DNA of 64,000 nucleotides from Hymenobacter citatus (lineage in GTDB: Bacteria; Bacteroidota; Bacteroidia; Cytophagales; Hymenobacteraceae): assembly GCF_014333615.1 (NCBI RefSeq), contig NZ_JACSCY010000006.1, positions 1-64,000 of the forward strand. The letters run 5' to 3'. Shown here in pieces: positions 1 to 64,000 of the stretch (its first letter is position 1; every line of letters starts with the position of its first letter). A model generated the notes under the pieces. That model searched no databases. It was not told the DNA's origin and saw only the letters and a list, made by a program, of their open reading frames with translations. The translations under genes were made by a program, and so were the position numbers.

Positions 1-15
1 TCGTTCAGCTAACAG

Positions 16-43
16 AAGGTCCTTCGCAAGCTCAGGATGACAG
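16..43. repeat. Partial palindromic element, family A (right arm only)
   Basis: The window opens inside a copy of the family A palindrome. Only the right arm is present, reading AAGGTCCTTCGCAAGCTC then AGGATGACAG, followed by the TTCACC-type short repeats (about 57-88) that flank several other copies. The left arm must lie outside the window. Confidence 0.8.
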
Positions 44-86
44 CCGCGTTGGCATTCACCACTTCACCATTTCACCACTTCACCAT

Positions 87-767
87 TTACAAGCCTTTCT
101 GAGACAGTAACCGCTCCCGGCCGCGCACGATTTGGTACAAGTCGCCCAGAAATAGCTTGACCCGGCCAATGAGGATTATTCCGCTTAGCTCCCGCTCTTC
201 GCGCTGGTTCAGGAAGAGCATCTGCCTATAGCCCGCGCCGGCCCCTACCCCTATCCACCGAAACACGCGCATGTGCCCTACCACGGAGGGCTCCACCATC
301 CAGATATGGTCGATGGGGGACTGTTGTCGGTCGCCGTCGGGCAGGCGGAAGCTGGAGAAAACGGTACCGAAACCAAACTGTGTGGGCGTGCTGACCTCCC
401 AGCGCGGTGTGCCAATAAGCACATATTCACCGTAGGCTGTCACGTAGCGAAAGCGCAACTCGCTTTCTGTCCCCGGTGGCAGCTCGGGTGGTGGAGCCAG
501 GCGTGCGGGTACGCCACCGCTCAGGAAATAGCCACCCAGGCCTGCCCGCAGTCGACCGCGCCACTCCAGGCCCACCTTCATGCCATAAATACCCACCAGC
601 TTGCCGTTGAGGGGTGAAAAACGCTGGTCGAGCTGTACTACTACTTTGCGGTGCCGCTCCTTCCGGCTGCTGTCGGGTGGGGCTATGCCCAGGCCGCTGT
701 GAGCGGCAGCGGGCTGGGTTGCCAGCACTAGCGGCAGAAGCAAAAGTAGGCGGGTAAAGTAGTTCAC
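87..767 (-). CDS. Exported protein of unknown function, possible outer-membrane beta-barrel
   Basis: I do not recognise a family. The protein begins with a Leu-rich signal peptide ending near QPAAAHS, followed by about 200 residues rich in Gly, Arg and aromatic residues with short alternating stretches, as in small outer-membrane barrels. The frame stays open to a TTG at 797. I prefer the GTG at 767: it puts the signal peptide at the N terminus and leaves a -7-like motif (TTAACTTGCG, minus strand, 793-802) upstream. It is divergent from the next gene across about 165 bp. Barrel status is inference from composition only. Confidence 0.6.
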   Translation of the reverse strand: MNYFTRLLLLLPLVLATQPAAAHSGLGIAPPDSSRKERHRKVVVQLDQRFSPLNGKLVGIYGMKVGLEWRGRLRAGLGGYFLSGGVPARLAPPPELPPGTESELRFRYVTAYGEYVLIGTPRWEVSTPTQFGFGTVFSSFRLPDGDRQQSPIDHIWMVEPSVVGHMRVFRWIGVGAGAGYRQMLFLNQREERELSGIILIGRVKLFLGDLYQIVRGRERLLSQKGL

Positions 768-932
768 GCCCTCGAAATACGCGGCACGGCGGCGCAAGTT
801 AAGATTTCGCTCTACGGCTCACCTGTTTTTTCCGCTGCTTCACCCCTACGTGCTGCCGTTTCACCCTTATTTGTATCACTGGCAGAAGCCTTTATAGCGA
901 AGTTTACAACTGTATACTTACTCCTTTTCACT

Positions 933-1382
933 ATGGCTGATGCTACCCTTCCGGCTCTGTTGTTCCGCTTGGCTAATATGATTGCTCTGGTTGGCTGGGC
1001 GCTGCTCCTGGTGGCACCCCGCTGGCGCATAACACGCCGCGTGGTAGGCAACGGGGCGCTGCCGCTGGTGCTGGCCGCCGCCTATTCGGCGTGCATTGGG
1101 TATCACTACCTGAGCCCCCACGGTAGCGAGGGTGGTTTTGGCTCGCTGGCCGAGGTAGCCGCTTTGTTCCACGACCCGTGGGCACTACTGGCCGGCTGGG
1201 TGCACTACCTCTGCTTCGATCTGGCTGTGGGCGCCTGGGAGCTGCGCGATGCCCAGCGGCGCGGTCTACCCCACTTGCTTCTGGTGCCTGCGTTGGTACT
1301 CACTTTTCTGGTGGGTCCGGTAGGGCTGCTGTTGTATGCAGGTTTGCGCCGGTTCTACCCTACCCCTGCCTTGGCTGCCTGA
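933..1382 (+). CDS. ABA4-like membrane protein (DUF4281)
   Basis: Small integral membrane protein of 149 residues with four hydrophobic segments, roughly residues 8-26, 42-58, 85-103 and 112-135. The pattern around the HDPWALLAGWVHYLCFDL stretch fits the ABA4-like/DUF4281 family. In plants ABA4 is needed for neoxanthin formation, but the bacterial role is not established and I assign none. The ATG at 933 follows a weak promoter-like stretch. The next gene starts 28 bp after the stop, so the two are probably co-transcribed. Confidence 0.7.
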   Translation: MADATLPALLFRLANMIALVGWALLLVAPRWRITRRVVGNGALPLVLAAAYSACIGYHYLSPHGSEGGFGSLAEVAALFHDPWALLAGWVHYLCFDLAVGAWELRDAQRRGLPHLLLVPALVLTFLVGPVGLLLYAGLRRFYPTPALAA

Positions 1383-1410
1383 AATCCTTCCACTTCAAAT
1401 GCTGCTTTTT

Positions 1411-2280
1411 ATGAAAACGACCCTTGCGCCTACCTCCGCTTTTCAGCTTTCTACCCTTGGCCTGCCCGCCCGCTGGCGCCGGCCAGTCTGGTTGCGTCTG
1501 CTTCACGATTCATACCCTCTGCTCACTTGGGTAGGCTGGCTGCACGTGGCGGTAGCAGCCGGCGCCGTGGTGCTTGGGTTTTTAGACCACCGCACGGTTA
1601 CGGGGCTGAATGTGTGGGTTAAGCCGTTCAAATTCGGCGCTTCGGGGGTGCTCTACCTCTGGACGCTCGGTTGGCTGCTGGCCGATTTTCCCGCAGTGGC
1701 TCAGCCCAAAGCCCGGCGCATTAGCCGCCTAGCGGGCATCACCATGGCCGGCGAAATTGTCTTGATTTGCTTGCAGGCGGCGCGGGGCACTACCTCTCAC
1801 TTCAACGTGAGCAGCGCCTTCAACGGAGCCGTTTTTGGCACCATGGGCGTACTGATTATGGTGAATACCGTGGCCATTGTGTGGGCGTTGTGGCTCACGT
1901 TCCGGCATCGCCCCATTGGGTCGGTGGCGTGGGTGTGGGGCATCCGGCTCGGATTAGGTTTGTTTCTCGTAGGCAGCATGGTAGGCGGCGCTATGAGCGG
2001 CCGCATGGCGCACACGGTAGGCGCTACAGATGGCGGTGCGGGCCTGCCCCTGCTGGGCTGGAGCACCCGCGCCGGCGATTTGCGGGCCGCCCACTTTCTG
2101 GGGCTGCACGCCCTGCAAGCCCTACCGTTGGCGGGCTGGCTGCTGGCGCGTATGGCCCCGCGCCTGCGGGCTGGCGTGCAAACCGGCGCTATGGCCTTGG
2201 TAGCGCTGGGCTATGCGGGCGCCGTGGGCTGGCTATATTGGCGGGCACTGAGTGGTTTGCCCCTGCTGGCTCGCCCGTAA
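1411..2280 (+). CDS. Polytopic membrane protein of unknown function
   Basis: About 289 residues with seven to eight hydrophobic helices and little soluble sequence. I recognise no catalytic motif. A conserved-looking feature is the loop with HFNVSSAFNG between helices 3 and 4, and a Gly/Met-rich loop (SGRMAHTVGATDGG) before the last helices. The frame is open from 1336, but that start would overlap the preceding gene; the ATG at 1411 (or 1399) is preferred. It probably forms a transcription unit with the DUF4281 gene upstream. The kinase gene follows after 63 bp containing a hairpin. Confidence 0.6.
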   Translation: MKTTLAPTSAFQLSTLGLPARWRRPVWLRLLHDSYPLLTWVGWLHVAVAAGAVVLGFLDHRTVTGLNVWVKPFKFGASGVLYLWTLGWLLADFPAVAQPKARRISRLAGITMAGEIVLICLQAARGTTSHFNVSSAFNGAVFGTMGVLIMVNTVAIVWALWLTFRHRPIGSVAWVWGIRLGLGLFLVGSMVGGAMSGRMAHTVGATDGGAGLPLLGWSTRAGDLRAAHFLGLHALQALPLAGWLLARMAPRLRAGVQTGAMALVALGYAGAVGWLYWRALSGLPLLARP

Positions 2281-2293
2281 TGTTGTTATTTAA

Positions 2294-2335
2294 CCCGATG
2301 ATCAGCCTCAGCGCTTACCAAGACAGATCATCGGG
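2294..2335 (+). promoter_or_regulatory. Perfect 10-bp hairpin before kinase start
   Basis: CCCGATGATC (2294-2303) pairs with GATCATCGGG (2326-2335) across a 22-base loop. It ends 8 bases before the ATG of the downstream kinase gene. There is no U-tract, so a simple intrinsic terminator is unlikely; an operator or a leader structure is possible. Confidence 0.4.
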
Positions 2336-2343
2336 CCGCACGT

Positions 2344-3384
2344 ATGAAAGACCAACGCCTACGTTTACTGGGGATTCCGCTGCTGGCGCTGCTGATTACA
2401 CTGCTGGGCGGCGACTCGCACCGGTTCATTTCGTGGCTGCATTTTCTGGTAAATTGGAGCATCGCGCTGCTCTTTACAACGGTGCTGTGGCTGGGCAACC
2501 GGCTGTTGTGGGAGCTGCTGTGGCGGCGCTTCCCCGGTGTAGAGCAGACGGCTCGCCGCTTGTGGTGGCTGGCAGTAGCCTGCGTGCTGTATACCAGCGT
2601 GGCCTCGGTGGTACTGCTGTTCTTTCTACACACGGTCTCGCCCGCCTTGTTTCCCATCGAAGCACGTACCTTGTTAGTGCAGGTGGCCTTCAACCTGATT
2701 CCGACCACTGTGGTGCAGCTTATCTATGAAAGCCGCCATTTCTTTGAGCAGTGGCTCTGGAACGTGCGCCGGGCTGAGCAGCTGCAAAGTGCCGGGGTAC
2801 AAAGCCAGCTGGAGGCCCTGCGCAATCAGCTAGACCCGCATTTTCTGTTCAATTCGCTGAATACGCTATCGGCGCTGGTGGAGCCCCACAACGAGCCGGC
2901 CCAGCAGTTTGTGGAGCAGCTCGCCGATGTGTACCGCTACGTGTTGCTCAGCCGCGACCAGGCCACAGTGCCCTTGCGCGAGGAATTGGCTTTTGTGGAA
3001 ACCTATGTGGCGCTACATAAGGCCCGTTTCCGCGACAATTTGCGTGTGGTATACCACGTGCCGGATGCGGTGCAGGCGCGGCATGTGGCGCCACTTAGCG
3101 TGCAGCTGCTGGTAGAAAACGCCCTCAAGCACAACGTGGCCTCGCAAGAGCAACCGCTGCTGCTCACCATTGTCTACGACCCCACCACCAACTACCTCAC
3201 GGTACAAAACCCCATACGCCCCCGCACTGCTGGCCTGCGCCCGCACACGCAGGTAGGGCTGGATAATGTACGGCGGCGCTACGAACTACTACAAGCCCCT
3301 CAACCGGTGCAAATAGAAACCGACAACGGCCTGTTCACTGTACGGCTACCGCTGCTACCAAGTGCCCCGGCAGCTACTCACTGA
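2344..3384 (+). CDS. LytS-type sensor histidine kinase
   Basis: Membrane histidine kinase of the His_kinase/LytS-YehU class, 346 residues. Four hydrophobic helices occupy roughly residues 8-140, followed by a short coiled segment. The H-box DPHFLFNSLNTLSAL has the phosphoacceptor His166, and the N-box LLVENALKHN lies near residue 260. The C-terminal ATPase region is short, as usual for the class. Such kinases phosphorylate LytTR regulators. The nearest one in the same direction starts at 4764, separated by two minus-strand genes. The stop codon lies inside the 3' end of the convergent STAS-like gene (11-bp overlap). Confidence 0.88.
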   Translation: MKDQRLRLLGIPLLALLITLLGGDSHRFISWLHFLVNWSIALLFTTVLWLGNRLLWELLWRRFPGVEQTARRLWWLAVACVLYTSVASVVLLFFLHTVSPALFPIEARTLLVQVAFNLIPTTVVQLIYESRHFFEQWLWNVRRAEQLQSAGVQSQLEALRNQLDPHFLFNSLNTLSALVEPHNEPAQQFVEQLADVYRYVLLSRDQATVPLREELAFVETYVALHKARFRDNLRVVYHVPDAVQARHVAPLSVQLLVENALKHNVASQEQPLLLTIVYDPTTNYLTVQNPIRPRTAGLRPHTQVGLDNVRRRYELLQAPQPVQIETDNGLFTVRLPLLPSAPAATH

Positions 3385-3727
3385 TATCCTCTGAGGCCAC
3401 CAGCTCTGCGTCTAGCAGTGAGTTGGCTATCAGCAGTGTGCCGTCGCTGACTTCTTCCAGGCTGATACCGGCAGATGTAGCCGGTGGGTGGCACACAACT
3501 AAAGAGGTATGGCGGCGGCGCAGCCATGCGGCATAGCGCGTGAGGATTGGCAGCATATCCGACGGCAGCATAGATAGCCCACTGCAATCAAGCCAAACCT
3601 GGCCTTTTCCGCTGCGGCTAGCATGCCGCAGCGCGCTGCGCAACAGCACGGCATCGGTTGCGGCCGGTGTAGATTCAACCAAAATGACTAGGTAGCTATT
3701 CGGCAGAATTTCCCGGTATACCTGCAT
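3374..3727 (-). CDS. STAS-like domain protein
   Basis: About 117 residues resembling a STAS/anti-sigma-factor-antagonist fold: strand-rich N terminus, a LDCSGLSMLPSDML segment where STAS proteins carry the phosphorylatable Ser, and alternating helices and strands. The frame extends to 3856, but the added N terminus is basic and looks like untranslated leader; the ATG at 3727 starts at the domain boundary. It lies 239 bp downstream of the NarL-type regulator on the same strand, which may control it. The 3' end overlaps the kinase gene by 11 bp. Assignment is by fold-like pattern, so moderate confidence. Confidence 0.5.
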   Translation of the reverse strand: MQVYREILPNSYLVILVESTPAATDAVLLRSALRHASRSGKGQVWLDCSGLSMLPSDMLPILTRYAAWLRRRHTSLVVCHPPATSAGISLEEVSDGTLLIANSLLDAELVASEDISE

Positions 3728-3966
3728 GGGACTAGGGCTGGAAGGTGATGGCGTTAGCGCGAAGCGTTGGTGCCGCAGATAACATCGTGCAAGCAGATTT
3801 ATTGTTCTGCCTACGTAAGCTAGCTGCCTATTTACGCTTCTTAATACGGCTGCCAAAATAACGGATTTGCTGAATAAAAAGTTATTTAAAGTATTGATTT
3901 ACAAATTATTACTATTACAAGCCATTTGTACTATGCAATGCCTTCGCCATAAAAATGGTAGAGACC

Positions 3967-4632
3967 CTAGTCAATTAGCCCATTGCTGAGAGCATACTTA
4001 ATTAGGGAAGCGGTGTTTTTTGCTTGTGTTTTCTCCATCATATTTTGCCGATGCGTTTCGATAGTGCGCTTGCTGTTGTAGAGCTTTTCGGCTATTTCAC
4101 TGGTTGTGAGTCCTTCTGAAATCAACCTGAGTACTTCCAATTCGCGGCGCGATAGAACAGATTCCTTTTTTACTGGCTCATTGATGGTCATGGTAATCGG
4201 GGCGCTGTTGCCGGAATTCTGCAGTTTATGCAGCATCTGAAAACCCAGCTCCGAACATAGAAAATGACGTCCGGCAGCCACTGTGCGGATACCAAACGTT
4301 ATTTCCTCTTTGCCAGCGTTTTTCAGAATGTAACCAGAAGCACCGGCCTCCATCATACGACCAATGTAGGCCTCGTGGTCCAGCATAGACAAAATCAGTA
4401 TATGCGTTTGCGGGTAGAGCGCATGTACGCGGCGTGTGGCTTCTTCTCCGCTCATAATGGGCATATTAATATCCATGAGCACCACGTCGGCCGGCGTTTC
4501 TTGTAGCTTGTCCAGCAGTTCTTGACCATTGCTAGCCTGGTCAATTACTTCAATATCGGGTTCCTGCTGTAGCAGGTAGCTGATGCCATCCCGGATAATG
4601 GCATGGTCATCAACAAGTATTGTACGAATCAT
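3967..4632 (-). CDS. NarL/LuxR-type response regulator
   Basis: Two-domain response regulator, 221 residues. Receiver domain at 1-120 has acidic D8/D9, phosphoacceptor D54 in VVLMDINMP and the conserved Lys in ILKNAGKEE. A linker of about 30 residues leads to a LuxR-type helix-turn-helix (about 159-205) with LSRRELEVLRLISEGLTTSEIA. It binds DNA when phosphorylated. No HisKA_3-type partner kinase is in the window, so it is an orphan here. It is divergent from the LytTR regulator at 4764 across 131 bp. Confidence 0.9.
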   Translation of the reverse strand: MIRTILVDDHAIIRDGISYLLQQEPDIEVIDQASNGQELLDKLQETPADVVLMDINMPIMSGEEATRRVHALYPQTHILILSMLDHEAYIGRMMEAGASGYILKNAGKEEITFGIRTVAAGRHFLCSELGFQMLHKLQNSGNSAPITMTINEPVKKESVLSRRELEVLRLISEGLTTSEIAEKLYNSKRTIETHRQNMMEKTQAKNTASLIKYALSNGLID

Positions 4633-4763
4633 CCTGATGTGTGAAAGGAAGGAGCAGAAAACAGTATAGAGTATCTACGTGCTGTACGCAATTTGAGCTA
4701 TTTAGCATACTTGATTTTCATCGACTGCTTTTCCCGCTGCCGCTCGGTGCGGAAGTCCTATAG

Positions 4764-5543
4764 ATGACTGCGACCATGACTATTCTGCTACTAGAAGACG
4801 AATACCCGGCCGCCGAGCGTTTGCAACGGCTGCTACAACAGGTGGCGCCTGGGTCCCGGGTGCTAGCCGTATTCGACAGCGTAGCCGGCGCTCTGGCCTG
4901 GCTTGCTACCCACCCCGCCCCCGACCTGATCTTGTCGGATATTCAGTTGGCCGATGGGTTGAGCTTCGAGCTGTTTGAACAAACCGTGGTGCGCAGCCCG
5001 GTCATTTTCACCACTGCCTACGACCAGTACGCCATTCGGGCCTTTCGGGCCAACAGCATCGACTATCTGCTAAAGCCTGTGAAGGTGAAGGAATTGCAAG
5101 CTGCTCTCACCAAGTTGCACCAGTGGCCTACCCCGCCTACCCTCCCCGACCCGGCACAGCGCCTGGAGCGCCTACTAGAAACGCTGGCCATGCCCCAGCA
5201 AACTTATAAAACCCGGTTTCTGGTGCGAAGCGGCGAGCAATTGCTCCCATTGCCCACGGCACAGGTAGCCTGGTTCCAGAGCCGCCACGAAACCACTACC
5301 CTCGTCACGCAGGAAGGCCAGCGCTTCGTGGTGGAGTACACGCTAGAGCAACTGGAGCAACTGCTGAACCCGCAGGATTTTTTCCGCCTTAATCGACAGT
5401 TTATTGCCCAGCTACCGGCTGTGCAGCGGCTGCACGTCTACTTCAACGGCAAACTCAAGCTTGATTTACATCCTGCCCCCAGCGAAGAAGTACTCGTGAG
5501 CCGTGAAAAAGCTACTGCGCTCAAGCAATGGCTGGAGCGGTGA
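4764..5543 (+). CDS. LytTR-family response regulator (copy 1)
   Basis: Response regulator with receiver domain (1-125; acidic E11/D12, phosphoacceptor D59 in LILSDIQLADGLSF, Lys in YLLKPVKVKEL) and a C-terminal LytTR DNA-binding domain (about 155-259; KTRFLVRSGEQLLPLP, FFRLNRQFIAQLPAVQRL). It is a close paralogue of the regulator at 5753-6532. Its likely partner is the LytS-type kinase at 2344. Start at 4764 is one of two near ATGs; 4776 would remove four residues. The last codons and stop are part of a palindrome shared with the convergent paralogue. Confidence 0.9.
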   Translation: MTATMTILLLEDEYPAAERLQRLLQQVAPGSRVLAVFDSVAGALAWLATHPAPDLILSDIQLADGLSFELFEQTVVRSPVIFTTAYDQYAIRAFRANSIDYLLKPVKVKELQAALTKLHQWPTPPTLPDPAQRLERLLETLAMPQQTYKTRFLVRSGEQLLPLPTAQVAWFQSRHETTTLVTQEGQRFVVEYTLEQLEQLLNPQDFFRLNRQFIAQLPAVQRLHVYFNGKLKLDLHPAPSEEVLVSREKATALKQWLER

Positions 5544-5767
5544 GATGGTGAAATGGTGAGTTTGTGAAGTTGTGAAATTGTGAATCGTCTGTCATCCTGA
5601 GCGCAGCGAAGGACCTTATGTCAGTTGAACGACGAGCGTACCAACGACTCGTTCTAGCGTGATAAGGTCCTTCGCTGCGCTCAGGATGACAGACGATTCA
5701 CAATTTCACAACTTCACAAACTCACCATTTCACCACTCACCATCTCACCATCTCACCGCTCCAGCCA
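5529..5767. repeat. Large palindrome joining two paralogous gene ends (family A core)
   Basis: The core (about 5589-5691) is TGTCATCCTGAGCGCAGCG ... CGCTGCGCTCAGGATGACA. The symmetry continues outward through GTGAATCGTC, the short TTGTGAAGTTGTGAA repeats, and into both flanking genes: TGGCTGGAGCGGTGA ends the plus gene (5529-5543) and its complement ends the minus gene (5753-5767). The right arm carries about 20 extra bases of TGGTGA repeats. The loop is the reverse complement of the common family A loop. Confidence 0.9.
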
Positions 5768-6532
5768 CGCGCGGAAAGCGCTTACCCGCTCGCGGCTGAC
5801 GAGCACGTCGCCCTCGGGGCTGGCGGGGGCGAGGGTGGTTTTCAGGCGGGAGTTGGTGTAGTGGATGATGTCTTGAATGGCCGTGTGGTGCACGAGGTAG
5901 GCGCGGTTGAGGCGAAAGAACTCGCGAGGATTCAGGAGCTGCTCCAGTTGCTCCAGCGTTTGGTCTACCACCACCCGGCGGCCTTCGCGGGTTTGCAGGA
6001 AAGTGGCCTTCTCGAAGCTGAAGAAATACGCCACCTGCGCTACCGGAATCACCTTTAGGTGCTCGCCCACTTTCACCACAAATTGCTGCTTGTACTGCGG
6101 CTGGGGTTGGAGCTGCTGCACCAACTGTGTGAGCAAGGTAGCGTCGAAGGCTGGTGCAGCCGGCTGGCGGGCTTGCAGGCGGGCTACGGCGGCGGCTAGC
6201 TCGTCGGCATCGATGGGCTTGAGCAGGTAGTCGATGCTATTATGCTTGAAGGCGCGCAGCGCGTACTGGTCGTAGGCGGTGGTGAAGATAACGGGGCAGC
6301 GGACCTCCACGCGCTCAAACAGCTCGAAGCTCAGCCCATCGGCCAGCTGAATATCCAGAAACAGCACGTCGGGGGCGGGGTGCGTGGCGCGTAGCAGCTC
6401 GACGGCCTCCTCCACCAACTCGGCCGTGCCGATTACCTCTAAAGGCACTGGCTGCTTGCGGAGCAGGTCGGCGAGGCGGCGGGCAGCTAGGGGTTCGTCT
6501 TCAACCAGAATGGCACGGAGAGGGGTAGGCAT
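5753..6532 (-). CDS. LytTR-family response regulator (copy 2)
   Basis: Paralogue of the 4764 regulator, 259 residues. Receiver: E11/D12, D60 in VLFLDIQLADGLSFELFE, Lys in YLLKPIDADEL. LytTR domain: KQQFVVKVGEHLKVIPVAQ and FFRLNRAYLVHHTAIQDI. The ATG at 6532 is used; the frame opens two codons earlier at a TTG. The partner is the kinase gene that ends 117 bp upstream in the same direction, giving a standard LytS/LytTR pair in the order kinase then regulator. The 3' end sits in the palindrome described at 5529. Confidence 0.92.
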   Translation of the reverse strand: MPTPLRAILVEDEPLAARRLADLLRKQPVPLEVIGTAELVEEAVELLRATHPAPDVLFLDIQLADGLSFELFERVEVRCPVIFTTAYDQYALRAFKHNSIDYLLKPIDADELAAAVARLQARQPAAPAFDATLLTQLVQQLQPQPQYKQQFVVKVGEHLKVIPVAQVAYFFSFEKATFLQTREGRRVVVDQTLEQLEQLLNPREFFRLNRAYLVHHTAIQDIIHYTNSRLKTTLAPASPEGDVLVSRERVSAFRAWLER

Positions 6533-6649
6533 AAGCAAAGGGGCGACTTGCAGCCGCCCATTGGTGAATATGGGAAGTCAAGACAAGATGAAGACAGAAA
6601 ACAAGAAAGCTAGCATGCTTCTCGGCAGTGGGCAACGGCAAGCTGCCCC

Positions 6650-7735
6650 CTACCCCAGTGTCAGCAGAGGTAGGGCCACAGTAAACTCGGTGGCCGTGCG
6701 CTCGATACGCACTGGCTGGTTGGTCAGGAACCCGTAGCGCGCCTGCAAATTTCGCAGCCCCAGCCCCGTCGACTCGGCAGCAGCCACGGTGCGCGGGCGC
6801 AGCGTATTGGCTACGCGCAGCTCGCGGTCAGCGGTGTCTATTTCCACCGTGATGTGCAGTGGATTGCGCTGACTGGTAGCGTTGTGCTTGAGGGCGTTTT
6901 CTAGCAACAGCTGTACGGCCAGCGGCGGTACCAGCAGTGTATCCGCGCTTGCGTCTGGCTGTTTTATCTCTACCTGAATGCCCTCCCCCAAGCGAGTACG
7001 CTGCAAGTGCAGGTAGGACTCGACGAAGGCCAACTCCTCACCGAGCGGCACTACCTCCCGTTCCTGGCTATCGAGCACGTAGCGGTACACCTGGGCCAGC
7101 TGCCGGATGAAGCGCGTGGCGCGAGCCGGGTCGTTTTCTTCCACCAGTACCGTTAAGGCGTTCAGCGAGTTGAACAGAAAGTGCGGGTCTACCTGCCGAC
7201 GCAACGAGTCGAGGCGGGCCACGGCGCCTTCTTTTTCCAGGCGCTCGGTTTGGATGGCAGCATCACGCCACCCCAGCAAAAACGACCGGCTGTGAATGAA
7301 TAGCGATATTACCGTCGTCGTAACGAGCGGCAGGATAAACTGACTCCACACGCGCGGCTCCAGCAGCTCGCGCAGAGGACGGTGGTGGTAGAGCACCCGA
7401 AATCCACCATTTACCAGCACAATCACCAGCAACGACAGCACTATAGAAAGCGCCACCGTCAGCAGAAAGCGCCGTAGTGGCTCCTGGCGCCAATCGGCTT
7501 TGCGGTTCAGCCAAGCGGCGGGGTAGCCATTGGCCAGCCACAGACCAACCGTGTAGCAAATGTTGTAGCCAAATGTCAGGCGGAAGTCCTCGCTAGTTAT
7601 GGCGCACCCAGGGCAAAACAAAAAGGTAAGCACCACCGACAACAGCAGCATGAAGCCCAGCATCTGCCACCACTGCAACTCATTGGCATAGTGCTTTTTG
7701 AAGGTAGGCGCTTCGTCCTTCGCGTGGGCTCTCAT
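6650..7735 (-). CDS. LytS-type sensor histidine kinase
   Basis: Membrane sensor kinase of about 361 residues. Four hydrophobic helices fall in residues 20-160. H-box DPHFLFNSLNALTVL carries His185, and LLLENALKHN is the N-box. The C terminus has the short GLGLRNLQARYGF ATPase motif. The frame is open to 7813, but the ATG at 7735 starts a normal cytoplasmic N terminus before helix 1. It is followed by its LytTR regulator (117 bp) and preceded by a small exported protein (79 bp) whose transcript may include it. Confidence 0.88.
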   Translation of the reverse strand: MRAHAKDEAPTFKKHYANELQWWQMLGFMLLLSVVLTFLFCPGCAITSEDFRLTFGYNICYTVGLWLANGYPAAWLNRKADWRQEPLRRFLLTVALSIVLSLLVIVLVNGGFRVLYHHRPLRELLEPRVWSQFILPLVTTTVISLFIHSRSFLLGWRDAAIQTERLEKEGAVARLDSLRRQVDPHFLFNSLNALTVLVEENDPARATRFIRQLAQVYRYVLDSQEREVVPLGEELAFVESYLHLQRTRLGEGIQVEIKQPDASADTLLVPPLAVQLLLENALKHNATSQRNPLHITVEIDTADRELRVANTLRPRTVAAAESTGLGLRNLQARYGFLTNQPVRIERTATEFTVALPLLTLG

Positions 7736-7814
7736 GTCTACAGAAATCATAACAGCAAAAAAGTGCGTGGAAGTTACAGAAAAGCCGGTGGCAGCCAACC
7801 AGGAGCACGGCACG

Positions 7815-8510
7815 CTACTTGGCAGCAGCCAGAGCGGTATTGCAGTTTTTGAGCCGGCTCAGCAACTGTCCTTTGCCCCAATCGGGCGCAATAGCCGAGG
7901 CCGGCTGGAACGCCTCGAATTTCACCTTGGCCTCTTCGTACAAAGGCTTGGCTACTTCCGGACCACCGCCAAACATTTTGGGCGTAAAGAAGGCATTGTT
8001 GGCGCCAATGAGGTAGGGCCGCGGGTTGTTGGGGTTCGCCTTTTTGGCCTGCGCAATGGCCTCGTTCACCATGCCCGAATACTTCATGGAGCGCAGCATG
8101 GGCGAAACGCCCAGCCGGGCCTGGTAGATGTAAGCCTGCAATGCCAGTAGTTCCGACTCGTCGCCGCCCAGCTTGCGGGCCTGCGCCAGGGCAGCCTCGG
8201 CCTGGTCAAGCGTCTTATCCTTCACATCGCCCTCCTCCTGGCTTTGAAACACGTTGATCAGCAGCGCATAGCCTTGGTAGTAGCGCGGCAACCAGTCCTG
8301 TGGCGCTACAGTAGCGGCGCGCTCAAACGTAGCGGCGCTGGCCTTCAGCGCAGCGGGCTCGCCGGTCTGCATCAGCTCCTGAATGGCCGCCGCCATCATA
8401 CCCTGGTAGCCAGCGGGGGCCGTTTGGGTAGTGGCCGTGGTGGTTTTAGTCTGGGCTGATGCCGAAAGGGAGGCAGTGGCCAGGGCGAGCAGGAAGAGTA
8501 CCTTTTTCAT
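7815..8510 (-). CDS. Exported tetratricopeptide-like protein
   Basis: 231 residues. A clear signal peptide (MKKVLFLLALATASLSASAQ, cleavage after SAQ) fixes the start at 8510 rather than the longer frame to 8543. The mature part is mostly Ala-rich helices spaced like TPR units: ATFERAATVAPQDWLPRYYQGYAL, then a pair around QAEAALAQARKLGG and NEAIAQAKKANPNNP. It is likely a periplasmic scaffold; function unknown. It lies upstream of the LytS kinase on the same strand, so it may be part of the signal path. Confidence 0.65.
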   Translation of the reverse strand: MKKVLFLLALATASLSASAQTKTTTATTQTAPAGYQGMMAAAIQELMQTGEPAALKASAATFERAATVAPQDWLPRYYQGYALLINVFQSQEEGDVKDKTLDQAEAALAQARKLGGDESELLALQAYIYQARLGVSPMLRSMKYSGMVNEAIAQAKKANPNNPRPYLIGANNAFFTPKMFGGGPEVAKPLYEEAKVKFEAFQPASAIAPDWGKGQLLSRLKNCNTALAAAK

Positions 8511-8764
8511 CGTGGTAAGTGGTTGTGTGGATGTATGATCCAAAAGTCAGCAACCCCGACAACCCATGAAATTTCCTGTATCTAAAGCGTCAGATAAGCC
8601 GGATGAAGTGTGGAAATCCTCCGATGGTGTGCTGGGCGTCTGGTGTAGTTCGGCTTGCCGGGCGCAATGCCCTCAGCTAAGCAACCCTACCCTGTTAGGC
8701 GCGTTTGCGGAAGATGCACAGCCGACTTTTGGCTGTCTCACCCACTCCTCTCACTTTCTTTCCG

Positions 8765-9541
8765 ATGAAAAGATTAATCAACAAAACGGCCCTCATCACC
8801 GGCTCCGATTCGGGTATTGGCCAAGCCACGGCCATTTTATTTGCCCAGGAAGGCGCTAACATCGTGGTGGTATACCACACCGATGCCGATGGGGCAGAGC
8901 ACACGCGCCAGCAGGTAACACAAGCCGGCCAGCGCGCCCTAGTGGTGCAAGCCGACGTGAGCGATGCCCAACAAGCCGAGCAGCTTTTCAAGCAGGCCTT
9001 GTTGGAGTTTGGCTCCGTAGATATTCTGGTGAACAACGCCGGCGTGAGCGGGGCGCACAAACCTGTGGTGGAGATGCAGCCCGAGGAATTCGAGCAGACC
9101 ATTCGCACCGATTTGTTTGGGCCGTTTTACCTAGCGCGGCTGTTTGCCCAGCACCGCAAGCAGCACGGCGGCAAGGGCAAGATTGTCAACGTCACGTCCA
9201 TTCATGAGGAGGTAGTATCGCCCGGCACGGCCGACTACTGCGCGGCCAAAGGTGGCCTGCGCAACCTCACGCGCACGCTGGCCTTGGAGCTGGCCGAGGA
9301 CGGCATCAACGTCAACAACCTCGCCCCCGGCATGATCCTGACGCCCATGAACCAAAAAGCCCTCGACGACCCGCAAAAACGCGAAGAAGGCGAGCAACGC
9401 ATCCCCATGAAACGGGCCGGCCAACCCGAGGAAATCGCCAAACTAGCCCTGTTTCTGTCTTCCAGTGATTCGGATTACGTGACGGGTTCTACTTACGTGA
9501 TGGATGGCGGTTTCATGCGCATGGTAGCGCAAGGCGCGTAG
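8765..9541 (+). CDS. Short-chain dehydrogenase/reductase (glucose-1-dehydrogenase-like)
   Basis: Classical SDR of 258 residues. Cofactor motif TGSDSGIG at 13-20, NNAGVSG near 92, active-site Tyr and Lys in YCAAKGG, and the C-terminal YVTGSTYVMDGG. The motif pattern and length resemble glucose-1-dehydrogenase-type and 3-oxoacyl reductase-type enzymes; substrate cannot be read from sequence. The frame opens at 8705, but the ATG at 8765 starts right before the first strand (MKRLINKTALIT). Convergent with the TonB-dependent receptor, with a palindrome between them. Confidence 0.88.
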   Translation: MKRLINKTALITGSDSGIGQATAILFAQEGANIVVVYHTDADGAEHTRQQVTQAGQRALVVQADVSDAQQAEQLFKQALLEFGSVDILVNNAGVSGAHKPVVEMQPEEFEQTIRTDLFGPFYLARLFAQHRKQHGGKGKIVNVTSIHEEVVSPGTADYCAAKGGLRNLTRTLALELAEDGINVNNLAPGMILTPMNQKALDDPQKREEGEQRIPMKRAGQPEEIAKLALFLSSSDSDYVTGSTYVMDGGFMRMVAQGA

Positions 9542-9580
9542 TTGGTAGAGTCTTCTCCCATTTGTCACTTAAATTATAGT

Positions 9581-9680
9581 TGTCATCCTGAGCTTGCGAA
9601 GGACCTTCTCACGCTAGAACGAGTCGTTGTTACGAGCATCGTTCTGACGTGAGAAGGTCCTTCGCAAGCTCAGGATGACA
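9581..9680. repeat. Palindromic element, family A
   Basis: Near-perfect 100-bp palindrome between convergent genes. Left arm TGTCATCCTGAGCTTGCG then AAGGACCTTCTCACG; right arm is its complement. The loop contains GAACGAGTCGTTGTTACG ... TCGTTCT, the reference loop orientation. Likely acts as a bidirectional RNA hairpin. Confidence 0.92.
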
Positions 9681-9695
9681 CATTTTTTAACTTCT

Positions 9696-9734
9696 TACCC
9701 TTCCTACCCTCCTACCCTCCTACCCTCCTACCCT
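9696..9734. repeat. 8-bp tandem repeat (CTACCCTC)n
   Basis: About four and a half copies of an 8-bp unit, CTACCCTC, directly after the palindrome and just before the receptor stop codon (9738). Possibly slippage-prone. Confidence 0.85.
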
Positions 9735-9737
9735 AAC

Positions 9738-11987
9738 TTAATCCTCTGGCGCCGTGTGCAGGTCCACCGGGCGGTTTTTGTTGATCGAAATAAGTAGGTA
9801 TACGAACACCATGCGGCGGGCCGAGGGGAGCAGTGGCACGGCGGTGTAGCGGCCGGTAGCGGCGTCGGGCGTGCTGGCGTAGCGGTAGCCGAACACGTTC
9901 TGTCGGCCCAGTATATTGGAGCAGCTCACGTGGATGATGGTGAAATTTTTACGGATTTGCGTGAGGTAGCTCAGGTTCAGGCTCAAGTCCTGGAAGCTGG
10001 GCAGGCGGCCCGCATTGTAGCCTGTGCCAGTGACGGCATCGTAGCGGTTGGGGTCGAAGTAGGCGCGGGGGCTGCCGTAGCTGTAGGTGGCCCCGAATAG
10101 CGTGTGCCACTTATCTACCCAATACTTGCCCACCACCGAGAGATTGTGACGCGCCGCGTAGGTAGGCACTGCCCGTACCGGGTCGAAGTGTTGTTGGCGG
10201 CGGGTGTCGAGCAGGCTGTAGCTCACCCAGTAATCGAAGTTGCGCAAGGTGGTTTTGTCGCGCCAGAGCACGTCCAGGCCGCGGGCGTAGCCGGTGCCGG
10301 TACTGCGGTAGGTAGCGGGGCTAGGCAATTGGTAGGCCAGCGTGGCCGGGTTGAACGCGCCGGGCAGGTCGTAGCGCACTAGGTGGGCATAACGCTTGTC
10401 GTAGGATTCGAGGCGCAGTAGGCGCCGGTGGGCTTCGTACTGGTAGGTGAGCTGGTAGTGACGGGCGCGCTCGAAGCGCAGAGGCTCCGGAGCATATTGG
10501 CCCAGCCGCAACGCGTCGTTGGTGGGCGTTTGGTAGAAGTAGCCCCAGGCGCCGGATAGCTGGCTGTATTGATTGATTTGATAGGCCAGCGCGGCCCGCG
10601 GTGCGGCGTTCCAGCGACCCAGCACCGCCGAGTATTCGGCCCGCGCCCCTACCCTGCCCGCTACCTTGTTGGAGAAGGCAATTTCCGATTCGGCAAAGCC
10701 CGTAGCCCGGCGCTCCGTGAAAGCCAATGCCCGCGTCACGTCGCTTTCCCGAGCTTGATAGTGAAACTGATACCGTTGCGCCAATACTTCCGCGCCCACC
10801 TTCAGATTCCAGTAGGCACTGGCCGAGTCGTTGGTAACCACGGTCCTACCCACCACCGACTGTTCCAGTTCCTGGATGCGCTGCTGGTCGGGTTGGATGT
10901 GCTGGTTGTCGCGAGTGGCGGCGGCGCCGGTTTGCAGGCTCCAGCCGTGGGCCAACGGAGTGCGCCAGGTGGCATTAAGGTAGGCATTGGTGTTGCGCAG
11001 GTCCACGGGTTGCCTACCATCGGCATAGTCGGCGTTGGGCGTGAGTACGGCCATGTGCTGCTGCTGAAACGTCCCATAAATCTTCAACATGCCCATCTCG
11101 CCGGTGCGCTGCCGGGCCGCTACTGAGCCGCTGGCGGCTTGCATCGTGCGCAGAATCCGCTGGGATACCAGCCCAAAGTAGGGCCGCATGTTCATGTAAT
11201 CGGCCGTAACGGCCACCGACGACCGTTCCCACCGCTGCTGCCGCGCCAGCGTCAGCCCACCCAACGACAGCGCCGAAATGCCCGTCTGGGTCTCCTCCGC
11301 CAAATCCACCGACCGCAGCGCCACCACCGCCGACAACGCCTGCCCGTACTCTGCCGAGTAGCCGCCCGTGCTGAACATTGTGCCCTTGAACAAGGTAGGC
11401 GCAAACCGCCCCCGCGCTGGCACCCCGCTGGGTGTGGCGTTATAGGGGCTTTGCAGGGGTAGGCCATCGAGGTACTGCTTGGTTTCGGAGGCCGCACCGC
11501 CGCGCACGAATAGCTGGCCGGCCTCGCCGTTGCGGGTGGTGCCGGGTAGGGTATTCAGGGCGCCGGCCACATCGGCCTGGGCACCGGCAGTGGTCTGCAC
11601 GTCGCGGGCCGAGAAGGTGGTGTTGCGCTTGTCGTCGCCGGCCTCATAGGTACCAGCCGTTACGATTACGTCGCCCAGCTGATTGCGCACAGCCTTCAGC
11701 CTGAAGCTGATCTGATGCGCTTTCCCATCCAGCACCACCGGTTGCTCCTGCGCCACATACCCCAACAGCGAGGCTACCAGCGGCAGCGTGCCAGTTTGGA
11801 TAGTCGTGAACCGGAACCAGCCCAATGTATCGGTGCTGGCCCCGTCAAACGTAGTTTTCAGGAATACGTTCACGCCCGGCAGCGGCTGGCCGGCGGCATC
11901 GCGCACGGTGCCTGTGAGAGTAGTGGTTTGGGCCAGCAGGCGGCCGGCCGTCAGCAACAGGAGCAGCAGTGGTAGCAGTCGTTTCAT
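9738..11987 (-). CDS. TonB-dependent outer-membrane receptor
   Basis: 749 residues. Signal peptide (1-19), an N-terminal carboxypeptidase-regulatory-like beta domain (about 22-105; LTGTVRDAAGQPLPGVNV), a plug domain (GALNTLPGTTRNGEAGQLFVRGG), and a long beta-barrel. It imports a substrate using TonB energy; the substrate is not evident and no SusD partner is adjacent, so it is not a SusC-type importer. Odd point: the barrel does not end at the usual terminal aromatic residue but has a short hydrophilic tail (NKNRPVDLHTAPED). Confidence 0.85.
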   Translation of the reverse strand: MKRLLPLLLLLLTAGRLLAQTTTLTGTVRDAAGQPLPGVNVFLKTTFDGASTDTLGWFRFTTIQTGTLPLVASLLGYVAQEQPVVLDGKAHQISFRLKAVRNQLGDVIVTAGTYEAGDDKRNTTFSARDVQTTAGAQADVAGALNTLPGTTRNGEAGQLFVRGGAASETKQYLDGLPLQSPYNATPSGVPARGRFAPTLFKGTMFSTGGYSAEYGQALSAVVALRSVDLAEETQTGISALSLGGLTLARQQRWERSSVAVTADYMNMRPYFGLVSQRILRTMQAASGSVAARQRTGEMGMLKIYGTFQQQHMAVLTPNADYADGRQPVDLRNTNAYLNATWRTPLAHGWSLQTGAAATRDNQHIQPDQQRIQELEQSVVGRTVVTNDSASAYWNLKVGAEVLAQRYQFHYQARESDVTRALAFTERRATGFAESEIAFSNKVAGRVGARAEYSAVLGRWNAAPRAALAYQINQYSQLSGAWGYFYQTPTNDALRLGQYAPEPLRFERARHYQLTYQYEAHRRLLRLESYDKRYAHLVRYDLPGAFNPATLAYQLPSPATYRSTGTGYARGLDVLWRDKTTLRNFDYWVSYSLLDTRRQQHFDPVRAVPTYAARHNLSVVGKYWVDKWHTLFGATYSYGSPRAYFDPNRYDAVTGTGYNAGRLPSFQDLSLNLSYLTQIRKNFTIIHVSCSNILGRQNVFGYRYASTPDAATGRYTAVPLLPSARRMVFVYLLISINKNRPVDLHTAPED

Positions 11988-12125
11988 CGGGCAGTAGTAA
12001 AGTGATGCCCAAAAGTGCGCGGCGACTACCGGGCAGGAAATTTACTGTTGCTGAAGTGTTGGATTAGGGGAATGAAGGGTAGGGAGAGATAGGCAAAGCT
12101 ATTTTTCAACTTCGAAAATGCTACC

Positions 12126-12227
12126 TGTCATCCTGAGTGCAGCGAAGGACCTTATCATGCGAGAACAAGTCGTTGTTATGTCGGTCGTTCATGCGTGATA
12201 AGGTCCTTCACTGCGTTCAGGATGACA
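12126..12227. repeat. Palindromic element, family A (arms drifting)
   Basis: Left arm TGTCATCCTGAGTGCAGCG and right arm CACTGCGTTCAGGATGACA share the private T of GAGTGCAG but differ at one further position, so the arms are no longer perfectly complementary. The loop GAACAAGTCGTTGTTATG is in reference orientation. It lies between gldG and the receptor gene (tandem, minus strand). Confidence 0.88.
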
Positions 12228-12241
12228 CGGTAATCGAGACA

Positions 12242-13951
12242 TTAAAACCGCGCGTAGCGCCGCTTGCGCCACCACGCCCTACCCAAACCAAACGCGGCTA
12301 GCAGGGCCAGCGGCGCCACCAGATTCAGCAGTTGCCAGCGCTGGCGCTGTTCGGCTACTTTCACTTTATCCAAGGGGCGGAGGGTGATTTGCTTACCGCG
12401 CACAGCGATGAGGCCGGTTTCGTCGAGGAGATAATCCACAGCGTTCAGCACTAGCTCGCGGTTGGCAAATTCGGTGTTAGCGAGGCGGTCGTAGCCGAGG
12501 CGGAAGGGGTTGCCGGTTTTCGGGTCCACGTCGTTGCGCACGAAGTCACCGTCGGGAATAACCAGCAGCTTGGCGGGCTTGGCCAGGGGCGACTTTTCGG
12601 GCTGGAACTGTGTGGTGCCGGGCTGGGCGCGGTTGGCGTAGAGCGAACGGAACTGCCCTTCCAGCAGGTAGCCCACCGGCTCGAAGCGCTCCTTATACAG
12701 CTTCGGATCAGGCGGTAGGCGGGCGTCGTTGAGGTTGACGGGCACGGGCGCGGGCAGCACGCGGGTATAGCGCGAGGTGAATAGCAGCGGCGTCTTGCGG
12801 ATGCCCACGGCCTTCACCGTGTCAATGCTGCTCACAAACTTGGTGTACACCGCATCGAGGTTGCGGGTGATGGGGTGCTGGCTGAAGTTGTTGATGAGGG
12901 GGTAGAACTGCCAGGGCAGCGGCTCTACTTGCGGCTTGTCGCCCAGGGTGCCCGTCACCAGCGGAATCACGCCGGAGTTGAGGTCCAGCATCAAATCAGG
13001 ATTGATGCGCACGCCGTACTTGAACAGCATGTCTTCCAGGTTCAGCTGCAACGGAAACGAGAGCATGCCGCCGCGGTTGGCGCTGTCGAGGTTCACGCGC
13101 ATGGCATCCACGAAAAACAGCGTGCTGCCGCCCTGCGTGATGAATTGATCGAGCTTGAACTTCTCTTCCTCGGTATACGCCGTGGCGGGCTTGGCCACGA
13201 TGATAGCATCGAGCGGGCGCAGGTCGCGCACCTTCGTCAGGTTCACTCGGAATACGTCGTAATTCTGACGCAAGGAGCCAATCAGGTCGCCGGCTTCGGC
13301 GTTGTCCAACTCACCGTGGCCTTCCACGATGCCGATGCGCTTGCGCTGACTGGGCTCTAGGCGCCGGATGGCGCTGGCCAGCTCATATTCCAGTCCCTCA
13401 ATGCTTTGGTTGAGACGCACGTCGGCGGGGGCGGCCTGGTTGCCGCGCAGCAGCAGCACCGGCAGCTCCTGCGTGCCTACCGACACGGTAGCCCACGGAA
13501 AGATGATTTTCTCGACGCGCTTGCCGTTCTCATTGGCGCCCAGGTTGGTAGGGCGTAGGCCTTTCTTGAGTAGGGTCTCGTAGTACTGATTGCGGGCCTG
13601 CTCGGTGCCCGCCGCCGAGGGGTCCACGAATACGTAGTGCAGGTTGCTCCCCCCGTATATCTGCATTTCGTTCAGGGTCTCGCGGGTGGCCTGCTGCAAG
13701 CGCCGGAACGCGGGCGGAAAGTCGCCATCCAGGTACACCGTAATGGTGACGGGCTGCCTCAGATTCTCCAGCAGCTGCTTGGTAGCCGGCGACATAGAGT
13801 AGCGCTTCTCCTCCGTCAGATCGACACGAAAAAAGAATTGCTGGGCCAGGAAATTGAGCAGCAGCAACGCGCCAATCACCACGAAAAAGGTGGTTAGGTC
13901 GCGGCGTTTGCGGGAGGTGGCAGGGGTAGAAACAGATTCAGACGAAGCCAT
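12242..13951 (-). CDS. gldG: Gliding motility-associated ABC transporter substrate-binding protein GldG
   Basis: About 569 residues. N-terminal membrane anchor (about 22-42), then LTEEKRYSMSPATKQLLENL, the sequence around which GldG proteins are recognised, a long periplasmic region of the ABC-type uncharacterised transport family, and a second membrane segment close to the C terminus (about 540-560) followed by RRKRYARF. GldA, GldF and GldG form an ABC transporter needed for gliding in Flavobacterium johnsoniae. Start chosen at the ATG 13951; an in-frame start at 13972 adds seven residues. It is third in the gldA-gldF-gldG unit. Confidence 0.9.
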   Translation of the reverse strand: MASSESVSTPATSRKRRDLTTFFVVIGALLLLNFLAQQFFFRVDLTEEKRYSMSPATKQLLENLRQPVTITVYLDGDFPPAFRRLQQATRETLNEMQIYGGSNLHYVFVDPSAAGTEQARNQYYETLLKKGLRPTNLGANENGKRVEKIIFPWATVSVGTQELPVLLLRGNQAAPADVRLNQSIEGLEYELASAIRRLEPSQRKRIGIVEGHGELDNAEAGDLIGSLRQNYDVFRVNLTKVRDLRPLDAIIVAKPATAYTEEEKFKLDQFITQGGSTLFFVDAMRVNLDSANRGGMLSFPLQLNLEDMLFKYGVRINPDLMLDLNSGVIPLVTGTLGDKPQVEPLPWQFYPLINNFSQHPITRNLDAVYTKFVSSIDTVKAVGIRKTPLLFTSRYTRVLPAPVPVNLNDARLPPDPKLYKERFEPVGYLLEGQFRSLYANRAQPGTTQFQPEKSPLAKPAKLLVIPDGDFVRNDVDPKTGNPFRLGYDRLANTEFANRELVLNAVDYLLDETGLIAVRGKQITLRPLDKVKVAEQRQRWQLLNLVAPLALLAAFGLGRAWWRKRRYARF

Positions 13952-13979
13952 AAGCGGCAGATTGTAACTCAATTACGAC

Positions 13980-14099
13980 TGTCATCCTGAGCATGTGGCG
14001 CATCAAGCCAGTGTCGAAAGACCTTCTCACGCTAGAACAACAGGCGTCACAACGACTCGTTCTACGGGCATAAGGTCCTTCGCAAGCTCAGGATGACAT
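13980..14099. repeat. Palindromic element, family A with insertion in left arm
   Basis: Fills the gldF-gldG gap. The left arm carries an extra GCATGTGGCGCATCAAGCC stretch absent from the right arm. Very similar extra bases (GCATGTTGCGCATCAAGC) occur in the left arm of the family B element at 29588. The loop is in reverse orientation. Confidence 0.88.
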
Positions 14100-14128
14100 A
14101 CTTATTTCACTTCTATTTTACTTACCAT

Positions 14129-14854
14129 TTACCAATTCCTACTCCGCAAGGCCAGCCGCGTAGCCCATAGCATGGCTACTATCACGCTCACGAAATACAG
14201 CAAATCGCGGGAGTCGATGAGGCCTTTGCTCAGGTCGCGGTAGTGGGCGGCAATGCCTAGTTGGCTGATGTAGTAAGCCGTGCTACCCTCAAACACCGAA
14301 GCAAGCGAATCAAAGCCTGTATACACTAAGAAGCACCCCACCACCGCCACCAGAAAGGCAATAATCTGGTCGCGGGTGATGGCGGAGGCGAAGATGCCGA
14401 TGGCCGCAAACACCGCCGCCAGCAGCCCCAGCCCCAGGTAGGAGCCCACCGTGGCGGCCGAGTCGATGTTGCCCTCGGGGTTGCCCAGCTGGTACACCGA
14501 GTAGTAATAGAGCAGGGTAGGCACCAGCGCCAGCAGTGCCAACAGCAAGCACGCCAGATATTTACCGCCAATAATCTGCCCATCCGTGAGCGGGCGCGTG
14601 AGCAGTAGCTCGATGGTGCCGGCCTTCTTCTCTTCCGCAAACGTGCGCATGGTGATGGCCGGAATCAGGAACAGGAAAATCCAGGGCGCGGTGTTGAACA
14701 GCGTTTGCAGGTCGGCGTAGCCGTAATCAAGCACCGAGCTATCGGGGAATACCCACACAAACAGCCCCGTAGCCACCAGAAATACGCCAATAACGACGTA
14801 GGCAACGGGCGAGCTGAGGAAGGCGTTGAATTCTTTGCGGAGAATGGAATACAT
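14129..14854 (-). CDS. gldF: Gliding motility-associated ABC transporter permease GldF
   Basis: 241 residues with six hydrophobic helices. The LRKEFNAFLSSPVAYVVIGVF start and the FAEEKKAGTIELLLTRPLTD stretch are typical of GldF and related ABC-2-type permeases. It forms the membrane channel with GldG and is energised by GldA. ATG 14854 follows the element in the gldA-gldF gap. Convincing by sequence and by position between gldA and gldG. Confidence 0.93.
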   Translation of the reverse strand: MYSILRKEFNAFLSSPVAYVVIGVFLVATGLFVWVFPDSSVLDYGYADLQTLFNTAPWIFLFLIPAITMRTFAEEKKAGTIELLLTRPLTDGQIIGGKYLACLLLALLALVPTLLYYYSVYQLGNPEGNIDSAATVGSYLGLGLLAAVFAAIGIFASAITRDQIIAFLVAVVGCFLVYTGFDSLASVFEGSTAYYISQLGIAAHYRDLSKGLIDSRDLLYFVSVIVAMLWATRLALRSRNW

Positions 14855-14868
14855 AGAGTAAGAAAGGC

Positions 14869-14970
14869 TGTCATCCTGAGCGGAGCGAAGGACCTTCTCA
14901 CGCTGGAACGAATCATTATTACGCTTTTCGTTCCAGCGTGAGAAGGTCCTTCGCTCCGCTCAGGATGACA
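14869..14970. repeat. Palindromic element, family A
   Basis: Almost perfect palindrome in the gldA-gldF gap. Both arms carry the private variant GAGCGGAGCGAAGG, which differs from the neighbouring copies. Even the inner stem (TCACGCTGGAACGA with its complement) is conserved. Confidence 0.93.
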
Positions 14971-14984
14971 GAAAAATAGACATT

Positions 14985-15893
14985 TTACTTTGTCAAATTC
15001 TTAAACACCTGCTCCAGGGACTGCTCTTCCTGTCTTAGTCCCAGCAGCACCCAGCCCTGGTCGGCGGCGAGGCGGGAGATACTGCCGCGCAGGTCGGGGC
15101 CGGCGGCGCGGATGCGGTAAGTAGCGGGCGATGCGTCGGCCTCCACGGCCAAGATGCCGGGTAGGGCGCGCAGGGGCGCAGGGTCAATGGGCTGCTCAAA
15201 CTCGGCTCGAATTAGGGTTTCGCCTTTTGTGCCAGCACCCAAATCAGCCACGGGTGAATCGGCCACTAGCTGCCCGCGGTTGATAATAACCACCCGGCTG
15301 CACAGGGCCGTAACTTCAGGCAGGATGTGCGTGGAGAAAATTACCGTTTTGTCCTCCCCTACCTCCCGAATCAAGGTGCGAATTTCGCCGATTTGATTGG
15401 GGTCGAGGCCCGTGGTAGGCTCGTCGAGGATGAGCACGCCGGGGTCGTGGATGAGGGCCTGGGCTAAGCCTACCCGTTGCCGGTAGCCTTTCGACAACGC
15501 CCCGATTTGCTTGTTCTGCTCGCGCCCCAGCCCTACCCTATCCACCATTTGCTGCACGCGGCGGCGCAGCTCACTACCCTTCAACCCGTGCACCGAGCCG
15601 ATGAATTCGAGGTACTCATGCACGTACATGTCCAGGTAGAGAGGGTTGTGCTCGGGTAGGTAGCCCACGCGGCGGCGCACTTCCAGGGGCTGCTCCGTCA
15701 CGTCAAAACCCGCCAGCTTCACGGTGCCGGCCGAGGGCGGCAGGTAGCCAGTGGCAATCTTCATGGTAGTGGATTTGCCGGCCCCGTTCGGCCCCAGAAA
15801 CCCCAGGATTTCGCCTTTGCCCGCCGTGAAGCTGATGTTGTTCACGGCGTTTTGCGCGCCGTAGGTTTTTGTGAGTTTCTCGACTTCTACCAT
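14985..15893 (-). CDS. gldA: Gliding motility-associated ABC transporter ATP-binding protein GldA
   Basis: 302 residues. Walker A GPNGAGKST near 35-43, Q-loop region LPEHNPLY, signature LSKGYRQRVGLAQAL, Walker B VLILDEPTTGLDPNQ and the switch His in FSTHIL. The C-terminal 80 residues are the extra domain seen in GldA-type ATPases. It powers the GldF/GldG transporter. It is the first gene of the gldA-gldF-gldG unit; in F. johnsoniae gldA lies apart from gldFG, whereas here they are contiguous. Confidence 0.92.
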   Translation of the reverse strand: MVEVEKLTKTYGAQNAVNNISFTAGKGEILGFLGPNGAGKSTTMKIATGYLPPSAGTVKLAGFDVTEQPLEVRRRVGYLPEHNPLYLDMYVHEYLEFIGSVHGLKGSELRRRVQQMVDRVGLGREQNKQIGALSKGYRQRVGLAQALIHDPGVLILDEPTTGLDPNQIGEIRTLIREVGEDKTVIFSTHILPEVTALCSRVVIINRGQLVADSPVADLGAGTKGETLIRAEFEQPIDPAPLRALPGILAVEADASPATYRIRAAGPDLRGSISRLAADQGWVLLGLRQEEQSLEQVFKNLTK

Positions 15894-15925
15894 GAATCAG
15901 TTACCAGTTATCGAGTGTAAAAATA

Positions 15926-16033
15926 GAACGTCATTTCGACCAACGGGAGAAATCTCGCATGCTCCCGATAATTTCCTGTTAATTGAGATTAGCGCTGCAC
16001 GCGAGATTTCTCCCGTTGGTCGAAATGACGTTC
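15926..16033. repeat. Palindromic element, family C
   Basis: A different sequence family: GAACGTCATTTCGACCAACG ... CGTTGGTCGAAATGACGTTC, with inner GGGAGAAATCTCGC and its complement. It lies upstream of gldA and downstream of the dehydrogenase gene. Another copy of this family is at 56278. Confidence 0.92.
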
Positions 16034-16045
16034 ACAATTCGCAAC

Positions 16046-16735
16046 TCACTTCGGCATCGACGGCCGCATCTGAATCTCCGACACCATTGTGGCCTTGGGT
16101 GCTTCCAGGGCGTGCACAATGGCCTCGGCAATATCCTCGGGCTGCATTTTGTGGGGGTCGGGCTCCTGGCCGGCCTTCATTCCACCAAAATTGGTTTCCA
16201 CCGAGCCGGGCATCACGCACGTAACGCGCACGCCATCCTGGCGCACCTCTTTAAATAGGGCATCGGAGAAGCCACGCACCGCAAACTTAGTGGCGCAGTA
16301 GCCCGCCATACCGGCCGAGCCGGCCGTACCGGCTAGCGAGGCCACGTTGATGATGTGGCCTTCGCCTTGCTCCTTCATGCGCGGCAGCACGGCTTTGGTG
16401 CAATAAAAAACGCCGTGCACGTTGGTGTCGAACATGGCGCGCCACTCCTCCGACGAGAAGCCGTCGATGTTGCCCATGTTGCCGATGCCGGCGTTGTTGA
16501 CAAGTATTTGCGCCGCGTCCAGCTTGTCGATAGTGGCAGAGTAGGCTTGCAGTACCGACTGCTCATCCTGCACGTTGCACTCGAAAAAATGGAAGTCTTC
16601 GTGCTGCAACTCGTCGGGGGCCGAGCGGCTCCAACCGGCTACTATGGCACCTTTGGCCAGCAGTGCCTCGGCGGTGGCCTTGCCAATGCCTTTGCTGCCC
16701 CCTGTGATTATCGCTACCTTGCCACGTAAGTCCAT
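16046..16735 (-). CDS. Short-chain dehydrogenase/reductase
   Basis: 229-residue SDR: cofactor motif TGGSKGIG, NNAGIGNMG, and YCATKFAVRGFSDAL with active-site Tyr/Lys. The start at 16735 (MDLRGKVAIITGG) is preferred to the longer frame to 16774. It is divergent from the GIN-domain lipoprotein. A -7-like TTAACTTGCGG lies on the minus strand at about 16773-16784. Substrate unknown. It resembles the SDR at 17687-18400. Confidence 0.85.
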   Translation of the reverse strand: MDLRGKVAIITGGSKGIGKATAEALLAKGAIVAGWSRSAPDELQHEDFHFFECNVQDEQSVLQAYSATIDKLDAAQILVNNAGIGNMGNIDGFSSEEWRAMFDTNVHGVFYCTKAVLPRMKEQGEGHIINVASLAGTAGSAGMAGYCATKFAVRGFSDALFKEVRQDGVRVTCVMPGSVETNFGGMKAGQEPDPHKMQPEDIAEAIVHALEAPKATMVSEIQMRPSMPK

Positions 16736-17521
16736 ATGCCTGTGTTGATGTTTCAGATTGCGTTTCAGCCGCAAGTTAACGGCCCTACCCGGCTTTTACG
16801 CAGTATGCTGGCTGGCAGCCTGCTTTTATTGCTAGCCGCCTGCGGCGACGGGCACGAAACCGATTGCTTGAAAAGCACCGGCCGCATCACCACCGAGCGC
16901 CGGGAAGTACCGGCTTTCGAGCAGCTGTATATTCACGACAACGTGGAAGTGGTGCTGGTGCAGGACTCCGTGACGTATGCCGAGGTGCGCACCGGCAAAA
17001 ATCTGCAAGAAGACATTGAGCTGACTACCGCAGGCAATCAATTGATTATCCGCAACACCAGCCGCTGCAACTGGACGCGCCGCTACGATACCCCGCGCGA
17101 AATAACCCTGCATACTCCTTCGGTGCTAGATGTTTTGCAGTTTGATCAAAGCTCCCTCCACATCCCGGCCCCCTTTCGGGCCGACCGGTTTTTCTACCAC
17201 TTCCTGGGTGCCGGCGAGGCTGACCTCAATCTGGACGTGCAGTACCTGAATATGGATATGTACGAGCTGGGCGACGTGACCCTTCGCGGCACTGTTGCCG
17301 GCGATGCCGTAACGCTACTGGGTGGCAGCGGCACCCTCCGCGCCACCGAGTTGGTAGCACGTAACCTCACCTTGCAAACCACCCGCAGTAGTATCGGCGA
17401 TGCGCATGTGCGCGCTACGGGCACGCTGGGCATCGACCACGCCGGTGCAGGTACTGTTTTCTACCGCGCCCCTACCCACCACGTGGAGGTAACGGGCAAA
17501 GGCAATGCGGTGGCTGAGTAG
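16736..17521 (+). CDS. Lipoprotein with GIN domain (DUF2807)
   Basis: Exported lipoprotein: hydrophobic stretch with lipobox LLAAC (Cys near residue 35 of the longest form), then a head GIN domain, an adhesin-like beta-helix fold, with FEQLYIHDNVEVVLVQD and repeated short strands to the end. The start is uncertain. ATG 16736 abuts the divergent dehydrogenase start, while 16748 or 16805 would leave a promoter gap; 16805 would give a short signal lacking positive charge. GIN-domain proteins are common in Bacteroidota and lack a settled function. Confidence 0.78.
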   Translation: MPVLMFQIAFQPQVNGPTRLLRSMLAGSLLLLLAACGDGHETDCLKSTGRITTERREVPAFEQLYIHDNVEVVLVQDSVTYAEVRTGKNLQEDIELTTAGNQLIIRNTSRCNWTRRYDTPREITLHTPSVLDVLQFDQSSLHIPAPFRADRFFYHFLGAGEADLNLDVQYLNMDMYELGDVTLRGTVAGDAVTLLGGSGTLRATELVARNLTLQTTRSSIGDAHVRATGTLGIDHAGAGTVFYRAPTHHVEVTGKGNAVAE

Positions 17522-17556
17522 AGCAGTTGTATGACGCCCATGGTTGTCAAAAGAAC

Positions 17557-17662
17557 GGTCATGCTGAGCGCAGCGGAGTCGAAGCATCTCTACCGTAAGT
17601 AATTCCTACCGATAGCAACGAAGCGGTAAAGATGCTTCGACTCCGCTGCGCTCAGCATGACC
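17557..17662. repeat. Palindromic element, family B
   Basis: Between convergent genes. Arms GGTCATGCTGAGCGCAGCGG ... CCGCTGCGCTCAGCATGACC with inner GTCGAAGCATCT and complement. Differs from family A at the conserved GTCATGCTGAGC and GAAGCATCT positions. Confidence 0.92.
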
Positions 17663-17686
17663 ACCTATCATTTTTATGCCCTCCAC

Positions 17687-18400
17687 CTAAATATCGCCCA
17701 GCTGCGGCCGGATCAGTAGCTCTTCTACCACGGCTTGCTCCGAGAGCTGGTAGGTAGCAAACACGGCTTCGGCGAGGTCTTCGGGCTTGATGAACCGCTC
17801 GGGGGGTAGGCCAGCCCCGGCCCAACTGTCGGTGTAGGTGGCGCCGGGCAGCACGGCCGTCACGCGGATGTTGTGCTCCTTCAGCTCCTCGCGCAGGTTT
17901 TTGGTGAAGCCGTAGAGCGCATGCTTGGCAATGCCGTAGGAGCCGCCGTTGGGGTAGGCCGTGAGGCTGGCCGTGGAGCAAATCGTGAAGATGTGCCCGT
18001 GGCGCTGCGCTATCATACCGGGCAACAGGGCCTGCGTGACGTCGTAGGCGCTCAGCAGGTTGGCGGCCAGCATCTGGCGCAGCTGCTGCCCATCGGTGGG
18101 CTCGTCCTGCAAGCGGCCGGGCACAAAGGAGCCGGTGTTGTGCACCAGCACTTCTACCCCGCCGGGCAGCGCCCGCACAAATTCGCCAAACCGAACCGCA
18201 TCGGCGTGGTTACTAAGGTCGGCAGGTAGGGTGTGTAGCACAGCTCCCGGTGTGGCCTGCTGCACGGCAGCCTCCAGGGCGGCCAAGTCCTCGGCCGAGC
18301 GGGCACAGGTGACGACCGAAAACCCGGCCCGCACAAACCGCTCCACCAAAGCGCGGCCAATTCCGCGGCTGCCACCGGTCACGACGATATTTTTTTGCAT
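17687..18400 (-). CDS. Short-chain dehydrogenase/reductase
   Basis: 237 residues. TGGSRGIGRALVERF cofactor motif, VHNTGSF in place of the usual NNAG, and YGIAKHALYGFTKNLREEL with Tyr and Lys. The Ser is in ICSTAS. The frame is open to 18481, but the ATG at 18400 starts directly at the first strand. Divergent from the MlaE-like permease gene. Substrate unknown. Confidence 0.82.
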   Translation of the reverse strand: MQKNIVVTGGSRGIGRALVERFVRAGFSVVTCARSAEDLAALEAAVQQATPGAVLHTLPADLSNHADAVRFGEFVRALPGGVEVLVHNTGSFVPGRLQDEPTDGQQLRQMLAANLLSAYDVTQALLPGMIAQRHGHIFTICSTASLTAYPNGGSYGIAKHALYGFTKNLREELKEHNIRVTAVLPGATYTDSWAGAGLPPERFIKPEDLAEAVFATYQLSEQAVVEELLIRPQLGDI

Positions 18401-18514
18401 TCCTTTGTTTATATGTTGAGGTTTTACGTATGGTGCAACAGGCCTGCTGCCGCGTGTGCGCGTAGACCCGATTTTTCGCAAGTTCCTGCTTTTCTCTTTC
18501 CGGACGCTTTTTTT

Positions 18515-19246
18515 ATGGTAAAGACCTTCGGCTCTTTTCTACTCTTTCTCCAAAGTATGCTTTCCCGCGGCGAGCGGTTCAAAACGCTTTGGAACCGCAC
18601 CATCGACGAGGCTATTCTCATTGGAGTCGATTCTGTTTTTATCGTCTCGCTGGTTAGCGCTTTTATCGGAGCCGTAACCTGTGTGCAGATTTCCTACAAC
18701 CTGGTCAACCCGCTTATTCCCAAAGCCACTATTGGCTATATGGTACGCGAGATGACCATTCTGGAGCTGGCCCCTACCATCACCAGCATCGTGCTGGCCG
18801 GCAAGGTAGGCTCCAGCATTGCCGGTGGCCTGGGCACCATGCGCATTACCGAACAGATTGACGCGTTAGAAGTGATGGGCATTAATTCCTCTTCCTACTT
18901 GGTATTACCCCGCATTCTGGCCTCGCTGCTGATGTTTCCGTTGCTGGTGATCCTAGCCATGGGCCTGTCCATTATGGGCGGATACATTGCCGGCACGTTG
19001 TCGGGTTCTATCTCGGCGCAGGAGTACATTGAGGGTATCCGGGAGGATTTCATCCCTTATAACATCCTGTTCGCCCTCATCAAATCGTTGGTGTTTGCTT
19101 TCCTGATTTCGGCCATTTCGTCTTTCAAGGGCTTCAATACCCGCGGCGGTGCCCTAGAGGTAGGCGCAGCCAGCACCGGCGCCGTTACCAACTCCATTAT
19201 CGCTATTCTGATAGCCGACTTTGTGCTGGCGGCTGTTCTGTTGTAA
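18515..19246 (+). CDS. mlaE: MlaE-family lipid ABC transporter permease
   Basis: 243 residues with five to six hydrophobic helices. The segments TVREMTILELAPTITSIVLAGKVGSSIAGGLGTMRITEQIDALEVMGI are diagnostic of the MlaE/YrbE permease family (in pieces: ELAPTITS, GLGTMRITEQIDALEVMGI). With the ATPase downstream it forms a phospholipid transporter of the envelope. ATG 18515 is preferred to an upstream in-frame start at 18395, which would place a Cys- and Pro-rich leader in front. No MCE-domain (MlaD) gene follows in the window. Confidence 0.9.
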   Translation: MVKTFGSFLLFLQSMLSRGERFKTLWNRTIDEAILIGVDSVFIVSLVSAFIGAVTCVQISYNLVNPLIPKATIGYMVREMTILELAPTITSIVLAGKVGSSIAGGLGTMRITEQIDALEVMGINSSSYLVLPRILASLLMFPLLVILAMGLSIMGGYIAGTLSGSISAQEYIEGIREDFIPYNILFALIKSLVFAFLISAISSFKGFNTRGGALEVGAASTGAVTNSIIAILIADFVLAAVLL

Positions 19247-19322
19247 TCGGTTGTTAGGGTCTTAGAGTATTGGGGGTTTCGTTCTGTCTTTCACTGATTT
19301 ATGAACGTTGAATTCCAATAAA

Positions 19323-19360
19323 CCCAAGATCCCAAGACCCCAAGACCCCAAGACCCCAAG
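19323..19360 (+). repeat. Tandem CCCAAGAC repeat touching a start codon
   Basis: About four and a half copies of an 8-bp unit (CCCAAGAC, with one CCCAAGAT) end three bases before the ATG of the MlaF-like gene. Similar CCCAAGA-type leaders precede the starts at 29752 and 40589. Confidence 0.85.
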
Positions 19361-19362
19361 AA

Positions 19363-20169
19363 ATGATTGAGATTCATAATATTCAGAAGTCGTTTGACGG
19401 TAACGCCGTACTGAAGGGTATCACCTGCACCTTCGAGACGGGCAAGTGCAACCTGCTGTTGGGCGGCTCAGGTACGGGCAAATCGGTATTACTTCAGTGT
19501 ATTGTAGGCCTGATGAAACCAGATTTAGGCAGTATCACCTTCGATGGCACTGTTTTCACCAATAATAAGGTGAATATCCGGCAGGAGATTCGTCGCAAAA
19601 TCGGGATGCTGTTTCAGGGCTCGGCTTTGTTCGACTCCATGACGGTGTATGAAAATACCGAGTTTCCGCTGAAGATGCTGACGCCGGAAATGACCAAGGA
19701 AGAGCGCCGCGACCGGGTGGAGTTTTGCCTGAAGCGGGTAGGACTGGAAAACGCGGGCAATAAGATGCCTTCCGAAATATCAGGCGGTATGAAGAAGCGC
19801 GTGGGCATTGCCCGCGCCATTGCCCCTAACTGTACCTACCTCTTCTGTGACGAACCCAACTCCGGCCTCGACCCGCTTACCAGCCTCAAGATTGACGAGC
19901 TGATTCACGAAATCACCCACGAGTACAATATCACCACCGCCATCATCACCCACGATATGAACTCGGTGGTGGAAATCGGCGACCATATCATCTTCCTGCA
20001 CAAAGGCATGAAGCTGTGGGACGGTGATAAGGAGACCATATTGAATGCCGAAGTACCTGAGCTGAAAGAGTTTATCTTCAGCAGCAGCCTCGTTCGCGCC
20101 GCCAAGCGTGTAGACGATGAAGGTGGTTTGCAAGATGTGCTAGACGACGACCCCGTGCGGGCTAAATAA
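19363..20169 (+). CDS. mlaF: MlaF-family lipid ABC transporter ATP-binding protein
   Basis: 268-residue ATPase. Walker A GGSGTGKSVLLQ, signature SGGMKKRVGIARAIA, Walker B YLFCDEPNSGLDP and switch IITHDMNSV. The Phe/Glu context and the SGGMKKR signature match the MlaF/YrbF type rather than export ATPases. It follows the MlaE gene by 116 bp, in the same direction, and the pair should act together in retrograde or anterograde lipid transport between membranes. Confidence 0.9.
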   Translation: MIEIHNIQKSFDGNAVLKGITCTFETGKCNLLLGGSGTGKSVLLQCIVGLMKPDLGSITFDGTVFTNNKVNIRQEIRRKIGMLFQGSALFDSMTVYENTEFPLKMLTPEMTKEERRDRVEFCLKRVGLENAGNKMPSEISGGMKKRVGIARAIAPNCTYLFCDEPNSGLDPLTSLKIDELIHEITHEYNITTAIITHDMNSVVEIGDHIIFLHKGMKLWDGDKETILNAEVPELKEFIFSSSLVRAAKRVDDEGGLQDVLDDDPVRAK

Positions 20170-20184
20170 TACTCTGTGTATCTG

Positions 20185-20235
20185 GCCAAGAAAAAAAGGT
20201 CTCACGCACTAGCCGTGGGACCTTTTTTTCTTGGC
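20185..20235. terminator. Bidirectional intrinsic terminator
   Basis: Long stem GCCAAGAAAAAAAGGTCTCAC with GTGGGACCTTTTTTTCTTGGC, carrying A-tract and T-tract on both sides. It lies between the convergent MlaF-like and DinB-family genes and fits termination in both directions. Confidence 0.92.
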
Positions 20236-20246
20236 TTGTGGTATAA

Positions 20247-20789
20247 CTACCAGCCTTCGCGCCGCCGCAGCTCTGTGATGTGCGCCAGGTGATGGCGCCC
20301 GTGCCACGCATACAGCACCAGCGCCTGATCCAGCGTAAAGGTTTTTTCAGAGCCCGGATGATAAAACGTACGCTGCCACTGCGCCTCTGTGAGTTGGCGC
20401 AACAAGGTAGTCCAGCGAATGTGCAACGCTTCTAGCAAGGCTAGCGACACTGCCGGTTTAGTGGCTGCCGTATCGGGCAGCTCGGCCCAGGCCTGCTCAT
20501 CGTAAGGACTAATGGTGGGGGTGTCTTCGGTGAGGGCTAGTTTGAAGCGCACGTAGCTATTGAGGTGGCTATCGGGTAGGTGGTGTATCACTTGGCGCAC
20601 CGTCCAACCGCCGGGGCGGTAGGGCGTATCCAGCTGCGCCGAGCTAAGGCCTGTGACGGCCGCACGCACCTGATCGGGTAGTAGAGCCAACTGTGCAATG
20701 TAGGCAATGCGGGCACCCTGGGCCAGCGGCTCCGTGGGTAGGATAGGTTGGCCAATGGGGTAGCGCAAGTCGGGAAGTTCTGTTGTCAT
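20247..20789 (-). CDS. DinB/YfiT-family metal-dependent protein
   Basis: 180 residues of the DinB-like fold. YfiT-type sequence: YRPGGWTVRQVIHHLPDSHLNS with the first metal-binding His, and a C-terminal YAWHGRHHLAHITEL with the other His. The family includes putative bacillithiol-type S-transferases and related hydrolases. Substrate not known here. Its start (ATG 20789) is separated from the upstream gene by a small hairpin. Confidence 0.83.
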   Translation of the reverse strand: MTTELPDLRYPIGQPILPTEPLAQGARIAYIAQLALLPDQVRAAVTGLSSAQLDTPYRPGGWTVRQVIHHLPDSHLNSYVRFKLALTEDTPTISPYDEQAWAELPDTAATKPAVSLALLEALHIRWTTLLRQLTEAQWQRTFYHPGSEKTFTLDQALVLYAWHGRHHLAHITELRRREGW

Positions 20790-20856
20790 AAGCTAAGGTG
20801 CATGGAAGAAGCGCAAGGTAACGGCAACGAATTAATAGCGGCCTTGCCACCAAAAT

Positions 20857-20886
20857 AAAAGCCTCTCCCAAACAGGAAGAGGCTTT
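20857..20886 (-). terminator. Small intrinsic-type hairpin
   Basis: AAAAGCCTCT pairs with AGAGGCTTT over a short loop. It lies directly after the stop of the nuclease gene (minus strand) and suits termination of that transcript. Confidence 0.7.
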
Positions 20887-20907
20887 CTGGCCTTTAGTAG
20901 CGATACA

Positions 20908-21531
20908 TTATTCTTTGTTGCGCTTGTTTAGCTCGTCGCGGATTTTAGCGGCTTTCTCGTAGTCTTCTTTTTCCAGCGCCTGGGCCAGCATCTTGGTCAA
21001 CTCATCCAGCGACACCTGCCCGCTGGGCTCGCGTGGCTCCGGTGCCGGCTTGCTGCTGCCGCTCGTGGTATCGTCATCGTCGTCATCATCCTCGTCCGAC
21101 TCTTCAGGATTTTCGTCCAGGTCGCTCAGGATAATGCCGGCTTCGCTCAGTACGCTTTCCACTGTGTAGATCGGTACGCCAAAGCGGAGGCCGATGGCAA
21201 TGGCATCGCTGGGGCGGGCATCCAACTCGAAAGTGGTAGCCCCATCAGAGCACACAATTTTGGAGTAGAACACGCCTTCTTTCAAGTCAGAAATCACGAC
21301 TTCCAGAATGGCTACGTGCACCTGCTCGGCAAAGGACTTAAACAGGTCGTGCGTAAGCGGACGATTAGGGCTTATTTTTTCAATCTGAATCGCGATACTT
21401 TGGGCCTCAAACATGCCAATGATGATGGGCAGCCGACGGTTGCCTGTCTTCTCTCCCAAAATCAGGGCAAACGACCCCGATTGAGATTGGCTGGAAGAAA
21501 GTCCTAGTATCTCGAGCTGAATTTTTTTCAC
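20908..21531 (-). CDS. Bifunctional nuclease-family protein with UVR motif
   Basis: 207 residues. N-terminal bifunctional nuclease (BFN, DUF151) domain (about 1-130; GSFALILGEKTGNRRLPIIIG, DARPSDAIAIGLRFGVPIY). A run of Asp/Glu (about 140-155) forms an acidic linker, and a UVR motif closes the protein (SLDELTKMLAQALEKEDYEKA). The start codon is GTG at 21531. The domain combination is typical of Bacteroidota members of the family. Biological role is not firmly established. Confidence 0.85.
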   Translation of the reverse strand: MKKIQLEILGLSSSQSQSGSFALILGEKTGNRRLPIIIGMFEAQSIAIQIEKISPNRPLTHDLFKSFAEQVHVAILEVVISDLKEGVFYSKIVCSDGATTFELDARPSDAIAIGLRFGVPIYTVESVLSEAGIILSDLDENPEESDEDDDDDDDTTSGSSKPAPEPREPSGQVSLDELTKMLAQALEKEDYEKAAKIRDELNKRNKE

Positions 21532-21630
21532 AGGAGAAAGTATGTGCTGGTAATGAGGTGAGTGCGCCTAACGGGACTGCAAAAAGCGTATATTTTGATA
21601 TATAACACTCATTTTCAATCGGTTTACGCC

Positions 21631-22608
21631 TTAACCTAGTTCCTTAACGGCTTGGGTTAGTTTCGGTAGTACGTCGAATACGTCGCCAACGATGCCATAA
21701 TCGGCGGCTTTAAAGAACGGCGCCTCCGGGTCTTTGTTGATGACTACAATCACCTTGGAGGAGTTGACGCCGGCCAAATGCTGAATGGCGCCCGAAATAC
21801 CACAGGCAATATACAGGTTGGGCGAGATGGTGATGCCCGTTTGGCCCACGTGCTCGTGGTGGGGGCGCCAGTCGGTATCAGACACGGGCTTGGAACAGGC
21901 CGTGGCCGCACCCAGGGCCTTCGCCAGGTCCTCAATCAGGTTCCAGTTTTCGGGGCCCTTCATGCCGCGGCCACCCGATACCACGAGGTCGGCTTCGGGT
22001 AGGAGCACGCCGCCGGCCTGGTCCTGCATCACTACCTCTTTGGGCGCGTCGGCAAAGTCGGCGTCGGTCAGGTTGGCCGAGAAATTTTCTACAGAAGCGG
22101 TTTTGCCGGCTTCATGCTGGGCCTCAATAGAGTTTTTCTTGACGGCAATAATCTTGCGGTCGGTGGTGAGGGCCACGTCGGCCAGGGCTTTGCCCGAGAA
22201 GGCACCGCGCTTCACCACAAACTGCCCGCCATCTGTTTTAGGCAGCTCTACAGCGTTAGTTGCCAGGCTGGCCTTCAGGCGGATGGACAGGCGCGAGCCT
22301 ACCGCCGCGCCGATGTTGGAGTTGGCCAGTACCAGCACTTGCGCGCTTTCCTGTTCGGCGGCGGCGGCAATGAGCTTGGTGTAGGCACCGTTCACGAAGT
22401 CTTTCAGGCGGGGCTCGGCGTCGTAGAGCACTTTGCTGATGCCCTGCTCGCCCAATTTAGCGAGGTTGTCCTCGGTGGCTTCGCCTACGGCTACGGCCGT
22501 AGCCGTGGTGCCGAGTTGCTGGGCTACCTGGCTGGCGTAGGTAGCCACTTCCAGCGAAGACTTTTTCACCTCGCCTTTATCGCATTCTATAACAACTAGT
22601 ACAGACAT
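21631..22608 (-). CDS. etfA: Electron transfer flavoprotein subunit alpha
   Basis: 325 residues. N-terminal nucleotide-binding-like domain with VSVLVVIECDKGEVKKSS start, and the FAD-binding C-terminal domain with VVSGGRGMKGPENW, the GQTGITISPNLYIACGISG segment and VVINKDPEAPFFKAADYGIVGD. Forms a heterodimer with EtfB and passes electrons from acyl-CoA dehydrogenases to the quinone pool. Encoded after etfB in the same operon, with a 123-bp gap filled by a palindromic element. Confidence 0.97.
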   Translation of the reverse strand: MSVLVVIECDKGEVKKSSLEVATYASQVAQQLGTTATAVAVGEATEDNLAKLGEQGISKVLYDAEPRLKDFVNGAYTKLIAAAAEQESAQVLVLANSNIGAAVGSRLSIRLKASLATNAVELPKTDGGQFVVKRGAFSGKALADVALTTDRKIIAVKKNSIEAQHEAGKTASVENFSANLTDADFADAPKEVVMQDQAGGVLLPEADLVVSGGRGMKGPENWNLIEDLAKALGAATACSKPVSDTDWRPHHEHVGQTGITISPNLYIACGISGAIQHLAGVNSSKVIVVINKDPEAPFFKAADYGIVGDVFDVLPKLTQAVKELG

Positions 22609-22621
22609 TATCTTGTGGTTT

Positions 22622-22725
22622 TGTCATCCTGAACGGAGCGAAGGACCTTATCACGTCCGCGCCGCTTGAAGTAGGAAAACCAACGAAAGCAGCCGTGATA
22701 AGATGCTTCCCTCGTCAGCATGACA
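22622..22725. repeat. Hybrid palindromic element (family A left arm, family B right arm)
   Basis: Left arm TGTCATCCTGAACGGAGCG then AAGGACCTTATCACG is family A. The right side CGTGATAAGATGCTTCCCT then CGTCAGCATGACA carries the AGATGCTTC and CAGCATGAC features of family B. The arms pair only partly. Lies between etfB and etfA. Confidence 0.8.
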
Positions 22726-22731
22726 GTCGAA

Positions 22732-23472
22732 CTAAATCACTTTCGCCTCGTTGCGCAGGAGCTTGATCAGCTCGCCGGCATTTTCAGCGTCGATGAGCTT
22801 TACACCCTGCTTCTTGGGGGGTAGGGCAAACTCGGTTACCTCGGTGCGGGGCGCGTCGCCGGTGGGCTCTACCACTTTCAGGGGCTTGGTGCGGGCCGTC
22901 ATGATACCGCGCATGTTGGGGATGCGGGGCTCGCACATGGGCTGCTGGCACGACGCTACGAACGGCGTGTTCACCTCCACTATTTCCTTGCCGCCCTCAA
23001 TCTCGCGCTCCAGGGTAGCGGTGTTGCCGCTCATATCCAGCTTCATAGCGGGCGCTACCGTGGGGATACCCAACAGCTCGCCTACCATGCCGTGCACCTG
23101 AAAGCCGTTGTAGTCGATGCTTTCTTTGCCCATCAGAATTACGTCGTAGCCACCGTCTTTGGCGACATTGGCAATCTGCTCGGCCACGAAAAAGGCGTCC
23201 TTGGGGGCCGCATTCACGCGGATGGCATCATCAGCGCCGATGGCTAAGGCTTTGCGAATGTTGGGTTCGGTATCGGCCTCGCCTACGTTCAGCACCGTCA
23301 CGGTACCGCCGCCCTGGGCTTCTTTCAACTCAATGGCACGGGTCAGGGCATATTCGTCCCAGGGATTTATCACAAACTGCACGCCGGCTTTGTTGAACTC
23401 CTTATTATCCGGGGTGAAAGTGATTTTTGTGGTCGTGTCGGGCACGTTGCTGATGCAAACGAGAAACTTCAT
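22732..23472 (-). CDS. etfB: Electron transfer flavoprotein subunit beta
   Basis: 246 residues starting MKFLVCISNVPDT, with the VLMGKESIDYNGFQVHGMVGELLGIP stretch and the conserved ETF beta signature VNTPFVASCQQPMCEPRIPNMRGIMTARTKPL (in parts). It binds AMP and supports the FAD site on EtfA. It precedes etfA and is divergent from a TPR gene across 74 bp, where the shared promoters must lie. Confidence 0.97.
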   Translation of the reverse strand: MKFLVCISNVPDTTTKITFTPDNKEFNKAGVQFVINPWDEYALTRAIELKEAQGGGTVTVLNVGEADTEPNIRKALAIGADDAIRVNAAPKDAFFVAEQIANVAKDGGYDVILMGKESIDYNGFQVHGMVGELLGIPTVAPAMKLDMSGNTATLEREIEGGKEIVEVNTPFVASCQQPMCEPRIPNMRGIMTARTKPLKVVEPTGDAPRTEVTEFALPPKKQGVKLIDAENAGELIKLLRNEAKVI

Positions 23473-23546
23473 TAGGCTGCGTTAGATAGACGAACAATAC
23501 GGGAAAGCCCCTAATTTCGGGCGAAGATACAGAAAACTCCTACCCG

Positions 23547-23888
23547 ATGGAAAACACACCCAGCCGCCTTTCGCAACTCCTGGCTTTCTACGCCGACGAC
23601 CCAAACGATGCCTTCACGATCTACGCGTTAGCCACTGAATATCGGGCCGCGGACCCGCAAAAAGCCATGGAATTTTACCAAAAGCTGCTGGACGAGCACC
23701 CTGAATATGTGGGTACGTATTATCACGCCGGAAAGCTGCTGGCGTACTTAGAAAAGCCCGATGAAGCCGAAAAAGTTTTCCGCAAAGGATTGCAAGTAAG
23801 CCGCAAAGCCGGCCAGATGCACGCCGCCAGCGAATTGCAGCAAGCCCTCAACCAGCATTTGGGCTTGGATTATGAGGATGAGGTGTGA
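23547..23888 (+). CDS. Small tetratricopeptide-repeat protein
   Basis: 113 residues with two to three TPR-like helix pairs: DPNDAFTIYALATEYRA, then AMEFYQKLLDEHPEYVGTYYHAGKLL and EKPDEAEKVFRKGLQVSR. No signal peptide, so cytoplasmic and probably protein-binding. Divergent from etfB. A near-consensus TAATTTCG box lies at 23512-23519. Function unknown. Confidence 0.8.
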   Translation: MENTPSRLSQLLAFYADDPNDAFTIYALATEYRAADPQKAMEFYQKLLDEHPEYVGTYYHAGKLLAYLEKPDEAEKVFRKGLQVSRKAGQMHAASELQQALNQHLGLDYEDEV

Positions 23889-23947
23889 TATAGGTTTGGG
23901 GGACTGATGGTCTGAGTTGGTGGGGGTCTGGGTTCGTAGGTAGGGGT

Positions 23948-24047
23948 TGTCATCCTGAGCTTGCGAAGGACCTTCTCACGCGTGAACGACAGACGTACCA
24001 ATGACTCGTTCAACGGGCATAAGGTCCTTCGCAAGCTCAGGATGACA
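23948..24047. repeat. Palindromic element, family A
   Basis: Arms TGTCATCCTGAGCTTGCG / CGCAAGCTCAGGATGACA with an imperfect inner stem. The loop is in reverse orientation (ends ACGACTCGTTC-like on the plus strand). Between tandem genes on the plus strand. Confidence 0.9.
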
Positions 24048-24090
24048 CTCTTCCTATTCCTCTATCCCCACACCCCAGTACCTCACTCCC

Positions 24091-24768
24091 ATGAAAATCC
24101 TGTTAGTCGAAGACGAACCCAAGGTTTCTGCGTTTATCCGGCGTGGTTTGGAGGAGGAGCACTATGAGGTGGAAGTGGCCTACGATGGCACATTTGGCCA
24201 GCGGCTGGCCCTCACGCACTCCTACGACCTAATTATTCTGGACGTCATCCTACCCAATCAAAGCGGCCTGGACGTGTTAAGAGCCATTCGTGGGCAGGAC
24301 CAGCAGGTGCCCGTGCTCATGCTCACGGCCCTGGGCACCACCACCGATAAGCTCCACGGCTTCGATGGCGGCGCCGACGACTACCTCGTGAAACCCTTCG
24401 ACTTTGCCGAGCTGTTGGCCCGCGTGAAAGCCCTCACGCGCCGCCGTGGCCACACGGCCAAGGGAGCAGTGCTTACCCTGGCCGACCTCAACTTGGATAC
24501 GGCCGCCAAAACCGTGACGCGCAACGGCCAACCTATCAAGCTCACGGCCCGCGAGTTTACCCTGCTGGAGCTGTTTATGCGCAACCGTGGCCGGGTACTC
24601 AGCCGCGCCGAAATAGCCGAAAACTCCTGGGAAGATTCCTTCGACTCCGGATCAAACGTCATCGACGTATATGTGAATTACCTGCGCAACAAAATCGACA
24701 AGAATTTTCCTACCAAGCTCATTCACACAGTAGTAGGCATGGGCTATGTATTGCGGGAAGAGGGGTGA
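24091..24768 (+). CDS. OmpR/PhoB-family response regulator
   Basis: 225 residues. Receiver domain (1-120) with E7/D8, phosphoacceptor D51 in LIILDVILPNQSG, Thr in MLTALG and Lys in DYLVKPFDF. A winged-helix DNA-binding domain follows (about 128-225; LTAREFTLLELFMRNRGRVLSR, TVVGMGYVLRE). It resembles CusR/CopR-type regulators that control metal efflux. The partner kinase follows at 24968 and the pump genes at 27072, preceded by direct repeats suited to this family. Confidence 0.93.
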   Translation: MKILLVEDEPKVSAFIRRGLEEEHYEVEVAYDGTFGQRLALTHSYDLIILDVILPNQSGLDVLRAIRGQDQQVPVLMLTALGTTTDKLHGFDGGADDYLVKPFDFAELLARVKALTRRRGHTAKGAVLTLADLNLDTAAKTVTRNGQPIKLTAREFTLLELFMRNRGRVLSRAEIAENSWEDSFDSGSNVIDVYVNYLRNKIDKNFPTKLIHTVVGMGYVLREEG

Positions 24769-24966
24769 AATGGTGAGATGGTGAGTAGTGAATACGGCTG
24801 TCATCCTGAGCGTAGCGAAGGACCTTCTCACGCCAGAACGACCACCTTAATAACGACTCGTTTCTACATTCATCGTTCCAGCGTGAGGAGGTCCTTCGCT
24901 ACGCTCAGGATGACAGCCGTATTCACCACTCACTACTCACTACTCACTACTCACCATCTCACCACC
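24763..24966. repeat. Extended palindrome, family A with TGGTGAG flanks
   Basis: The core (about 24797-24927) has the private variant GAGCGTAGCGAAGG in both arms. The symmetry extends outward through GTGAATACGGCTG and into short TGGTGAGTAG-type repeats that reach the regulator's stop codon on the left and the kinase start region on the right. The right arm has extra ACTCACT units. The loop has a rearranged, longer sequence. Confidence 0.9.
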
Positions 24967-24967
24967 C

Positions 24968-26368
24968 ATGACCATCCGTAACCGCTTGACCCTCTTATTT
25001 CTGAGCATGGTGGCCGTTATTCTGGCGGTGGCTCTCACGGTGGCGTATGTGCTACAGGTGCGCTACTCGCAGCGGGAGTTTCGGCAGCGCCTGCGCGACC
25101 GGGCCGAGGTGACGGGCTATATCTTTCTGGAGCAGGATGAAATGCGGGCCGGGGCCTTTCGCTTGTTTCAGAAGCGCTATTTGCAAGCCTTGAACAACGA
25201 GGTATTGCAGATTTATGACTCCAACCACCAGGTGCGTTTTTTGGAGGAAGACGAAAGCATTACGCTATCCGATAAGCTACTGGCCCGCATTGTGGTGGAT
25301 GGCGAAATGTATTTTACCATCGGACCGCGGCAAGCCATTGGGATGTTCTACCACGACAACCAGGGCGACTACATTATAGTAGCCGCCGCCGAGAACAAGC
25401 TGGGCAAAGCCCGCCAGCAAAACCTTGCCCTCATTTTGGCGCTGACCTTTGTAGGCAGCCTGGCGGTTATCTACGTGGCCGGGCGCATCTTTGCGGGGCG
25501 GGTACTGGCGCCCATTGCCGCCGTCAACGACCAAGTGGACCGCATCACGGCCCGCGACCTGCATTTGCGGCTGGACGAAGGACAAGGCCACGAGCAGGAC
25601 GAAATTACCCGTCTGGCTACCACCTTTAACCGGATGCTCACGCGCCTGGAGGACAGCTTTGAGGCGCAGCGTACGTTTGTCAGCAATGCTTCGCACGAGC
25701 TGCGCACTCCGCTCACGGCCACCATTGGCGAGGTGCAGGTGCTGCTGAAGCGCGACCGGACACCGGCCGAGTACCGCGAGGCGCTGGCCTCGGTGCTAGC
25801 CGAGCTGCAACAGCTAAAAACCCTGTTTAATGACTTGCTGGAGCTAACGCAGGCAGAAGCGAGCAGCCCCCACCCCGACGATATTCGTCTGGACGAGCTG
25901 ATCTGGGAGGCCCGCGAAGCTCTGTTGCCTGAGTGGCGGCGACGCGTACACATTCACCTAGAAGCCCTACCCGCCGAGCCCGAAGCTCTGGAAATCAAAG
26001 GCAACCGGCAGCTGCTTACCCGCGCCCTGATCAACCTGCTGGACAACGCCCTGAAATACTCGGGCGAGGCACCCGTGGACGTCACGTTTCGCTACGCCAG
26101 CGAGGCAATCCGCATCAGGATTCAGGACCAGGGCATGGGCATTGCCGAAAAGGACCTGGCCAACATCTTTCAACCCTTTTTTCGGGCGGCCAACGCGCGG
26201 GGTGTGGTGGGCCACGGGGTAGGGCTGCCTCTGGCTCGTAAGATTATTGAGCTGCACCAGGGGCAGCTCCACATCACCTCTACCTTGCACGAAGGCACGC
26301 TGGCGGAAGTGCAGTTTTCTACGGGCAACCCAACTCAACGTTTTGATAAGCAAGGCCCTACCCGATAA
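24968..26368 (+). CDS. HAMP-domain sensor histidine kinase
   Basis: 466 residues. First membrane helix at about 10-30, periplasmic sensor region, second helix at about 152-172, then a HAMP domain (RVLAPIAAVNDQVDRITARDL). HisKA domain with ASHELRTPLTA, phosphoacceptor His243; ATPase domain with N-box LLDNALKYS, DQGMGIAEKDL and HGVGLPLARKI. It is the partner of the regulator at 24091, and the pair should govern the RND pump downstream. The two genes are separated by a 199-bp palindrome. Confidence 0.92.
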   Translation: MTIRNRLTLLFLSMVAVILAVALTVAYVLQVRYSQREFRQRLRDRAEVTGYIFLEQDEMRAGAFRLFQKRYLQALNNEVLQIYDSNHQVRFLEEDESITLSDKLLARIVVDGEMYFTIGPRQAIGMFYHDNQGDYIIVAAAENKLGKARQQNLALILALTFVGSLAVIYVAGRIFAGRVLAPIAAVNDQVDRITARDLHLRLDEGQGHEQDEITRLATTFNRMLTRLEDSFEAQRTFVSNASHELRTPLTATIGEVQVLLKRDRTPAEYREALASVLAELQQLKTLFNDLLELTQAEASSPHPDDIRLDELIWEAREALLPEWRRRVHIHLEALPAEPEALEIKGNRQLLTRALINLLDNALKYSGEAPVDVTFRYASEAIRIRIQDQGMGIAEKDLANIFQPFFRAANARGVVGHGVGLPLARKIIELHQGQLHITSTLHEGTLAEVQFSTGNPTQRFDKQGPTR

Positions 26369-26397
26369 TACTCTGTTTTACAAGAGCTTCCTACTAC

Positions 26398-26820
26398 CTA
26401 GTGTAGCGCTACGTGGGTGAGTGGCGAGGCTTGCTTCTGCAACCACAGGCAGGCCGTGGCTACATCATCGAACGTAGTTACGATGATTGGCTTCACGTGA
26501 ATCAGGATATGCTCCGTGGCGTCGCGGTTGGCAAACAGCCGGGGATACACCCACGCGATGTGTCGCAGCCCGGCCCCTACCAGCTCCTGCAACCACCATG
26601 GGTCCCAGGTCGACAGATCGGCGGAGGTGCTGCTGATGGAAGAGGTGTCGTTTAGCATTTTGCTGCTGGGCTGCTGCCGTAAAGCATCCAACAGCAACAA
26701 GCCCGCTGCCTGAGTCGATTCCTGCGTGTGCACGCCCTGCCATTCGGCGTAGAGCCACTGGTTGATTTCGTCGTAGTAAATGGATATACCCGGCGTGGTG
26801 ACAATCAGACGAAGCGGCAT
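26398..26820 (-). CDS. STAS/SpoIIAA-like protein of unknown role
   Basis: About 140 residues, cytoplasmic. The layout (YYDEINQWLYAEWQGVHTQES near the start, LLLDALRQQ, LNDTSSISS, then a Trp-rich helix) resembles small STAS-like proteins that Bacteroidota encode next to signalling genes, but I cannot name a family with certainty. Start at ATG 26820; a TTG-led extension to 26832 is unlikely. It is convergent with the kinase (29 bp between stops) and divergent from the pump operon. Confidence 0.55.
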   Translation of the reverse strand: MPLRLIVTTPGISIYYDEINQWLYAEWQGVHTQESTQAAGLLLLDALRQQPSSKMLNDTSSISSTSADLSTWDPWWLQELVGAGLRHIAWVYPRLFANRDATEHILIHVKPIIVTTFDDVATACLWLQKQASPLTHVALH

Positions 26821-26990
26821 GAGCAAGAGCAATTAGCACTGGTAAGAACGTACTGATAGTCAGTGTGAGCTGACGAAGCTACTGAATAGAATGAAACTTA
26901 ACGGACCAGCACTATAATTATTCCTATGAATTATAATTCTCTCTTATTTTATTTTACTGATTTTCAATTACTTATTTAAATATTAAGATT

Positions 26991-27029
26991 TCTAATCCGT
27001 TTCTAATCCAACTCTAACATCGGCCTAAT
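26991..27029 (+). promoter_or_regulatory. Four 11-bp-phased direct repeats upstream of the efflux operon
   Basis: TCTAAT (26991), TCTAAT (27002), TCTAAC (27013) and CCTAAT (27024) are spaced by exactly 11 bp. Direct repeats of about one helical turn are the usual target for OmpR/PhoB-type regulators, and one such regulator gene lies 2 kb upstream. They sit just ahead of a -7-like box. That they bind this regulator is inference. Confidence 0.75.
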
Positions 27030-27039
27030 ACCGTCGGAG

Positions 27040-27047
27040 TACACTTG
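27040..27047 (+). promoter_or_regulatory. -7-like promoter box of efflux operon
   Basis: TACACTTG matches the Bacteroidota TAnnTTTG box with one change. No TTTG at the usual -33 distance is seen; the phased repeats occupy that place, which suits an activated promoter. About 25 bp upstream of the ATG at 27072. Confidence 0.55.
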
Positions 27048-27071
27048 CATATCCAATTATCAGAACCGGAT

Positions 27072-28364
27072 ATGTCTCGCTTTCACTCGCTGCTGTTTTT
27101 TCTGTTGTTGCTGATTGGCACTAGCCACGCCGCCCCTCTCCTACCCACGGCGGCCGTGCCCGATACAGCCCAACTTACGCTACCCGAAGCCGAGCAGCGC
27201 TTCACTCAAAACAACCTGCTGCTGCTGGCCCAGCGCTACAATGTGTCGGCGGCGCAGGCGCAGATTCTGCAGGCCCGGCTTTGGGACAACCCTACCCTCT
27301 CGCTGGAGCAAAACACCTACAACCCCAACACGCGGCGTGCCTTCGACGTGACGCGCCGGGGCGAAAGCATTGTGCAGGTGCAGCAGCTGTTTGCCATTGC
27401 CGGACGCCGCAAAGCTGCCGCCAACGTGGCCCAGCAAAATGCTCTGGTAGAGCAGTTCAACCTGGAAGATTTGCTGCGCAACCTCAACTACCAGCTGCGC
27501 ACCACCTTCTTCGATCTGTACTACAAGCAGCAAACCGTTAGCACCTACAACACCGAAATCAGCTCGTTTCAGCGGACGCTGACGGCTTACCAGAACCAGT
27601 ATGATAAGGGCAACATTGCTCTGAAAGAGGTGATTCGGCTGCGGGCTTTCCTATTTGACCTACAATCGGAGCGGCAGGCGCTGCTCTCGGAAATTGCCTC
27701 GCAGGAGTCGGATCTGCGGATTTTGTTGCGCGAGTCATCGGGTACGTACTACCGCCCCGCCGTCAACGATACCCGGTTGCAGGCCTTGTCGCTCACGGGC
27801 TTCTCGGAAGAGCAGCTGGCCGACACCGCCCAAGTGGCCCGTGCCGACCTGCGCGCCCGCCAGGCCGACGTGGAGCAGCAAAACCAGAACCTGCGCCTGC
27901 AACGCGCCCTGGCCGCCCCCGACCTGGCCCTGGGCTACGTGTACGACCGCGCTGGCAGCTACATCCAGAACTACAATGCCCTGACGCTGGGCGTGGCCGT
28001 GCCCATTTTCAACCGCAACCAGGGCAATATCCGCACGGCGCAGGCCCAGATTGAGCAGAGCCGCGCCCAGCGCGACCAGCAGCTGCTCACGGTGCGCAAC
28101 GACGTGCAGGAGGCCTGGCGCCAGGCCCAGCAAACCGATGCGCTTTACCAGACGGCCACCCGCAACATCAGCGACTTTTCGCGCCTGATTCAGGGCATCG
28201 AGCAGAGCTACGCCAAGCGCAACATCACCATCGTGGAGTTTCTGGATTTCTACGAGAGCTACAAGAACAACATCGTGCAGCTCAACCAGTTGCGCGCCGC
28301 CCGCCTGCGGGCGTTCGAGGCGCTTAATTTCTCGGTAGGGCGCCCGGTATTCAACGTCGAATAG
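27072..28364 (+). CDS. TolC-family outer-membrane efflux protein
   Basis: 430 residues. Signal peptide about 1-20. Two long helical hairpin regions with the TolC-like alternating LLLAQRYNVSAAQAQILQARLWDNPTL start and a duplicated C-terminal half (AQVARADLRARQADVEQQNQ). Forms the outer-membrane channel of a CzcCBA-type pump with the next two genes. Start chosen at 27072; the frame opens nine codons earlier. First gene of the pump operon. Confidence 0.9.
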   Translation: MSRFHSLLFFLLLLIGTSHAAPLLPTAAVPDTAQLTLPEAEQRFTQNNLLLLAQRYNVSAAQAQILQARLWDNPTLSLEQNTYNPNTRRAFDVTRRGESIVQVQQLFAIAGRRKAAANVAQQNALVEQFNLEDLLRNLNYQLRTTFFDLYYKQQTVSTYNTEISSFQRTLTAYQNQYDKGNIALKEVIRLRAFLFDLQSERQALLSEIASQESDLRILLRESSGTYYRPAVNDTRLQALSLTGFSEEQLADTAQVARADLRARQADVEQQNQNLRLQRALAAPDLALGYVYDRAGSYIQNYNALTLGVAVPIFNRNQGNIRTAQAQIEQSRAQRDQQLLTVRNDVQEAWRQAQQTDALYQTATRNISDFSRLIQGIEQSYAKRNITIVEFLDFYESYKNNIVQLNQLRAARLRAFEALNFSVGRPVFNVE

Positions 28365-28489
28365 CCTTGGGTTTTTGGTTGGTGGTTTTCGCTTGCGGAA
28401 TCTCTTACTAAACAAGGCAACAAAAACCCAATATCGGCAACCAACAACAAAGGCCTAAAATCAACAACAAAAAACCAGCAACTAACCAT

Positions 28490-29578
28490 ATGAACCGCCT
28501 CCTTTTTCCTACCCTTTTTGTCCTCACGCTGGCGGGCTGCTCCGGTCACGACGAAGCCGAACAGCCGCACAAAGCCGAGGCGGGTTTCTCGCTGTCGGAC
28601 CAGATGTTGCAGGAGCTGAAGATTGACACGGTGCACGCCGAGCCCGTGCGCGACGAGCTGCTGCTAACCGGCCAGATTGCCTCCGACGGCGACAAAACCG
28701 TGAAGGTGTACCCGCTGGTGGGCGGCGTGGTGGAGCAGTTGAGCGTGGAGCTGGGCGACCACGTGACCAAGGGGCAAGTACTGGCCGTGATTCGCAGCGG
28801 TGAAATTGCCGACCTGCAAAACCAGTCCTCTACGGCCGGCTCCGACCTGGACATTGCCCGCAAAAACCTGCAAGTGGCCGAGGATCAGTTTGCCGATGGC
28901 CTAGCCTCGGAGCGCGATGTGACCCTGGCCCGCCAGGAGCTGCGCAAGGCCCAGAGCAACGTGGGCAAATCGCGCAAGCAGCTGAATGTCTACGGTGTAT
29001 CGGCCGACGGCACCTACACGCTACGGGCGCCGATTTCGGGCTTCATCACGGAGAAAAACGTGACTGATCACATGCAGTTCAACGCCGATAACGTGGGCAA
29101 CCTGTTCACAGTCAGCAACCTGGATGATGTGTGGATTATGGCCAACGTGTTTGAGTCGGACATTGCCAAGGTGCACGAAGGCTACACGGCCCAGGTAACT
29201 ACCCTCTCCTACCCCGACAAGGTGTTCACCGGCAAAATCGACAAGGTGTTCAACGTGCTCGACCCCGACTCGAAGGTGATGAAGGTGCGCGTGCGCCTGC
29301 CCAATCCCGGCTACCTGCTCAAGCCCGAGATGTACGCCCAGATCAAGGTGGAAAACACCCAAAACGAGAAGATGCTGGCCGTGCCCGCGCAGTGCGTGGT
29401 CTTCGACAAGGACCGCAACTTCGTGCTGGTGTTCAAGGACCGCAGCCACATCGAAACCCGCGAGGTGAAAGTGGCCAAAACGGTAGGCGACACCAGCTAC
29501 GTGGAATCGGGCCTGCACGACGGCGAGCGAATCATCGCCCAAAACCAGCTATTGGTATACGACGAGTTGAATGATTAA
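28490..29578 (+). CDS. RND efflux periplasmic adaptor (membrane fusion) lipoprotein
   Basis: 362 residues. Lipobox LAGC at about residue 17, then a barrel-sandwich hybrid domain (VKVYPLVGGVVEQLSVELGDHVTKGQ), a helical hairpin (DIARKNLQVAEDQFADGLASERD) and further beta-domains. Connects the TolC channel with the RND pump. CusB/CzcB-like, but without the extra His/Met-rich N-terminal segment that would suggest metal chaperoning. Gap to the previous gene 125 bp, to the next 173 bp. Confidence 0.9.
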   Translation: MNRLLFPTLFVLTLAGCSGHDEAEQPHKAEAGFSLSDQMLQELKIDTVHAEPVRDELLLTGQIASDGDKTVKVYPLVGGVVEQLSVELGDHVTKGQVLAVIRSGEIADLQNQSSTAGSDLDIARKNLQVAEDQFADGLASERDVTLARQELRKAQSNVGKSRKQLNVYGVSADGTYTLRAPISGFITEKNVTDHMQFNADNVGNLFTVSNLDDVWIMANVFESDIAKVHEGYTAQVTTLSYPDKVFTGKIDKVFNVLDPDSKVMKVRVRLPNPGYLLKPEMYAQIKVENTQNEKMLAVPAQCVVFDKDRNFVLVFKDRSHIETREVKVAKTVGDTSYVESGLHDGERIIAQNQLLVYDELND

Positions 29579-29587
29579 CGCGGGAAC

Positions 29588-29722
29588 GTCATGCTGAGCA
29601 TGTTGCGCATCAAGCAAGGGACGCAGCGAAGTCGAAGCATCTCGCGTGCCGCGCTAACCTCAACCGTCAGGAAATTACCGGGCGCACGCGAGATGCTTCG
29701 ACTCCGCTGCGCTCAGCATGAC
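29588..29722. repeat. Palindromic element, family B with left-arm insertion
   Basis: Arms GTCATGCTGAGC ... GCTCAGCATGAC with AGATGCTTCGACTCCGCTGC on the right. The left arm contains an insertion GCATGTTGCGCATCAAGC like that in the family A element at 13980. Lies between the adaptor and pump genes within the operon. Confidence 0.88.
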
Positions 29723-29751
29723 TGCCTAAAATAAGTCCCCAAGATCCCAAC

Positions 29752-32700
29752 ATGAACAAGTTCATCCAAGGCATCATTGCCTTTTCGCTGAAGAACCGCG
29801 GCTTCATCTTTTTGCTGACGCTGCTGGCCATTGTGGCCGGGGTGGTGAGCTACCGCAACACGCCCATTGAGGCATTTCCGGACGTCACGAACACCGAAAT
29901 TACCATCATCACGCAGTGGCCCGGCCGCTCGGCCGAGGAGATTGAGAAGTTTGTGACGGCCCCGGTGGAAATTGCCCTGAACCCGGTGCAGAAGAAAACC
30001 AGCATCCGCAGCACTACCCTCTTCGGGTTGTCGGTGGTGAAGGTGATTTTCGATGACGGCGTGGACGATGCCTTCGCCCGCGTGCAGGTCAACAACATGC
30101 TGCAAGACGTAGACCTGCCCGAAGGCGTGGACCCCGAGGTGCAGCCGCCCTACGGCCCTACCGGCGAAATCTTCCGCTACACCCTCGACAGCAAAAGCAA
30201 AACCGTGCGCGAGCTGAAAACCCTGCAAGACTGGGTGATTGAGCGTAACCTGAAAGCCGTACCCGGCGTGGCCGACGTGAACAGCTTTGGCGGCGAGGTG
30301 AAGGATTACGAAATCAGCGTGAACCCCAGCAAGCTCCAGGATTTCGGCATCTCGCCGCTGGACCTCTACAACGCCATTCAGCGCAGCAACATCAACGTGG
30401 GCGGCGACGTGATAAACGCCGGCCAGCAGAACTTTGTGGTGCGCGGCATCGGCCTACTCAACAACATTTCCGACATCAACAACACCGTTATCAAGAACGT
30501 GAACGGGGTAGGGATTCTGGTGAAGGATGTGGCCATCGTGCACGAGTCGGCCCTACCCAAGCTGGGCAAGGTAGGCCGCAACTACGACGACAACATGGTG
30601 GAAGGCATTGTGGTGATGCGCAAGGGCGAAAACCCCTCACAGGTGATTGCCGCCCTCAAAGCCAAGGTGACCGAGCTGAACGAGAAAATCCTCCCCTCCG
30701 ACGTGAAGATCAAGACCTTCTACGACCGGCAGCAACTCATCGACTTCTCCACCGAAACTGTGATTCACAACCTGCTGGAAGGCATTATTCTGGTCACGGT
30801 TATCGTGTTCGTGTTCATGGCCGACTGGCGCACCACGGTGATTGTGTCGGTGATTATTCCGCTGGCGTTGCTGTTTGCCTTCATCTGCCTGCGGCTGAAG
30901 GGCATGAGTGCCAACCTGCTCTCGATGGGCGCCATCGACTTCGGTATCATCATCGATGGGGCCGTGGTGATGGTGGAAGGGCTCTTTGTGGCCCTCGACC
31001 ATAAAGCCCACGAGGTAGGGATGGAGCGCTTCAACAAGCTCTCGAAGCTGGGCCTGATTAAGAAGTCGGGCCGGGAGATGGGCAAGTCGATTTTCTTCGC
31101 CAAGGCCATCATTATCACGGCCCTCCTACCCATCTTTTCCTTCGAGAAGGTAGAAGGCAAGGTGTTTTCGCCCCTGGCTTGGACGCTCGGCTTTGCCCTG
31201 CTTGGGGCGCTCATTTTCACGCTGACGCTGGTGCCGGTGCTAGCTTCGCTGCTGCTCAAAAAGAACGTGCGCGAGAAGGACAACTTCTTCGTGCGCGGCA
31301 TCAACCGCGGGGCGCAGCGCTTTTTCGCCTTCACCTACGCTCGCAAAACGGCCAGCTTAGTGGTGGCTGCGGTGGTGGTAGTGGTGGGCATGGGCGCGTT
31401 CCACTTCCTGGGCTCGGAGTTCCTACCCGAGCTGAACGAAGGCTCTATCTATGTGCGGGCGCAGCTGCCGCTGAGCATTTCGCTGGACGAATCGAATAAG
31501 CTTTGCAACGAGATGCGGCGGGTGTTCCTGAGCTTTCCGGAGGTAGGCGATGTGGTGAGCCAGACCGGCCGCCCCAACGACGGCACCGACCCCACGGGCT
31601 TCTACAACAACGAGTTTCTGGTGCAGCTGAAGCACACGCCCGAGGTAGAGGCCGAGATGAAGCACAAGGACAAGCGCGAGGCCCTGATTGAGCACATGAA
31701 GGAGAAGCTGGCCCGCTTCCCCGGCGTCGATTTCAACTTCTCCCAGCCCATCACCGACAACGTGGAAGAAGCCGCTTCGGGCGTGAAAGGCTCTATTGCC
31801 GTGAAAATCTACGGCACCGACCTGAAGCTAATGGAAGCCAAAGCCCGCCAGGTCTACGACGTGCTCAAGGACATCAAAGGCATCGACGACCTGGGCGCGT
31901 TGCGCAACATCGGACAGCCCGAGCTGCACGTGGAGCTGGACGAGCGGCGCATGGCCCAGTACGGCGTGAGCAAAGCCGACGCCAACGCAGTGCTGGAAAT
32001 GGCCGTGGGCGGCAAGCAGGCCACCCAGATGTACGAGGGCGAGCGGAAATTCCCGATTGTGGTGCGCTACGAGGAAGGCTTCCGCCAGTCGCCTACCCAG
32101 ATTGCGGCCCTGATGGTGCCCACCATGAACGGCAACAGCGTGCCGCTGTCGGAAATTGCCACCGTCTCGGACGTAAACGGCCCCTCGCTCATCTACCGCG
32201 ACGACAACAAGCGCTTCTCGGCCGTGAAGTTCTCTATCCGCGGCCGCGACATGGGTAGCACCATCGAGGAAGCCCAGCGCAAGGTAGATGCCGTGGTGAG
32301 CCTACCCAAAGGCTACAGCATGAAGTGGACCGGCGACTTTGAAAACCAGCGCCGCGCCACCCAGCGCCTCACGCAGGTGGTGCCCATCTCGCTGGCGCTG
32401 ATTTTCTTCATCCTGTTCATCCTGTTCGGCAACCTGAAAGACGCCGGGTTGGTACTCCTGAATGTACCGTTTGCCATCATCGGCGGCATTGCCATGCTGC
32501 TCATCACGCACACCAACTTCAGCATCTCGGCCGGTATTGGCTTCATTGCCCTGTTCGGTATCTGTATCCAGAATGGCGTGATTCTGATTTCGGTGTTCAA
32601 GCAGAACATGCTGAAAAAGATGAGCCTCGACGACAGCATCCACGAAGGCGTGACCAGCCGCGTGCGCCCCGTAGTGATGACGGCCCTGATGGCCACCATC

Positions 32701-32916
32701 GGCCTGATGCCGGCGGCTATCAGCACCGGCATCGGCTCCGAAACCTCGAAGCCCCTGGCGATTGTGGTGATTGGTGGTCTGATTACGGGCACCATCCTCA
32801 CGCTGTTCATCTTCCCGCTGGTGTTTGAGCGCGCCTACCGCGCCGAGCACACCCACTACGGCGACGACCCGGCGCTGCGCCAGCACAGCCACAAGCCCGT
32901 GCTGGTGGGGGCATAA
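29752..32916 (+). CDS. Heavy-metal efflux RND pump (CzcA/CusA family)
   Basis: 1054 residues with the 12-helix RND layout: N-terminal helix (about 14-32), first periplasmic domain, helices around 340-500, second periplasmic domain and a C-terminal helix set. The transmembrane motif DFGIIIDGAVVMVE (with two acidic residues) matches the zinc/cobalt/cadmium-type pumps; CusA-like Cu/Ag pumps have a different sequence there. Substrate is therefore probably a divalent metal. It completes the TolC-adaptor-pump operon. A perfect terminator follows. Confidence 0.92.
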   Translation: MNKFIQGIIAFSLKNRGFIFLLTLLAIVAGVVSYRNTPIEAFPDVTNTEITIITQWPGRSAEEIEKFVTAPVEIALNPVQKKTSIRSTTLFGLSVVKVIFDDGVDDAFARVQVNNMLQDVDLPEGVDPEVQPPYGPTGEIFRYTLDSKSKTVRELKTLQDWVIERNLKAVPGVADVNSFGGEVKDYEISVNPSKLQDFGISPLDLYNAIQRSNINVGGDVINAGQQNFVVRGIGLLNNISDINNTVIKNVNGVGILVKDVAIVHESALPKLGKVGRNYDDNMVEGIVVMRKGENPSQVIAALKAKVTELNEKILPSDVKIKTFYDRQQLIDFSTETVIHNLLEGIILVTVIVFVFMADWRTTVIVSVIIPLALLFAFICLRLKGMSANLLSMGAIDFGIIIDGAVVMVEGLFVALDHKAHEVGMERFNKLSKLGLIKKSGREMGKSIFFAKAIIITALLPIFSFEKVEGKVFSPLAWTLGFALLGALIFTLTLVPVLASLLLKKNVREKDNFFVRGINRGAQRFFAFTYARKTASLVVAAVVVVVGMGAFHFLGSEFLPELNEGSIYVRAQLPLSISLDESNKLCNEMRRVFLSFPEVGDVVSQTGRPNDGTDPTGFYNNEFLVQLKHTPEVEAEMKHKDKREALIEHMKEKLARFPGVDFNFSQPITDNVEEAASGVKGSIAVKIYGTDLKLMEAKARQVYDVLKDIKGIDDLGALRNIGQPELHVELDERRMAQYGVSKADANAVLEMAVGGKQATQMYEGERKFPIVVRYEEGFRQSPTQIAALMVPTMNGNSVPLSEIATVSDVNGPSLIYRDDNKRFSAVKFSIRGRDMGSTIEEAQRKVDAVVSLPKGYSMKWTGDFENQRRATQRLTQVVPISLALIFFILFILFGNLKDAGLVLLNVPFAIIGGIAMLLITHTNFSISAGIGFIALFGICIQNGVILISVFKQNMLKKMSLDDSIHEGVTSRVRPVVMTALMATIGLMPAAISTGIGSETSKPLAIVVIGGLITGTILTLFIFPLVFERAYRAEHTHYGDDPALRQHSHKPVLVGA

Positions 32917-32924
32917 AGTCCACT

Positions 32925-32972
32925 AATAACACGAAACCCCAGCACCGGAAGGCGCTGGGGTTTCGTGTTATT
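32925..32972. terminator. Strong intrinsic terminator
   Basis: Perfect 19-bp stem, AATAACACGAAACCCCAGC with GCTGGGGTTTCGTGTTATT, loop of 10 bases. It lies between the convergent pump gene and GH43 gene and can serve both. Confidence 0.93.
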
Positions 32973-32985
32973 GGGCGGTAATGAG

Positions 32986-34074
32986 CTATTCGCCGCTGGG
33001 TACGGGTAGGGCCGTGCCTACGGCCACGGGCGTGCCAAAATCGGGCATGCCGTCGCTTTTCCAGGTGAAGGGTTGCATGCGGGGCGTGCGTGAGTTGCTG
33101 CACCCCTGGCCCGTCATGGGGTTGGCGTGGTAGATTATCCAATCCTGGGTGCCGTCTTTCGATTTGAAGAAGCCGTTGTGGCCGGGGCCGTATGCCTGGT
33201 TGGCGGGGTTCTTCGTGAAAACCGGGGTAGCCGTTTTAGTCCAGGAATCGGGCTTGAGCGGGTCGGCGGTGCTGGAGGCCGTGAGTAGGCCCAAGGCGTA
33301 ATCGTCGGTGCTGCAATGGCTGGCCGAATACACGATGAAGGTTTTGTCGCCGTGGTGCAGGGCTTCGGGTCCTTCGTTTACGAAGGGGTAGCCGGTTTTT
33401 TCCCAGCCGTAGGTAGGCTGCGAAATCTCCACCCGCTCGCCGGCGAGGGCCGTGGGGCTGCGCATTTTGGCGATGTACAGGCGCTGGGTTTCGTTTTCTA
33501 CCCCACCGCCAAAGTCCTTGTGGCCCGACCAGATAAAGTAGCGCTGGCCGTTTTGTTCTAGCACGGTGCCATCAATGGCCCACTTATCGTCGGAGGTGGC
33601 TACTTTGCCTACCAACGTCCAGGTGCCGGTGGTAGGGTCGGCGGCGGAGTTTTCCAGCACCCAGGTGCGGTGGCCGCCGCAGCACATGGGGTCGGCGCTG
33701 AAGTACACGTACCACTTACCGTCGAAGAAATAGATTTCCGGCGCCCAAATGTCGCGGTAGCTGCCGTTGGGCGTCCAAATCACCTTTTCTGGGGCCGAGC
33801 CTACCTCCGACATCTTCGCGGTTTTGCGCAGGCGCAGGTCGCCGCCGGAGGTGCTCATGTAGTAATAGAAACCGTCTTTCTGATACACCCACGGATCGGG
33901 GCCAGAATTGAGCAGCGGGTTTTTGAAGGTAGCCGCTCCGGTAGTAGGCGGCGTAACGGGCGGGAGGATAGGCGGCGCAGGCGCAGGGTCCGACGACGAA
34001 CCGCCCCCGCAGGCCAGGACGACCAGCAACATACCAGTCACCAGCAACCGACGAGTAAGAATAGCTGCGAACAT
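32986..34074 (-). CDS. Glycoside hydrolase family 43 lipoprotein
   Basis: 362 residues, a surface or periplasmic lipoprotein (signal ending in VLAC, Cys22), Pro/Ala linker, then a GH43-type five-bladed propeller. Catalytic-type residues: Asp60 in GPDPW, Asp in WAIDGTV, Glu in NEGPEAL. GH43 members of this type hydrolyse arabinan or arabino-/galacto-side chains. It follows susC and susD in the same orientation (72-bp gap from susD) and is the last gene of that operon. Paralogues lie at 44437 and 46855. Confidence 0.9.
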   Translation of the reverse strand: MFAAILTRRLLVTGMLLVVLACGGGSSSDPAPAPPILPPVTPPTTGAATFKNPLLNSGPDPWVYQKDGFYYYMSTSGGDLRLRKTAKMSEVGSAPEKVIWTPNGSYRDIWAPEIYFFDGKWYVYFSADPMCCGGHRTWVLENSAADPTTGTWTLVGKVATSDDKWAIDGTVLEQNGQRYFIWSGHKDFGGGVENETQRLYIAKMRSPTALAGERVEISQPTYGWEKTGYPFVNEGPEALHHGDKTFIVYSASHCSTDDYALGLLTASSTADPLKPDSWTKTATPVFTKNPANQAYGPGHNGFFKSKDGTQDWIIYHANPMTGQGCSNSRTPRMQPFTWKSDGMPDFGTPVAVGTALPVPSGE

Positions 34075-34146
34075 AGAAAAGAAGATAGAAGGATGGAGTA
34101 GAAAAAAGCCGCCGCACCGTGGCAGGCGCGGCGGCTCTCTGTGTTA

Positions 34147-35703
34147 CTATTGCCAGCCGGGATTTTGCGTTAGACCAGCCGCGTCGATATCAACTTGCGG
34201 GATGGGTAGCAGGTTGCTCTTGCCAACTACAAAGTTGTTGAAATCGGCATCGCGGGCTTTCAGCTGATCCACTGTGCTCTGGCTATTCAGCAGGTTCCAG
34301 CGCTTTAAATCAAACCAACGCAGTCCTTCGCCGGTCAGTTCGGTTACGCGCTCGTGCATAATCTGCGTGCGTAAGCTAGTCTGGTCGAAGCTGCCGCTTG
34401 TGAGCGGCGCCAGGGTAGCGCGGCTCCGCACGCGGTTGATTAGCGGAATGGCGTTAGCGGTCTGACCTTGCTCGTTCAGGGCTTCGGCTTGCAACAGCAG
34501 CACATCGGCAAAGCGCATCACGCGGTGGTTGATGGGCGAGTCGAAGTTCTCGAAATTACGATAGTAGTCGGTCTGGTACTTGCGCCAGTACACGCGGGTA
34601 AGGTTGCGCCTATCGTTTTTGTCATAGCGCGTGAAGAACCCTACCCCATACACCAGCGTGTCGCCATCAACTGGTAGGGCAGTAGAGAATTGGCGTCGAT
34701 TATAGAATACAGTAGCGGCCAAGCGCGGGTCGCGGGTACCAGCCGTAGTCCCTTCCTTCAGAAATTCCGTTACCACCCAGGGCCGTACCTCCCCATCTAC
34801 GAAACCGCCGGCATCGGGCGCACCCCAGAACTGGGACCGTTGCCCTCCCTCCGACGAGGTAGCGTCGTCGCCGTCGTTGCCGCCTTGCTTGGCGTCGGAG
34901 AACTGCACCTCAAAAATAGATTCTGAGTTGTTCTCCGTTGTGTGCCGGAAGTTGTCGGTGTAGGTATTAGTGAGTGAGTACTGATTGGAATTAATCACCT
35001 CCGCAAACTGGGCCGATGCATCGGCCCAGCGGCGGTTTTGCATATAGGCTTTGCCCAGCAGTGTAGCCGCTGCGTTGCGGGTAGCCCGGCCAATATCTGT
35101 ACCGGTATACGAAACATCGAGGTCGGGTTTGGCGGCTAGCAGGTCGGCGTACACCTGGTTCCATACGGCCTCTTCGGTACCCTGGGTAGGCCGGTAATCC
35201 AGCGTGGAGGGCTCCAGCGCCAGGGGCACATTGCCATAGAGCGATACCAGATTGAAGTAGAACAAAGCGCGCAGGAAACGGGCTTCAGCAATTACCCGTG
35301 CTTTCAGCTTTGCATCCATCTCAATGGCGGGCACATTGGTAATCACTTGGTTGCAGCGCCAGATAGCGCGGTAACCGTCGCGCCACAGGTTCTGCGACAC
35401 CTCAAAGTTGTAGTTAACCTGCGTGAACTTGGTGAAGTCGGCCAGTTCGCCCCAGGGGCTCTGGCTGAAGCCATCGTCAGAGCGCAGATCATAAGCAAAA
35501 TTGTACCAGCGGCGGTAGGTACCCAGTTGTTGCAGGCCGCTATAGCAGGCATTCACGCCCTGCACGGCATCGGCACTGGTAGCCCAAAAGGAGGCTGTGG
35601 TCGGCTGGTTAGGGTTTACCTGTTCAAGCAGGTCTTTTTCGCAGGCAGTGGTTAGCAGTAAGGTGCTCGCCAGCGCGGTTATTTTAAAGAAAGGATATTT
35701 CAT
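34147..35703 (-). CDS. SusD/RagB-family nutrient-binding lipoprotein
   Basis: 518 residues. Lipobox TTAC at Cys21, then helical TPR-type SusD fold (SADAVQGVNACYSGLQQLGTYR, RARVIAEARFLRALFYFNLVSLYGNVPL) and the C-terminal half with NRVRSRATLAPL and MHERVTELTGEGLRWFDLKRW. It sits on the outer membrane above the SusC barrel and captures oligosaccharides. Directly after susC (36 bp), in the classical pair. Confidence 0.95.
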   Translation of the reverse strand: MKYPFFKITALASTLLLTTACEKDLLEQVNPNQPTTASFWATSADAVQGVNACYSGLQQLGTYRRWYNFAYDLRSDDGFSQSPWGELADFTKFTQVNYNFEVSQNLWRDGYRAIWRCNQVITNVPAIEMDAKLKARVIAEARFLRALFYFNLVSLYGNVPLALEPSTLDYRPTQGTEEAVWNQVYADLLAAKPDLDVSYTGTDIGRATRNAAATLLGKAYMQNRRWADASAQFAEVINSNQYSLTNTYTDNFRHTTENNSESIFEVQFSDAKQGGNDGDDATSSEGGQRSQFWGAPDAGGFVDGEVRPWVVTEFLKEGTTAGTRDPRLAATVFYNRRQFSTALPVDGDTLVYGVGFFTRYDKNDRRNLTRVYWRKYQTDYYRNFENFDSPINHRVMRFADVLLLQAEALNEQGQTANAIPLINRVRSRATLAPLTSGSFDQTSLRTQIMHERVTELTGEGLRWFDLKRWNLLNSQSTVDQLKARDADFNNFVVGKSNLLPIPQVDIDAAGLTQNPGWQ

Positions 35704-35739
35704 GACAAAGTAGAGGCGAATAGGAATGAAACGACGCGC

Positions 35740-38700
35740 TTAGAAGCCCAGCTGGATGCCGGCCGTGTAGGAGCGCACCACGGGGTAGGTACCATCGTCG
35801 ATGCCACGGGCCAGGCTGCCGCCACCCGGCGTTTCGGGGTCGTAGCCACTGTACTTGGTGATGGTGAAGACGTTCTGGCCCGTTAGGTACACGCGCACGC
35901 TACCGATGCCTTTCACCTTGTTCAATGCCGTTTGGGGCACGTTGTAGCCAATTTGCAAGTTTTTCAGGCGTAGGTAGGAGCCGTTTTCCAACCAGCGCGT
36001 GGAGTTGATGCGTGAGTTGTTGGCAGCCGAGTAGGCACCAGCACCGCCGCCGCCCGATTTCACTGCACGCGGGGTATTGGTGGGGTTTTCGGGCGTCCAG
36101 GGGTTGTAGTCTGTGCGATAGTTGCTGTTGTCGTCGCCGCGGTCTACCCACCATTTTCCTACGTTGAGCACATCGTTGCCCTGCACACCCTGAAACAGCG
36201 CGGCAATATCAAAATTCGCGTAGCCCGCAGTGAGGTTTACGCCGTACTGAATTTTTGGAAATACCCGCCCTACGTGCACACGATCGAGGTCGTTGATGAT
36301 GCCGTCGTTGTTGATGTCGCGGTAGCGAGCATCGCCGGGTGAGGCTTCTGGCTGGGCGCTGGCCGCCACTTCGTCAGCCGTCTGAAACACACCGTCGTAC
36401 TGATACAGGTAGAAGGAGCCTATTTCGTAGCCCACCTCGGTGCGGGCCGCCCCGTTCGGGCCGGCCTGATAAATCTGCCCATTACCACCTAGCTGCTCCA
36501 CCCGGTTGCGAATGGTCGTCAGGTTGGCCGATGCGCCATACGTGAATGCACTGCGCGTATCGGAATAGCCTACGTTAAGTTCAAAACCGCTGTTCTCCAG
36601 ACGACCAATACGCTGGTAGGGGTCGGTGCCGGCATTGCCCAGGAAAATTGGGGGCACCGGGTTTACCAACGCCTGCCGCGTTTGGGCAACGTAGTAGTCA
36701 GCCGAGAGTGTCAGTCGATCCTCCAGCAAGCCCATATCCAAACCTACGTTGGTGGTGCGGCGCTCTTCCCAGCCAATGCGCAAGCTGGGCAGCTGGGTCT
36801 GAATCTTTCCGTTTACGATGGTTTGGGTAGGCCCGAATGGGTAGTTTACGTTGGTGTTGATAGCCGCCGTAGTGAGGTAGGAAGCACCGTAAGGGCCATT
36901 CAACTGGTCGTTGCCGAGGGAGCCGTAGCTGGCGCGCAGCTTCAGATTGCTGATGCTACTGCCGATGTTTTCGAAGAAATGCTCCTTGGAAATACGCCAG
37001 CCCGCCGAAGCGGCGTAGAAGTTACCGTATCTGTTGGCCGGGTCGAAGCGGGAAGAACCGTCGCGGCGGTAGGCACCCGTCAGCAGGTAGCGCTGGTCGT
37101 AATCATAGGTAACCTGCCCAAAGTAAGAGCGCTTGGTGAAGGTGTATTGATTGCCCTCCACTGCCGGATTCTGCGTACCCGCTTCCAATGCCCAGTAATA
37201 GGTAGGCCCTGTACCGTAGCCATAGTTGATACCACGCGTCAGGCTGTAGTCGGTGCGCTGCTCGGAATAGCCAGCCACGGCCGTTACGTTGTGCAGGCCA
37301 AAGCTCTTGTCAAACGTCAGCGTATTTTCTGCCAAGCCGAAGAAGCGGCTACCCTGGTTTTCGGCAAAGCTAGATGGGTTCAGCGGGTCGTTTTGCCGCC
37401 ACTGCCCATACTGCCGCTTGGCCTGGTCATGAAACGCGTAGTAGTCAGTAGCCAGGTTGAGGCGGTAGCGCAGGAAATTGGTAAACGAAAACTCCCCGAA
37501 AACACTACCCTGCAAGTGATTTTGGGTATTGGTATCGTTCAGCAGGTTTTGCAGCGCAATAGGGTTGGTGCCAAAGGTGCTGGCATTGGTATTGCCGAAG
37601 CCATAGCCTCCGGGGTTGTCCTCATTATATACGGGAATCACGGGCAGCATCCGCAGCACGTCGTTGAACGGCACGCCATTCAGGCGGGTTTGGTTGGCCC
37701 GCGTGAGTAGCAGGCTCTCCCCTACCTTCAGCTTACCTTTGGTAAAGCCCGAATTAACGCGCAGGCTGTACCGCTCGAACTTTGGCCCTTCAATGATGCC
37801 TTTCTGGTTGAAATACCCAGCTGAAATCAGGAAGTTGGAGTTAGGACCGCCACCCGAAAAACCCAGGTCGTAGTTCTGCACGGAACCGTGCTGCAGCAAC
37901 TCCTTTTGCCAATCCGTATTCACGCCGTTGTCGGTAGCAGCGAAAGGCTGCCGCGCTAGGCCGGCGTTGTCGTAAGACTGATTGTTGATTTCGCGCCACC
38001 GGTCGGCTCCTACTAGGTCGTAGGTTCGGCCAATCACCTGCGGACCACCCGAGGCACTCAGGTTCACCTTCGTCTCGCCCGAGCGCCCGCGCCGGGTAGT
38101 GATGATGATAACGCCATTTGCGCCACTGGCCCCATAGGCCGCCAGCGAGGCCGCATCCTTCAGCACCTGTACAGTTTCTACATCCTGTGGGTTGAAGTCG
38201 CGAATGTCGAACGTCCACAAGCCATCTACCACATACAATGGGCTGCTGCCGTTGTTGATGGAGCCAATACCCCGAATATTCACCGTGGGGCTCTGGCCGG
38301 GTACGCCCGAGTTCGTTACCTGCACACCCGGCAAGCGTCCCTGAATGGCTTCCGTTACGGTGGCTACCGGTGCGCGGCGTACTTCTGTGCCCGTAGTAGT
38401 GGCCACGGAGCCCGTTACATCCTCGCGCTTCTGCGTGAGGTAGCCGACTACCACCACGTCGTTCAGTGTCTGGGCATCAGGCTTCAGCGAAACGTCGATA
38501 CTCGTACGACCACTCACGGCCACCTCCTGGCTGGTGTAGCCTACGAAGGAGAAAACCACGGTGGCGTTGTCGGGTACCGTTAGGGTATAGCGGCCATCGG
38601 TATCCGTCTGGGCGCCGTTGGAGGTACCTTTTACAACTACGTTCACACCGGGCAGGCCCGTGCCCGTTTCATCTACTACCCGGCCCGAAATGGTTATATC

Positions 38701-38826
38701 GGCTACCATAACGTGGCGCAGTGGTATGCGCGGAGCGGGCGGCGCTGCGGCCGCCAACGTCATTGGCAAGCAGCAGAGTAGCGAGGGTAGCGCTATCTGA
38801 TGCAGGTAACGTACGTTTTTTTTCAT
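35740..38826 (-). CDS. SusC/RagA-family TonB-linked outer-membrane protein
   Basis: 1028 residues. Signal peptide, N-terminal carboxypeptidase-like domain (about 48-125; ISGRVVDETGTGLPGVNVVV), plug (DVVVVGYLTQKREDVTGSV, IRGIGSINNGSSPLYVVDG) and a large beta-barrel ending YTAGIQLGF with a terminal aromatic. Imports oligosaccharides with SusD. The first gene of an operon with susD and a GH43 lipoprotein. Two copies of GCAAACGTTTGC lie 41 and 78 bp upstream of the ATG. Confidence 0.95.
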   Translation of the reverse strand: MKKNVRYLHQIALPSLLCCLPMTLAAAAPPAPRIPLRHVMVADITISGRVVDETGTGLPGVNVVVKGTSNGAQTDTDGRYTLTVPDNATVVFSFVGYTSQEVAVSGRTSIDVSLKPDAQTLNDVVVVGYLTQKREDVTGSVATTTGTEVRRAPVATVTEAIQGRLPGVQVTNSGVPGQSPTVNIRGIGSINNGSSPLYVVDGLWTFDIRDFNPQDVETVQVLKDAASLAAYGASGANGVIIITTRRGRSGETKVNLSASGGPQVIGRTYDLVGADRWREINNQSYDNAGLARQPFAATDNGVNTDWQKELLQHGSVQNYDLGFSGGGPNSNFLISAGYFNQKGIIEGPKFERYSLRVNSGFTKGKLKVGESLLLTRANQTRLNGVPFNDVLRMLPVIPVYNEDNPGGYGFGNTNASTFGTNPIALQNLLNDTNTQNHLQGSVFGEFSFTNFLRYRLNLATDYYAFHDQAKRQYGQWRQNDPLNPSSFAENQGSRFFGLAENTLTFDKSFGLHNVTAVAGYSEQRTDYSLTRGINYGYGTGPTYYWALEAGTQNPAVEGNQYTFTKRSYFGQVTYDYDQRYLLTGAYRRDGSSRFDPANRYGNFYAASAGWRISKEHFFENIGSSISNLKLRASYGSLGNDQLNGPYGASYLTTAAINTNVNYPFGPTQTIVNGKIQTQLPSLRIGWEERRTTNVGLDMGLLEDRLTLSADYYVAQTRQALVNPVPPIFLGNAGTDPYQRIGRLENSGFELNVGYSDTRSAFTYGASANLTTIRNRVEQLGGNGQIYQAGPNGAARTEVGYEIGSFYLYQYDGVFQTADEVAASAQPEASPGDARYRDINNDGIINDLDRVHVGRVFPKIQYGVNLTAGYANFDIAALFQGVQGNDVLNVGKWWVDRGDDNSNYRTDYNPWTPENPTNTPRAVKSGGGGAGAYSAANNSRINSTRWLENGSYLRLKNLQIGYNVPQTALNKVKGIGSVRVYLTGQNVFTITKYSGYDPETPGGGSLARGIDDGTYPVVRSYTAGIQLGF

Positions 38827-38866
38827 GATGAATAAGAAAAGGGAAGTGGGAATGGGAAAACTTCTT

Positions 38867-38878
38867 GCAAACGTTTGC
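38867..38878. promoter_or_regulatory. LacI-type operator, site 1 (susC-proximal)
   Basis: Perfect 12-bp palindrome GCAAACGTTTGC, 41 bp upstream of the susC ATG. The central CG is typical of LacI-family operators. The partner gene is likely the LacI-family regulator at 49405. Confidence 0.88.
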
Positions 38879-38903
38879 TTGTAAAGCAGTCAATAAAATA
38901 TTC

Positions 38904-38915
38904 GCAAACGTTTGC
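38904..38915. promoter_or_regulatory. LacI-type operator, site 2 (susC-distal)
   Basis: Second perfect GCAAACGTTTGC, 37 bp (about three and a half helical turns) from site 1. Confidence 0.88.
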
Positions 38916-39188
38916 ACATACGCTGAAAAAAAAGGCCCTATAGCACAAAACAGCGTCTTAGCAACGGGAATTTACCAAGACACAGCATAACCGGAAGAGC
39001 TTCTAAACTCCGGTTTGTGCGAAAGAGCAGACGCAATTTTAGAGGTTTACTACGCTAAAGTCAACATTTTACGCTGAATAATCATAATTCGAATAATCTT
39101 TCCTGTTTCAAACAAAGCAGTAGTTGGTTCGTAAATCATTATTGACAAAAGACTTATCCACTCACAAAAACTATTTGCCATCAATCAG

Positions 39189-39200
39189 ACAAACGTTTGC
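39189..39200. promoter_or_regulatory. LacI-type operator, site 3 (galK)
   Basis: ACAAACGTTTGC, one mismatch from the consensus palindrome. Its last base is 53 bp upstream of the galK ATG. It could place regulator on the galK promoter and, with sites 1 and 2, allow looping. Confidence 0.82.
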
Positions 39201-39253
39201 GCAAATTTTGTTCTTTTGCACTAGTTCTTCTGTTCTCCTTACCTATCTATCAT

Positions 39254-40429
39254 ATGCTTTCAGCCACTGTTGCGGCCGCTTTCCGGCAACACTTCTCTGC
39301 TACCCCACTGCTAGTTCGGGCCCCAGGCCGAGTCAATCTGATTGGGGAACATACCGACTACAACAACGGCTTTGTGCTGCCAGCCGCCATTGACAAAGAA
39401 ATTTGCTTTGCCGTGGCGCTGAATGACCAACTGGAGGCGCGCTTGTATTCCGTGGATCAGGATGAGCATTATGTAGTGGACCTGAAAGAGGTACAGCCGG
39501 GCAAAACGCAGTGGGCCAACTATCTGAAAGGCGTGGTGGCCGGGTTTCAACAACGGGGCGTTACGGTGCCGGGCTTCGATTGTGCTTTTGGCGGCAACGT
39601 GCCTATCGGAGCCGGCTTGTCGTCGTCGGCGGCGGTAGAGTGCGGGCTGGCGTTTGCGCTGAACGAGTTGCTGGGCGCGGGCTTCAGCCGCATGGAGCTA
39701 GCCCTGATCGGGCAGCAAGCCGAGCACCAGTTTGCCGGTGTGCGCTCCGGCCTGATGGATCAGTTTGCCAGCCTGTTTGGCAAGGCCGACCACGTGGTGC
39801 GCCTCGACTGCCGCTCGCTGGACTATGAGTATTTTCCCTTCGATACGGCCACTTGCCACATCGTGCTCTGCAACTCCGGCGTGAAACACTCCCTGGCCAG
39901 CTCGGAGTACAACACCCGCCGCCAGGAATGTGAGAAAGGCGTGCAAATCTTGCAGCAGTACTACCCCAAGGTGGAAAGCCTGCGCGACGCTACCCTGGCC
40001 CAACTAGATGAGCACCGCGAGGAGCTGGGCGACGTGGTATACCGCCGCTGCTCCTATGTAGTGCGCGAAAACCAACGCGTAGAAATTGCCTGCCAGCACC
40101 TGACGCAGGGTGATTTGGCCGCCTTCGGGCAGCAGATGTATGCCTCGCATGCCGGCCTGCGCGACGACTACGAAGTGAGCTGCCCCGAACTGGATGTGCT
40201 GGTGGAAATTGCCCGCGAGACGCCCGGCATCCTGGGCTCGCGTATGATGGGCGGCGGCTTCGGCGGCTGCACCATCAACCTGGTGCCCACGGAGCTGGTG
40301 GACAGCTTCTGCGAGCGGGCCGCCGCCGAGTACCAGAGTCGCCTGGGCTTGCACCTGGAGACGTATAAAACCTCTATTGTGGCCGGCGTGGAGGCCTTAC
40401 CGGCTGTGACAGCTGGCTTGCAGAGTTAG
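39254..40429 (+). CDS. galK: Galactokinase
   Basis: 391 residues of the GHMP kinase family. Signature VRAPGRVNLIGEHTDYNNG near the N terminus (substrate loop), the ATP-binding GAGLSSSAAVECG, and GGGFGGCTINLV near the C terminus. It converts galactose and ATP to galactose-1-phosphate for the Leloir path. The frame opens upstream at a TTG (39197), but the ATG at 39254 starts the normal protein (MLSATVAAAFRQHF). It is followed by galT. A LacI-type operator is in front. Confidence 0.95.
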   Translation: MLSATVAAAFRQHFSATPLLVRAPGRVNLIGEHTDYNNGFVLPAAIDKEICFAVALNDQLEARLYSVDQDEHYVVDLKEVQPGKTQWANYLKGVVAGFQQRGVTVPGFDCAFGGNVPIGAGLSSSAAVECGLAFALNELLGAGFSRMELALIGQQAEHQFAGVRSGLMDQFASLFGKADHVVRLDCRSLDYEYFPFDTATCHIVLCNSGVKHSLASSEYNTRRQECEKGVQILQQYYPKVESLRDATLAQLDEHREELGDVVYRRCSYVVRENQRVEIACQHLTQGDLAAFGQQMYASHAGLRDDYEVSCPELDVLVEIARETPGILGSRMMGGGFGGCTINLVPTELVDSFCERAAAEYQSRLGLHLETYKTSIVAGVEALPAVTAGLQS

Positions 40430-40588
40430 CCGTTGGCTTCGTTTGGCAGATGAAGAAGGGGGTAGTTTCCTACCTTACTGCTTTCGTTTGCCTGCTTGTG
40501 CAATGAGCAGCTGCAAGCCGCCCCTACGTCGTTCTTACTTCGTTCCTACCTACCCGGTCCCCAGGACCCTTAGACCCCAAGACCCCAC

Positions 40589-41638
40589 ATGGCTGAGTTT
40601 AATTTCAACGACCATCCCCACCGCCGCTTCAATCCCTTGCTGGGGGAGTGGATGTTGGTTTCGCCCCAACGCTCGAAGCGGCCGTGGCAGGGCCAGCAGG
40701 AAGAGCCCGACCGGGCCGAGCGCCCCGCCTACGACCCTACCTGCTACCTCTGCCCCGGCAACGTGCGCGCCAACGGCGAGCATAACCCGCAGTACACCGG
40801 CACGTTTGTGTTCGACAACGATTTTGCCGCCCTGCAAGCCGACGTACCGCCCGGCGACCTGAACGTGGAGGGCTTGCTGCAAGCCAAGGCCGAATCGGGG
40901 GTAGGGCGCGTGATTTGCTTTTCGCCCCGCCACGACCTCACCCTACCCGAAATGAGCGTGGAAGCCATCCGCGGGGTGGTGGATGTGTGGGTGGAGCAGT
41001 TCCGCGAACTGGGCGCCCAACCCGACATCAACTACGTACAAATATTTGAGAATAAGGGCTTTATGATGGGCTGCTCCAACCCGCACCCACACGGCCAGAT
41101 CTGGGCGCAGCGCCACGTGCCCGGCGACCCGGCTAAGGAAACCATCCAGCAAGAAGCCTACTTTCAAAAGCACGGCAAGACCCTGCTGGCCGACTACCTG
41201 GCCCTGGAACTGCGCACCAAGGAGCGGGTAGTGGTGGAAAATGAGCACTTTGTGGTGCTGGTGCCCTTCTGGGCGGCCTGGCCCTACGAAACGCTGGTGC
41301 TACCGCGCCGCGTGGTGCAGGACATCACGCAGCTAACCGATGAGGAGCGCACGGCTTTTGCCGACATCATCCGCCGCCTCACCATCCGCTACGACAACCT
41401 GTTCCAGACCTCTTTCCCCTACTCCGCCGGTCTGCACCAGCGCCCCACCGACGGCCAGGAGCACGAAAGCTGGCACCTGCACATGCACTTCTACCCCCCG
41501 CTGCTGCGCTCGGCCACCGTACGCAAGTTTATGGTAGGCTACGAGCTGCTAGCCGAAGCCCAGCGCGACATCACCGCCGAGTACGCCGCCCAGCGCCTCC
41601 GCGAGCAGCCGGAAGTCCACTACAAGGCTAGCTTGTAA
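40589..41638 (+). CDS. galT: Galactose-1-phosphate uridylyltransferase
   Basis: 349 residues. The Zn-type CYLCPGN motif near 52, and the active-site [12 protein letters not shown] with the catalytic His in HPHG. A second HIT-like part has [11 protein letters not shown]. Transfers UMP from UDP-glucose to galactose-1-phosphate, next to GalK in the Leloir path. Follows galK by 159 bp, with a CCCAAGACCCC leader before the ATG. Galactose epimerase and mutarotase genes are not in the window. Confidence 0.95.
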
Positions 41639-41650
41639 GATAAAAGAACC

Positions 41651-41740
41651 TGTCATCCTGAGCTTGCGAAGGACCTTTTCGCGGTAGAACGAGTCGTTGT
41701 TGTGACAACCGTTCTATCGTGGGAAGGTCCTTTGTGCTGC
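41651..41740. repeat. Decayed palindromic element, family A
   Basis: The left arm TGTCATCCTGAGCTTGCG and the reference loop GAACGAGTCGTTGTTGTG are present, but the right arm stops after AAGGTCCTTTG and is replaced by unrelated sequence that leads to a LacI-type half-operator. Confidence 0.85.
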
Positions 41741-41748
41741 TTGGGTTG

Positions 41749-41760
41749 GCAAACGTTTAG
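41749..41760. promoter_or_regulatory. Imperfect LacI-type operator downstream of galT
   Basis: GCAAACGTTTAG matches ten of twelve positions of GCAAACGTTTGC. It lies 111 bp after the galT stop and 109 bp before the Crp/Fnr gene. It may be a weak site, or the remnant left by loss of the element's right arm. Confidence 0.5.
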
Positions 41761-41820
41761 GGGTAGCCCTGCTTAAATTGCTAAGCCGCAACTCACCGTC
41801 ACCAACGCTTGAAATCTTTT

Positions 41821-41834
41821 TTGCCAAATGACAA
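41821..41834. promoter_or_regulatory. Palindromic operator before Crp/Fnr gene
   Basis: TTGCCA-AA-TGACAA, one mismatch from TTGCCA-AA-TGGCAA, 34 bp before the ATG of the Crp/Fnr-family gene. Same motif lies before the following dehydrogenase gene (42447). Suggests autoregulation; the binder is inferred. Confidence 0.72.
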
Positions 41835-41868
41835 GTAGTGCCTGCACCGCGTCCGCGTACTTTGCCTC

Positions 41869-42438
41869 ATGGATGAATTCTTCGCCTACCTCCTGCAATT
41901 TGGGTCGCTCAATCCACAGCAATTAGCCCTGATTGCTAGCAAGACCACGCCTTTGGTGCTCTCCAAGGATGCGTATTTTCTGGAAGCAGGGCACGTGTCC
42001 CGGCGGGTAGGGTTTCTGCTGGAAGGGGTGTTGCGAATTTGCTACTACAGCAAGCAAGGCGATGAAATCACCCGCAATTTCATCGATGAAATGCACCTGA
42101 CCACCGACTTGCGCGGGCTGGAATATGGCTTGGCTTCGCCTGAGTACGTGCAGGCCGTAACCGATTGCCGGCTCCTCGTGTTCGCGAAGCACGACTGGGA
42201 TGAATTGGCCCATACGATTGTGGGCTGGAGCGAGATGGTGCACAAGATGACCTCCAAGCATCTGCGCGAGAAGCTGGCCCGCATTAGCCCCATGGTGAGC
42301 CAAGATGCAACCACCCGCTACCAGGAATTTCTGGATAATTACCCCCAACTGGCCAATCGCATTCCCTTGTCGTATCTGGCTTCGTTTCTAGGCATCACGC
42401 CGTCGTCGCTGAGCCGGATACGCAAGAATATCCGCTGA
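41869..42438 (+). CDS. Crp/Fnr-family transcription regulator
   Basis: 189 residues. Cyclic-nucleotide-binding-type barrel (about 20-115; AGHVSRRVGFLLEGVLRICYY, EITRNFIDEMHL), a long helix (about 118-150), and a C-terminal helix-turn-helix (PLSYLASFLGITPSSLSRIRKNI). The usual phosphate-binding residues for cAMP are not obvious, so the ligand is unknown. It is followed by a dehydrogenase with a matching operator, and the pair may form a small stress- or redox-type circuit. Confidence 0.88.
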   Translation: MDEFFAYLLQFGSLNPQQLALIASKTTPLVLSKDAYFLEAGHVSRRVGFLLEGVLRICYYSKQGDEITRNFIDEMHLTTDLRGLEYGLASPEYVQAVTDCRLLVFAKHDWDELAHTIVGWSEMVHKMTSKHLREKLARISPMVSQDATTRYQEFLDNYPQLANRIPLSYLASFLGITPSSLSRIRKNIR

Positions 42439-42446
42439 TGCGCTTT

Positions 42447-42460
42447 TTGCCAAATGGCAA
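42447..42460. promoter_or_regulatory. Perfect palindromic operator before SDR gene
   Basis: TTGCCA-AA-TGGCAA, a perfect inverted repeat, begins 9 bp after the Crp/Fnr stop and lies about 55 bp before the dehydrogenase ATG. Very similar to the site at 41821. Confidence 0.75.
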
Positions 42461-42514
42461 GTGCAAGCCTTTGGAAGAGTAGAACCTTTGCGGCGTCAAT
42501 CAACCGCAATGTTC

Positions 42515-43252
42515 ATGAAAACTGTTCTTATAACCGGCGCCAATAAAGGCATCGGCTTCGAAACTGCCCGCCAGCTCGCCCAGCAAGGCTACCACGTGTA
42601 TCTAGGCAGCCGCGACTTGGCCAATGGGCAGCGGGCCGTGGCGCAACTACAGGCCGAAGGGCTGTTGGAGGTGGAAGCCATCCAGCTGGATGTCACCCAG
42701 GCCGATTCGGTGCAAGCCGCCCGCGCCGAAATCGGCCGCAAAACAGAGGTGCTCGATGCGCTGGTCAACAACGCTGCCATTACCGGCGGCATGCCGCAAA
42801 CGGCCCTTGGGGCCGAGGTAGCGGCGTTTCAGGAGGTATTTGCCACCAACGTGTTTGGCGTGGTGCAAGTCACGCAAGCCTTTATCGACCTGTTGCGTCG
42901 GGCGCCCCAGCCCCGCATCGTCAACGTGGGCTCCAGCGGCGCATCGCTGACGTTGCACAGCGACCCTACCTGGAAATACTACCACCACAAGGGGGCGGTC
43001 TACCCAGCTTCTAAGGCTGCGCTGCATATGTACACCATCGTACTGGCCTACGAGCTGCGCGACACACCCTTTAAAGTGAATGCAGTGGATCCGGGCTTTA
43101 CGGCCACCGACCTGAATAACCACCGCGGCACGGGTACTGTGGAGGATGCGGCCGCCCGCCTGGTAAAGTATGTGCTAGTAGGTGAAGAAGGCCCTTCGGG
43201 TAAATTTATCAGCGAGGAAAACACTCCCGTAACGGGCGAAATTCCGTGGTAG
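42515..43252 (+). CDS. Short-chain dehydrogenase/reductase
   Basis: About 246 residues. Cofactor motif TGANKGIG, NNAAITGG, active-site Ser in GSSGAS and Tyr/Lys in YPASKAALHMY. The C terminus (GKFISEENTPVTGEIPW) resembles small carbonyl-reductase-like SDRs of bacteria. Start at ATG 42515 (or 42509); the frame opens earlier at 42461. Probable target of the Crp/Fnr protein next to it. Substrate unknown. Confidence 0.83.
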   Translation: MKTVLITGANKGIGFETARQLAQQGYHVYLGSRDLANGQRAVAQLQAEGLLEVEAIQLDVTQADSVQAARAEIGRKTEVLDALVNNAAITGGMPQTALGAEVAAFQEVFATNVFGVVQVTQAFIDLLRRAPQPRIVNVGSSGASLTLHSDPTWKYYHHKGAVYPASKAALHMYTIVLAYELRDTPFKVNAVDPGFTATDLNNHRGTGTVEDAAARLVKYVLVGEEGPSGKFISEENTPVTGEIPW

Positions 43253-43334
43253 GCAGCACACTATATCAGCCTACCCCAGAGTCTGGGCATACCCAGGCTT
43301 TCATCCCAGCGTTGTCGAAACACCCAGCAACACC

Positions 43335-44282
43335 ATGCAACTAGTACAATTTTCTGAACACGGCGACGCAGGCGTGTTACAGGTAGTAGACTCGCCGAAA
43401 CCGCGGCCAGCAGCGGGCCAAGTGTTGATTAAGGTAGCCGCTGCCGGGGTCAACTACGCAGATATCTGGCAACGAAAAGGCAGCAACCCTACCCCTCTCT
43501 CCTTACCTTATGTACCTGGCTATGAAGTAGCGGGCACTATTGAGGCTGTGGGCGACGGGGTGACGACTTGCCAGGTAGGTCAGCGGGTAATGGCGATGCT
43601 GGCCAGTGGCGGTTATGCGGCCTATGTGGTGACGCTGGCAGCACAAGTAATTGCCTTACCGGCAGAACTAGAATATGCCCAGGCCACTGCCCTACTGGCG
43701 CAAGGCCCAACGGCTGTAGGCCTGCTCAACACGGGGCACTATGCATCGGTGCTGGTGCTGGCGGCGGCTGGCGGCGTAGGTTCTTTGCTGGTGCAGGTGG
43801 CCAAAAATCGGGGCATCCGGGTGGTGGCTGCGGTGGGCAGTGACGCGAAAAAAGCGGCTGCGCAAGCCAGCGGGGCCGACGCAGTAGTGAACTACACCCA
43901 GGCCGATTGGGTGCAGCAGGTGCGTGCCCACACGGCTGGCCAGGGCGTGGCTGCTTCTTTCGATGCCGTGGGCGGCCGTGTGGGCACGCAGGCTTTGCAA
44001 GCACTTGCAATTGGAGGCACGGCAGTGGTGTACGGCGCAGCGAGTGGCGAGCCTACCCATTTGGACGCCCAGCAGCTTATTGGGCCGCAACAGATGGTAC
44101 GGGGGTACACAGTTTTTGCCGAACTCGCAAAACTCGGCGAATACACGGCAGAATTGCTAGGCTACCTTCGGGCCGGCAACTTGCAGCTCCCCGTACAGTC
44201 CTACCCCATTGCGGAGGTCCAAACGGCGCATCGCGACCTAGAAGCGCGGCAGACACAAGGGAAGGTAGTGCTGCTTTTTTGA
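43335..44282 (+). CDS. Quinone oxidoreductase-like alcohol dehydrogenase
   Basis: 315-residue member of the medium-chain dehydrogenase/reductase superfamily, zeta-crystallin/QOR type: no catalytic-zinc Cys set, GVNYADIWQRKG and VPGYEVAGTIEAVG in the N-terminal GroES-like domain, AAAGGVGSLLVQVAKNRG nucleotide-binding motif. Reduces quinones or enones with NADPH. It follows the SDR by 82 bp and may be co-transcribed. A terminator follows. Confidence 0.88.
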   Translation: MQLVQFSEHGDAGVLQVVDSPKPRPAAGQVLIKVAAAGVNYADIWQRKGSNPTPLSLPYVPGYEVAGTIEAVGDGVTTCQVGQRVMAMLASGGYAAYVVTLAAQVIALPAELEYAQATALLAQGPTAVGLLNTGHYASVLVLAAAGGVGSLLVQVAKNRGIRVVAAVGSDAKKAAAQASGADAVVNYTQADWVQQVRAHTAGQGVAASFDAVGGRVGTQALQALAIGGTAVVYGAASGEPTHLDAQQLIGPQQMVRGYTVFAELAKLGEYTAELLGYLRAGNLQLPVQSYPIAEVQTAHRDLEARQTQGKVVLLF

Positions 44283-44358
44283 GATACTACGGCAACAAAA
44301 CCTGAGCAAAAAGCCATAAAAAATAGGGGCTTCTCTCGAAATACCACGAGCCCAAAAG

Positions 44359-44390
44359 CAAACGAGCGGGCCAAAGAGTCCGCTCGTTTG
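44359..44390. terminator. Intrinsic-type terminator hairpin
   Basis: CAAACGAGCGG pairs with CCGCTCGTTTG over a 10-base loop, with an A-rich left side and TCTTT on the right. Between the convergent oxidoreductase and GH43 genes. Confidence 0.85.
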
Positions 44391-44436
44391 TCTTTAATGA
44401 TTCGCAACAAGTATGGGAAGCACTCCACGCAGTCAC

Positions 44437-45582
44437 TCATCTCTCCCCACTCGGCCGGGCCAGGTGCGTACCCGTCGCTACTGGCACGCCAAAGTTGGGG
44501 GTGCCGTCGGCATTCCAGGTGAAGCGCTGGGCGCGGGGCGAGCGGAACCCGCCGCAGCCCTGACCGGGCTGGTTGTTGGCGTGGTAGAGAATCCAATCCT
44601 GCTTGCCGTCCGGCGACTTGAAGAAGCTGTTGTGACCGGGCGCATACACGCCGTTCGTGGGGTTAGCCTGAAATACCGGCTCGGGGCTTTTCGTCCAGCT
44701 TTCGGGTTTGGTCAGGTCACTTTTGGCGGAGGCCGTGAGCATGCCCAGCTTGTAGGAGTCGGTCCAGCAGCCACTGGCCGAGTAGATGAGGTAGAGCTTA
44801 TTACCGTGGCTGAGCACCTCGGGGCCTTCGTTCACGTCTACATGGGGCGGGTTGCTGGTGGCGCCCAGGTCGCCATCCTTTTCCCAGGCATAGGTAGGGG
44901 TCGATACCAGCACGCGCGGGCCGTCTACGGTCCAGGGGTTTTTCAGGTGGGCCAGGTAGATGTCCTGGCGGCCGTTCACGTCGCCCTCCCACCCCGACCA
45001 CACCACGTACAACTCCTTGTTGTGCTCGAAGATAGAGCCGTCAATGGCCCACTTGTTGGTGGCATCGGTGAGCTGGCCTTTGTCGGTCCAGGTGCCTTGC
45101 AGGGGGTCGGGCGAGTCGTTTTCGAGCACCCAGAGGCGGTGGGTTTGGTTGTTGCCCGCATCGGCGGCGTAGTACACGTACCACTTGCCGCGTAGGTAGT
45201 GCAGCTCCGGCGCCCAGATTTCGCGGGAGTTGGGGCCAGTGGTAGGGGGCGTCCATACCACGCGCTTCTCGGCCGTACCCAACTGGCTCAATGACTTGGT
45301 TTTCCAGAGCGTGATGTTGCGGCCCGTCGTGTGCGTGTAGTAGTAATAGCCGTCGTGGTAGATGCTCCACGGGTCGGCGCCGGAGGGCAGCAGCGGGTTG
45401 GTGAAGGTAGCCTCCGGTGCCGTAGTTGAGGCAGCAGTATCGGTGGGGGTGGTAGCAGCAGGGCGGGTGCAACTCCCTACCCCACCCAACAGCGTCACGC
45501 TCAGCAACAAGCTGCTCAGCCACCGAGCAGGTGCTACCTTTCTCACTGGAGGGAGCGTACGCAATGAAGTCAACAGAGCCAT
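44437..45582 (-). CDS. Glycoside hydrolase family 43 lipoprotein
   Basis: 381 residues. Lipobox VGSC (Cys near 38), short Thr/Ala linker, GH43 propeller. Catalytic-type residues: Asp in GADPWSIYH, Asp in WAIDGSIF, Glu in NEGPEVLSHG. Close paralogue of the enzymes at 32986 and 46855. Stops and starts with the upstream clan GH-A gene almost touch (three bases), so the two are one operon. It may act on arabinan/galactan-type side chains. Confidence 0.9.
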   Translation of the reverse strand: MALLTSLRTLPPVRKVAPARWLSSLLLSVTLLGGVGSCTRPAATTPTDTAASTTAPEATFTNPLLPSGADPWSIYHDGYYYYTHTTGRNITLWKTKSLSQLGTAEKRVVWTPPTTGPNSREIWAPELHYLRGKWYVYYAADAGNNQTHRLWVLENDSPDPLQGTWTDKGQLTDATNKWAIDGSIFEHNKELYVVWSGWEGDVNGRQDIYLAHLKNPWTVDGPRVLVSTPTYAWEKDGDLGATSNPPHVDVNEGPEVLSHGNKLYLIYSASGCWTDSYKLGMLTASAKSDLTKPESWTKSPEPVFQANPTNGVYAPGHNSFFKSPDGKQDWILYHANNQPGQGCGGFRSPRAQRFTWNADGTPNFGVPVATGTHLARPSGER

Positions 45583-45585
45583 AGC

Positions 45586-46686
45586 TTATTTACCGTTCAG
45601 CTTTTTGATAAGGTCAGCTTCGTCCTGGCGGTAGGGCGTGCCGTCTTTGCGAAACACCTCGTGGAACCACTCAATGGGCTCCGAGCCGTCGGCCAGAGGC
45701 GTATCCCAGGCGTATTTGGTGTTGGTTTTGCCGTCAACCAAGCCCCAGTTGATGGCGCCTACGTTCTCCTTTTTCAGCATGGGCATGGTAGTAGCGAAGC
45801 GACTGTTACGCGGGCGTGCCATGTACTCGGTGCAAATCAGCGGGCGACCGTTGGCTTTCAGCAGCTGCACTACCCGGCGGTGCCAGGCCTCCTCCTCATA
45901 ATCGTGGTAGGTAACCACATCGGAATGGCCGAGCTGAAATGCGTTCAGCTTTTCGAAGTCCCAGTTCCACAGACCAACGCTCAGCGGCTGCGAGGGGTTG
46001 ATTTCGCGGGCCCAGGCAAAGGTATTGCGCAGCAGCGGCAACGAGGCGTCGCCCTTACCGGAGTTGCCGGGCTCGTTGTATAAGTCCCACAGCAAGATGC
46101 GCTTATCGTTAGCAAACGTGCGCACCACGTCCTGCACGTAGGGCTTCAGGGCCATGAAGGTAGCCGAGTCGCGCGAGGCCGGGTCGCCGGGGTCCTGCAC
46201 CCAGCCCGAGTTGTGGATGCCGGTTTTGGGGGCCGGCTGCGTGCCGGGCTGCGAGGTCTTGTTCCAACAGTCATCAAAAAACACGAAAATCGTTTGGATG
46301 TGGTGCTTGTCGGCAATGGCCAGGTAGTCGTTCATCCGCTTCTTGAAGCCTGCCTGGTCTTCTTTCCAGGCCACGCTGTGCAGAAACACGCGCATAGCGT
46401 TGAAGCCAATGCCCTCGGCCCAGCCTAGCTCCTTATCGATGGTAGCCGGGTCGAAGGTGGCGGCCTGCCACATTTCCAGCTGGTTGATGGCCGTGCTGGG
46501 CGTGAAGTTGGCCCCATTTATCCAGGGGTGCTGCTGGTACCAGGCATTGGCCTTGTCGGCCGACCACATCTGGCCGGTGGTGGCCGTAGCCACGGCGCGG
46601 CTTTTGGTCTTGGCTTTCGTTTTCTGCGCCTGCGCGCCGGTGGTCGTCAGCAACGCTAACGACAGGTAGAGCAATAGTTTTTTCAT
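45586..46686 (-). CDS. Clan GH-A glycoside hydrolase (GH5-like)
   Basis: About 366 residues. Signal peptide 1-20, then a TIM-barrel glycosidase: the acid/base Glu in LWDLYNEPGNS and the nucleophile-type Glu in LICTEYMARP, with WGLVDGKTNTKYAW near the end. Such proteins are usually annotated GH5-like or 1,4-beta-xylanase-like; true substrate unknown. Start ATG 46686; the frame is open to 46770 in front. Second gene of the GH43-GHA-GH43 group. Confidence 0.78.
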   Translation of the reverse strand: MKKLLLYLSLALLTTTGAQAQKTKAKTKSRAVATATTGQMWSADKANAWYQQHPWINGANFTPSTAINQLEMWQAATFDPATIDKELGWAEGIGFNAMRVFLHSVAWKEDQAGFKKRMNDYLAIADKHHIQTIFVFFDDCWNKTSQPGTQPAPKTGIHNSGWVQDPGDPASRDSATFMALKPYVQDVVRTFANDKRILLWDLYNEPGNSGKGDASLPLLRNTFAWAREINPSQPLSVGLWNWDFEKLNAFQLGHSDVVTYHDYEEEAWHRRVVQLLKANGRPLICTEYMARPRNSRFATTMPMLKKENVGAINWGLVDGKTNTKYAWDTPLADGSEPIEWFHEVFRKDGTPYRQDEADLIKKLNGK

Positions 46687-46734
46687 GTGTAGGTAGGAAA
46701 GTGGGAAAGATGAAAAACAGAATAGAGACGGCAC

Positions 46735-46844
46735 TGTCATGCTGAGCGGAGCGGAGCGAAGTCGAAGCATCTCGCTTGTTGATGTGAGATACTATCTGTC
46801 GTCAGCACGCGAGATGCTTCGACTTCGCTCCGCTCAGCATGACA
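46735..46844. repeat. Palindromic element, family B
   Basis: TGTCATGCTGAGCGGAGCGG ... CCGCTCAGCATGACA with inner GTCGAAGCATCTCGC and its complement. Lies between the GH43 gene at 46855 and the clan GH-A gene, both on the minus strand. Confidence 0.9.
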
Positions 46845-46854
46845 ATCCCCTACC

Positions 46855-47946
46855 CTACCGGCCCCCAGCCCAACGCAGGGGAGTTTCCAGCGAAACCGGC
46901 ACGCCGAAATCGGGCGAACCGTCGGGGCGCCAGGTGAAGGGTTGCATGCGGGCGCTGCGGCCTTCGCACTTGCCATCGGCCTGGGCCTTGGCGTGGTATA
47001 CCAGCCAGTCGCGGCCATCGGGGGATGTGGCGAAACCGTTGTGTCCGGTGCCCCACACGTGGTTTTCGGGCGAGGGTTTGAACACTGGCTGCGGCGCTTT
47101 GGTCCACGACTCGACGCGAAGCGGGTCCTGACCTTTAGCGGCCGTCAGCATGCCCAGCGAGTAATTATCGTCCCAGCAAGCGCTGGCCGAGTACACGATG
47201 AATAGTTGGCCTTTTTTGCCCGCCAGAAACTCTGGCCCTTCCAGAATCTGCCTACCCCCGCCTTTCTCCCAGGCATAGGTAGGGCGGGCGATAATAGTCT
47301 CTTTGCTTTCGTCGATGGTCCAGGGATTTTGCAGGGGCGCAATGCATAGCACGCTTTGCGGCCCCACGTAGGCCGAGTAGAGAAAATACGGCTTGCCGTT
47401 GTGCTCGAACACCGAGCCATCGAGGCCGGTGTACTTCGTATTCACCCTACCCCTGTCTACCCACTGACCTTGGGTAGGGTCGGCCGAGGCATTTTCCAGC
47501 ACAAACACGTAGCGGTGGTCATCGTCGGGGTGAGCTTTGTCGGCGGCGGTGTAGTAGAGGTACCACTTGCCCTGGAGGTAGTGCAGCTCCGGCGCCCAGA
47601 TCTGGGCGGAGTTGGGGCCGGTGGCCGGCGGAGTCCAGACCGTAATAGGCTGCGCTTTGCCTACCTCGCTGAGCTGTTGGGTTTTCCAGAGCGCGATGCG
47701 GCTGCCGAGCGTATTGGTGTAGTAATAATAGCCGTTGCGCTGGGCCACCCAGGGGTCGGGGCCGTTGGCTTGTAGCGGGTTAGTAAAGGATTGCTGCGCC
47801 CATGCACTTGCTGGTAGCAGTGCTGTTAGTAAGCTTAGTGCTACGCCATACCGAATTGCCCAACCTAGGTGCCGGATAACTGATTTACCGGGTTGGCCGT
47901 GGTAATAAGGTAACTTGGTAGTAGGTCGAACTGGATGATGGACCAT
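46855..47946 (-). CDS. Glycoside hydrolase family 43 protein
   Basis: 363 residues. A long N-terminal region (about 30 residues) precedes a hydrophobic signal ending ASAWAQ. GH43 catalytic-type residues: Asp in GPDPWVAQ, Asp in TGLDGSVF, Glu in LEGPEFLAG. The ATG at 47946 is the only visible start; a LacI-type operator (47947-47958) touches it. It may be the first gene of a group with the clan GH-A enzyme and another GH43, separated by a palindrome. Confidence 0.87.
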   Translation of the reverse strand: MVHHPVRPTTKLPYYHGQPGKSVIRHLGWAIRYGVALSLLTALLPASAWAQQSFTNPLQANGPDPWVAQRNGYYYYTNTLGSRIALWKTQQLSEVGKAQPITVWTPPATGPNSAQIWAPELHYLQGKWYLYYTAADKAHPDDDHRYVFVLENASADPTQGQWVDRGRVNTKYTGLDGSVFEHNGKPYFLYSAYVGPQSVLCIAPLQNPWTIDESKETIIARPTYAWEKGGGRQILEGPEFLAGKKGQLFIVYSASACWDDNYSLGMLTAAKGQDPLRVESWTKAPQPVFKPSPENHVWGTGHNGFATSPDGRDWLVYHAKAQADGKCEGRSARMQPFTWRPDGSPDFGVPVSLETPLRWAGGR

Positions 47947-47958
47947 GCAAACGTTTGT
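47947..47958. promoter_or_regulatory. LacI-type operator touching a GH43 start codon
   Basis: GCAAACGTTTGT, one mismatch from the consensus. It begins at the base directly before the ATG of the minus-strand GH43 gene, so bound regulator would block the leader. Confidence 0.8.
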
Positions 47959-48128
47959 TTGGAAAACAAAAATCGATAGGGTAACAGAACAGTGTAAGAG
48001 CTGTATATGAAAAGCGTTTAATGGATTCTCTTACCACATTGTTATCTACACTTTCTAGAATGCATATTGCTATTTGCGAAATCCTATCCAAGTAAGAATC
48101 CGCAAGCTAACCGACTTTACTCAATGAT

Positions 48129-48140
48129 GCAAACGTTTGC
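48129..48140. promoter_or_regulatory. LacI-type operator before plus-strand GH43 gene
   Basis: Perfect GCAAACGTTTGC flanked by AT and AT. It ends 58 bp before the ATG at 48199. Confidence 0.88.
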
Positions 48141-48198
48141 ATATTTGGCGTAAAATGTGCCTATTTGCTGAGTCTATACAATACTTCCCACCCTACTT

Positions 48199-49269
48199 AT
48201 GCTTTCTCGTCGTCATTTTTTGCAACAATCAGCTGCTGGTTTAACTGCGTTGGCTCTTGCGCACCAACAGGTTATGGGCGCTACCCGCACCTATACTAAC
48301 CCAGTCTACCCCGGCTCCTTCCCCGACCCTTTTGTGCTGCGCCATGGCAAGCGTTACTACGCCTTTGGTACCACCGGCCAGAGCCGCACCGCCGACGGGC
48401 GCATTTTCACCCTGCTCACTTCCGATAATCTGATCGACTGGAAGCCCCAGGGTGGTGCCCTCCTACCCCCATCCGAGGCTGAGGGGGCCGACTTCTGGGC
48501 GCCGGAAGTAGTGGAGCACAACGGTACTTTTTACATGTACTACTCCAAAGGCGGCGGCGCTATTGCTTCCTCTGTGGGCCACCGGCTCTACGTGGCCACC
48601 AGCCAAAAACCCGAAGGCCCCTACCAGCAAGTGGCCCTATTGGACGTGCCCGAAAGCAAGTTCACCATCGACGCCCACGCTTTCCGCGACACCGATGGGC
48701 AATGGTACTTGTTCTACGCCCGCGACTTCACGGACACCGACAACGGCTACCGCCCCGGTACCGGCCTGGCCGTAGACCGCCTCGTGGGCATGACCAAGTT
48801 GGCCGGCGAAAGCCGCACCGTGATGCGCGCCCGCCACGACTGGACGGTGTTCGAGAAAAACCGCACCATGCCGCTCTACGACAACCGCACCTTTGCGGAG
48901 TGGCACACGCTGGAAGGTCCCTTTGTGCGCCGACACAACGGCAAATACTACTGCTTCTACAGCGGCGCCAATTTCCTCACCGACCGCTACGGCGTGGATT
49001 ATTGCGTGGCTGATACCGTGATGGGCCCTTACCAGGATACAGGCTCCGATAAAGGCGCCCGCGTGCTGCACTCCATCCCCGGCAAGGTGCGCGGCCCCGG
49101 CCACCACTCGCATACCATGAGCCCCGATGGTAAAACCGAATACCTCGTGTACCATGCCTGGGACGAGGGCATGAAGGAGCGGCAGCTCTGCATCGACAAG
49201 CTCCTCTGGACCAGTCAAGGCCCACGCTGCCAGGGACCTACCTACACACCCCAGCCAGCGCCCCGCTAG
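48199..49269 (+). CDS. Glycoside hydrolase family 43 protein with Tat signal
   Basis: 356 residues. Twin-arginine signal (SRRHFLQQSAAG), then a GH43 propeller of a type distinct from the other three: Asp in SFPDPFVLRHG, Asp in FTIDAHAFRD, Glu in EWHTLEGPFV. The Tat signal implies export of a folded protein. Likely arabinofuranosidase- or galactosidase-like. Its promoter has a perfect LacI-type operator. The LacI-family gene follows by 135 bp, same direction. Confidence 0.87.
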   Translation: MLSRRHFLQQSAAGLTALALAHQQVMGATRTYTNPVYPGSFPDPFVLRHGKRYYAFGTTGQSRTADGRIFTLLTSDNLIDWKPQGGALLPPSEAEGADFWAPEVVEHNGTFYMYYSKGGGAIASSVGHRLYVATSQKPEGPYQQVALLDVPESKFTIDAHAFRDTDGQWYLFYARDFTDTDNGYRPGTGLAVDRLVGMTKLAGESRTVMRARHDWTVFEKNRTMPLYDNRTFAEWHTLEGPFVRRHNGKYYCFYSGANFLTDRYGVDYCVADTVMGPYQDTGSDKGARVLHSIPGKVRGPGHHSHTMSPDGKTEYLVYHAWDEGMKERQLCIDKLLWTSQGPRCQGPTYTPQPAPR

Positions 49270-49344
49270 CCTCGCCACAGACGCGTACGGCCGGTGCCTT
49301 TGTTGCAGGCACGTGTCTCTTCAAGTTTTTATCGGTAGGAACAC

Positions 49345-49380
49345 GCAACAATTTGCGCAACTTTGCGGCAATTGTTGTGC
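49345..49380. promoter_or_regulatory. Inverted repeat and -7-like box before lacI-type gene
   Basis: GCAACAATT (49345-49353) is mirrored by AATTGTTGTGC (49370-49380). Between them CAACTTTG (49358-49365) resembles the TAnnTTTG box. This may be the regulator's own promoter and a diverged operator. Confidence 0.45.
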
Positions 49381-49404
49381 TTCTTCACATAACATCCCTC
49401 CAAC

Positions 49405-50427
49405 TTGGCCCGCGCAAAAGCCTCCATCACCGACCTGGCCCAGCAGTTGGGCATCTCCGTTTCCACCGTATCTCGGGCGCTCAGCAACCATCCCAGCATC
49501 AGCGACGCTACCAAGCAGCGGGTATGGAAGCTCGCCAAAGAGCTGCACTACCAGCCCAACCACCTCGCGGCCGGCCTGCGCAAGGGTCGCAGCAAGCTGC
49601 TGGGCGTGATTGTGCCGCACATTGATGGGCACTTCTTTACGCTGGTGGTGAAGGGCATTGAGACGGTGGCTACCAAAGCCGGTTTCAACGTGCTCATCTG
49701 CCAGTCGAACGAGGACGTAGCCCACGAGCGCCAGAACATCGAAACCCTGCTGGGGGCGCAGGTAGAAGGCATTCTGGTATCGTTGTCGCGCACCACGCGC
49801 GACTTCCGGCACTTCGAGAAGGTGCAGCGGCAGCAGATTCCGCTGGTATTTTTTGATCGGGTGCTGGATGGACTGGATGTGAGTGCCGTGGTGCTTGACG
49901 ACCGCGCCGGCGGCTACCAGTCCACCAAGCACCTCATCCAGCAAGGGTACCGCCGTATTGCGCACTTTGGCGGCCCGCAGCACCTGAATATCTACAAAGA
50001 CCGGCGCCAGGGCTACCTCGATGCCTTGCGGGAGCACGACCTGCCCGTGGAGGAAGACCTAATCCACATCGGCAACATGAAAATGGAAGATGGCGCAGCT
50101 GGCATTGCGCACCTGCTCGCCCTACCCAACCCACCCGACGCCGTGTTTTCGGCCAGCGACTTTGCGGCCGTAGGGGCCTTGCAGGCGCTCAAGCAGCGCG
50201 GCCTGCGCGTGCCCCAGGACATGGCTCTGGCTGGTTTCAGCAACGAAACCTTCACGTCCCTCACTGAGCCCATGCTCACCACCATCGACCAGCGCTGCGA
50301 ACAAATGGGGCAAGCCGCCGTGCGCCTGTTCCTGGAGATTCTGGCCGAAACCTCCGGCGACTTCTCGCCCCGCCGTGTGGTGCTCCGCCCCGATTTGCTG
50401 GTGCGCAGCTCCTCGCAGCCGATATAA
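49405..50427 (+). CDS. LacI-family transcription regulator
   Basis: 340 residues. N-terminal LacI helix-turn-helix (ITDLAQQLGISVSTVSRALSNH), hinge helix (HLAAGLRKGRS), and a periplasmic-binding-protein-like sensor domain (about 62-335) with LGVIVPHIDGHFF and AGFSNETFTS. The start codon is TTG at 49405; no ATG fits. The hinge Leu and the central CG of GCAAACGTTTGC agree with known LacI-operator geometry. It is the best candidate for the binder of the six sites in this locus. Confidence 0.92.
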   Translation: MARAKASITDLAQQLGISVSTVSRALSNHPSISDATKQRVWKLAKELHYQPNHLAAGLRKGRSKLLGVIVPHIDGHFFTLVVKGIETVATKAGFNVLICQSNEDVAHERQNIETLLGAQVEGILVSLSRTTRDFRHFEKVQRQQIPLVFFDRVLDGLDVSAVVLDDRAGGYQSTKHLIQQGYRRIAHFGGPQHLNIYKDRRQGYLDALREHDLPVEEDLIHIGNMKMEDGAAGIAHLLALPNPPDAVFSASDFAAVGALQALKQRGLRVPQDMALAGFSNETFTSLTEPMLTTIDQRCEQMGQAAVRLFLEILAETSGDFSPRRVVLRPDLLVRSSSQPI

Positions 50428-50523
50428 GAACGGTGTAGAGACGCATACACAACCCGTTAGGCAACCTTCGCGGCACTTTCGCTTCTTTTGCGTCACAATT
50501 CCCTTTCCATCCATTTTTCTCTG

Positions 50524-53010
50524 ATGAACAAAGCCTTCTTGCTGAGCCTGGGTCTGTTTCTGACCGCCGCCACCGTGCAAGCACAAACCCCGGCTACGGC
50601 TACCAGTGTTGCCGAGGCCACGCCCTACCGCGCCACCGCCACCAAGCGCAACGATTTGGTACACACCAAGCTCGACGTACGTTTCGACTATAAAAAGCGC
50701 TACCTCTACGGCAAGGAATGGGTGACGCTGAAGCCCCACGCCTACCCCACCGACTCGCTCCAGCTCGATGCCAAAGGCATGGATATTCAGACCGTAGCGC
50801 TGGTGAATGGTAATGCGAATCAGCCGCTGAAATTCACCTACGACGAGGAATTTCTGCGCATCAACCTGGGCAAAACCGTGCAGCCGGGCACCGACTACAC
50901 CTTGTATATTGAGTACACGGCCAAGCCCGACGAGCTGAAAGTGAAGGGCTCGGCCGCCATTACGGATGCCAAAGGCCTCTACTTCATCAACCCCGACAGC
51001 GCGGTGGCCGGCAAACCCGTGCAAATCTGGACCCAGGGCGAGACGGAAGGCTCCTCGGCGTGGTTCCCTACCATTGACCGGCCCAACCAGAAAACTACGT
51101 CGGAGATTTCGATGACGGTGCCCAGCAAGTACGTGACGCTGAGCAACGGCAAAATGACCGACAGCAAACCCGCCGGCGCCGGCCTCCGCACCGACACCTG
51201 GAAGATGGAGCTGCCCCACTCGCCCTACCTGTTTATGATGGCCGTGGGCGACTTCAAAATTACGCACGACACGTGGCGCGGCAAGCCGGTAGATTATTAC
51301 CTGGAGCCCAAATACGCGCCTTACGCCAAGGAAATCTTCGGCAAGACGCCCGAGATGATGGAGTTCTTCTCGAACCGTCTGGGCGTGGAGTACCCTTGGA
51401 ACAAATACGCCCAGGTGGTAGCCCGCGACTACGTGAGCGGCGCCATGGAAAACACCACCGCTACCCTGCACGGCGAGGCAGTGGCCGGCACGGCCCGCGA
51501 AATGCTCGACCGCCCCTACGGCAGCAGCGAGTCCATTGTAGCGCACGAGCTGTTTCACCAATGGTTTGGCGACTACGTGACGGCCGAAAGCTGGAGCAAC
51601 CTGACTGTGAACGAGTCGTTTGCCGACTTCTCGGAGGCGCTGTGGGCTGAGCACAAGTATGGCAAAGACGCCGCCGATGCGCACCGCTTTGGTTACATCC
51701 GGCGCTACCTCAGCGGCCCCGGCAACGAGGACAAGGACCTCGTGCGCTTCCATTATGCTGATAAAGAGGATATGTTCGACGGCGTGACTTACCAGAAGGG
51801 CGGCGCCATTCTGGATATGCTGCGCACCTACCTCGGCGACGATGTATTCTTCAAGGGCCTGAATAAATACCTCACCGACAACAAGTTCGGCAACGGCGAA
51901 GCGCATCAGCTGCGCCTGGCGCTGGAAGCCGTGTCGGGCCGGGACCTGAACTGGTTCTTCAACCAATGGTATTTCGGGGCGGGAAATCCTGTGGTTACGA
52001 TTGACTACGGTTGGGACGCGGCCAAAAAGCAGCAGAGCGTGACCATCAAGCAAACGCAGGAAGGGCAGAAGTTTATCCTACCCCTCGCCATTGACGTGTA
52101 TGTGAAGGGCAAGGCTGAGCGTCATCAGGTGCTGATGACGGAAGGCACGCAGACGTTCAGCTTCGCCGCCGCCAGCCAGCCTGAGCTGGTGAATGTGGAC
52201 GCGACCAAAATGACGCTGTGGCAGAAAACCGACAACAAGCCGTTCACTTCCTACGTGTACCAGTACCAGCACGCGCCCCTGTACCTCGACCGGCGCGAGG
52301 CGCTGGTAGCGGCCCAAGCGCGTCAGAAGGACGATGCTGCTGCTCGTGCCCTGTTGCTCTCGGCTCTCAACGATAAGTTCTACGGCCTGCGCCTAGCCGC
52401 TGCGCAGTCCCTGGACCTCAAGAATCCGGAGATGCGCAAGAAGGCCGCCGACGCGCTGCGCAAGCAGCTGAACCAGGAAAAAGAAACCGCCGTGCAGGCA
52501 GCCTTGCTCACCGATTTGGCCGTGCTCAACGATAAGCGCGACCAAAAGCTCTACGAGAAGTATCTGGATAATCAGTCGTACAACGTGCAGGGCGCGGCCC
52601 TCAATGGCCTGAGCATGACCAAGCCCACCGTAGCCCTGGACCGTGCCAAAGCCCTGGAAGCCGACAGCCGCGGCGCCCTCACGCAGGCCATTACGGAAGT
52701 GTACGCCAAACAAGGCGATGCCGCCCAATGGCCCTACATCCAAGCCCAATTCGACGACGCGGGCGCCCAGCAGCGCATCAACATGCTCGAGGCAATGGAC
52801 GAGGTGATGGTGCGCACCACCGACCCCGCTATCTTCAATGCCGCCCTCACGCGCGTGAAGGACCTAGGTATCAAGTACAAACAGTATGGCATTGACCGCG
52901 CCGTGCTGGGCCTGCTTGCCGACGTGCAGGAGCGCAAAACCGGCGCTACAGCCACCCAAGCCAAACAGGAAATCGAAAAAGCCGCCCAGGAAATTCAGCA
53001 AGCGAAGTAA
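50524..53010 (+). CDS. M1-family aminopeptidase
   Basis: 828 residues. Signal peptide 1-21. Catalytic zinc motif HELFHQW at 341-347 with the third ligand Glu364 (NESFAD), exopeptidase motif GAMEN at 306-310. C-terminal HEAT-like helical region (about 580-828). Hydrolyses N-terminal residues from peptides in the periplasm. Start ATG 50524; an earlier in-frame start adds 12 residues. A second M1 peptidase of different size is at 54310. Confidence 0.92.
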   Translation: MNKAFLLSLGLFLTAATVQAQTPATATSVAEATPYRATATKRNDLVHTKLDVRFDYKKRYLYGKEWVTLKPHAYPTDSLQLDAKGMDIQTVALVNGNANQPLKFTYDEEFLRINLGKTVQPGTDYTLYIEYTAKPDELKVKGSAAITDAKGLYFINPDSAVAGKPVQIWTQGETEGSSAWFPTIDRPNQKTTSEISMTVPSKYVTLSNGKMTDSKPAGAGLRTDTWKMELPHSPYLFMMAVGDFKITHDTWRGKPVDYYLEPKYAPYAKEIFGKTPEMMEFFSNRLGVEYPWNKYAQVVARDYVSGAMENTTATLHGEAVAGTAREMLDRPYGSSESIVAHELFHQWFGDYVTAESWSNLTVNESFADFSEALWAEHKYGKDAADAHRFGYIRRYLSGPGNEDKDLVRFHYADKEDMFDGVTYQKGGAILDMLRTYLGDDVFFKGLNKYLTDNKFGNGEAHQLRLALEAVSGRDLNWFFNQWYFGAGNPVVTIDYGWDAAKKQQSVTIKQTQEGQKFILPLAIDVYVKGKAERHQVLMTEGTQTFSFAAASQPELVNVDATKMTLWQKTDNKPFTSYVYQYQHAPLYLDRREALVAAQARQKDDAAARALLLSALNDKFYGLRLAAAQSLDLKNPEMRKKAADALRKQLNQEKETAVQAALLTDLAVLNDKRDQKLYEKYLDNQSYNVQGAALNGLSMTKPTVALDRAKALEADSRGALTQAITEVYAKQGDAAQWPYIQAQFDDAGAQQRINMLEAMDEVMVRTTDPAIFNAALTRVKDLGIKYKQYGIDRAVLGLLADVQERKTGATATQAKQEIEKAAQEIQQAK

Positions 53011-53021
53011 GTGGTGAGGTT

Positions 53022-53187
53022 GTGAAGTTGTGAAGTTGTGAAAGAAAAAGCGCCTGTCATCCTGAGCTTGCGAAGGACCTTCTTACGTGTGAACGAGCCG
53101 TTGTTACGCCAGTCGTTCACACGTAAGAAGGTCCTTCGCAAGCTCAGGATGACAGGCGCTTTTTCTTTCACAACTTCACAACTTCAC
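53022..53187. repeat. Extended palindrome, family A with TTGTGAAG flanks
   Basis: Core 53055-53154 has identical GAGCTTGCGAAGG variants in both arms and an extra-long inner stem (TCTTACGTGTGAACGA). The symmetry continues through GAAAGAAAAAGCGCC and out into GTGAAGTTGTGAAG repeats on both sides, starting just after the peptidase stop. Confidence 0.92.
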
Positions 53188-53225
53188 CAGTCTGAACTTT
53201 CTGCCGCCTGGTTGCGTCGGGAGCT

Positions 53226-54077
53226 ATGCGAATGACCACTCTGCTGACGGCTACCGGCTTGCTCCTGCTAGCCGGCCCAGCCCGCACCCTGGCCCAAAAC
53301 CTACCTTCCGACCCCGTTCCCAACGCCGAAACGCCCTTCATCCACAACCTCCGCCCCGACCGCCCCGGACAGACAGTAACCACCAGTATGCTGCATCCTG
53401 GGCAGGTGCAGGTGGAGTTGGGCGCCCTGCGCTATGCGCCGCCGGACGGGGTAGGGCCGCGCCGCACGCTGTCGTCGGCGCTGCTGCGGGTAGGGTTTTT
53501 CAACCACATCGAGTTGCGGGCTTCGCAAGGCTATTTGGCAGATGTTTCCGTTCGTCCTACCGCCGGCGACGCGCCACTGCCTACCCTACCCTCCTACCCC
53601 AGCGGCTTTGCGCCACTCACGGTGGGCGCTAAATTTTTAGCCTCCAGTAACCAAGATGCCCGCTCACAGGTGGTGCTGCTCACTGAGCTGACATTGCCTA
53701 CCGGTAATGCGTCCTACCCCAACCAAACCTACGAGCCGGCGGCCCGCTTGCTGGTGTCGCAGCAGCTAGGGCAGCGCTACGGCCTGGAGGCCAACGCGGG
53801 CTTTCGGCAGCGCGGGTTTCGGGCCGAGGGTACCAGCCAGGGGCAGTACCTGGGCACGCTGGCGCTGAATGGGGCCATCTTACCCACCATCGGCTTCTTT
53901 GCCGAAACTTACACGTTCTGGCAACGCACCTACGGCTGGCAGCCGGGCCTAACAGGTGGCCTCTACTGGCGCCCTACCCCCGGCCTGCGTCTGGACATGA
54001 ATGCCGGTAATACCTGGCGCGAAGGTCACGCCGCGCCGCAATTTGGCGCAGGCGTGAGCGTGCGGCTGCCGAAGTAG
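53226..54077 (+). CDS. Exported transporter-like outer-membrane protein
   Basis: About 283 residues. Signal peptide (residues 1-23, cleavage near ALAQN), then a region with PFIHNLRPDRPGQTVTTS and repeated beta-hairpins ending GAGVSVRLPK, like the MetA-pathway/phenol-type outer-membrane transporter family. Assignment is by pattern. ATG 53226 or 53232. Its TAG stop is the first matched triplet of a large palindrome shared with the convergent gene. Confidence 0.6.
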   Translation: MRMTTLLTATGLLLLAGPARTLAQNLPSDPVPNAETPFIHNLRPDRPGQTVTTSMLHPGQVQVELGALRYAPPDGVGPRRTLSSALLRVGFFNHIELRASQGYLADVSVRPTAGDAPLPTLPSYPSGFAPLTVGAKFLASSNQDARSQVVLLTELTLPTGNASYPNQTYEPAARLLVSQQLGQRYGLEANAGFRQRGFRAEGTSQGQYLGTLALNGAILPTIGFFAETYTFWQRTYGWQPGLTGGLYWRPTPGLRLDMNAGNTWREGHAAPQFGAGVSVRLPK

Positions 54078-54312
54078 CTTTTATTGAAGCTGCTGACCGT
54101 GAGCTGATACAAATTGCCGCGTAGCGGCTGTAGGTTTGTAGATAACAGCGCCTCCGGTGTGCAGTGCCGCGTAGCGGTACAAGAAACGACCTACTGTTCT
54201 TGCACCGCTACGCGGCGCCGATCTTCTTAATCCCGCTGTGTACTCCTACAAACCCACAGCCGCTACGCGGCAATTTGCGTCAACTCACGGTCAGCAGCTT
54301 CAATAAAAGCTA
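54075..54312. repeat. Large nested palindrome bounded by two stop codons
   Basis: A 238-bp palindrome. Outer arms (about 66 bases each): TAGCTTTTATTGAAGCTGC ... complement, with CCGCGTAGCGGCTGTAGG. Inside is a smaller palindrome GCCGCGTAGCGGTACAAGAA ... TTCTTGCACCGCTACGCGGC. The first and last triplets are the TAG stops of the convergent genes at 53226 and 54310. The motif GCCGCGTAGCGG occurs four times, two in each orientation. Confidence 0.93.
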
Positions 54313-56184
54313 TTTCGCCGTCCACGTGTTGTCCTTCTCGTTGGCGTCCATAAACAAGCCGCCAGCAAGTACTACCTTCTGTACCGCCTTTTTGGTAGGT
54401 AGCGCGATGGTAGTCTGGCGCTGATTGGCCTGCCATACGGCGGGCGTTTGGTGCAGGGTGTCGGTGCTGCCGTCGGCGTAGGTCACCTGCACATCGAAGG
54501 GCACCGCGAAACCGCCGATGTTCCTCACCGTCACTACCTGGTTCTTTTTGACCTTCGCTACTGGCTCCACGGCCAGGTCGATGTAGTAGTTGGTGAAAAA
54601 CCAGTTCTGAAAAAACCAGTTCAGGTTTTGGCCCGAGGCATCGGACATGGAGTTGAAGTAGTCCCACGGAATGGGGTGCTTGCCGTGCCAGCGGTCCATG
54701 TAGGCGTGCAGGCTCTTCTTGAACAGCTCGTCGCCGAGCATATCCTTTAGGGCCAGGTAGCTCAGGGAAGGTTTGCCGTAGGCGTTGTTGCCGTAGCCGG
54801 CCTTCAATTCGCTGGACGGGGTAATGATGGGTAGGTCTTCGGCCGTGCTGGGGTCGTGAATCCAGCGGTTCACGCGGAAGCGCTTGTAGAACTCGTCGGC
54901 CTTAGCCGCACCGTTTTCCGCCCTACCTATCAGCAGTTCGAAGGTAGTAGCCCAGCCCTCGTCCATGAAAGCGTAGCGGCTCTCGTTGATGCCCATGTAG
55001 AACGGGAACCAGGTGTGCGCAATTTCATGGTCCTCTACGAGTTGCGCGAATTGCAGATCGTCTTGCGGACTGTCGTTCACCATCATTGGGTATTCCATGT
55101 CGGCGAAGCCTTGCACCACGGTCATTTTGGGGAAGGGGTAGGGCACGCCGGGCCAGTTGTGCGAGAACCAACCCAGGGCATTCTGGCCATTTTTCACGGC
55201 TGAGTGGAAGTCTTCGGTTTTGTCGGCGTAGGCGGCCTGCACGCTGGCGCGGCGCTTGGTGGCATTATCCACTACCACACTGGCAGCATCCCACACGTAC
55301 TGGTCGCTCACGCAGAAAGTCACGTCCGTAATGTCGTCGGCCTTCCACACCCAGGTGTTCACCGGCTTTTGCGCCGTGATGCGGTGGCTGTTCAGATCGG
55401 CTTGGGTGGCTACGTGCACTACCGCATCGCTAGTCATGGACTGGGCCAGGCGCTGGGCGAAGGTGGGTTGCAGCACCTCGGTAGGGTTTTGCAGCGTGCC
55501 CGTCGACCACACAATGTAGTTGGCAGGCGCCTGCACGCGCAGGGTGTAGTCGTTGAAATCGTTGTAGAACTCCTGGGCATCGGTGAAATCCAGCTGGTCC
55601 CAGCCGTTGTAATCGTCGTACACGGCCACGCGGGGGTAGAAATAGGCCAGGAAATAGGTGGTTTTGTCGAGCATCCCTTCGCGGCCGCTTTGCACCGAAA
55701 TGGGGAAGTGCCAGGCAAACGCCAGCTGCACCGAGTCGTGGGGCAGCAGCGGCCGGGGCAGCGGCACGCTCTGCCAAGTGGCGTGTCCGCCGTTTTCGCG
55801 GAAGGGCTGCACTTTCCCTGCCACCGCAAACGTGTCAATCGTAACGCCCTCAGTCAGGTAGTCGGCTGCGGCGCCACCGTTGCGGGTAGCGCCGGGCCGG
55901 TGAATGTTTTGGCTAAGGCGAATTACCAGCCGCCGCAGCGTATCGGGGCTGTTGTTGACGTATGAAATCTGCTCCCTACCCCGGATGGCGCGGTCGGGCG
56001 GCCGAACCGACATGGTAATATCGTAGCGGGCGGTGTTTTGCCAGTAGTTTTTGCCCGGCCGGCCATCGGGCGAGCGGGTGCCTTTGTTGAACGCCCGCTG
56101 AATGTCGCGGGGCTTATATAAGTCTTGGGCGAAAGCGTGGCTAGTGGCCAGGAGAAAGAGAAGCGTAAGAAAGGAACGGGACAT
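54310..56184 (-). CDS. M1-family metallopeptidase
   Basis: About 624 residues. Signal peptide 1-20. Zinc motif HEIAHTW at 386-392 with third ligand Glu409 in FMDEGWAT; the substrate motif is ADMEYPMM rather than GAMEN, as in many Bacteroidota M1 members of unknown specificity. Distinct from the peptidase at 50524. Its stop lies in the outer arm of the 54075 palindrome. The start ATG 56184 is followed upstream by another nested palindrome. Confidence 0.88.
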   Translation of the reverse strand: MSRSFLTLLFLLATSHAFAQDLYKPRDIQRAFNKGTRSPDGRPGKNYWQNTARYDITMSVRPPDRAIRGREQISYVNNSPDTLRRLVIRLSQNIHRPGATRNGGAAADYLTEGVTIDTFAVAGKVQPFRENGGHATWQSVPLPRPLLPHDSVQLAFAWHFPISVQSGREGMLDKTTYFLAYFYPRVAVYDDYNGWDQLDFTDAQEFYNDFNDYTLRVQAPANYIVWSTGTLQNPTEVLQPTFAQRLAQSMTSDAVVHVATQADLNSHRITAQKPVNTWVWKADDITDVTFCVSDQYVWDAASVVVDNATKRRASVQAAYADKTEDFHSAVKNGQNALGWFSHNWPGVPYPFPKMTVVQGFADMEYPMMVNDSPQDDLQFAQLVEDHEIAHTWFPFYMGINESRYAFMDEGWATTFELLIGRAENGAAKADEFYKRFRVNRWIHDPSTAEDLPIITPSSELKAGYGNNAYGKPSLSYLALKDMLGDELFKKSLHAYMDRWHGKHPIPWDYFNSMSDASGQNLNWFFQNWFFTNYYIDLAVEPVAKVKKNQVVTVRNIGGFAVPFDVQVTYADGSTDTLHQTPAVWQANQRQTTIALPTKKAVQKVVLAGGLFMDANEKDNTWTAK

Positions 56185-56189
56185 GGGCT

Positions 56190-56424
56190 GTAGGGGCGCG
56201 TTGCACGCGCCCATCGTTGTTTAAAAGGACTTTTTTAGGAGAAAGGCACAGCAAAGTACGGTCATTATATAAAAGAACGTCATTTCGACCAGCGGGAGAA
56301 ATCTCGCGTGCTCCGGTAATTACTAACCGGTGTCAGCACGCGAGATTTCTCCCGCTGGTTGAAATGACGTTCTCTTACAGTCGTTCTTTGTAAACAACGA
56401 CGGGCGCGTGCAACGCGCCCCTAC
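56190..56424. repeat. Nested palindrome: outer G+C-rich arms, inner family C element
   Basis: Outer arms GTAGGGGCGCGTTGCACGCG (56190-) and its complement (to 56424) each form a small hairpin of their own. They enclose a family C element (about 56275-56374; AACGTCATTTCGACCAGCGG). The right end reaches the stop codon of the M28 gene at 56421. Confidence 0.9.
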
Positions 56425-57734
56425 CGCTGCACCGACTCCTTTGCCACGCGGGTAGGCGTTTGCTGGCCCGAGATAATGCCGGTGGCGCTGCGGGCAATGG
56501 CGTTGATAACGGCCGTCATGTTCTGCAAATCCAAACTCTCAATTTCGTCGTCGACGGAGTGGTAGAGCTTGTCCGTGGGGATTTGGTCGGTGCTGATGGT
56601 GTGGGCCGGCACGCCCAGGCGGGCCAGGGTGGCGTTGTCGGAGCGGTAGAACAGGTTTTGCTCGGGGTAAGGGTCGGGCTCGAAGCGGAAGGGCGAGCCT
56701 TCAAGGTTCTGTTGCAGCAGCGGGCCGAAGTCGCTACGCTCGTAGCCGGTGATGAAGGCCGTATTGGGGCCAAACTTCGCCACCTTGCCAATCATTTCAA
56801 TATTGAACATGGCCACCACCTTGTCCGGATCAAGCTGGCGCGAGAAATACTGCGAGCCAAACCCACCAATCTCCTCGGCTGTAAAAGCCACGAATACCAG
56901 CGTACGAGCATTCTTTTTCTGCTTCTTGTAGTACTCGGCCAGGGCTACCACGGCGGTGGTGCCGCTAGCGTCGTCGTCGGCGCCGTTGGCGATGGAGTCG
57001 CCAGCCACGGCCTGGGTGATGCCCAGGTGGTCGTAGTGCCCCGAAAACACTACCATTTCCGACGCCAGCTTTTTGTCGCGGCCGGGTAGTGTACCCACCA
57101 CGTTGCGCATGGCAACGGGCTTGATGGTGGTGGTAGCCGTTACGGCGAAGGTAGGCGCGGCCTCTGCTAGTGGCGCGGTAGCCAGTAGCATCGCCACGGC
57201 GTGCGCTGCCGGCTGCTGGGCTTTCACCGAACCCCGGTTCAGCCCCAACAACCGCTTAAACTGTGCCTGGTGCGCCGGATCGACAATGACCACGGCGTTT
57301 TCGTGCAGGTCCAGCAGAGGGCGCACCACCTGAAATAGGTTGTCCTGCGCGCCTACCTGTACGGTGCGCACCGTCGCGTCGGTATTGGTCCAATTGAGCT
57401 GGGGCAGGCCCGAGGATAGCACGATGTTGTCGGGGGGTAGGGCGGTGCCGTTTAGCGTGGCGGTGCGGGCGCTGGTTTGCGCTTCGTAAGCCTCAAACTC
57501 CTGCAAAAAACCCTCCTTGCCCGGCAGCGGCTTCAGGCCAATGCGCTTGAACTCGGCTGCCAGAAACTGACCGGCTTTCAGGTTGCCGGGGCCGGCACTG
57601 GGGCGGCCGCCCATGTCGTCGGCGGTGAGGGTGCGGGCCACGCGCTCCACCGTAGCCGCCGATACGGCCGGTTGTTTTTGGGCAGTGGCCTGAAAGCCGA
57701 CTAGCAGGCTAGCGGCTAAGAGAAGGTGTTTCAT
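56421..57734 (-). CDS. M28-family aminopeptidase
   Basis: 437 residues. Signal peptide 1-18. Peptidase domain (about 215-420) with the metal-binding His-Asp in VVFSGHYDHLG, NGADDDASGTTAVVAL, FTAEEIGGFGSQYF with the catalytic Glu, and HSVDDEIE. Removes N-terminal residues; a periplasmic or surface enzyme. Tandem with the M1 gene, in the same direction. The PA-like insert is between the signal and the metal domain. Confidence 0.9.
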   Translation of the reverse strand: MKHLLLAASLLVGFQATAQKQPAVSAATVERVARTLTADDMGGRPSAGPGNLKAGQFLAAEFKRIGLKPLPGKEGFLQEFEAYEAQTSARTATLNGTALPPDNIVLSSGLPQLNWTNTDATVRTVQVGAQDNLFQVVRPLLDLHENAVVIVDPAHQAQFKRLLGLNRGSVKAQQPAAHAVAMLLATAPLAEAAPTFAVTATTTIKPVAMRNVVGTLPGRDKKLASEMVVFSGHYDHLGITQAVAGDSIANGADDDASGTTAVVALAEYYKKQKKNARTLVFVAFTAEEIGGFGSQYFSRQLDPDKVVAMFNIEMIGKVAKFGPNTAFITGYERSDFGPLLQQNLEGSPFRFEPDPYPEQNLFYRSDNATLARLGVPAHTISTDQIPTDKLYHSVDDEIESLDLQNMTAVINAIARSATGIISGQQTPTRVAKESVQR

Positions 57735-57838
57735 GAAGGCAAGCTTACTGATTTTGTGGTAGGTTCTGCAATTAGGGTTGAAGGGTAGAGGTATAAAACT
57801 TCAATAGGCCGTCATACTGACAGTACGGTAAGAATTCC

Positions 57839-58606
57839 TTACCCTGCCGGGTCTACTACCTGCATCAAGGTCATCAAATCAGCTTCGGATTTGCCCATGC
57901 TTCGGTTGCGGTCGGCTTCACTTTTCAGCTTGGTTGATAGCTCAGGCGCGGCGCTCTGCAAGGCTTTCAGCGTGAGCTTGTTGATGGGCACCACTTTGCC
58001 GTCGGGGCTACACAAGTAATATGTTTCTTTGGTTACCAGCTCGTCGTAGCGCTTGTCTTGACTGTAGGCGCCTTTGTAGTTAGCCTGTTCCATTTTCTTC
58101 TGGTACTGCTTCAGCACAGTGTATTTGCCCTCGTGCAGCACCTCCACAAACTCGCGGCCCTGCGCTGGATTTGGCGCTTCGGCAAAGCGCCGAAAGCGTC
58201 GCTCGGGCATTGCGCCGGCGGCATCCGTGAGCACGAAGCTCTTCACGCGGTTTTCGTTCAGCAGCATCGAGTCGGTGCGGGCGGGCTGACGGGCGTAGAG
58301 CAGTTGCTGCACCACATCGTATTTCAATAGTACGGGTTGCAGCTTCACGTCGTGGTCGGTGGTGACGACGGCGGGTAGCCAGCGGGCAATGGCGTAGGGC
58401 GAGCCTACCAAGCCTTGGTAGCGCGTATCAATGGTGTAGCCCTGGCCGCCACGCACAATGGAGTTGATGTTTTCCTGGGCCATCACGCCGCTGCCGCTGG
58501 TAGGCACCTGGCTCACCTGAGCCCGGTTTTGCTGCATCGATAAGCCCAGCATTAAGACCATAACTCCGCCCCAACGAACCGCCCGGTGTGTGGTTTCGTA
58601 CTGCAT
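57839..58606 (-). CDS. Exported protein of unknown function (paralogue of 59275)
   Basis: 255 residues. Signal-like N terminus, then NINSIVRGGQGYTIDTRYQGLVGSPY and DSMLLNENRVKSFVLTD, a layout shared with the protein at 59275 (YTFDNRYKGLKGSPF, DSIALDDRRIKSVTLYD). No known family recognised. G+C content is as in the neighbours. The start may also be the ATG 15 codons in. Divergent from the META-domain gene. Confidence 0.6.
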   Translation of the reverse strand: MQYETTHRAVRWGGVMVLMLGLSMQQNRAQVSQVPTSGSGVMAQENINSIVRGGQGYTIDTRYQGLVGSPYAIARWLPAVVTTDHDVKLQPVLLKYDVVQQLLYARQPARTDSMLLNENRVKSFVLTDAAGAMPERRFRRFAEAPNPAQGREFVEVLHEGKYTVLKQYQKKMEQANYKGAYSQDKRYDELVTKETYYLCSPDGKVVPINKLTLKALQSAAPELSTKLKSEADRNRSMGKSEADLMTLMQVVDPAG

Positions 58607-58730
58607 AGTGATTCTAATATTTTAACTAAAGTGGATGACCTGACGTTGGCTCTAACGGTTCTGCTCGTGCAGCAGTATACCACGTCCTACCCCGTTCATA
58701 CACATAGATAAGCAGTTGCGCGTAAAGTTT

Positions 58731-58738
58731 TATGTTTG
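58731..58738 (+). promoter_or_regulatory. TAnnTTTG promoter box of META gene
   Basis: TATGTTTG matches the -7 consensus exactly. It lies 36 bp before the ATG at 58774, so the in-frame ATG at 58732 inside it is not the start. No clear TTTG at the usual -33 distance. Confidence 0.6.
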
Positions 58739-58773
58739 CCGCTTATTGTCTTTCCTCCTTCCCTACTCCTCAC

Positions 58774-59238
58774 ATGCGTATTACCTCTCTTTTCGGCGCT
58801 GCACTCACTGCGCTGCTTGCTAGCTGCGCCGGCCGCGAGCCCGCCGAAACCACCCAAACGCCCACCGTAGCCACCACGCCCCTGCGCGGCACCTACTGGG
58901 TGCTCCATCAACTGGGCGACTCAGCCGTAATTACTCACGAAAACAGCCAGGAAGTCTATCTGACACTAGCGGCCGACAGCAGCAACCGCGCCGAAGGCCA
59001 GGCCGGCTGCAACCGCTTCCGGGGCCGCTTCACCCTGGCCGCCAACGACCAATTGAGCTTTTCGCCGCTACTATCAACCAAAATGGCCTGCCCGCGCCTG
59101 CAACTAGAAAGCCGCTACCTGAGCGCCCTCGAGGGCACTACCCGCTACCAACTGCAAGGCGACACGCTGCGGTTGTTGGGTGCCCCCGCTGGCACGCGGG
59201 TGGTAGCACAGTTTCACGCCAGCACGGCGCCGGAGTAG
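58774..59238 (+). CDS. META-domain lipoprotein
   Basis: 154 residues. Lipobox LLASC (Cys near 17), a short linker, then a META/HslJ-like domain with TYWVLHQLGDSA and the GCNRFRGRFTL motif. HslJ-type proteins are envelope-stress-related in other bacteria; here the role is unknown. The start at 58774 follows a good promoter box. Confidence 0.82.
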   Translation: MRITSLFGAALTALLASCAGREPAETTQTPTVATTPLRGTYWVLHQLGDSAVITHENSQEVYLTLAADSSNRAEGQAGCNRFRGRFTLAANDQLSFSPLLSTKMACPRLQLESRYLSALEGTTRYQLQGDTLRLLGAPAGTRVVAQFHASTAPE

Positions 59239-59247
59239 GATTACCAC

Positions 59248-59290
59248 ATGAATGCAAACTAGCAGGTACTACTGCTAGTTTGCATTCATG
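59248..59290. terminator. Palindromic hairpin overlapping a stop codon
   Basis: CATGAATGCAAACTAGCAG pairs with CTGCTAGTTTGCATTCATG. The right arm encodes the last residues of the minus-strand gene (stop at 59275-59277). It can stop both convergent transcripts. Confidence 0.88.
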
Positions 59291-60024
59291 CTTATTGACG
59301 TGAGCATCGCAATAAAATCCTTTTCACTTCGCAAATCCCTTTGTAAAGAATAATGCTTTATTTTTTCCATCAAATTTGGCATAGCTTTCTCGAATGATTT
59401 CTCAGATAGCTTCACAGGCATTATTTTATTGTTTCTATATATAAAATATTCTTCTTTATCGATTATTTCATCGTATAAGTTACCACTATTATAAGCAGAT
59501 CCTCCCGATGCTTTCTTTAGAACTTTCTTATTGTTTTTTAACAAAGCAATTCCATTACTATTGAAAAGTTCTTCGAAATATACACTACCCATCTCTAACT
59601 CAGATGCAGCAGGTATTTGTTTGAATACGCGATTTACTACGACGTAATCTCCGTTTTTCAGTTGCTCATCGTAAAGAGTAACCGATTTTATGCGTCGATC
59701 ATCAAGGGCAATCGAATCACCATTGCCTTTTTTAACTAAAACAGCTTTATTATAAGCATCTATTCTTACAGGTATAGATTTAATAATTTTCGAATCACTC
59801 ATTTCAATATCTCCTTTACTCCATTTTGGCAATATAAAGGGACTTCCTTTTAAACCTTTATAACGATTATCAAACGTATAGTAGTTGTTATGTTCAGAAT
59901 ATGCGTTTATTGCATCTTGCGTTCTATTATCCGCTTGATAGCCGCCTGATTTAGTTTGTGCCGAGACGTAAAAAGCAGGCATTAAAACTATCATGGCAGC
60001 GCCTAATAATATTTTCTTTTGCAT
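59275..60024 (-). CDS. AT-rich exported protein, diverged paralogue of 57839
   Basis: 249 residues. Signal peptide (MQKKILLGAAMIVLMPAFYVSAQ, in parts), then the same plan as the 57839 protein: YYTFDNRYKGLKGSPF, DSIALDDRRIKSV and a Lys-rich C-terminal half. The DNA is visibly much richer in A+T than its surroundings and uses many AAA, TTT, ATT codons, which suggests recent transfer from a low-G+C relative. Start at the second ATG 60024 fits the signal. No known family. Confidence 0.65.
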   Translation of the reverse strand: MQKKILLGAAMIVLMPAFYVSAQTKSGGYQADNRTQDAINAYSEHNNYYTFDNRYKGLKGSPFILPKWSKGDIEMSDSKIIKSIPVRIDAYNKAVLVKKGNGDSIALDDRRIKSVTLYDEQLKNGDYVVVNRVFKQIPAASELEMGSVYFEELFNSNGIALLKNNKKVLKKASGGSAYNSGNLYDEIIDKEEYFIYRNNKIMPVKLSEKSFEKAMPNLMEKIKHYSLQRDLRSEKDFIAMLTSISMNAN

Positions 60025-60108
60025 GCAATTCATATCATCTTTAAAATTAATTATTTATTACGCGACTTGTGAAGATATTAAGAAAAGAGTATTATAACAA
60101 TTACCCTC

Positions 60109-63100
60109 CTACCCCAACGTCAATACCAAGTCGTCGGCATTCACCAGGGTGCCTTCCTCCAGCGTTACGGCTTCCACGGTGGTGTCTTCGGGGGCGGTAA
60201 TGGTGGTTTCCATCTTCATAGCCTCGATGATGAACAGCGGGGCGTTGCGCTTCACTTCCTGACCGGGCTTTACCAGTACGCGGGAAAGTAGCCCCTGCAA
60301 CGGGGCGCCCACCTGGCGCGGGTTGGCTTTATCGGCCTTGGCGTTTTGCACCTTTTTCACCTCCACCGACCGGTCGCGCACTTCCAGGTTGCGGGTTTCG
60401 CCGTTGATGGAGAAGAACACCGTGCGCTTGCCCTCATCATTGGCAATGCCTAGAGAGCGGAACTTCACAATGATGCTCTTGCCGCGGGCAATGTCGATGA
60501 TGCTTTCCTCGCCGGGTTGTAGGCCGTAGAAAAACAGCCGCGTGGGCACCACCGATACGTCGCCGTACTCCTGCACGAAGTCCCAGTACTGCGTGAATAC
60601 CTTGGGGTAGAGCAGATAGGAAAGTAAGTCGGTAAACTCCACGCCCGGCCCAAATTTCTGCTGGAACGCCTTCCAATCTGCATCAAAGTCGATGGGTTCG
60701 AGGTGGGCGTTGGGGCGGTCGGTGTAAGCGGGTTGGTCTTTCAGGATGATTTCCTGCAAGCCCTCGGGCCAGCCCCCCTCAGGCTGCCCAATGTCACCGC
60801 GGAATAGGCTCTGCACCGACTCGGGGAAGTTCAGCGTCTGGCCCTTTTCCCACACATCCTGGGTTGTGAGGTTGTTCGATACCAGGAATAGGGCCATGTC
60901 GCCTACTACCTTCGAGGACGGCGTCACCTTCGTGATGTCGCCGAAAAGCTGGTTCACGTCAGCAAACGTCTTTTTAATCAGCTCAAACTTGTCGCCCAGG
61001 CCCAGCGCTACGGCTTGCGGGCGCAGGTTGGAGTACTGCCCACCCGGAATTTCGTGCTGAAACACGTCGGCCGAACCGGCTTTCAGGCCCGATTCAAACG
61101 GCTGATAGTACGTGCGCACGCCCTCCCAATAGTTACTGAACTCGTTGAGGCTCTGCTGATCGAACTCGCGGTGGCGGGGCGTGTGGCGCAGCATCTCCAC
61201 GGTGGCGTTGAAGTTGGGCTGCGAGGTGAGGCCCGAAAGGCTACCCAGGGCCACGTCAATCACATCTACGCCGGCCTCCACGGCCTTGAGGTAGGTGGCG
61301 GCTTGCAGACTGCTGGTGTCGTGAGTGTGCAGGTGAATGGGTAGGCTGATGGTGTCGCGCAGGCCGGCAATCAACTCCTGGGCGGCGTAGGGCTTCAGCA
61401 GGCCCGCCATATCCTTGATGCACAAGATATTGGCGCCAGCATCCTCAATCTGCCGGGCCAGACGCAGGTAGTAATCCAGGTTGTACTTCTTGTTCTGCGG
61501 GTCCAGCAAATCGTTGGTGTAGCAAATGCTGGCCTCGGCCAAGCCCCCCGTTTTCTCGCGCACAAACCGGATGCAGCTTTCCATGCCCGGCATCCAGTTC
61601 AAGGAGTCGAAAATGCGGAACACGTCGATGCCGGTTTCCCAGCTTTGCTGCACGAAGCGCTCCACCAGATTGTCGGGGTAGGCCTTATAGCCCACGCCGT
61701 TGGCCCCCCGGATCAGCATTTGCAGCAGGATGTTGGGCACGGCCTCGCGCAGCTTGGCCAGGCGCTCCCAGGGGTCTTCGTGCAGGAAGCGCAGGGCCAC
61801 ATCGAAGGTAGCGCCACCCCAGCACTCCAAGGAAAACGTCTGGGGGTGCTGCTTGGCAAAGCGCTCGGCCACCTTCAGCATATCGAAGGTGCGCATGCGC
61901 GTGGCCAGCAGGCTTTGGTGGGCATCGCGCAGGGTGGTGTCGGTATAGTGGATGAGGGTATCCTCGCGCAGCCACTTGGCAAAGCCTTCCGGCCCCAACT
62001 CGGTGAGGCGGTCTTTAGTGCCGGGGGGATAGGGCGCGGTGGCGTCGTAGTGGGGCAGCTTGGGCTTGGGCAGGTCGCGGGCCGGGTCCTGGGCGCCGTG
62101 CACGTCGGGGTTGCCGTTCACGATGATGTCGCCCAGGAACGTGAGCAGCTTGGTACCGCGGTCTTGGCGCACCTCAAACTTAAACAGCTCGGGATGGTCT
62201 TTGATGAAGTCAACCGTGGCGCTACCATTCTGAAAATCAGGGTGCGCCACAATGTTTTGCAGGAACTGAATATTGGTGCGCACGCCCCGAATCCGGAACT
62301 CCGACAGGGTGCGCAGCATCCGCTCGGCGGCCTCCTTCAGGGTAGGCGCCTGGGCCGATACCTTCACCAGCAAGGAATCAAAAAACGGCAGAATCTTGGC
62401 GCCTTGGTACACCGAGCCCTGGTCGAGGCGGATACCGAAACCGCCCGCCGAGCGGTAGGCCACGATGGTACCGTAGTCGGGCTTAAAGTCGTTTTCGGGC
62501 GCCTCGGTGGTGAGGCGGCACTGCAAGGCAAAGCCTGTCACGCGTGGCTGTACTTGCGGATCGAGGTTGATTTCGGGGTCCTGCAAGTGGTAGCCCGAGG
62601 CAATGTAGAGTTGGGTTTTGATAAGGTCGACGCCCGTCACCATCTCCGTCACGGTGTGCTCTACTTGAATGCGCGGGTTTACTTCAATGAAGTAAATCTC
62701 GCCCAGTTCCGGCTTCACCAGAAATTCCACCGTGCCCACGTTGTTGTAGTTCACGGCGCGGGCTAGGCGCAGGGCGTAATCGTAGAGTTGCTCGCGCAGC
62801 TCCTCGGCCAAGCCCAGGGCGGGCGCTACCTCCACTACCTTCTGGAAGCGGCGCTGTACCGAGCAGTCCCGCTCGTAAAGGTGCGTCACGCTGCCGTAGG
62901 CGTCGGCCACCACCTGCACCTCAATGTGCTTGGGCTTTTCTACAAACTTTTCGAGGAATACCGTGTCGTCGCCGAAGGCTTTCAGGGCCTCGTTGCGGGC
63001 CTCGAAAAAGCCTTTTTCCAGCTGATCGTCGTCGCGGATGACGCGCATTCCCCTACCCCCGCCACCCGAAGCAGCCTTCAGCATCACGGGGTAGCCGATG

Positions 63101-63555
63101 CGGTTGGCCTCAGTGCGGGCCGTTTCGAAGTCGTTTAGCTCTTCCTCACTGCTCTGAATAATAGGCACTTGCTCGCGCAGGGCCACTTCCTTGGCGCGCA
63201 CTTTATCGCCGAGGGCTTCCATCACCTCGGGGCGCGGCCCCACGAAGATGATGCCTTCCTCGCCGCAGCGCCGGGCCAGGGTAGCATTTTCACTCAGGAA
63301 GCCGTAGCCGGGGTGAATGGCGTCCACGCCGTTGTCTTTGGCAATGCGCAGCAGTCCTTCAATATCGAGGTAAGGCTTGAGCGGGTCATCGTCCTCACCG
63401 ATCTGGTAGGCTTCGTCGGCCTTGTAGCGGTGCAGGGAGTAGCGGTCCTCGAAGGTGTATACGGCCACGGTGGTGATGCCCAGCTCAGTGGCAGCGCGCA
63501 TCACGCGGATGGCAATTTCGCCCCGGTTGGCAACGAGGAGTTTGCGAATGTTCAT
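60109..63555 (-). CDS. pyc: Pyruvate carboxylase
   Basis: 1148 residues, a normal length for the single-chain enzyme. Biotin carboxylase part (1-450; start MNIRKLLVANRGEIAIRV, ATP-grasp GGGGRGMRV, EVNPRIQVEHTVTEM), carboxyltransferase part (about 540-1000; DTTLRDAHQSLLATRMRT), and a biotinyl domain with AMKM near residue 1113. Converts pyruvate to oxaloacetate, feeding the TCA cycle. Single gene, divergent from whatever follows the riboswitch. Confidence 0.97.
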   Translation of the reverse strand: MNIRKLLVANRGEIAIRVMRAATELGITTVAVYTFEDRYSLHRYKADEAYQIGEDDDPLKPYLDIEGLLRIAKDNGVDAIHPGYGFLSENATLARRCGEEGIIFVGPRPEVMEALGDKVRAKEVALREQVPIIQSSEEELNDFETARTEANRIGYPVMLKAASGGGGRGMRVIRDDDQLEKGFFEARNEALKAFGDDTVFLEKFVEKPKHIEVQVVADAYGSVTHLYERDCSVQRRFQKVVEVAPALGLAEELREQLYDYALRLARAVNYNNVGTVEFLVKPELGEIYFIEVNPRIQVEHTVTEMVTGVDLIKTQLYIASGYHLQDPEINLDPQVQPRVTGFALQCRLTTEAPENDFKPDYGTIVAYRSAGGFGIRLDQGSVYQGAKILPFFDSLLVKVSAQAPTLKEAAERMLRTLSEFRIRGVRTNIQFLQNIVAHPDFQNGSATVDFIKDHPELFKFEVRQDRGTKLLTFLGDIIVNGNPDVHGAQDPARDLPKPKLPHYDATAPYPPGTKDRLTELGPEGFAKWLREDTLIHYTDTTLRDAHQSLLATRMRTFDMLKVAERFAKQHPQTFSLECWGGATFDVALRFLHEDPWERLAKLREAVPNILLQMLIRGANGVGYKAYPDNLVERFVQQSWETGIDVFRIFDSLNWMPGMESCIRFVREKTGGLAEASICYTNDLLDPQNKKYNLDYYLRLARQIEDAGANILCIKDMAGLLKPYAAQELIAGLRDTISLPIHLHTHDTSSLQAATYLKAVEAGVDVIDVALGSLSGLTSQPNFNATVEMLRHTPRHREFDQQSLNEFSNYWEGVRTYYQPFESGLKAGSADVFQHEIPGGQYSNLRPQAVALGLGDKFELIKKTFADVNQLFGDITKVTPSSKVVGDMALFLVSNNLTTQDVWEKGQTLNFPESVQSLFRGDIGQPEGGWPEGLQEIILKDQPAYTDRPNAHLEPIDFDADWKAFQQKFGPGVEFTDLLSYLLYPKVFTQYWDFVQEYGDVSVVPTRLFFYGLQPGEESIIDIARGKSIIVKFRSLGIANDEGKRTVFFSINGETRNLEVRDRSVEVKKVQNAKADKANPRQVGAPLQGLLSRVLVKPGQEVKRNAPLFIIEAMKMETTITAPEDTTVEAVTLEEGTLVNADDLVLTLG

Positions 63556-63680
63556 AAGTAAGTTCGGGTGTTTTGGTCAGCGTGGGCTCAAACTAGGCAA
63601 TAATTTAACAGAAATGACAAAAAAGGATACTTTTTGCAATGAAAATGACAATTTATGGAGCACTTCTGTACAACTTCTCT
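63556..63680. other. Intergenic, A+T-rich leader side of pyc
   Basis: Contains only the presumed pyc promoter region (A-rich AGAAATGACAAAAAAGG); no gene or motif seen that I can support. Confidence 0.5.
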
Positions 63681-63874
63681 GCACTCGCTCAGCTGTGTCG
63701 AGTGAGGACTACGCCCCCGCACTCGCTCGGCTGTGCCGAGTGAGTACTACGCCCAAGCAGCTCTGCTGCGCGCGCCTGCATCCCGTTGAGCCAGGTTCGG
63801 ACAAGCGGCGCGGCCGGATACGGGGCAGAGCCCCTCAGGCGTAGGCCTCACTCGGCACAGCCGAGCGAGTGCGG
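63681..63874. repeat. Direct and inverted repeat cluster
   Basis: Two direct copies of GCACTCGCTCNGCTGTGNCG (63681-63718 and 63719-63754) and one inverted copy (63838-63873). Each copy is itself a hairpin: ACTCGCTCGGC with GCCGAGTGAGT. Distinct from the A, B and C palindrome families. Confidence 0.85.
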
Positions 63875-63916
63875 CGATGTGGAGAGGACAGAGAATGCGC
63901 AGTGCGAACCCAGCTA

Positions 63917-63947
63917 TTTGCCGTCAACCGCGGGCCTCGTATATTTG
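63917..63947 (+). promoter_or_regulatory. Promoter of riboswitch transcript
   Basis: TTTG (63917-63920), 19 bases, then TATATTTG (63940-63947), a perfect Bacteroidota -33/-7 arrangement. Initiation would lie about 10 bases downstream, directly before the riboswitch. Confidence 0.75.
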
Positions 63948-63968
63948 CCCTACCGCTCCCGCAACGGA

Positions 63969-64000
63969 GCACTTATCAAGAAAGGCGGAGGGACAGGCCC
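63969..64000 (+). promoter_or_regulatory. SAM-I riboswitch (S-box), 5' part, truncated by window end
   Basis: The bases GCACTTATCAAG, AAAGGCGGAGGGA and CAGGCCC, in order, match the conserved 5' core of the SAM-I riboswitch. Only the P1/P2 region and first part of the core are inside the window; the remainder and the controlled gene lie beyond 64000. In this phylum S-boxes usually precede methionine synthesis or uptake genes. Confidence 0.9.

Follow-up and report, generated by a model that had tools for sequence, protein, structure and literature searches.

A head-to-tail TCTAAY array before a Hymenobacter metal-efflux operon as the predicted operator of an adjacent OmpR/PhoB-family regulator

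Introduction

Head-to-tail operators of OmpR/PhoB-family response regulators are an already known kind of regulatory site. In Mycobacterium tuberculosis, PhoP binds head-to-tail to repeats with an 11-bp pitch, three or four motifs being bound more tightly than two, and in its crystal structure Tyr220 hydrogen-bonds C5, the second base of T4-C5-ACAGC (PMC4832192). In Salmonella, PhoP boxes (hexamer, N5, hexamer) are located 12 or 21–23 nt from the -10 hexamer, which together with an engineered box 33 nt away corresponds to one, two and three helical turns (PMC3335776). Among regulators of metal efflux, AgrR has been inferred to be a Type II activator (PMC7380067). The consensus of the Bacteroidota -7 box is TAnnTTTG (PMC7366714).

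The current study concerns four hexamers repeated before a metal-efflux operon in the window, by which we mean the whole 64,000-nucleotide stretch of Hymenobacter citatus DNA that was analysed. At the level of titles and abstract openings, the papers listed from an open-access library gave no report of a TCTAAY operator or of a code at residue 197 of its regulator, which leaves the absence of such reports unproven.

Results

The features of the locus are collected in Table 1. As an earlier note on this DNA had claimed, an OmpR/PhoB-type response regulator (RR) and a sensor histidine kinase (HK) are encoded upstream of the array, both now recognized by domain matches, and the array does precede a metal pump, the downstream genes encoding a TolC-family channel, a CusB-like adaptor and a CusA/CzcA pump that scores 931.5 bits against TIGR00914 (CusA/CzcA heavy-metal RND pump), above the cut-off of 701.45. 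The best NCBIfam scores of the RR and HK are likewise to heavy-metal regulator and kinase families, both below cut-off: 254.8 bits against TIGR01387 (CztR/SilR/CopR heavy-metal RR; cut-off 279.2) and 197.7 bits against TIGR01386 (cut-off 292.55). The TolC start was set at ATG 27072 because orthologues match from that residue, and this ATG comes 24 nt 3′ of the -7-like box. Between the HK and the array, a 144-aa ORF on the minus strand (26398–26832) matches nothing in Pfam or NCBIfam at an E value of 0.001. In addition, a long imperfect hairpin (TCATCCTGAGC...AAGGACC plus complement), a REP/MITE-type repeat in appearance, is present in two copies, at about 23949–24048 and 24799–24917 of the window, one preceding the RR and the other sitting between the RR and HK.

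Table 1. Positions of the genes and of the repeat array in the window.
Feature	Position	Strand	Basis or remark
OmpR/PhoB-family RR, recognition helix SNVIDVYVNYLRNKID, Tyr197	24091..24768	+	Response_reg and Trans_reg_C above Pfam cut-offs
Membrane sensor HK	24968..26368	+	HAMP, HisKA, HATPase_c
Repeat 1, TCTAAT	26991..26996	+	read from sequence
Repeat 2, TCTAAT	27002..27007	+	read from sequence
Repeat 3, TCTAAC	27013..27018	+	read from sequence
Repeat 4, CCTAAT	27024..27029	+	variant, also found in orthologues
10-nt gap, array to -7 box	27030..27039	+	commonest gap among compared arrays
-7-like box, TACACTTG	27040..27047	+	TAnnTTTG minus one match
TolC-family outer-membrane channel, first gene of the operon	27072..28364	+	OEP
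CusB/CzcB-like periplasmic adaptor	28490..29578	+	RND_mfp above cut-off
CusA/CzcA-family heavy-metal RND pump	29752..32916	+	TIGR00914

With four copies at exact 11-bp steps, the array has the form of a head-to-tail operator (direct repeats of 6–7 bp, about one helical turn apart). The earlier note had described four TCTAAY copies without deviation; their starts and steps are indeed exact, whereas the fourth copy departs from the motif, having C at base 1. Its description of the following box as -7-like and lacking a -33 element holds: relative to the Bacteroidota sigma-ABfr promoter (-7 TAnnTTTG, -33 TTTG), TACACTTG has one mismatch, and no -33 element is visible because TTTG is absent from the 50 nt before it (26990–27039). 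The 10-nt gap and the lack of TTTG also place the array as head-to-tail operators are placed when they replace a -35/-33 element, at integral turns from the core promoter. TCTAAY-N5-TCTAAY pairs with at most one mismatch occur three times in the window, all within this array, against 0.32 expected.

Comparison of sequences shows the array to be conserved and to accompany the RR-HK pair in Hymenobacter, its base 2 varying with RR residue 197. Orthologous loci were found through the best 80 of 87 TolC relatives, of which 79 were scored (L056 has no upstream sequence): 29 have both array and RR, 2 the array only, 10 the RR only and 38 neither, a split RR in L077 having been entered by hand as present. 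In one of the ten RR-only loci, L098, an array of six copies lies at a greater distance upstream. Within the same best 80 of 87, 26 Hymenobacter loci were scorable, and all 21 with the RR have the array; two have the array without the RR, one of them ending at a contig edge just before the HK, and the three array-less loci have no RR in the flanks taken. The earlier note had named absence of the repeats from orthologous promoters as evidence against its reading, and there they were found. Between copies and species the spacers have diverged and the hexamers have been kept. Beyond the window and L004, a fourth copy with one mismatch is present in 21 of the 79 loci scored from the best 80 of 87 (16 CCTAAT, 3 TGTAAT, 2 TATAAT). 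A motif-blind scan of 81 loci detected a 3x6 repeat at step 11 in 33 of them, versus no more than four for each of the other steps between 8 and 15. Of 120 Hymenobacter genomes, 77 contain a triple in which no more than one position is mismatched, the reversed-pattern controls totalling four matches. An RR at least 72% identical is present in 60 of these genomes, all of which have at least one array-like match, versus 17 of the other 60; this tally was made by hand and accepts a match anywhere in the genome.

The whole 5.08-Mb genome contains seven matches to the TCTAAY triple (at most two mismatches) at five places, and none to the reversed pattern. The five include the window and the promoter of a second TolC-CusB-CusA operon, the pump of which is 70% identical; the promoter of this operon's RR has an array with two perfect copies, whereas none was found in the promoter of the window RR. 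At each of the remaining two places the array precedes a different RND pump operon, near which an RR-HK pair is encoded. A further Tyr-type RR of this genome, 55% identical to that of the window (L281, G000:C17), has no array at up to two mismatches.

Among 395 Bacteroidota genomes sampled, the exact triple occurs in 16, with 25 versus four matches for the reversed control among the matches listed. Four-copy arrays are found in Mucilaginibacter, Dysgonomonas, Prevotella and one Bacteroidales genome; two Bacteroides have two copies each. Around exact triples outside Hymenobacter, an RR match is present at five of 14 loci (L142, L145, L146, L147, L151), compared with five of six Hymenobacter loci taken alongside. 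In Hymenobacter the array is firmly linked to a local RR; in the rest of the Bacteroidota the link is looser, such that arrays there may serve RRs encoded elsewhere. The genes after the arrays vary as well, including CBA metal pumps, other RND pumps, TonB-dependent receptors and SulP-like transporters, the last two labels being read off translations with no family search behind them. Three-copy arrays precede TonB-dependent-receptor-like genes at five loci with no RR match in their 20 kb; the -7 distance is 32 nt in three (L143, L144, L148), whereas in the others (L149, L150) the best site lies 18 nt away. In Hymenobacter, a six-copy (L155 9972) and a five-copy array (L158 9817) precede SulP-like transporter genes. 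Downstream of RRs 68–71% identical to that of the window (L161–L173), most loci encode a short adaptor-like protein and a further regulator, pump queries giving no match there; a TCTAAT-TCTAAT pair is present at 10 of the 13 and a TCTAAT-TTTAAT pair at three, the gap to the -7 box being 10 nt in every case.

These distributions bear upon the possibility that a different regulator, such as a paralogous OmpR-family RR, binds the array, with the local RR not its main ligand. Other Tyr-type RRs of the genome have recognition helices near-identical to that of the window RR, with the same hexamer near them, and arrays do occur where a local RR is lacking, namely at two of the 31 array-bearing TolC loci (from the best 80 of 87) and at nine of 14 loci outside Hymenobacter. 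Nevertheless, in Hymenobacter the array and RR occur together, and when loci were chosen by their RR, most arrays were found to begin about 2.0–2.4 kb past the RR start, just beyond the HK, which makes a different principal ligand unlikely. The earlier note had read the array as an operator for the upstream regulator. Orthologue conservation, RR co-occurrence and the covariation of base 2 with residue 197 all support this, and we consider it highly probable that the RR encoded at 24091 uses the array as its operator. On the other side of the balance are the exact triple's presence in just 16 of the 395 genomes, the RR match at only five of the 14 non-Hymenobacter loci, the array-less promoter of the window RR itself, and the many RRs of the family (49 of 133) for which the finder detected no array.

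Comparison also shows that arrays of this type keep an integral-turn phase to the predicted -7 box. For 84 distinct arrays with two perfect copies, the distance from the array end to the best -7 site, up to two mismatches being allowed, is 10 nt in 48, 21 nt in 15, 22 nt in four and 32 nt in six; seven have other distances and four no accepted site. A second set, made nonredundant on the downstream sequence and picked regardless of phase, comprised 77 arrays with three or more copies, four being commonest (48 of 77). A -7 site with at most one mismatch is present in 61, and 51 of these arrays end 10, 21 or 32 nt before it, versus a mean of 0.9 and a maximum of 6 when the downstream 52 nt were shuffled, although this is no strict phase test, since the arrays are related by descent. 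The same data speak to whether the RR might bind as a repressor, occupying the -33 region and excluding polymerase until a signal arrives. The array does cover that region, but there is no -33 element present to hide, TTTG lies 14–28 nt upstream of the -7 box in just seven of the 61 arrays, and the phase resembles that of activating PhoP boxes (PMC3335776). Repression is consequently improbable.

The strongest correlate of operator base 2 among the regulators is residue 197. Paralogues 62–66% identical to the window RR (L174, L176, L177) have Phe in place of Tyr197, and their arrays consist of TTTAAY copies, with pitch and 10-nt gap unchanged. Operators were classed as C if at least half of their copies have C at base 2 and as T if more than half have T. 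In the discovery set (133 RRs, some from the same genome), an array is at the expected place for 84: Tyr is paired with 69 C and no T, Phe with 13 T and no C, and Leu and Ile with one T each, though one Phe array of this full set (L216) contains a single CCTAAC copy. In the nonredundant set (<70% identity), all 26 Tyr arrays are C, eight of them by rule with C in exactly half the copies, and all ten others are T (Phe 8, Leu 1, Ile 1) with no C copy. Of 225 RR columns, column 197 has the strongest association with operator base 2 (z 18.5; next 6.3). In the best tree of 46 RRs, residue 197 and base 2 change together five times, but just two independent Tyr/non-Tyr contrasts fall on well-supported branches, so a sign test cannot reach significance. 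A generic array finder over the 133 RRs gave 82 arrays on the same strand, five on the opposite strand and one after shuffling; its reversed-sequence control (29 of 133) was discarded as contaminated, since reversed TCTAAT retains an in-register TAA step.

Held-out sets support this association less strongly than the discovery set. Among 40 held-out RRs, those with Tyr have three C and two T arrays, the latter each with a TCTAAT copy, and 12 of 17 have none; Phe has two T (three of five without), His one T (eight without), and arrays are absent for Leu (2), Met (1), Lys (3) and Arg (3). Base-2 letters were also set in competition at 164 of 173 RRs, discovery ones included, nine having too little flank. 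With at most one mismatch, Tyr gave 49 C, 3 T, 1 tie and 50 none, and Phe 14 T and 22 none; with at most two, Tyr gave 56 C, 6 T, 3 ties and 38 none, Phe 21 T, 1 A and 14 none, and Lys 1 T. Nonredundantly, the results at one mismatch were 19 C, 2 T, 1 tie and 29 none for Tyr, 8 T and 15 none for Phe, 1 T and 3 none for Leu, and 1 T and 1 none for Ile; at two mismatches they were 25 C, 4 T, 3 ties and 19 none for Tyr and 11 T, 1 A and 11 none for Phe. The last 20 regions (19 scorable) yielded, at one mismatch, 4 C and 10 none for Tyr, 1 T and 1 none for Phe, and none for Arg (2) or Met (1). C and T may mix within Tyr arrays, and none of the Phe arrays was C-type. RRs in which residue 197 is His, Lys, Arg or Met yielded no recognizable common operator.

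A structural DNA element without sequence-specific protein binding (phased TAA steps, curvature, UP-like) would fit the TAA step that recurs once each helical turn. It is nonetheless very improbable, given that base 2 tracks an RR residue and that hexamers carrying A or G at base 2, used as controls, come out best at just one of 164 loci even when two mismatches are allowed. Chance or a simple tandem repeat, of which a genuine 11-bp example of similar sequence exists elsewhere (L028/L157), is ruled out by the nearly empty reversed-pattern controls, the motif-blind scan and the comparative data, above all the constant hexamers between variable spacers. That example (L157 9763, the same as L028) is an exact 11-bp tandem repeat, TCTAACCGGGC, mimicking the motif before NADH-dehydrogenase-like genes; it has no phase to a -7 box and is probably unrelated to the arrays.

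Discussion

The contact described for M. tuberculosis PhoP and the phasing of Salmonella PhoP lead us to interpret the array as a site of class II activation, which the local RR would occupy. Presumably, the RR would bind upon phosphorylation and would activate rather than repress the operon in response to a metal signal. In the alignment, Tyr197 of the window RR corresponds to Tyr220 of M. tuberculosis PhoP, and its hydroxyl would accordingly be expected to contact the C at operator base 2 as Tyr220 does. Phe lacks the hydroxyl and would lose this contact, which fits T at base 2. Taken together, the covariation suggests that a single operator letter is set by a single residue of such regulators. 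We take the position of PhoB Arg201 to be that of Tyr197 in the window RR. PmrA has Asn there, and its DNA model identified no contact for that residue (PMC3973317), which counts against a residue code, as does the T majority in two of five held-out Tyr arrays, each of which still has a TCTAAT copy.

On a broader scale, we lean, by a modest degree, towards a Bacteroidota-wide grammar for a large OmpR-family clade, in which Y[C/T]TAAY copies at an 11-bp pitch would end 10+11k nt from the -7 box, with Tyr reading C (TCTAAY, some T tolerated) and Phe, Leu or Ile reading T (TTTAAY or TTTAAG), a toggle that may help to insulate paralogous two-component systems within one cell. The window RR (Tyr) and a 63%-identical paralogue of the same genome (Phe, TTTAAY array) are an example of such a pair. 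If so, many uncharacterised two-component systems of a major phylum would have a readable operator, which would make regulons predictable from sequence, and the one-residue, one-base prediction is directly testable. The comparison also brings out promoters that lack a visible -33 element and whose putative regulator sites keep a set number of helical turns to the -7 box.

When compared with known systems, the locus would share metal-efflux control with CusR, CopR and AgrR, the heavy-metal families to which its RR and HK score nearest, below cut-off. AgrR has a box built as an inverted repeat, ATKACA-N4-TGTMAT, to which some operators add direct half-sites, whereas by reading only direct repeats of a different hexamer are present here, unlike the inverted-repeat operators of AgrR, CopR and PcoR (PMC7380067). 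The PmrA box is closer, with head-to-tail hexamers separated by N5, and the pbgP half-sites CTTAAT and CCTAAG resemble the CCTAAT found here. However, it has two half-sites, and its hexamers (CTTAAG and XTTAAT) are distinct from TCTAAY, so that only the N5 spacing agrees (PMC3973317); moreover, the window RR is far under the cut-off of the NCBIfam PmrA model (NF007928: 162.8 bits, cut-off 330). The Salmonella PhoP box has the same architecture of hexamer direct repeats, N5, 11-bp pitch and integral-turn spacing. It differs in its hexamer, (T/G)GTTTA, in being present as one or two boxes of two hexamers versus four copies here, and in the sigma-70 -10 hexamer of its promoters, whereas the present arrays face the Bacteroidota TAnnTTTG (PMC3335776). 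Lastly, M. tuberculosis PhoP recognizes a different motif, TCACAGC, and governs an unrelated regulon, but its 7-bp motif and 4-bp spacer add up to the same 11-bp pitch, and the Asn, Val, Tyr and Tyr of its recognition helix are common to both regulators (PMC4832192).
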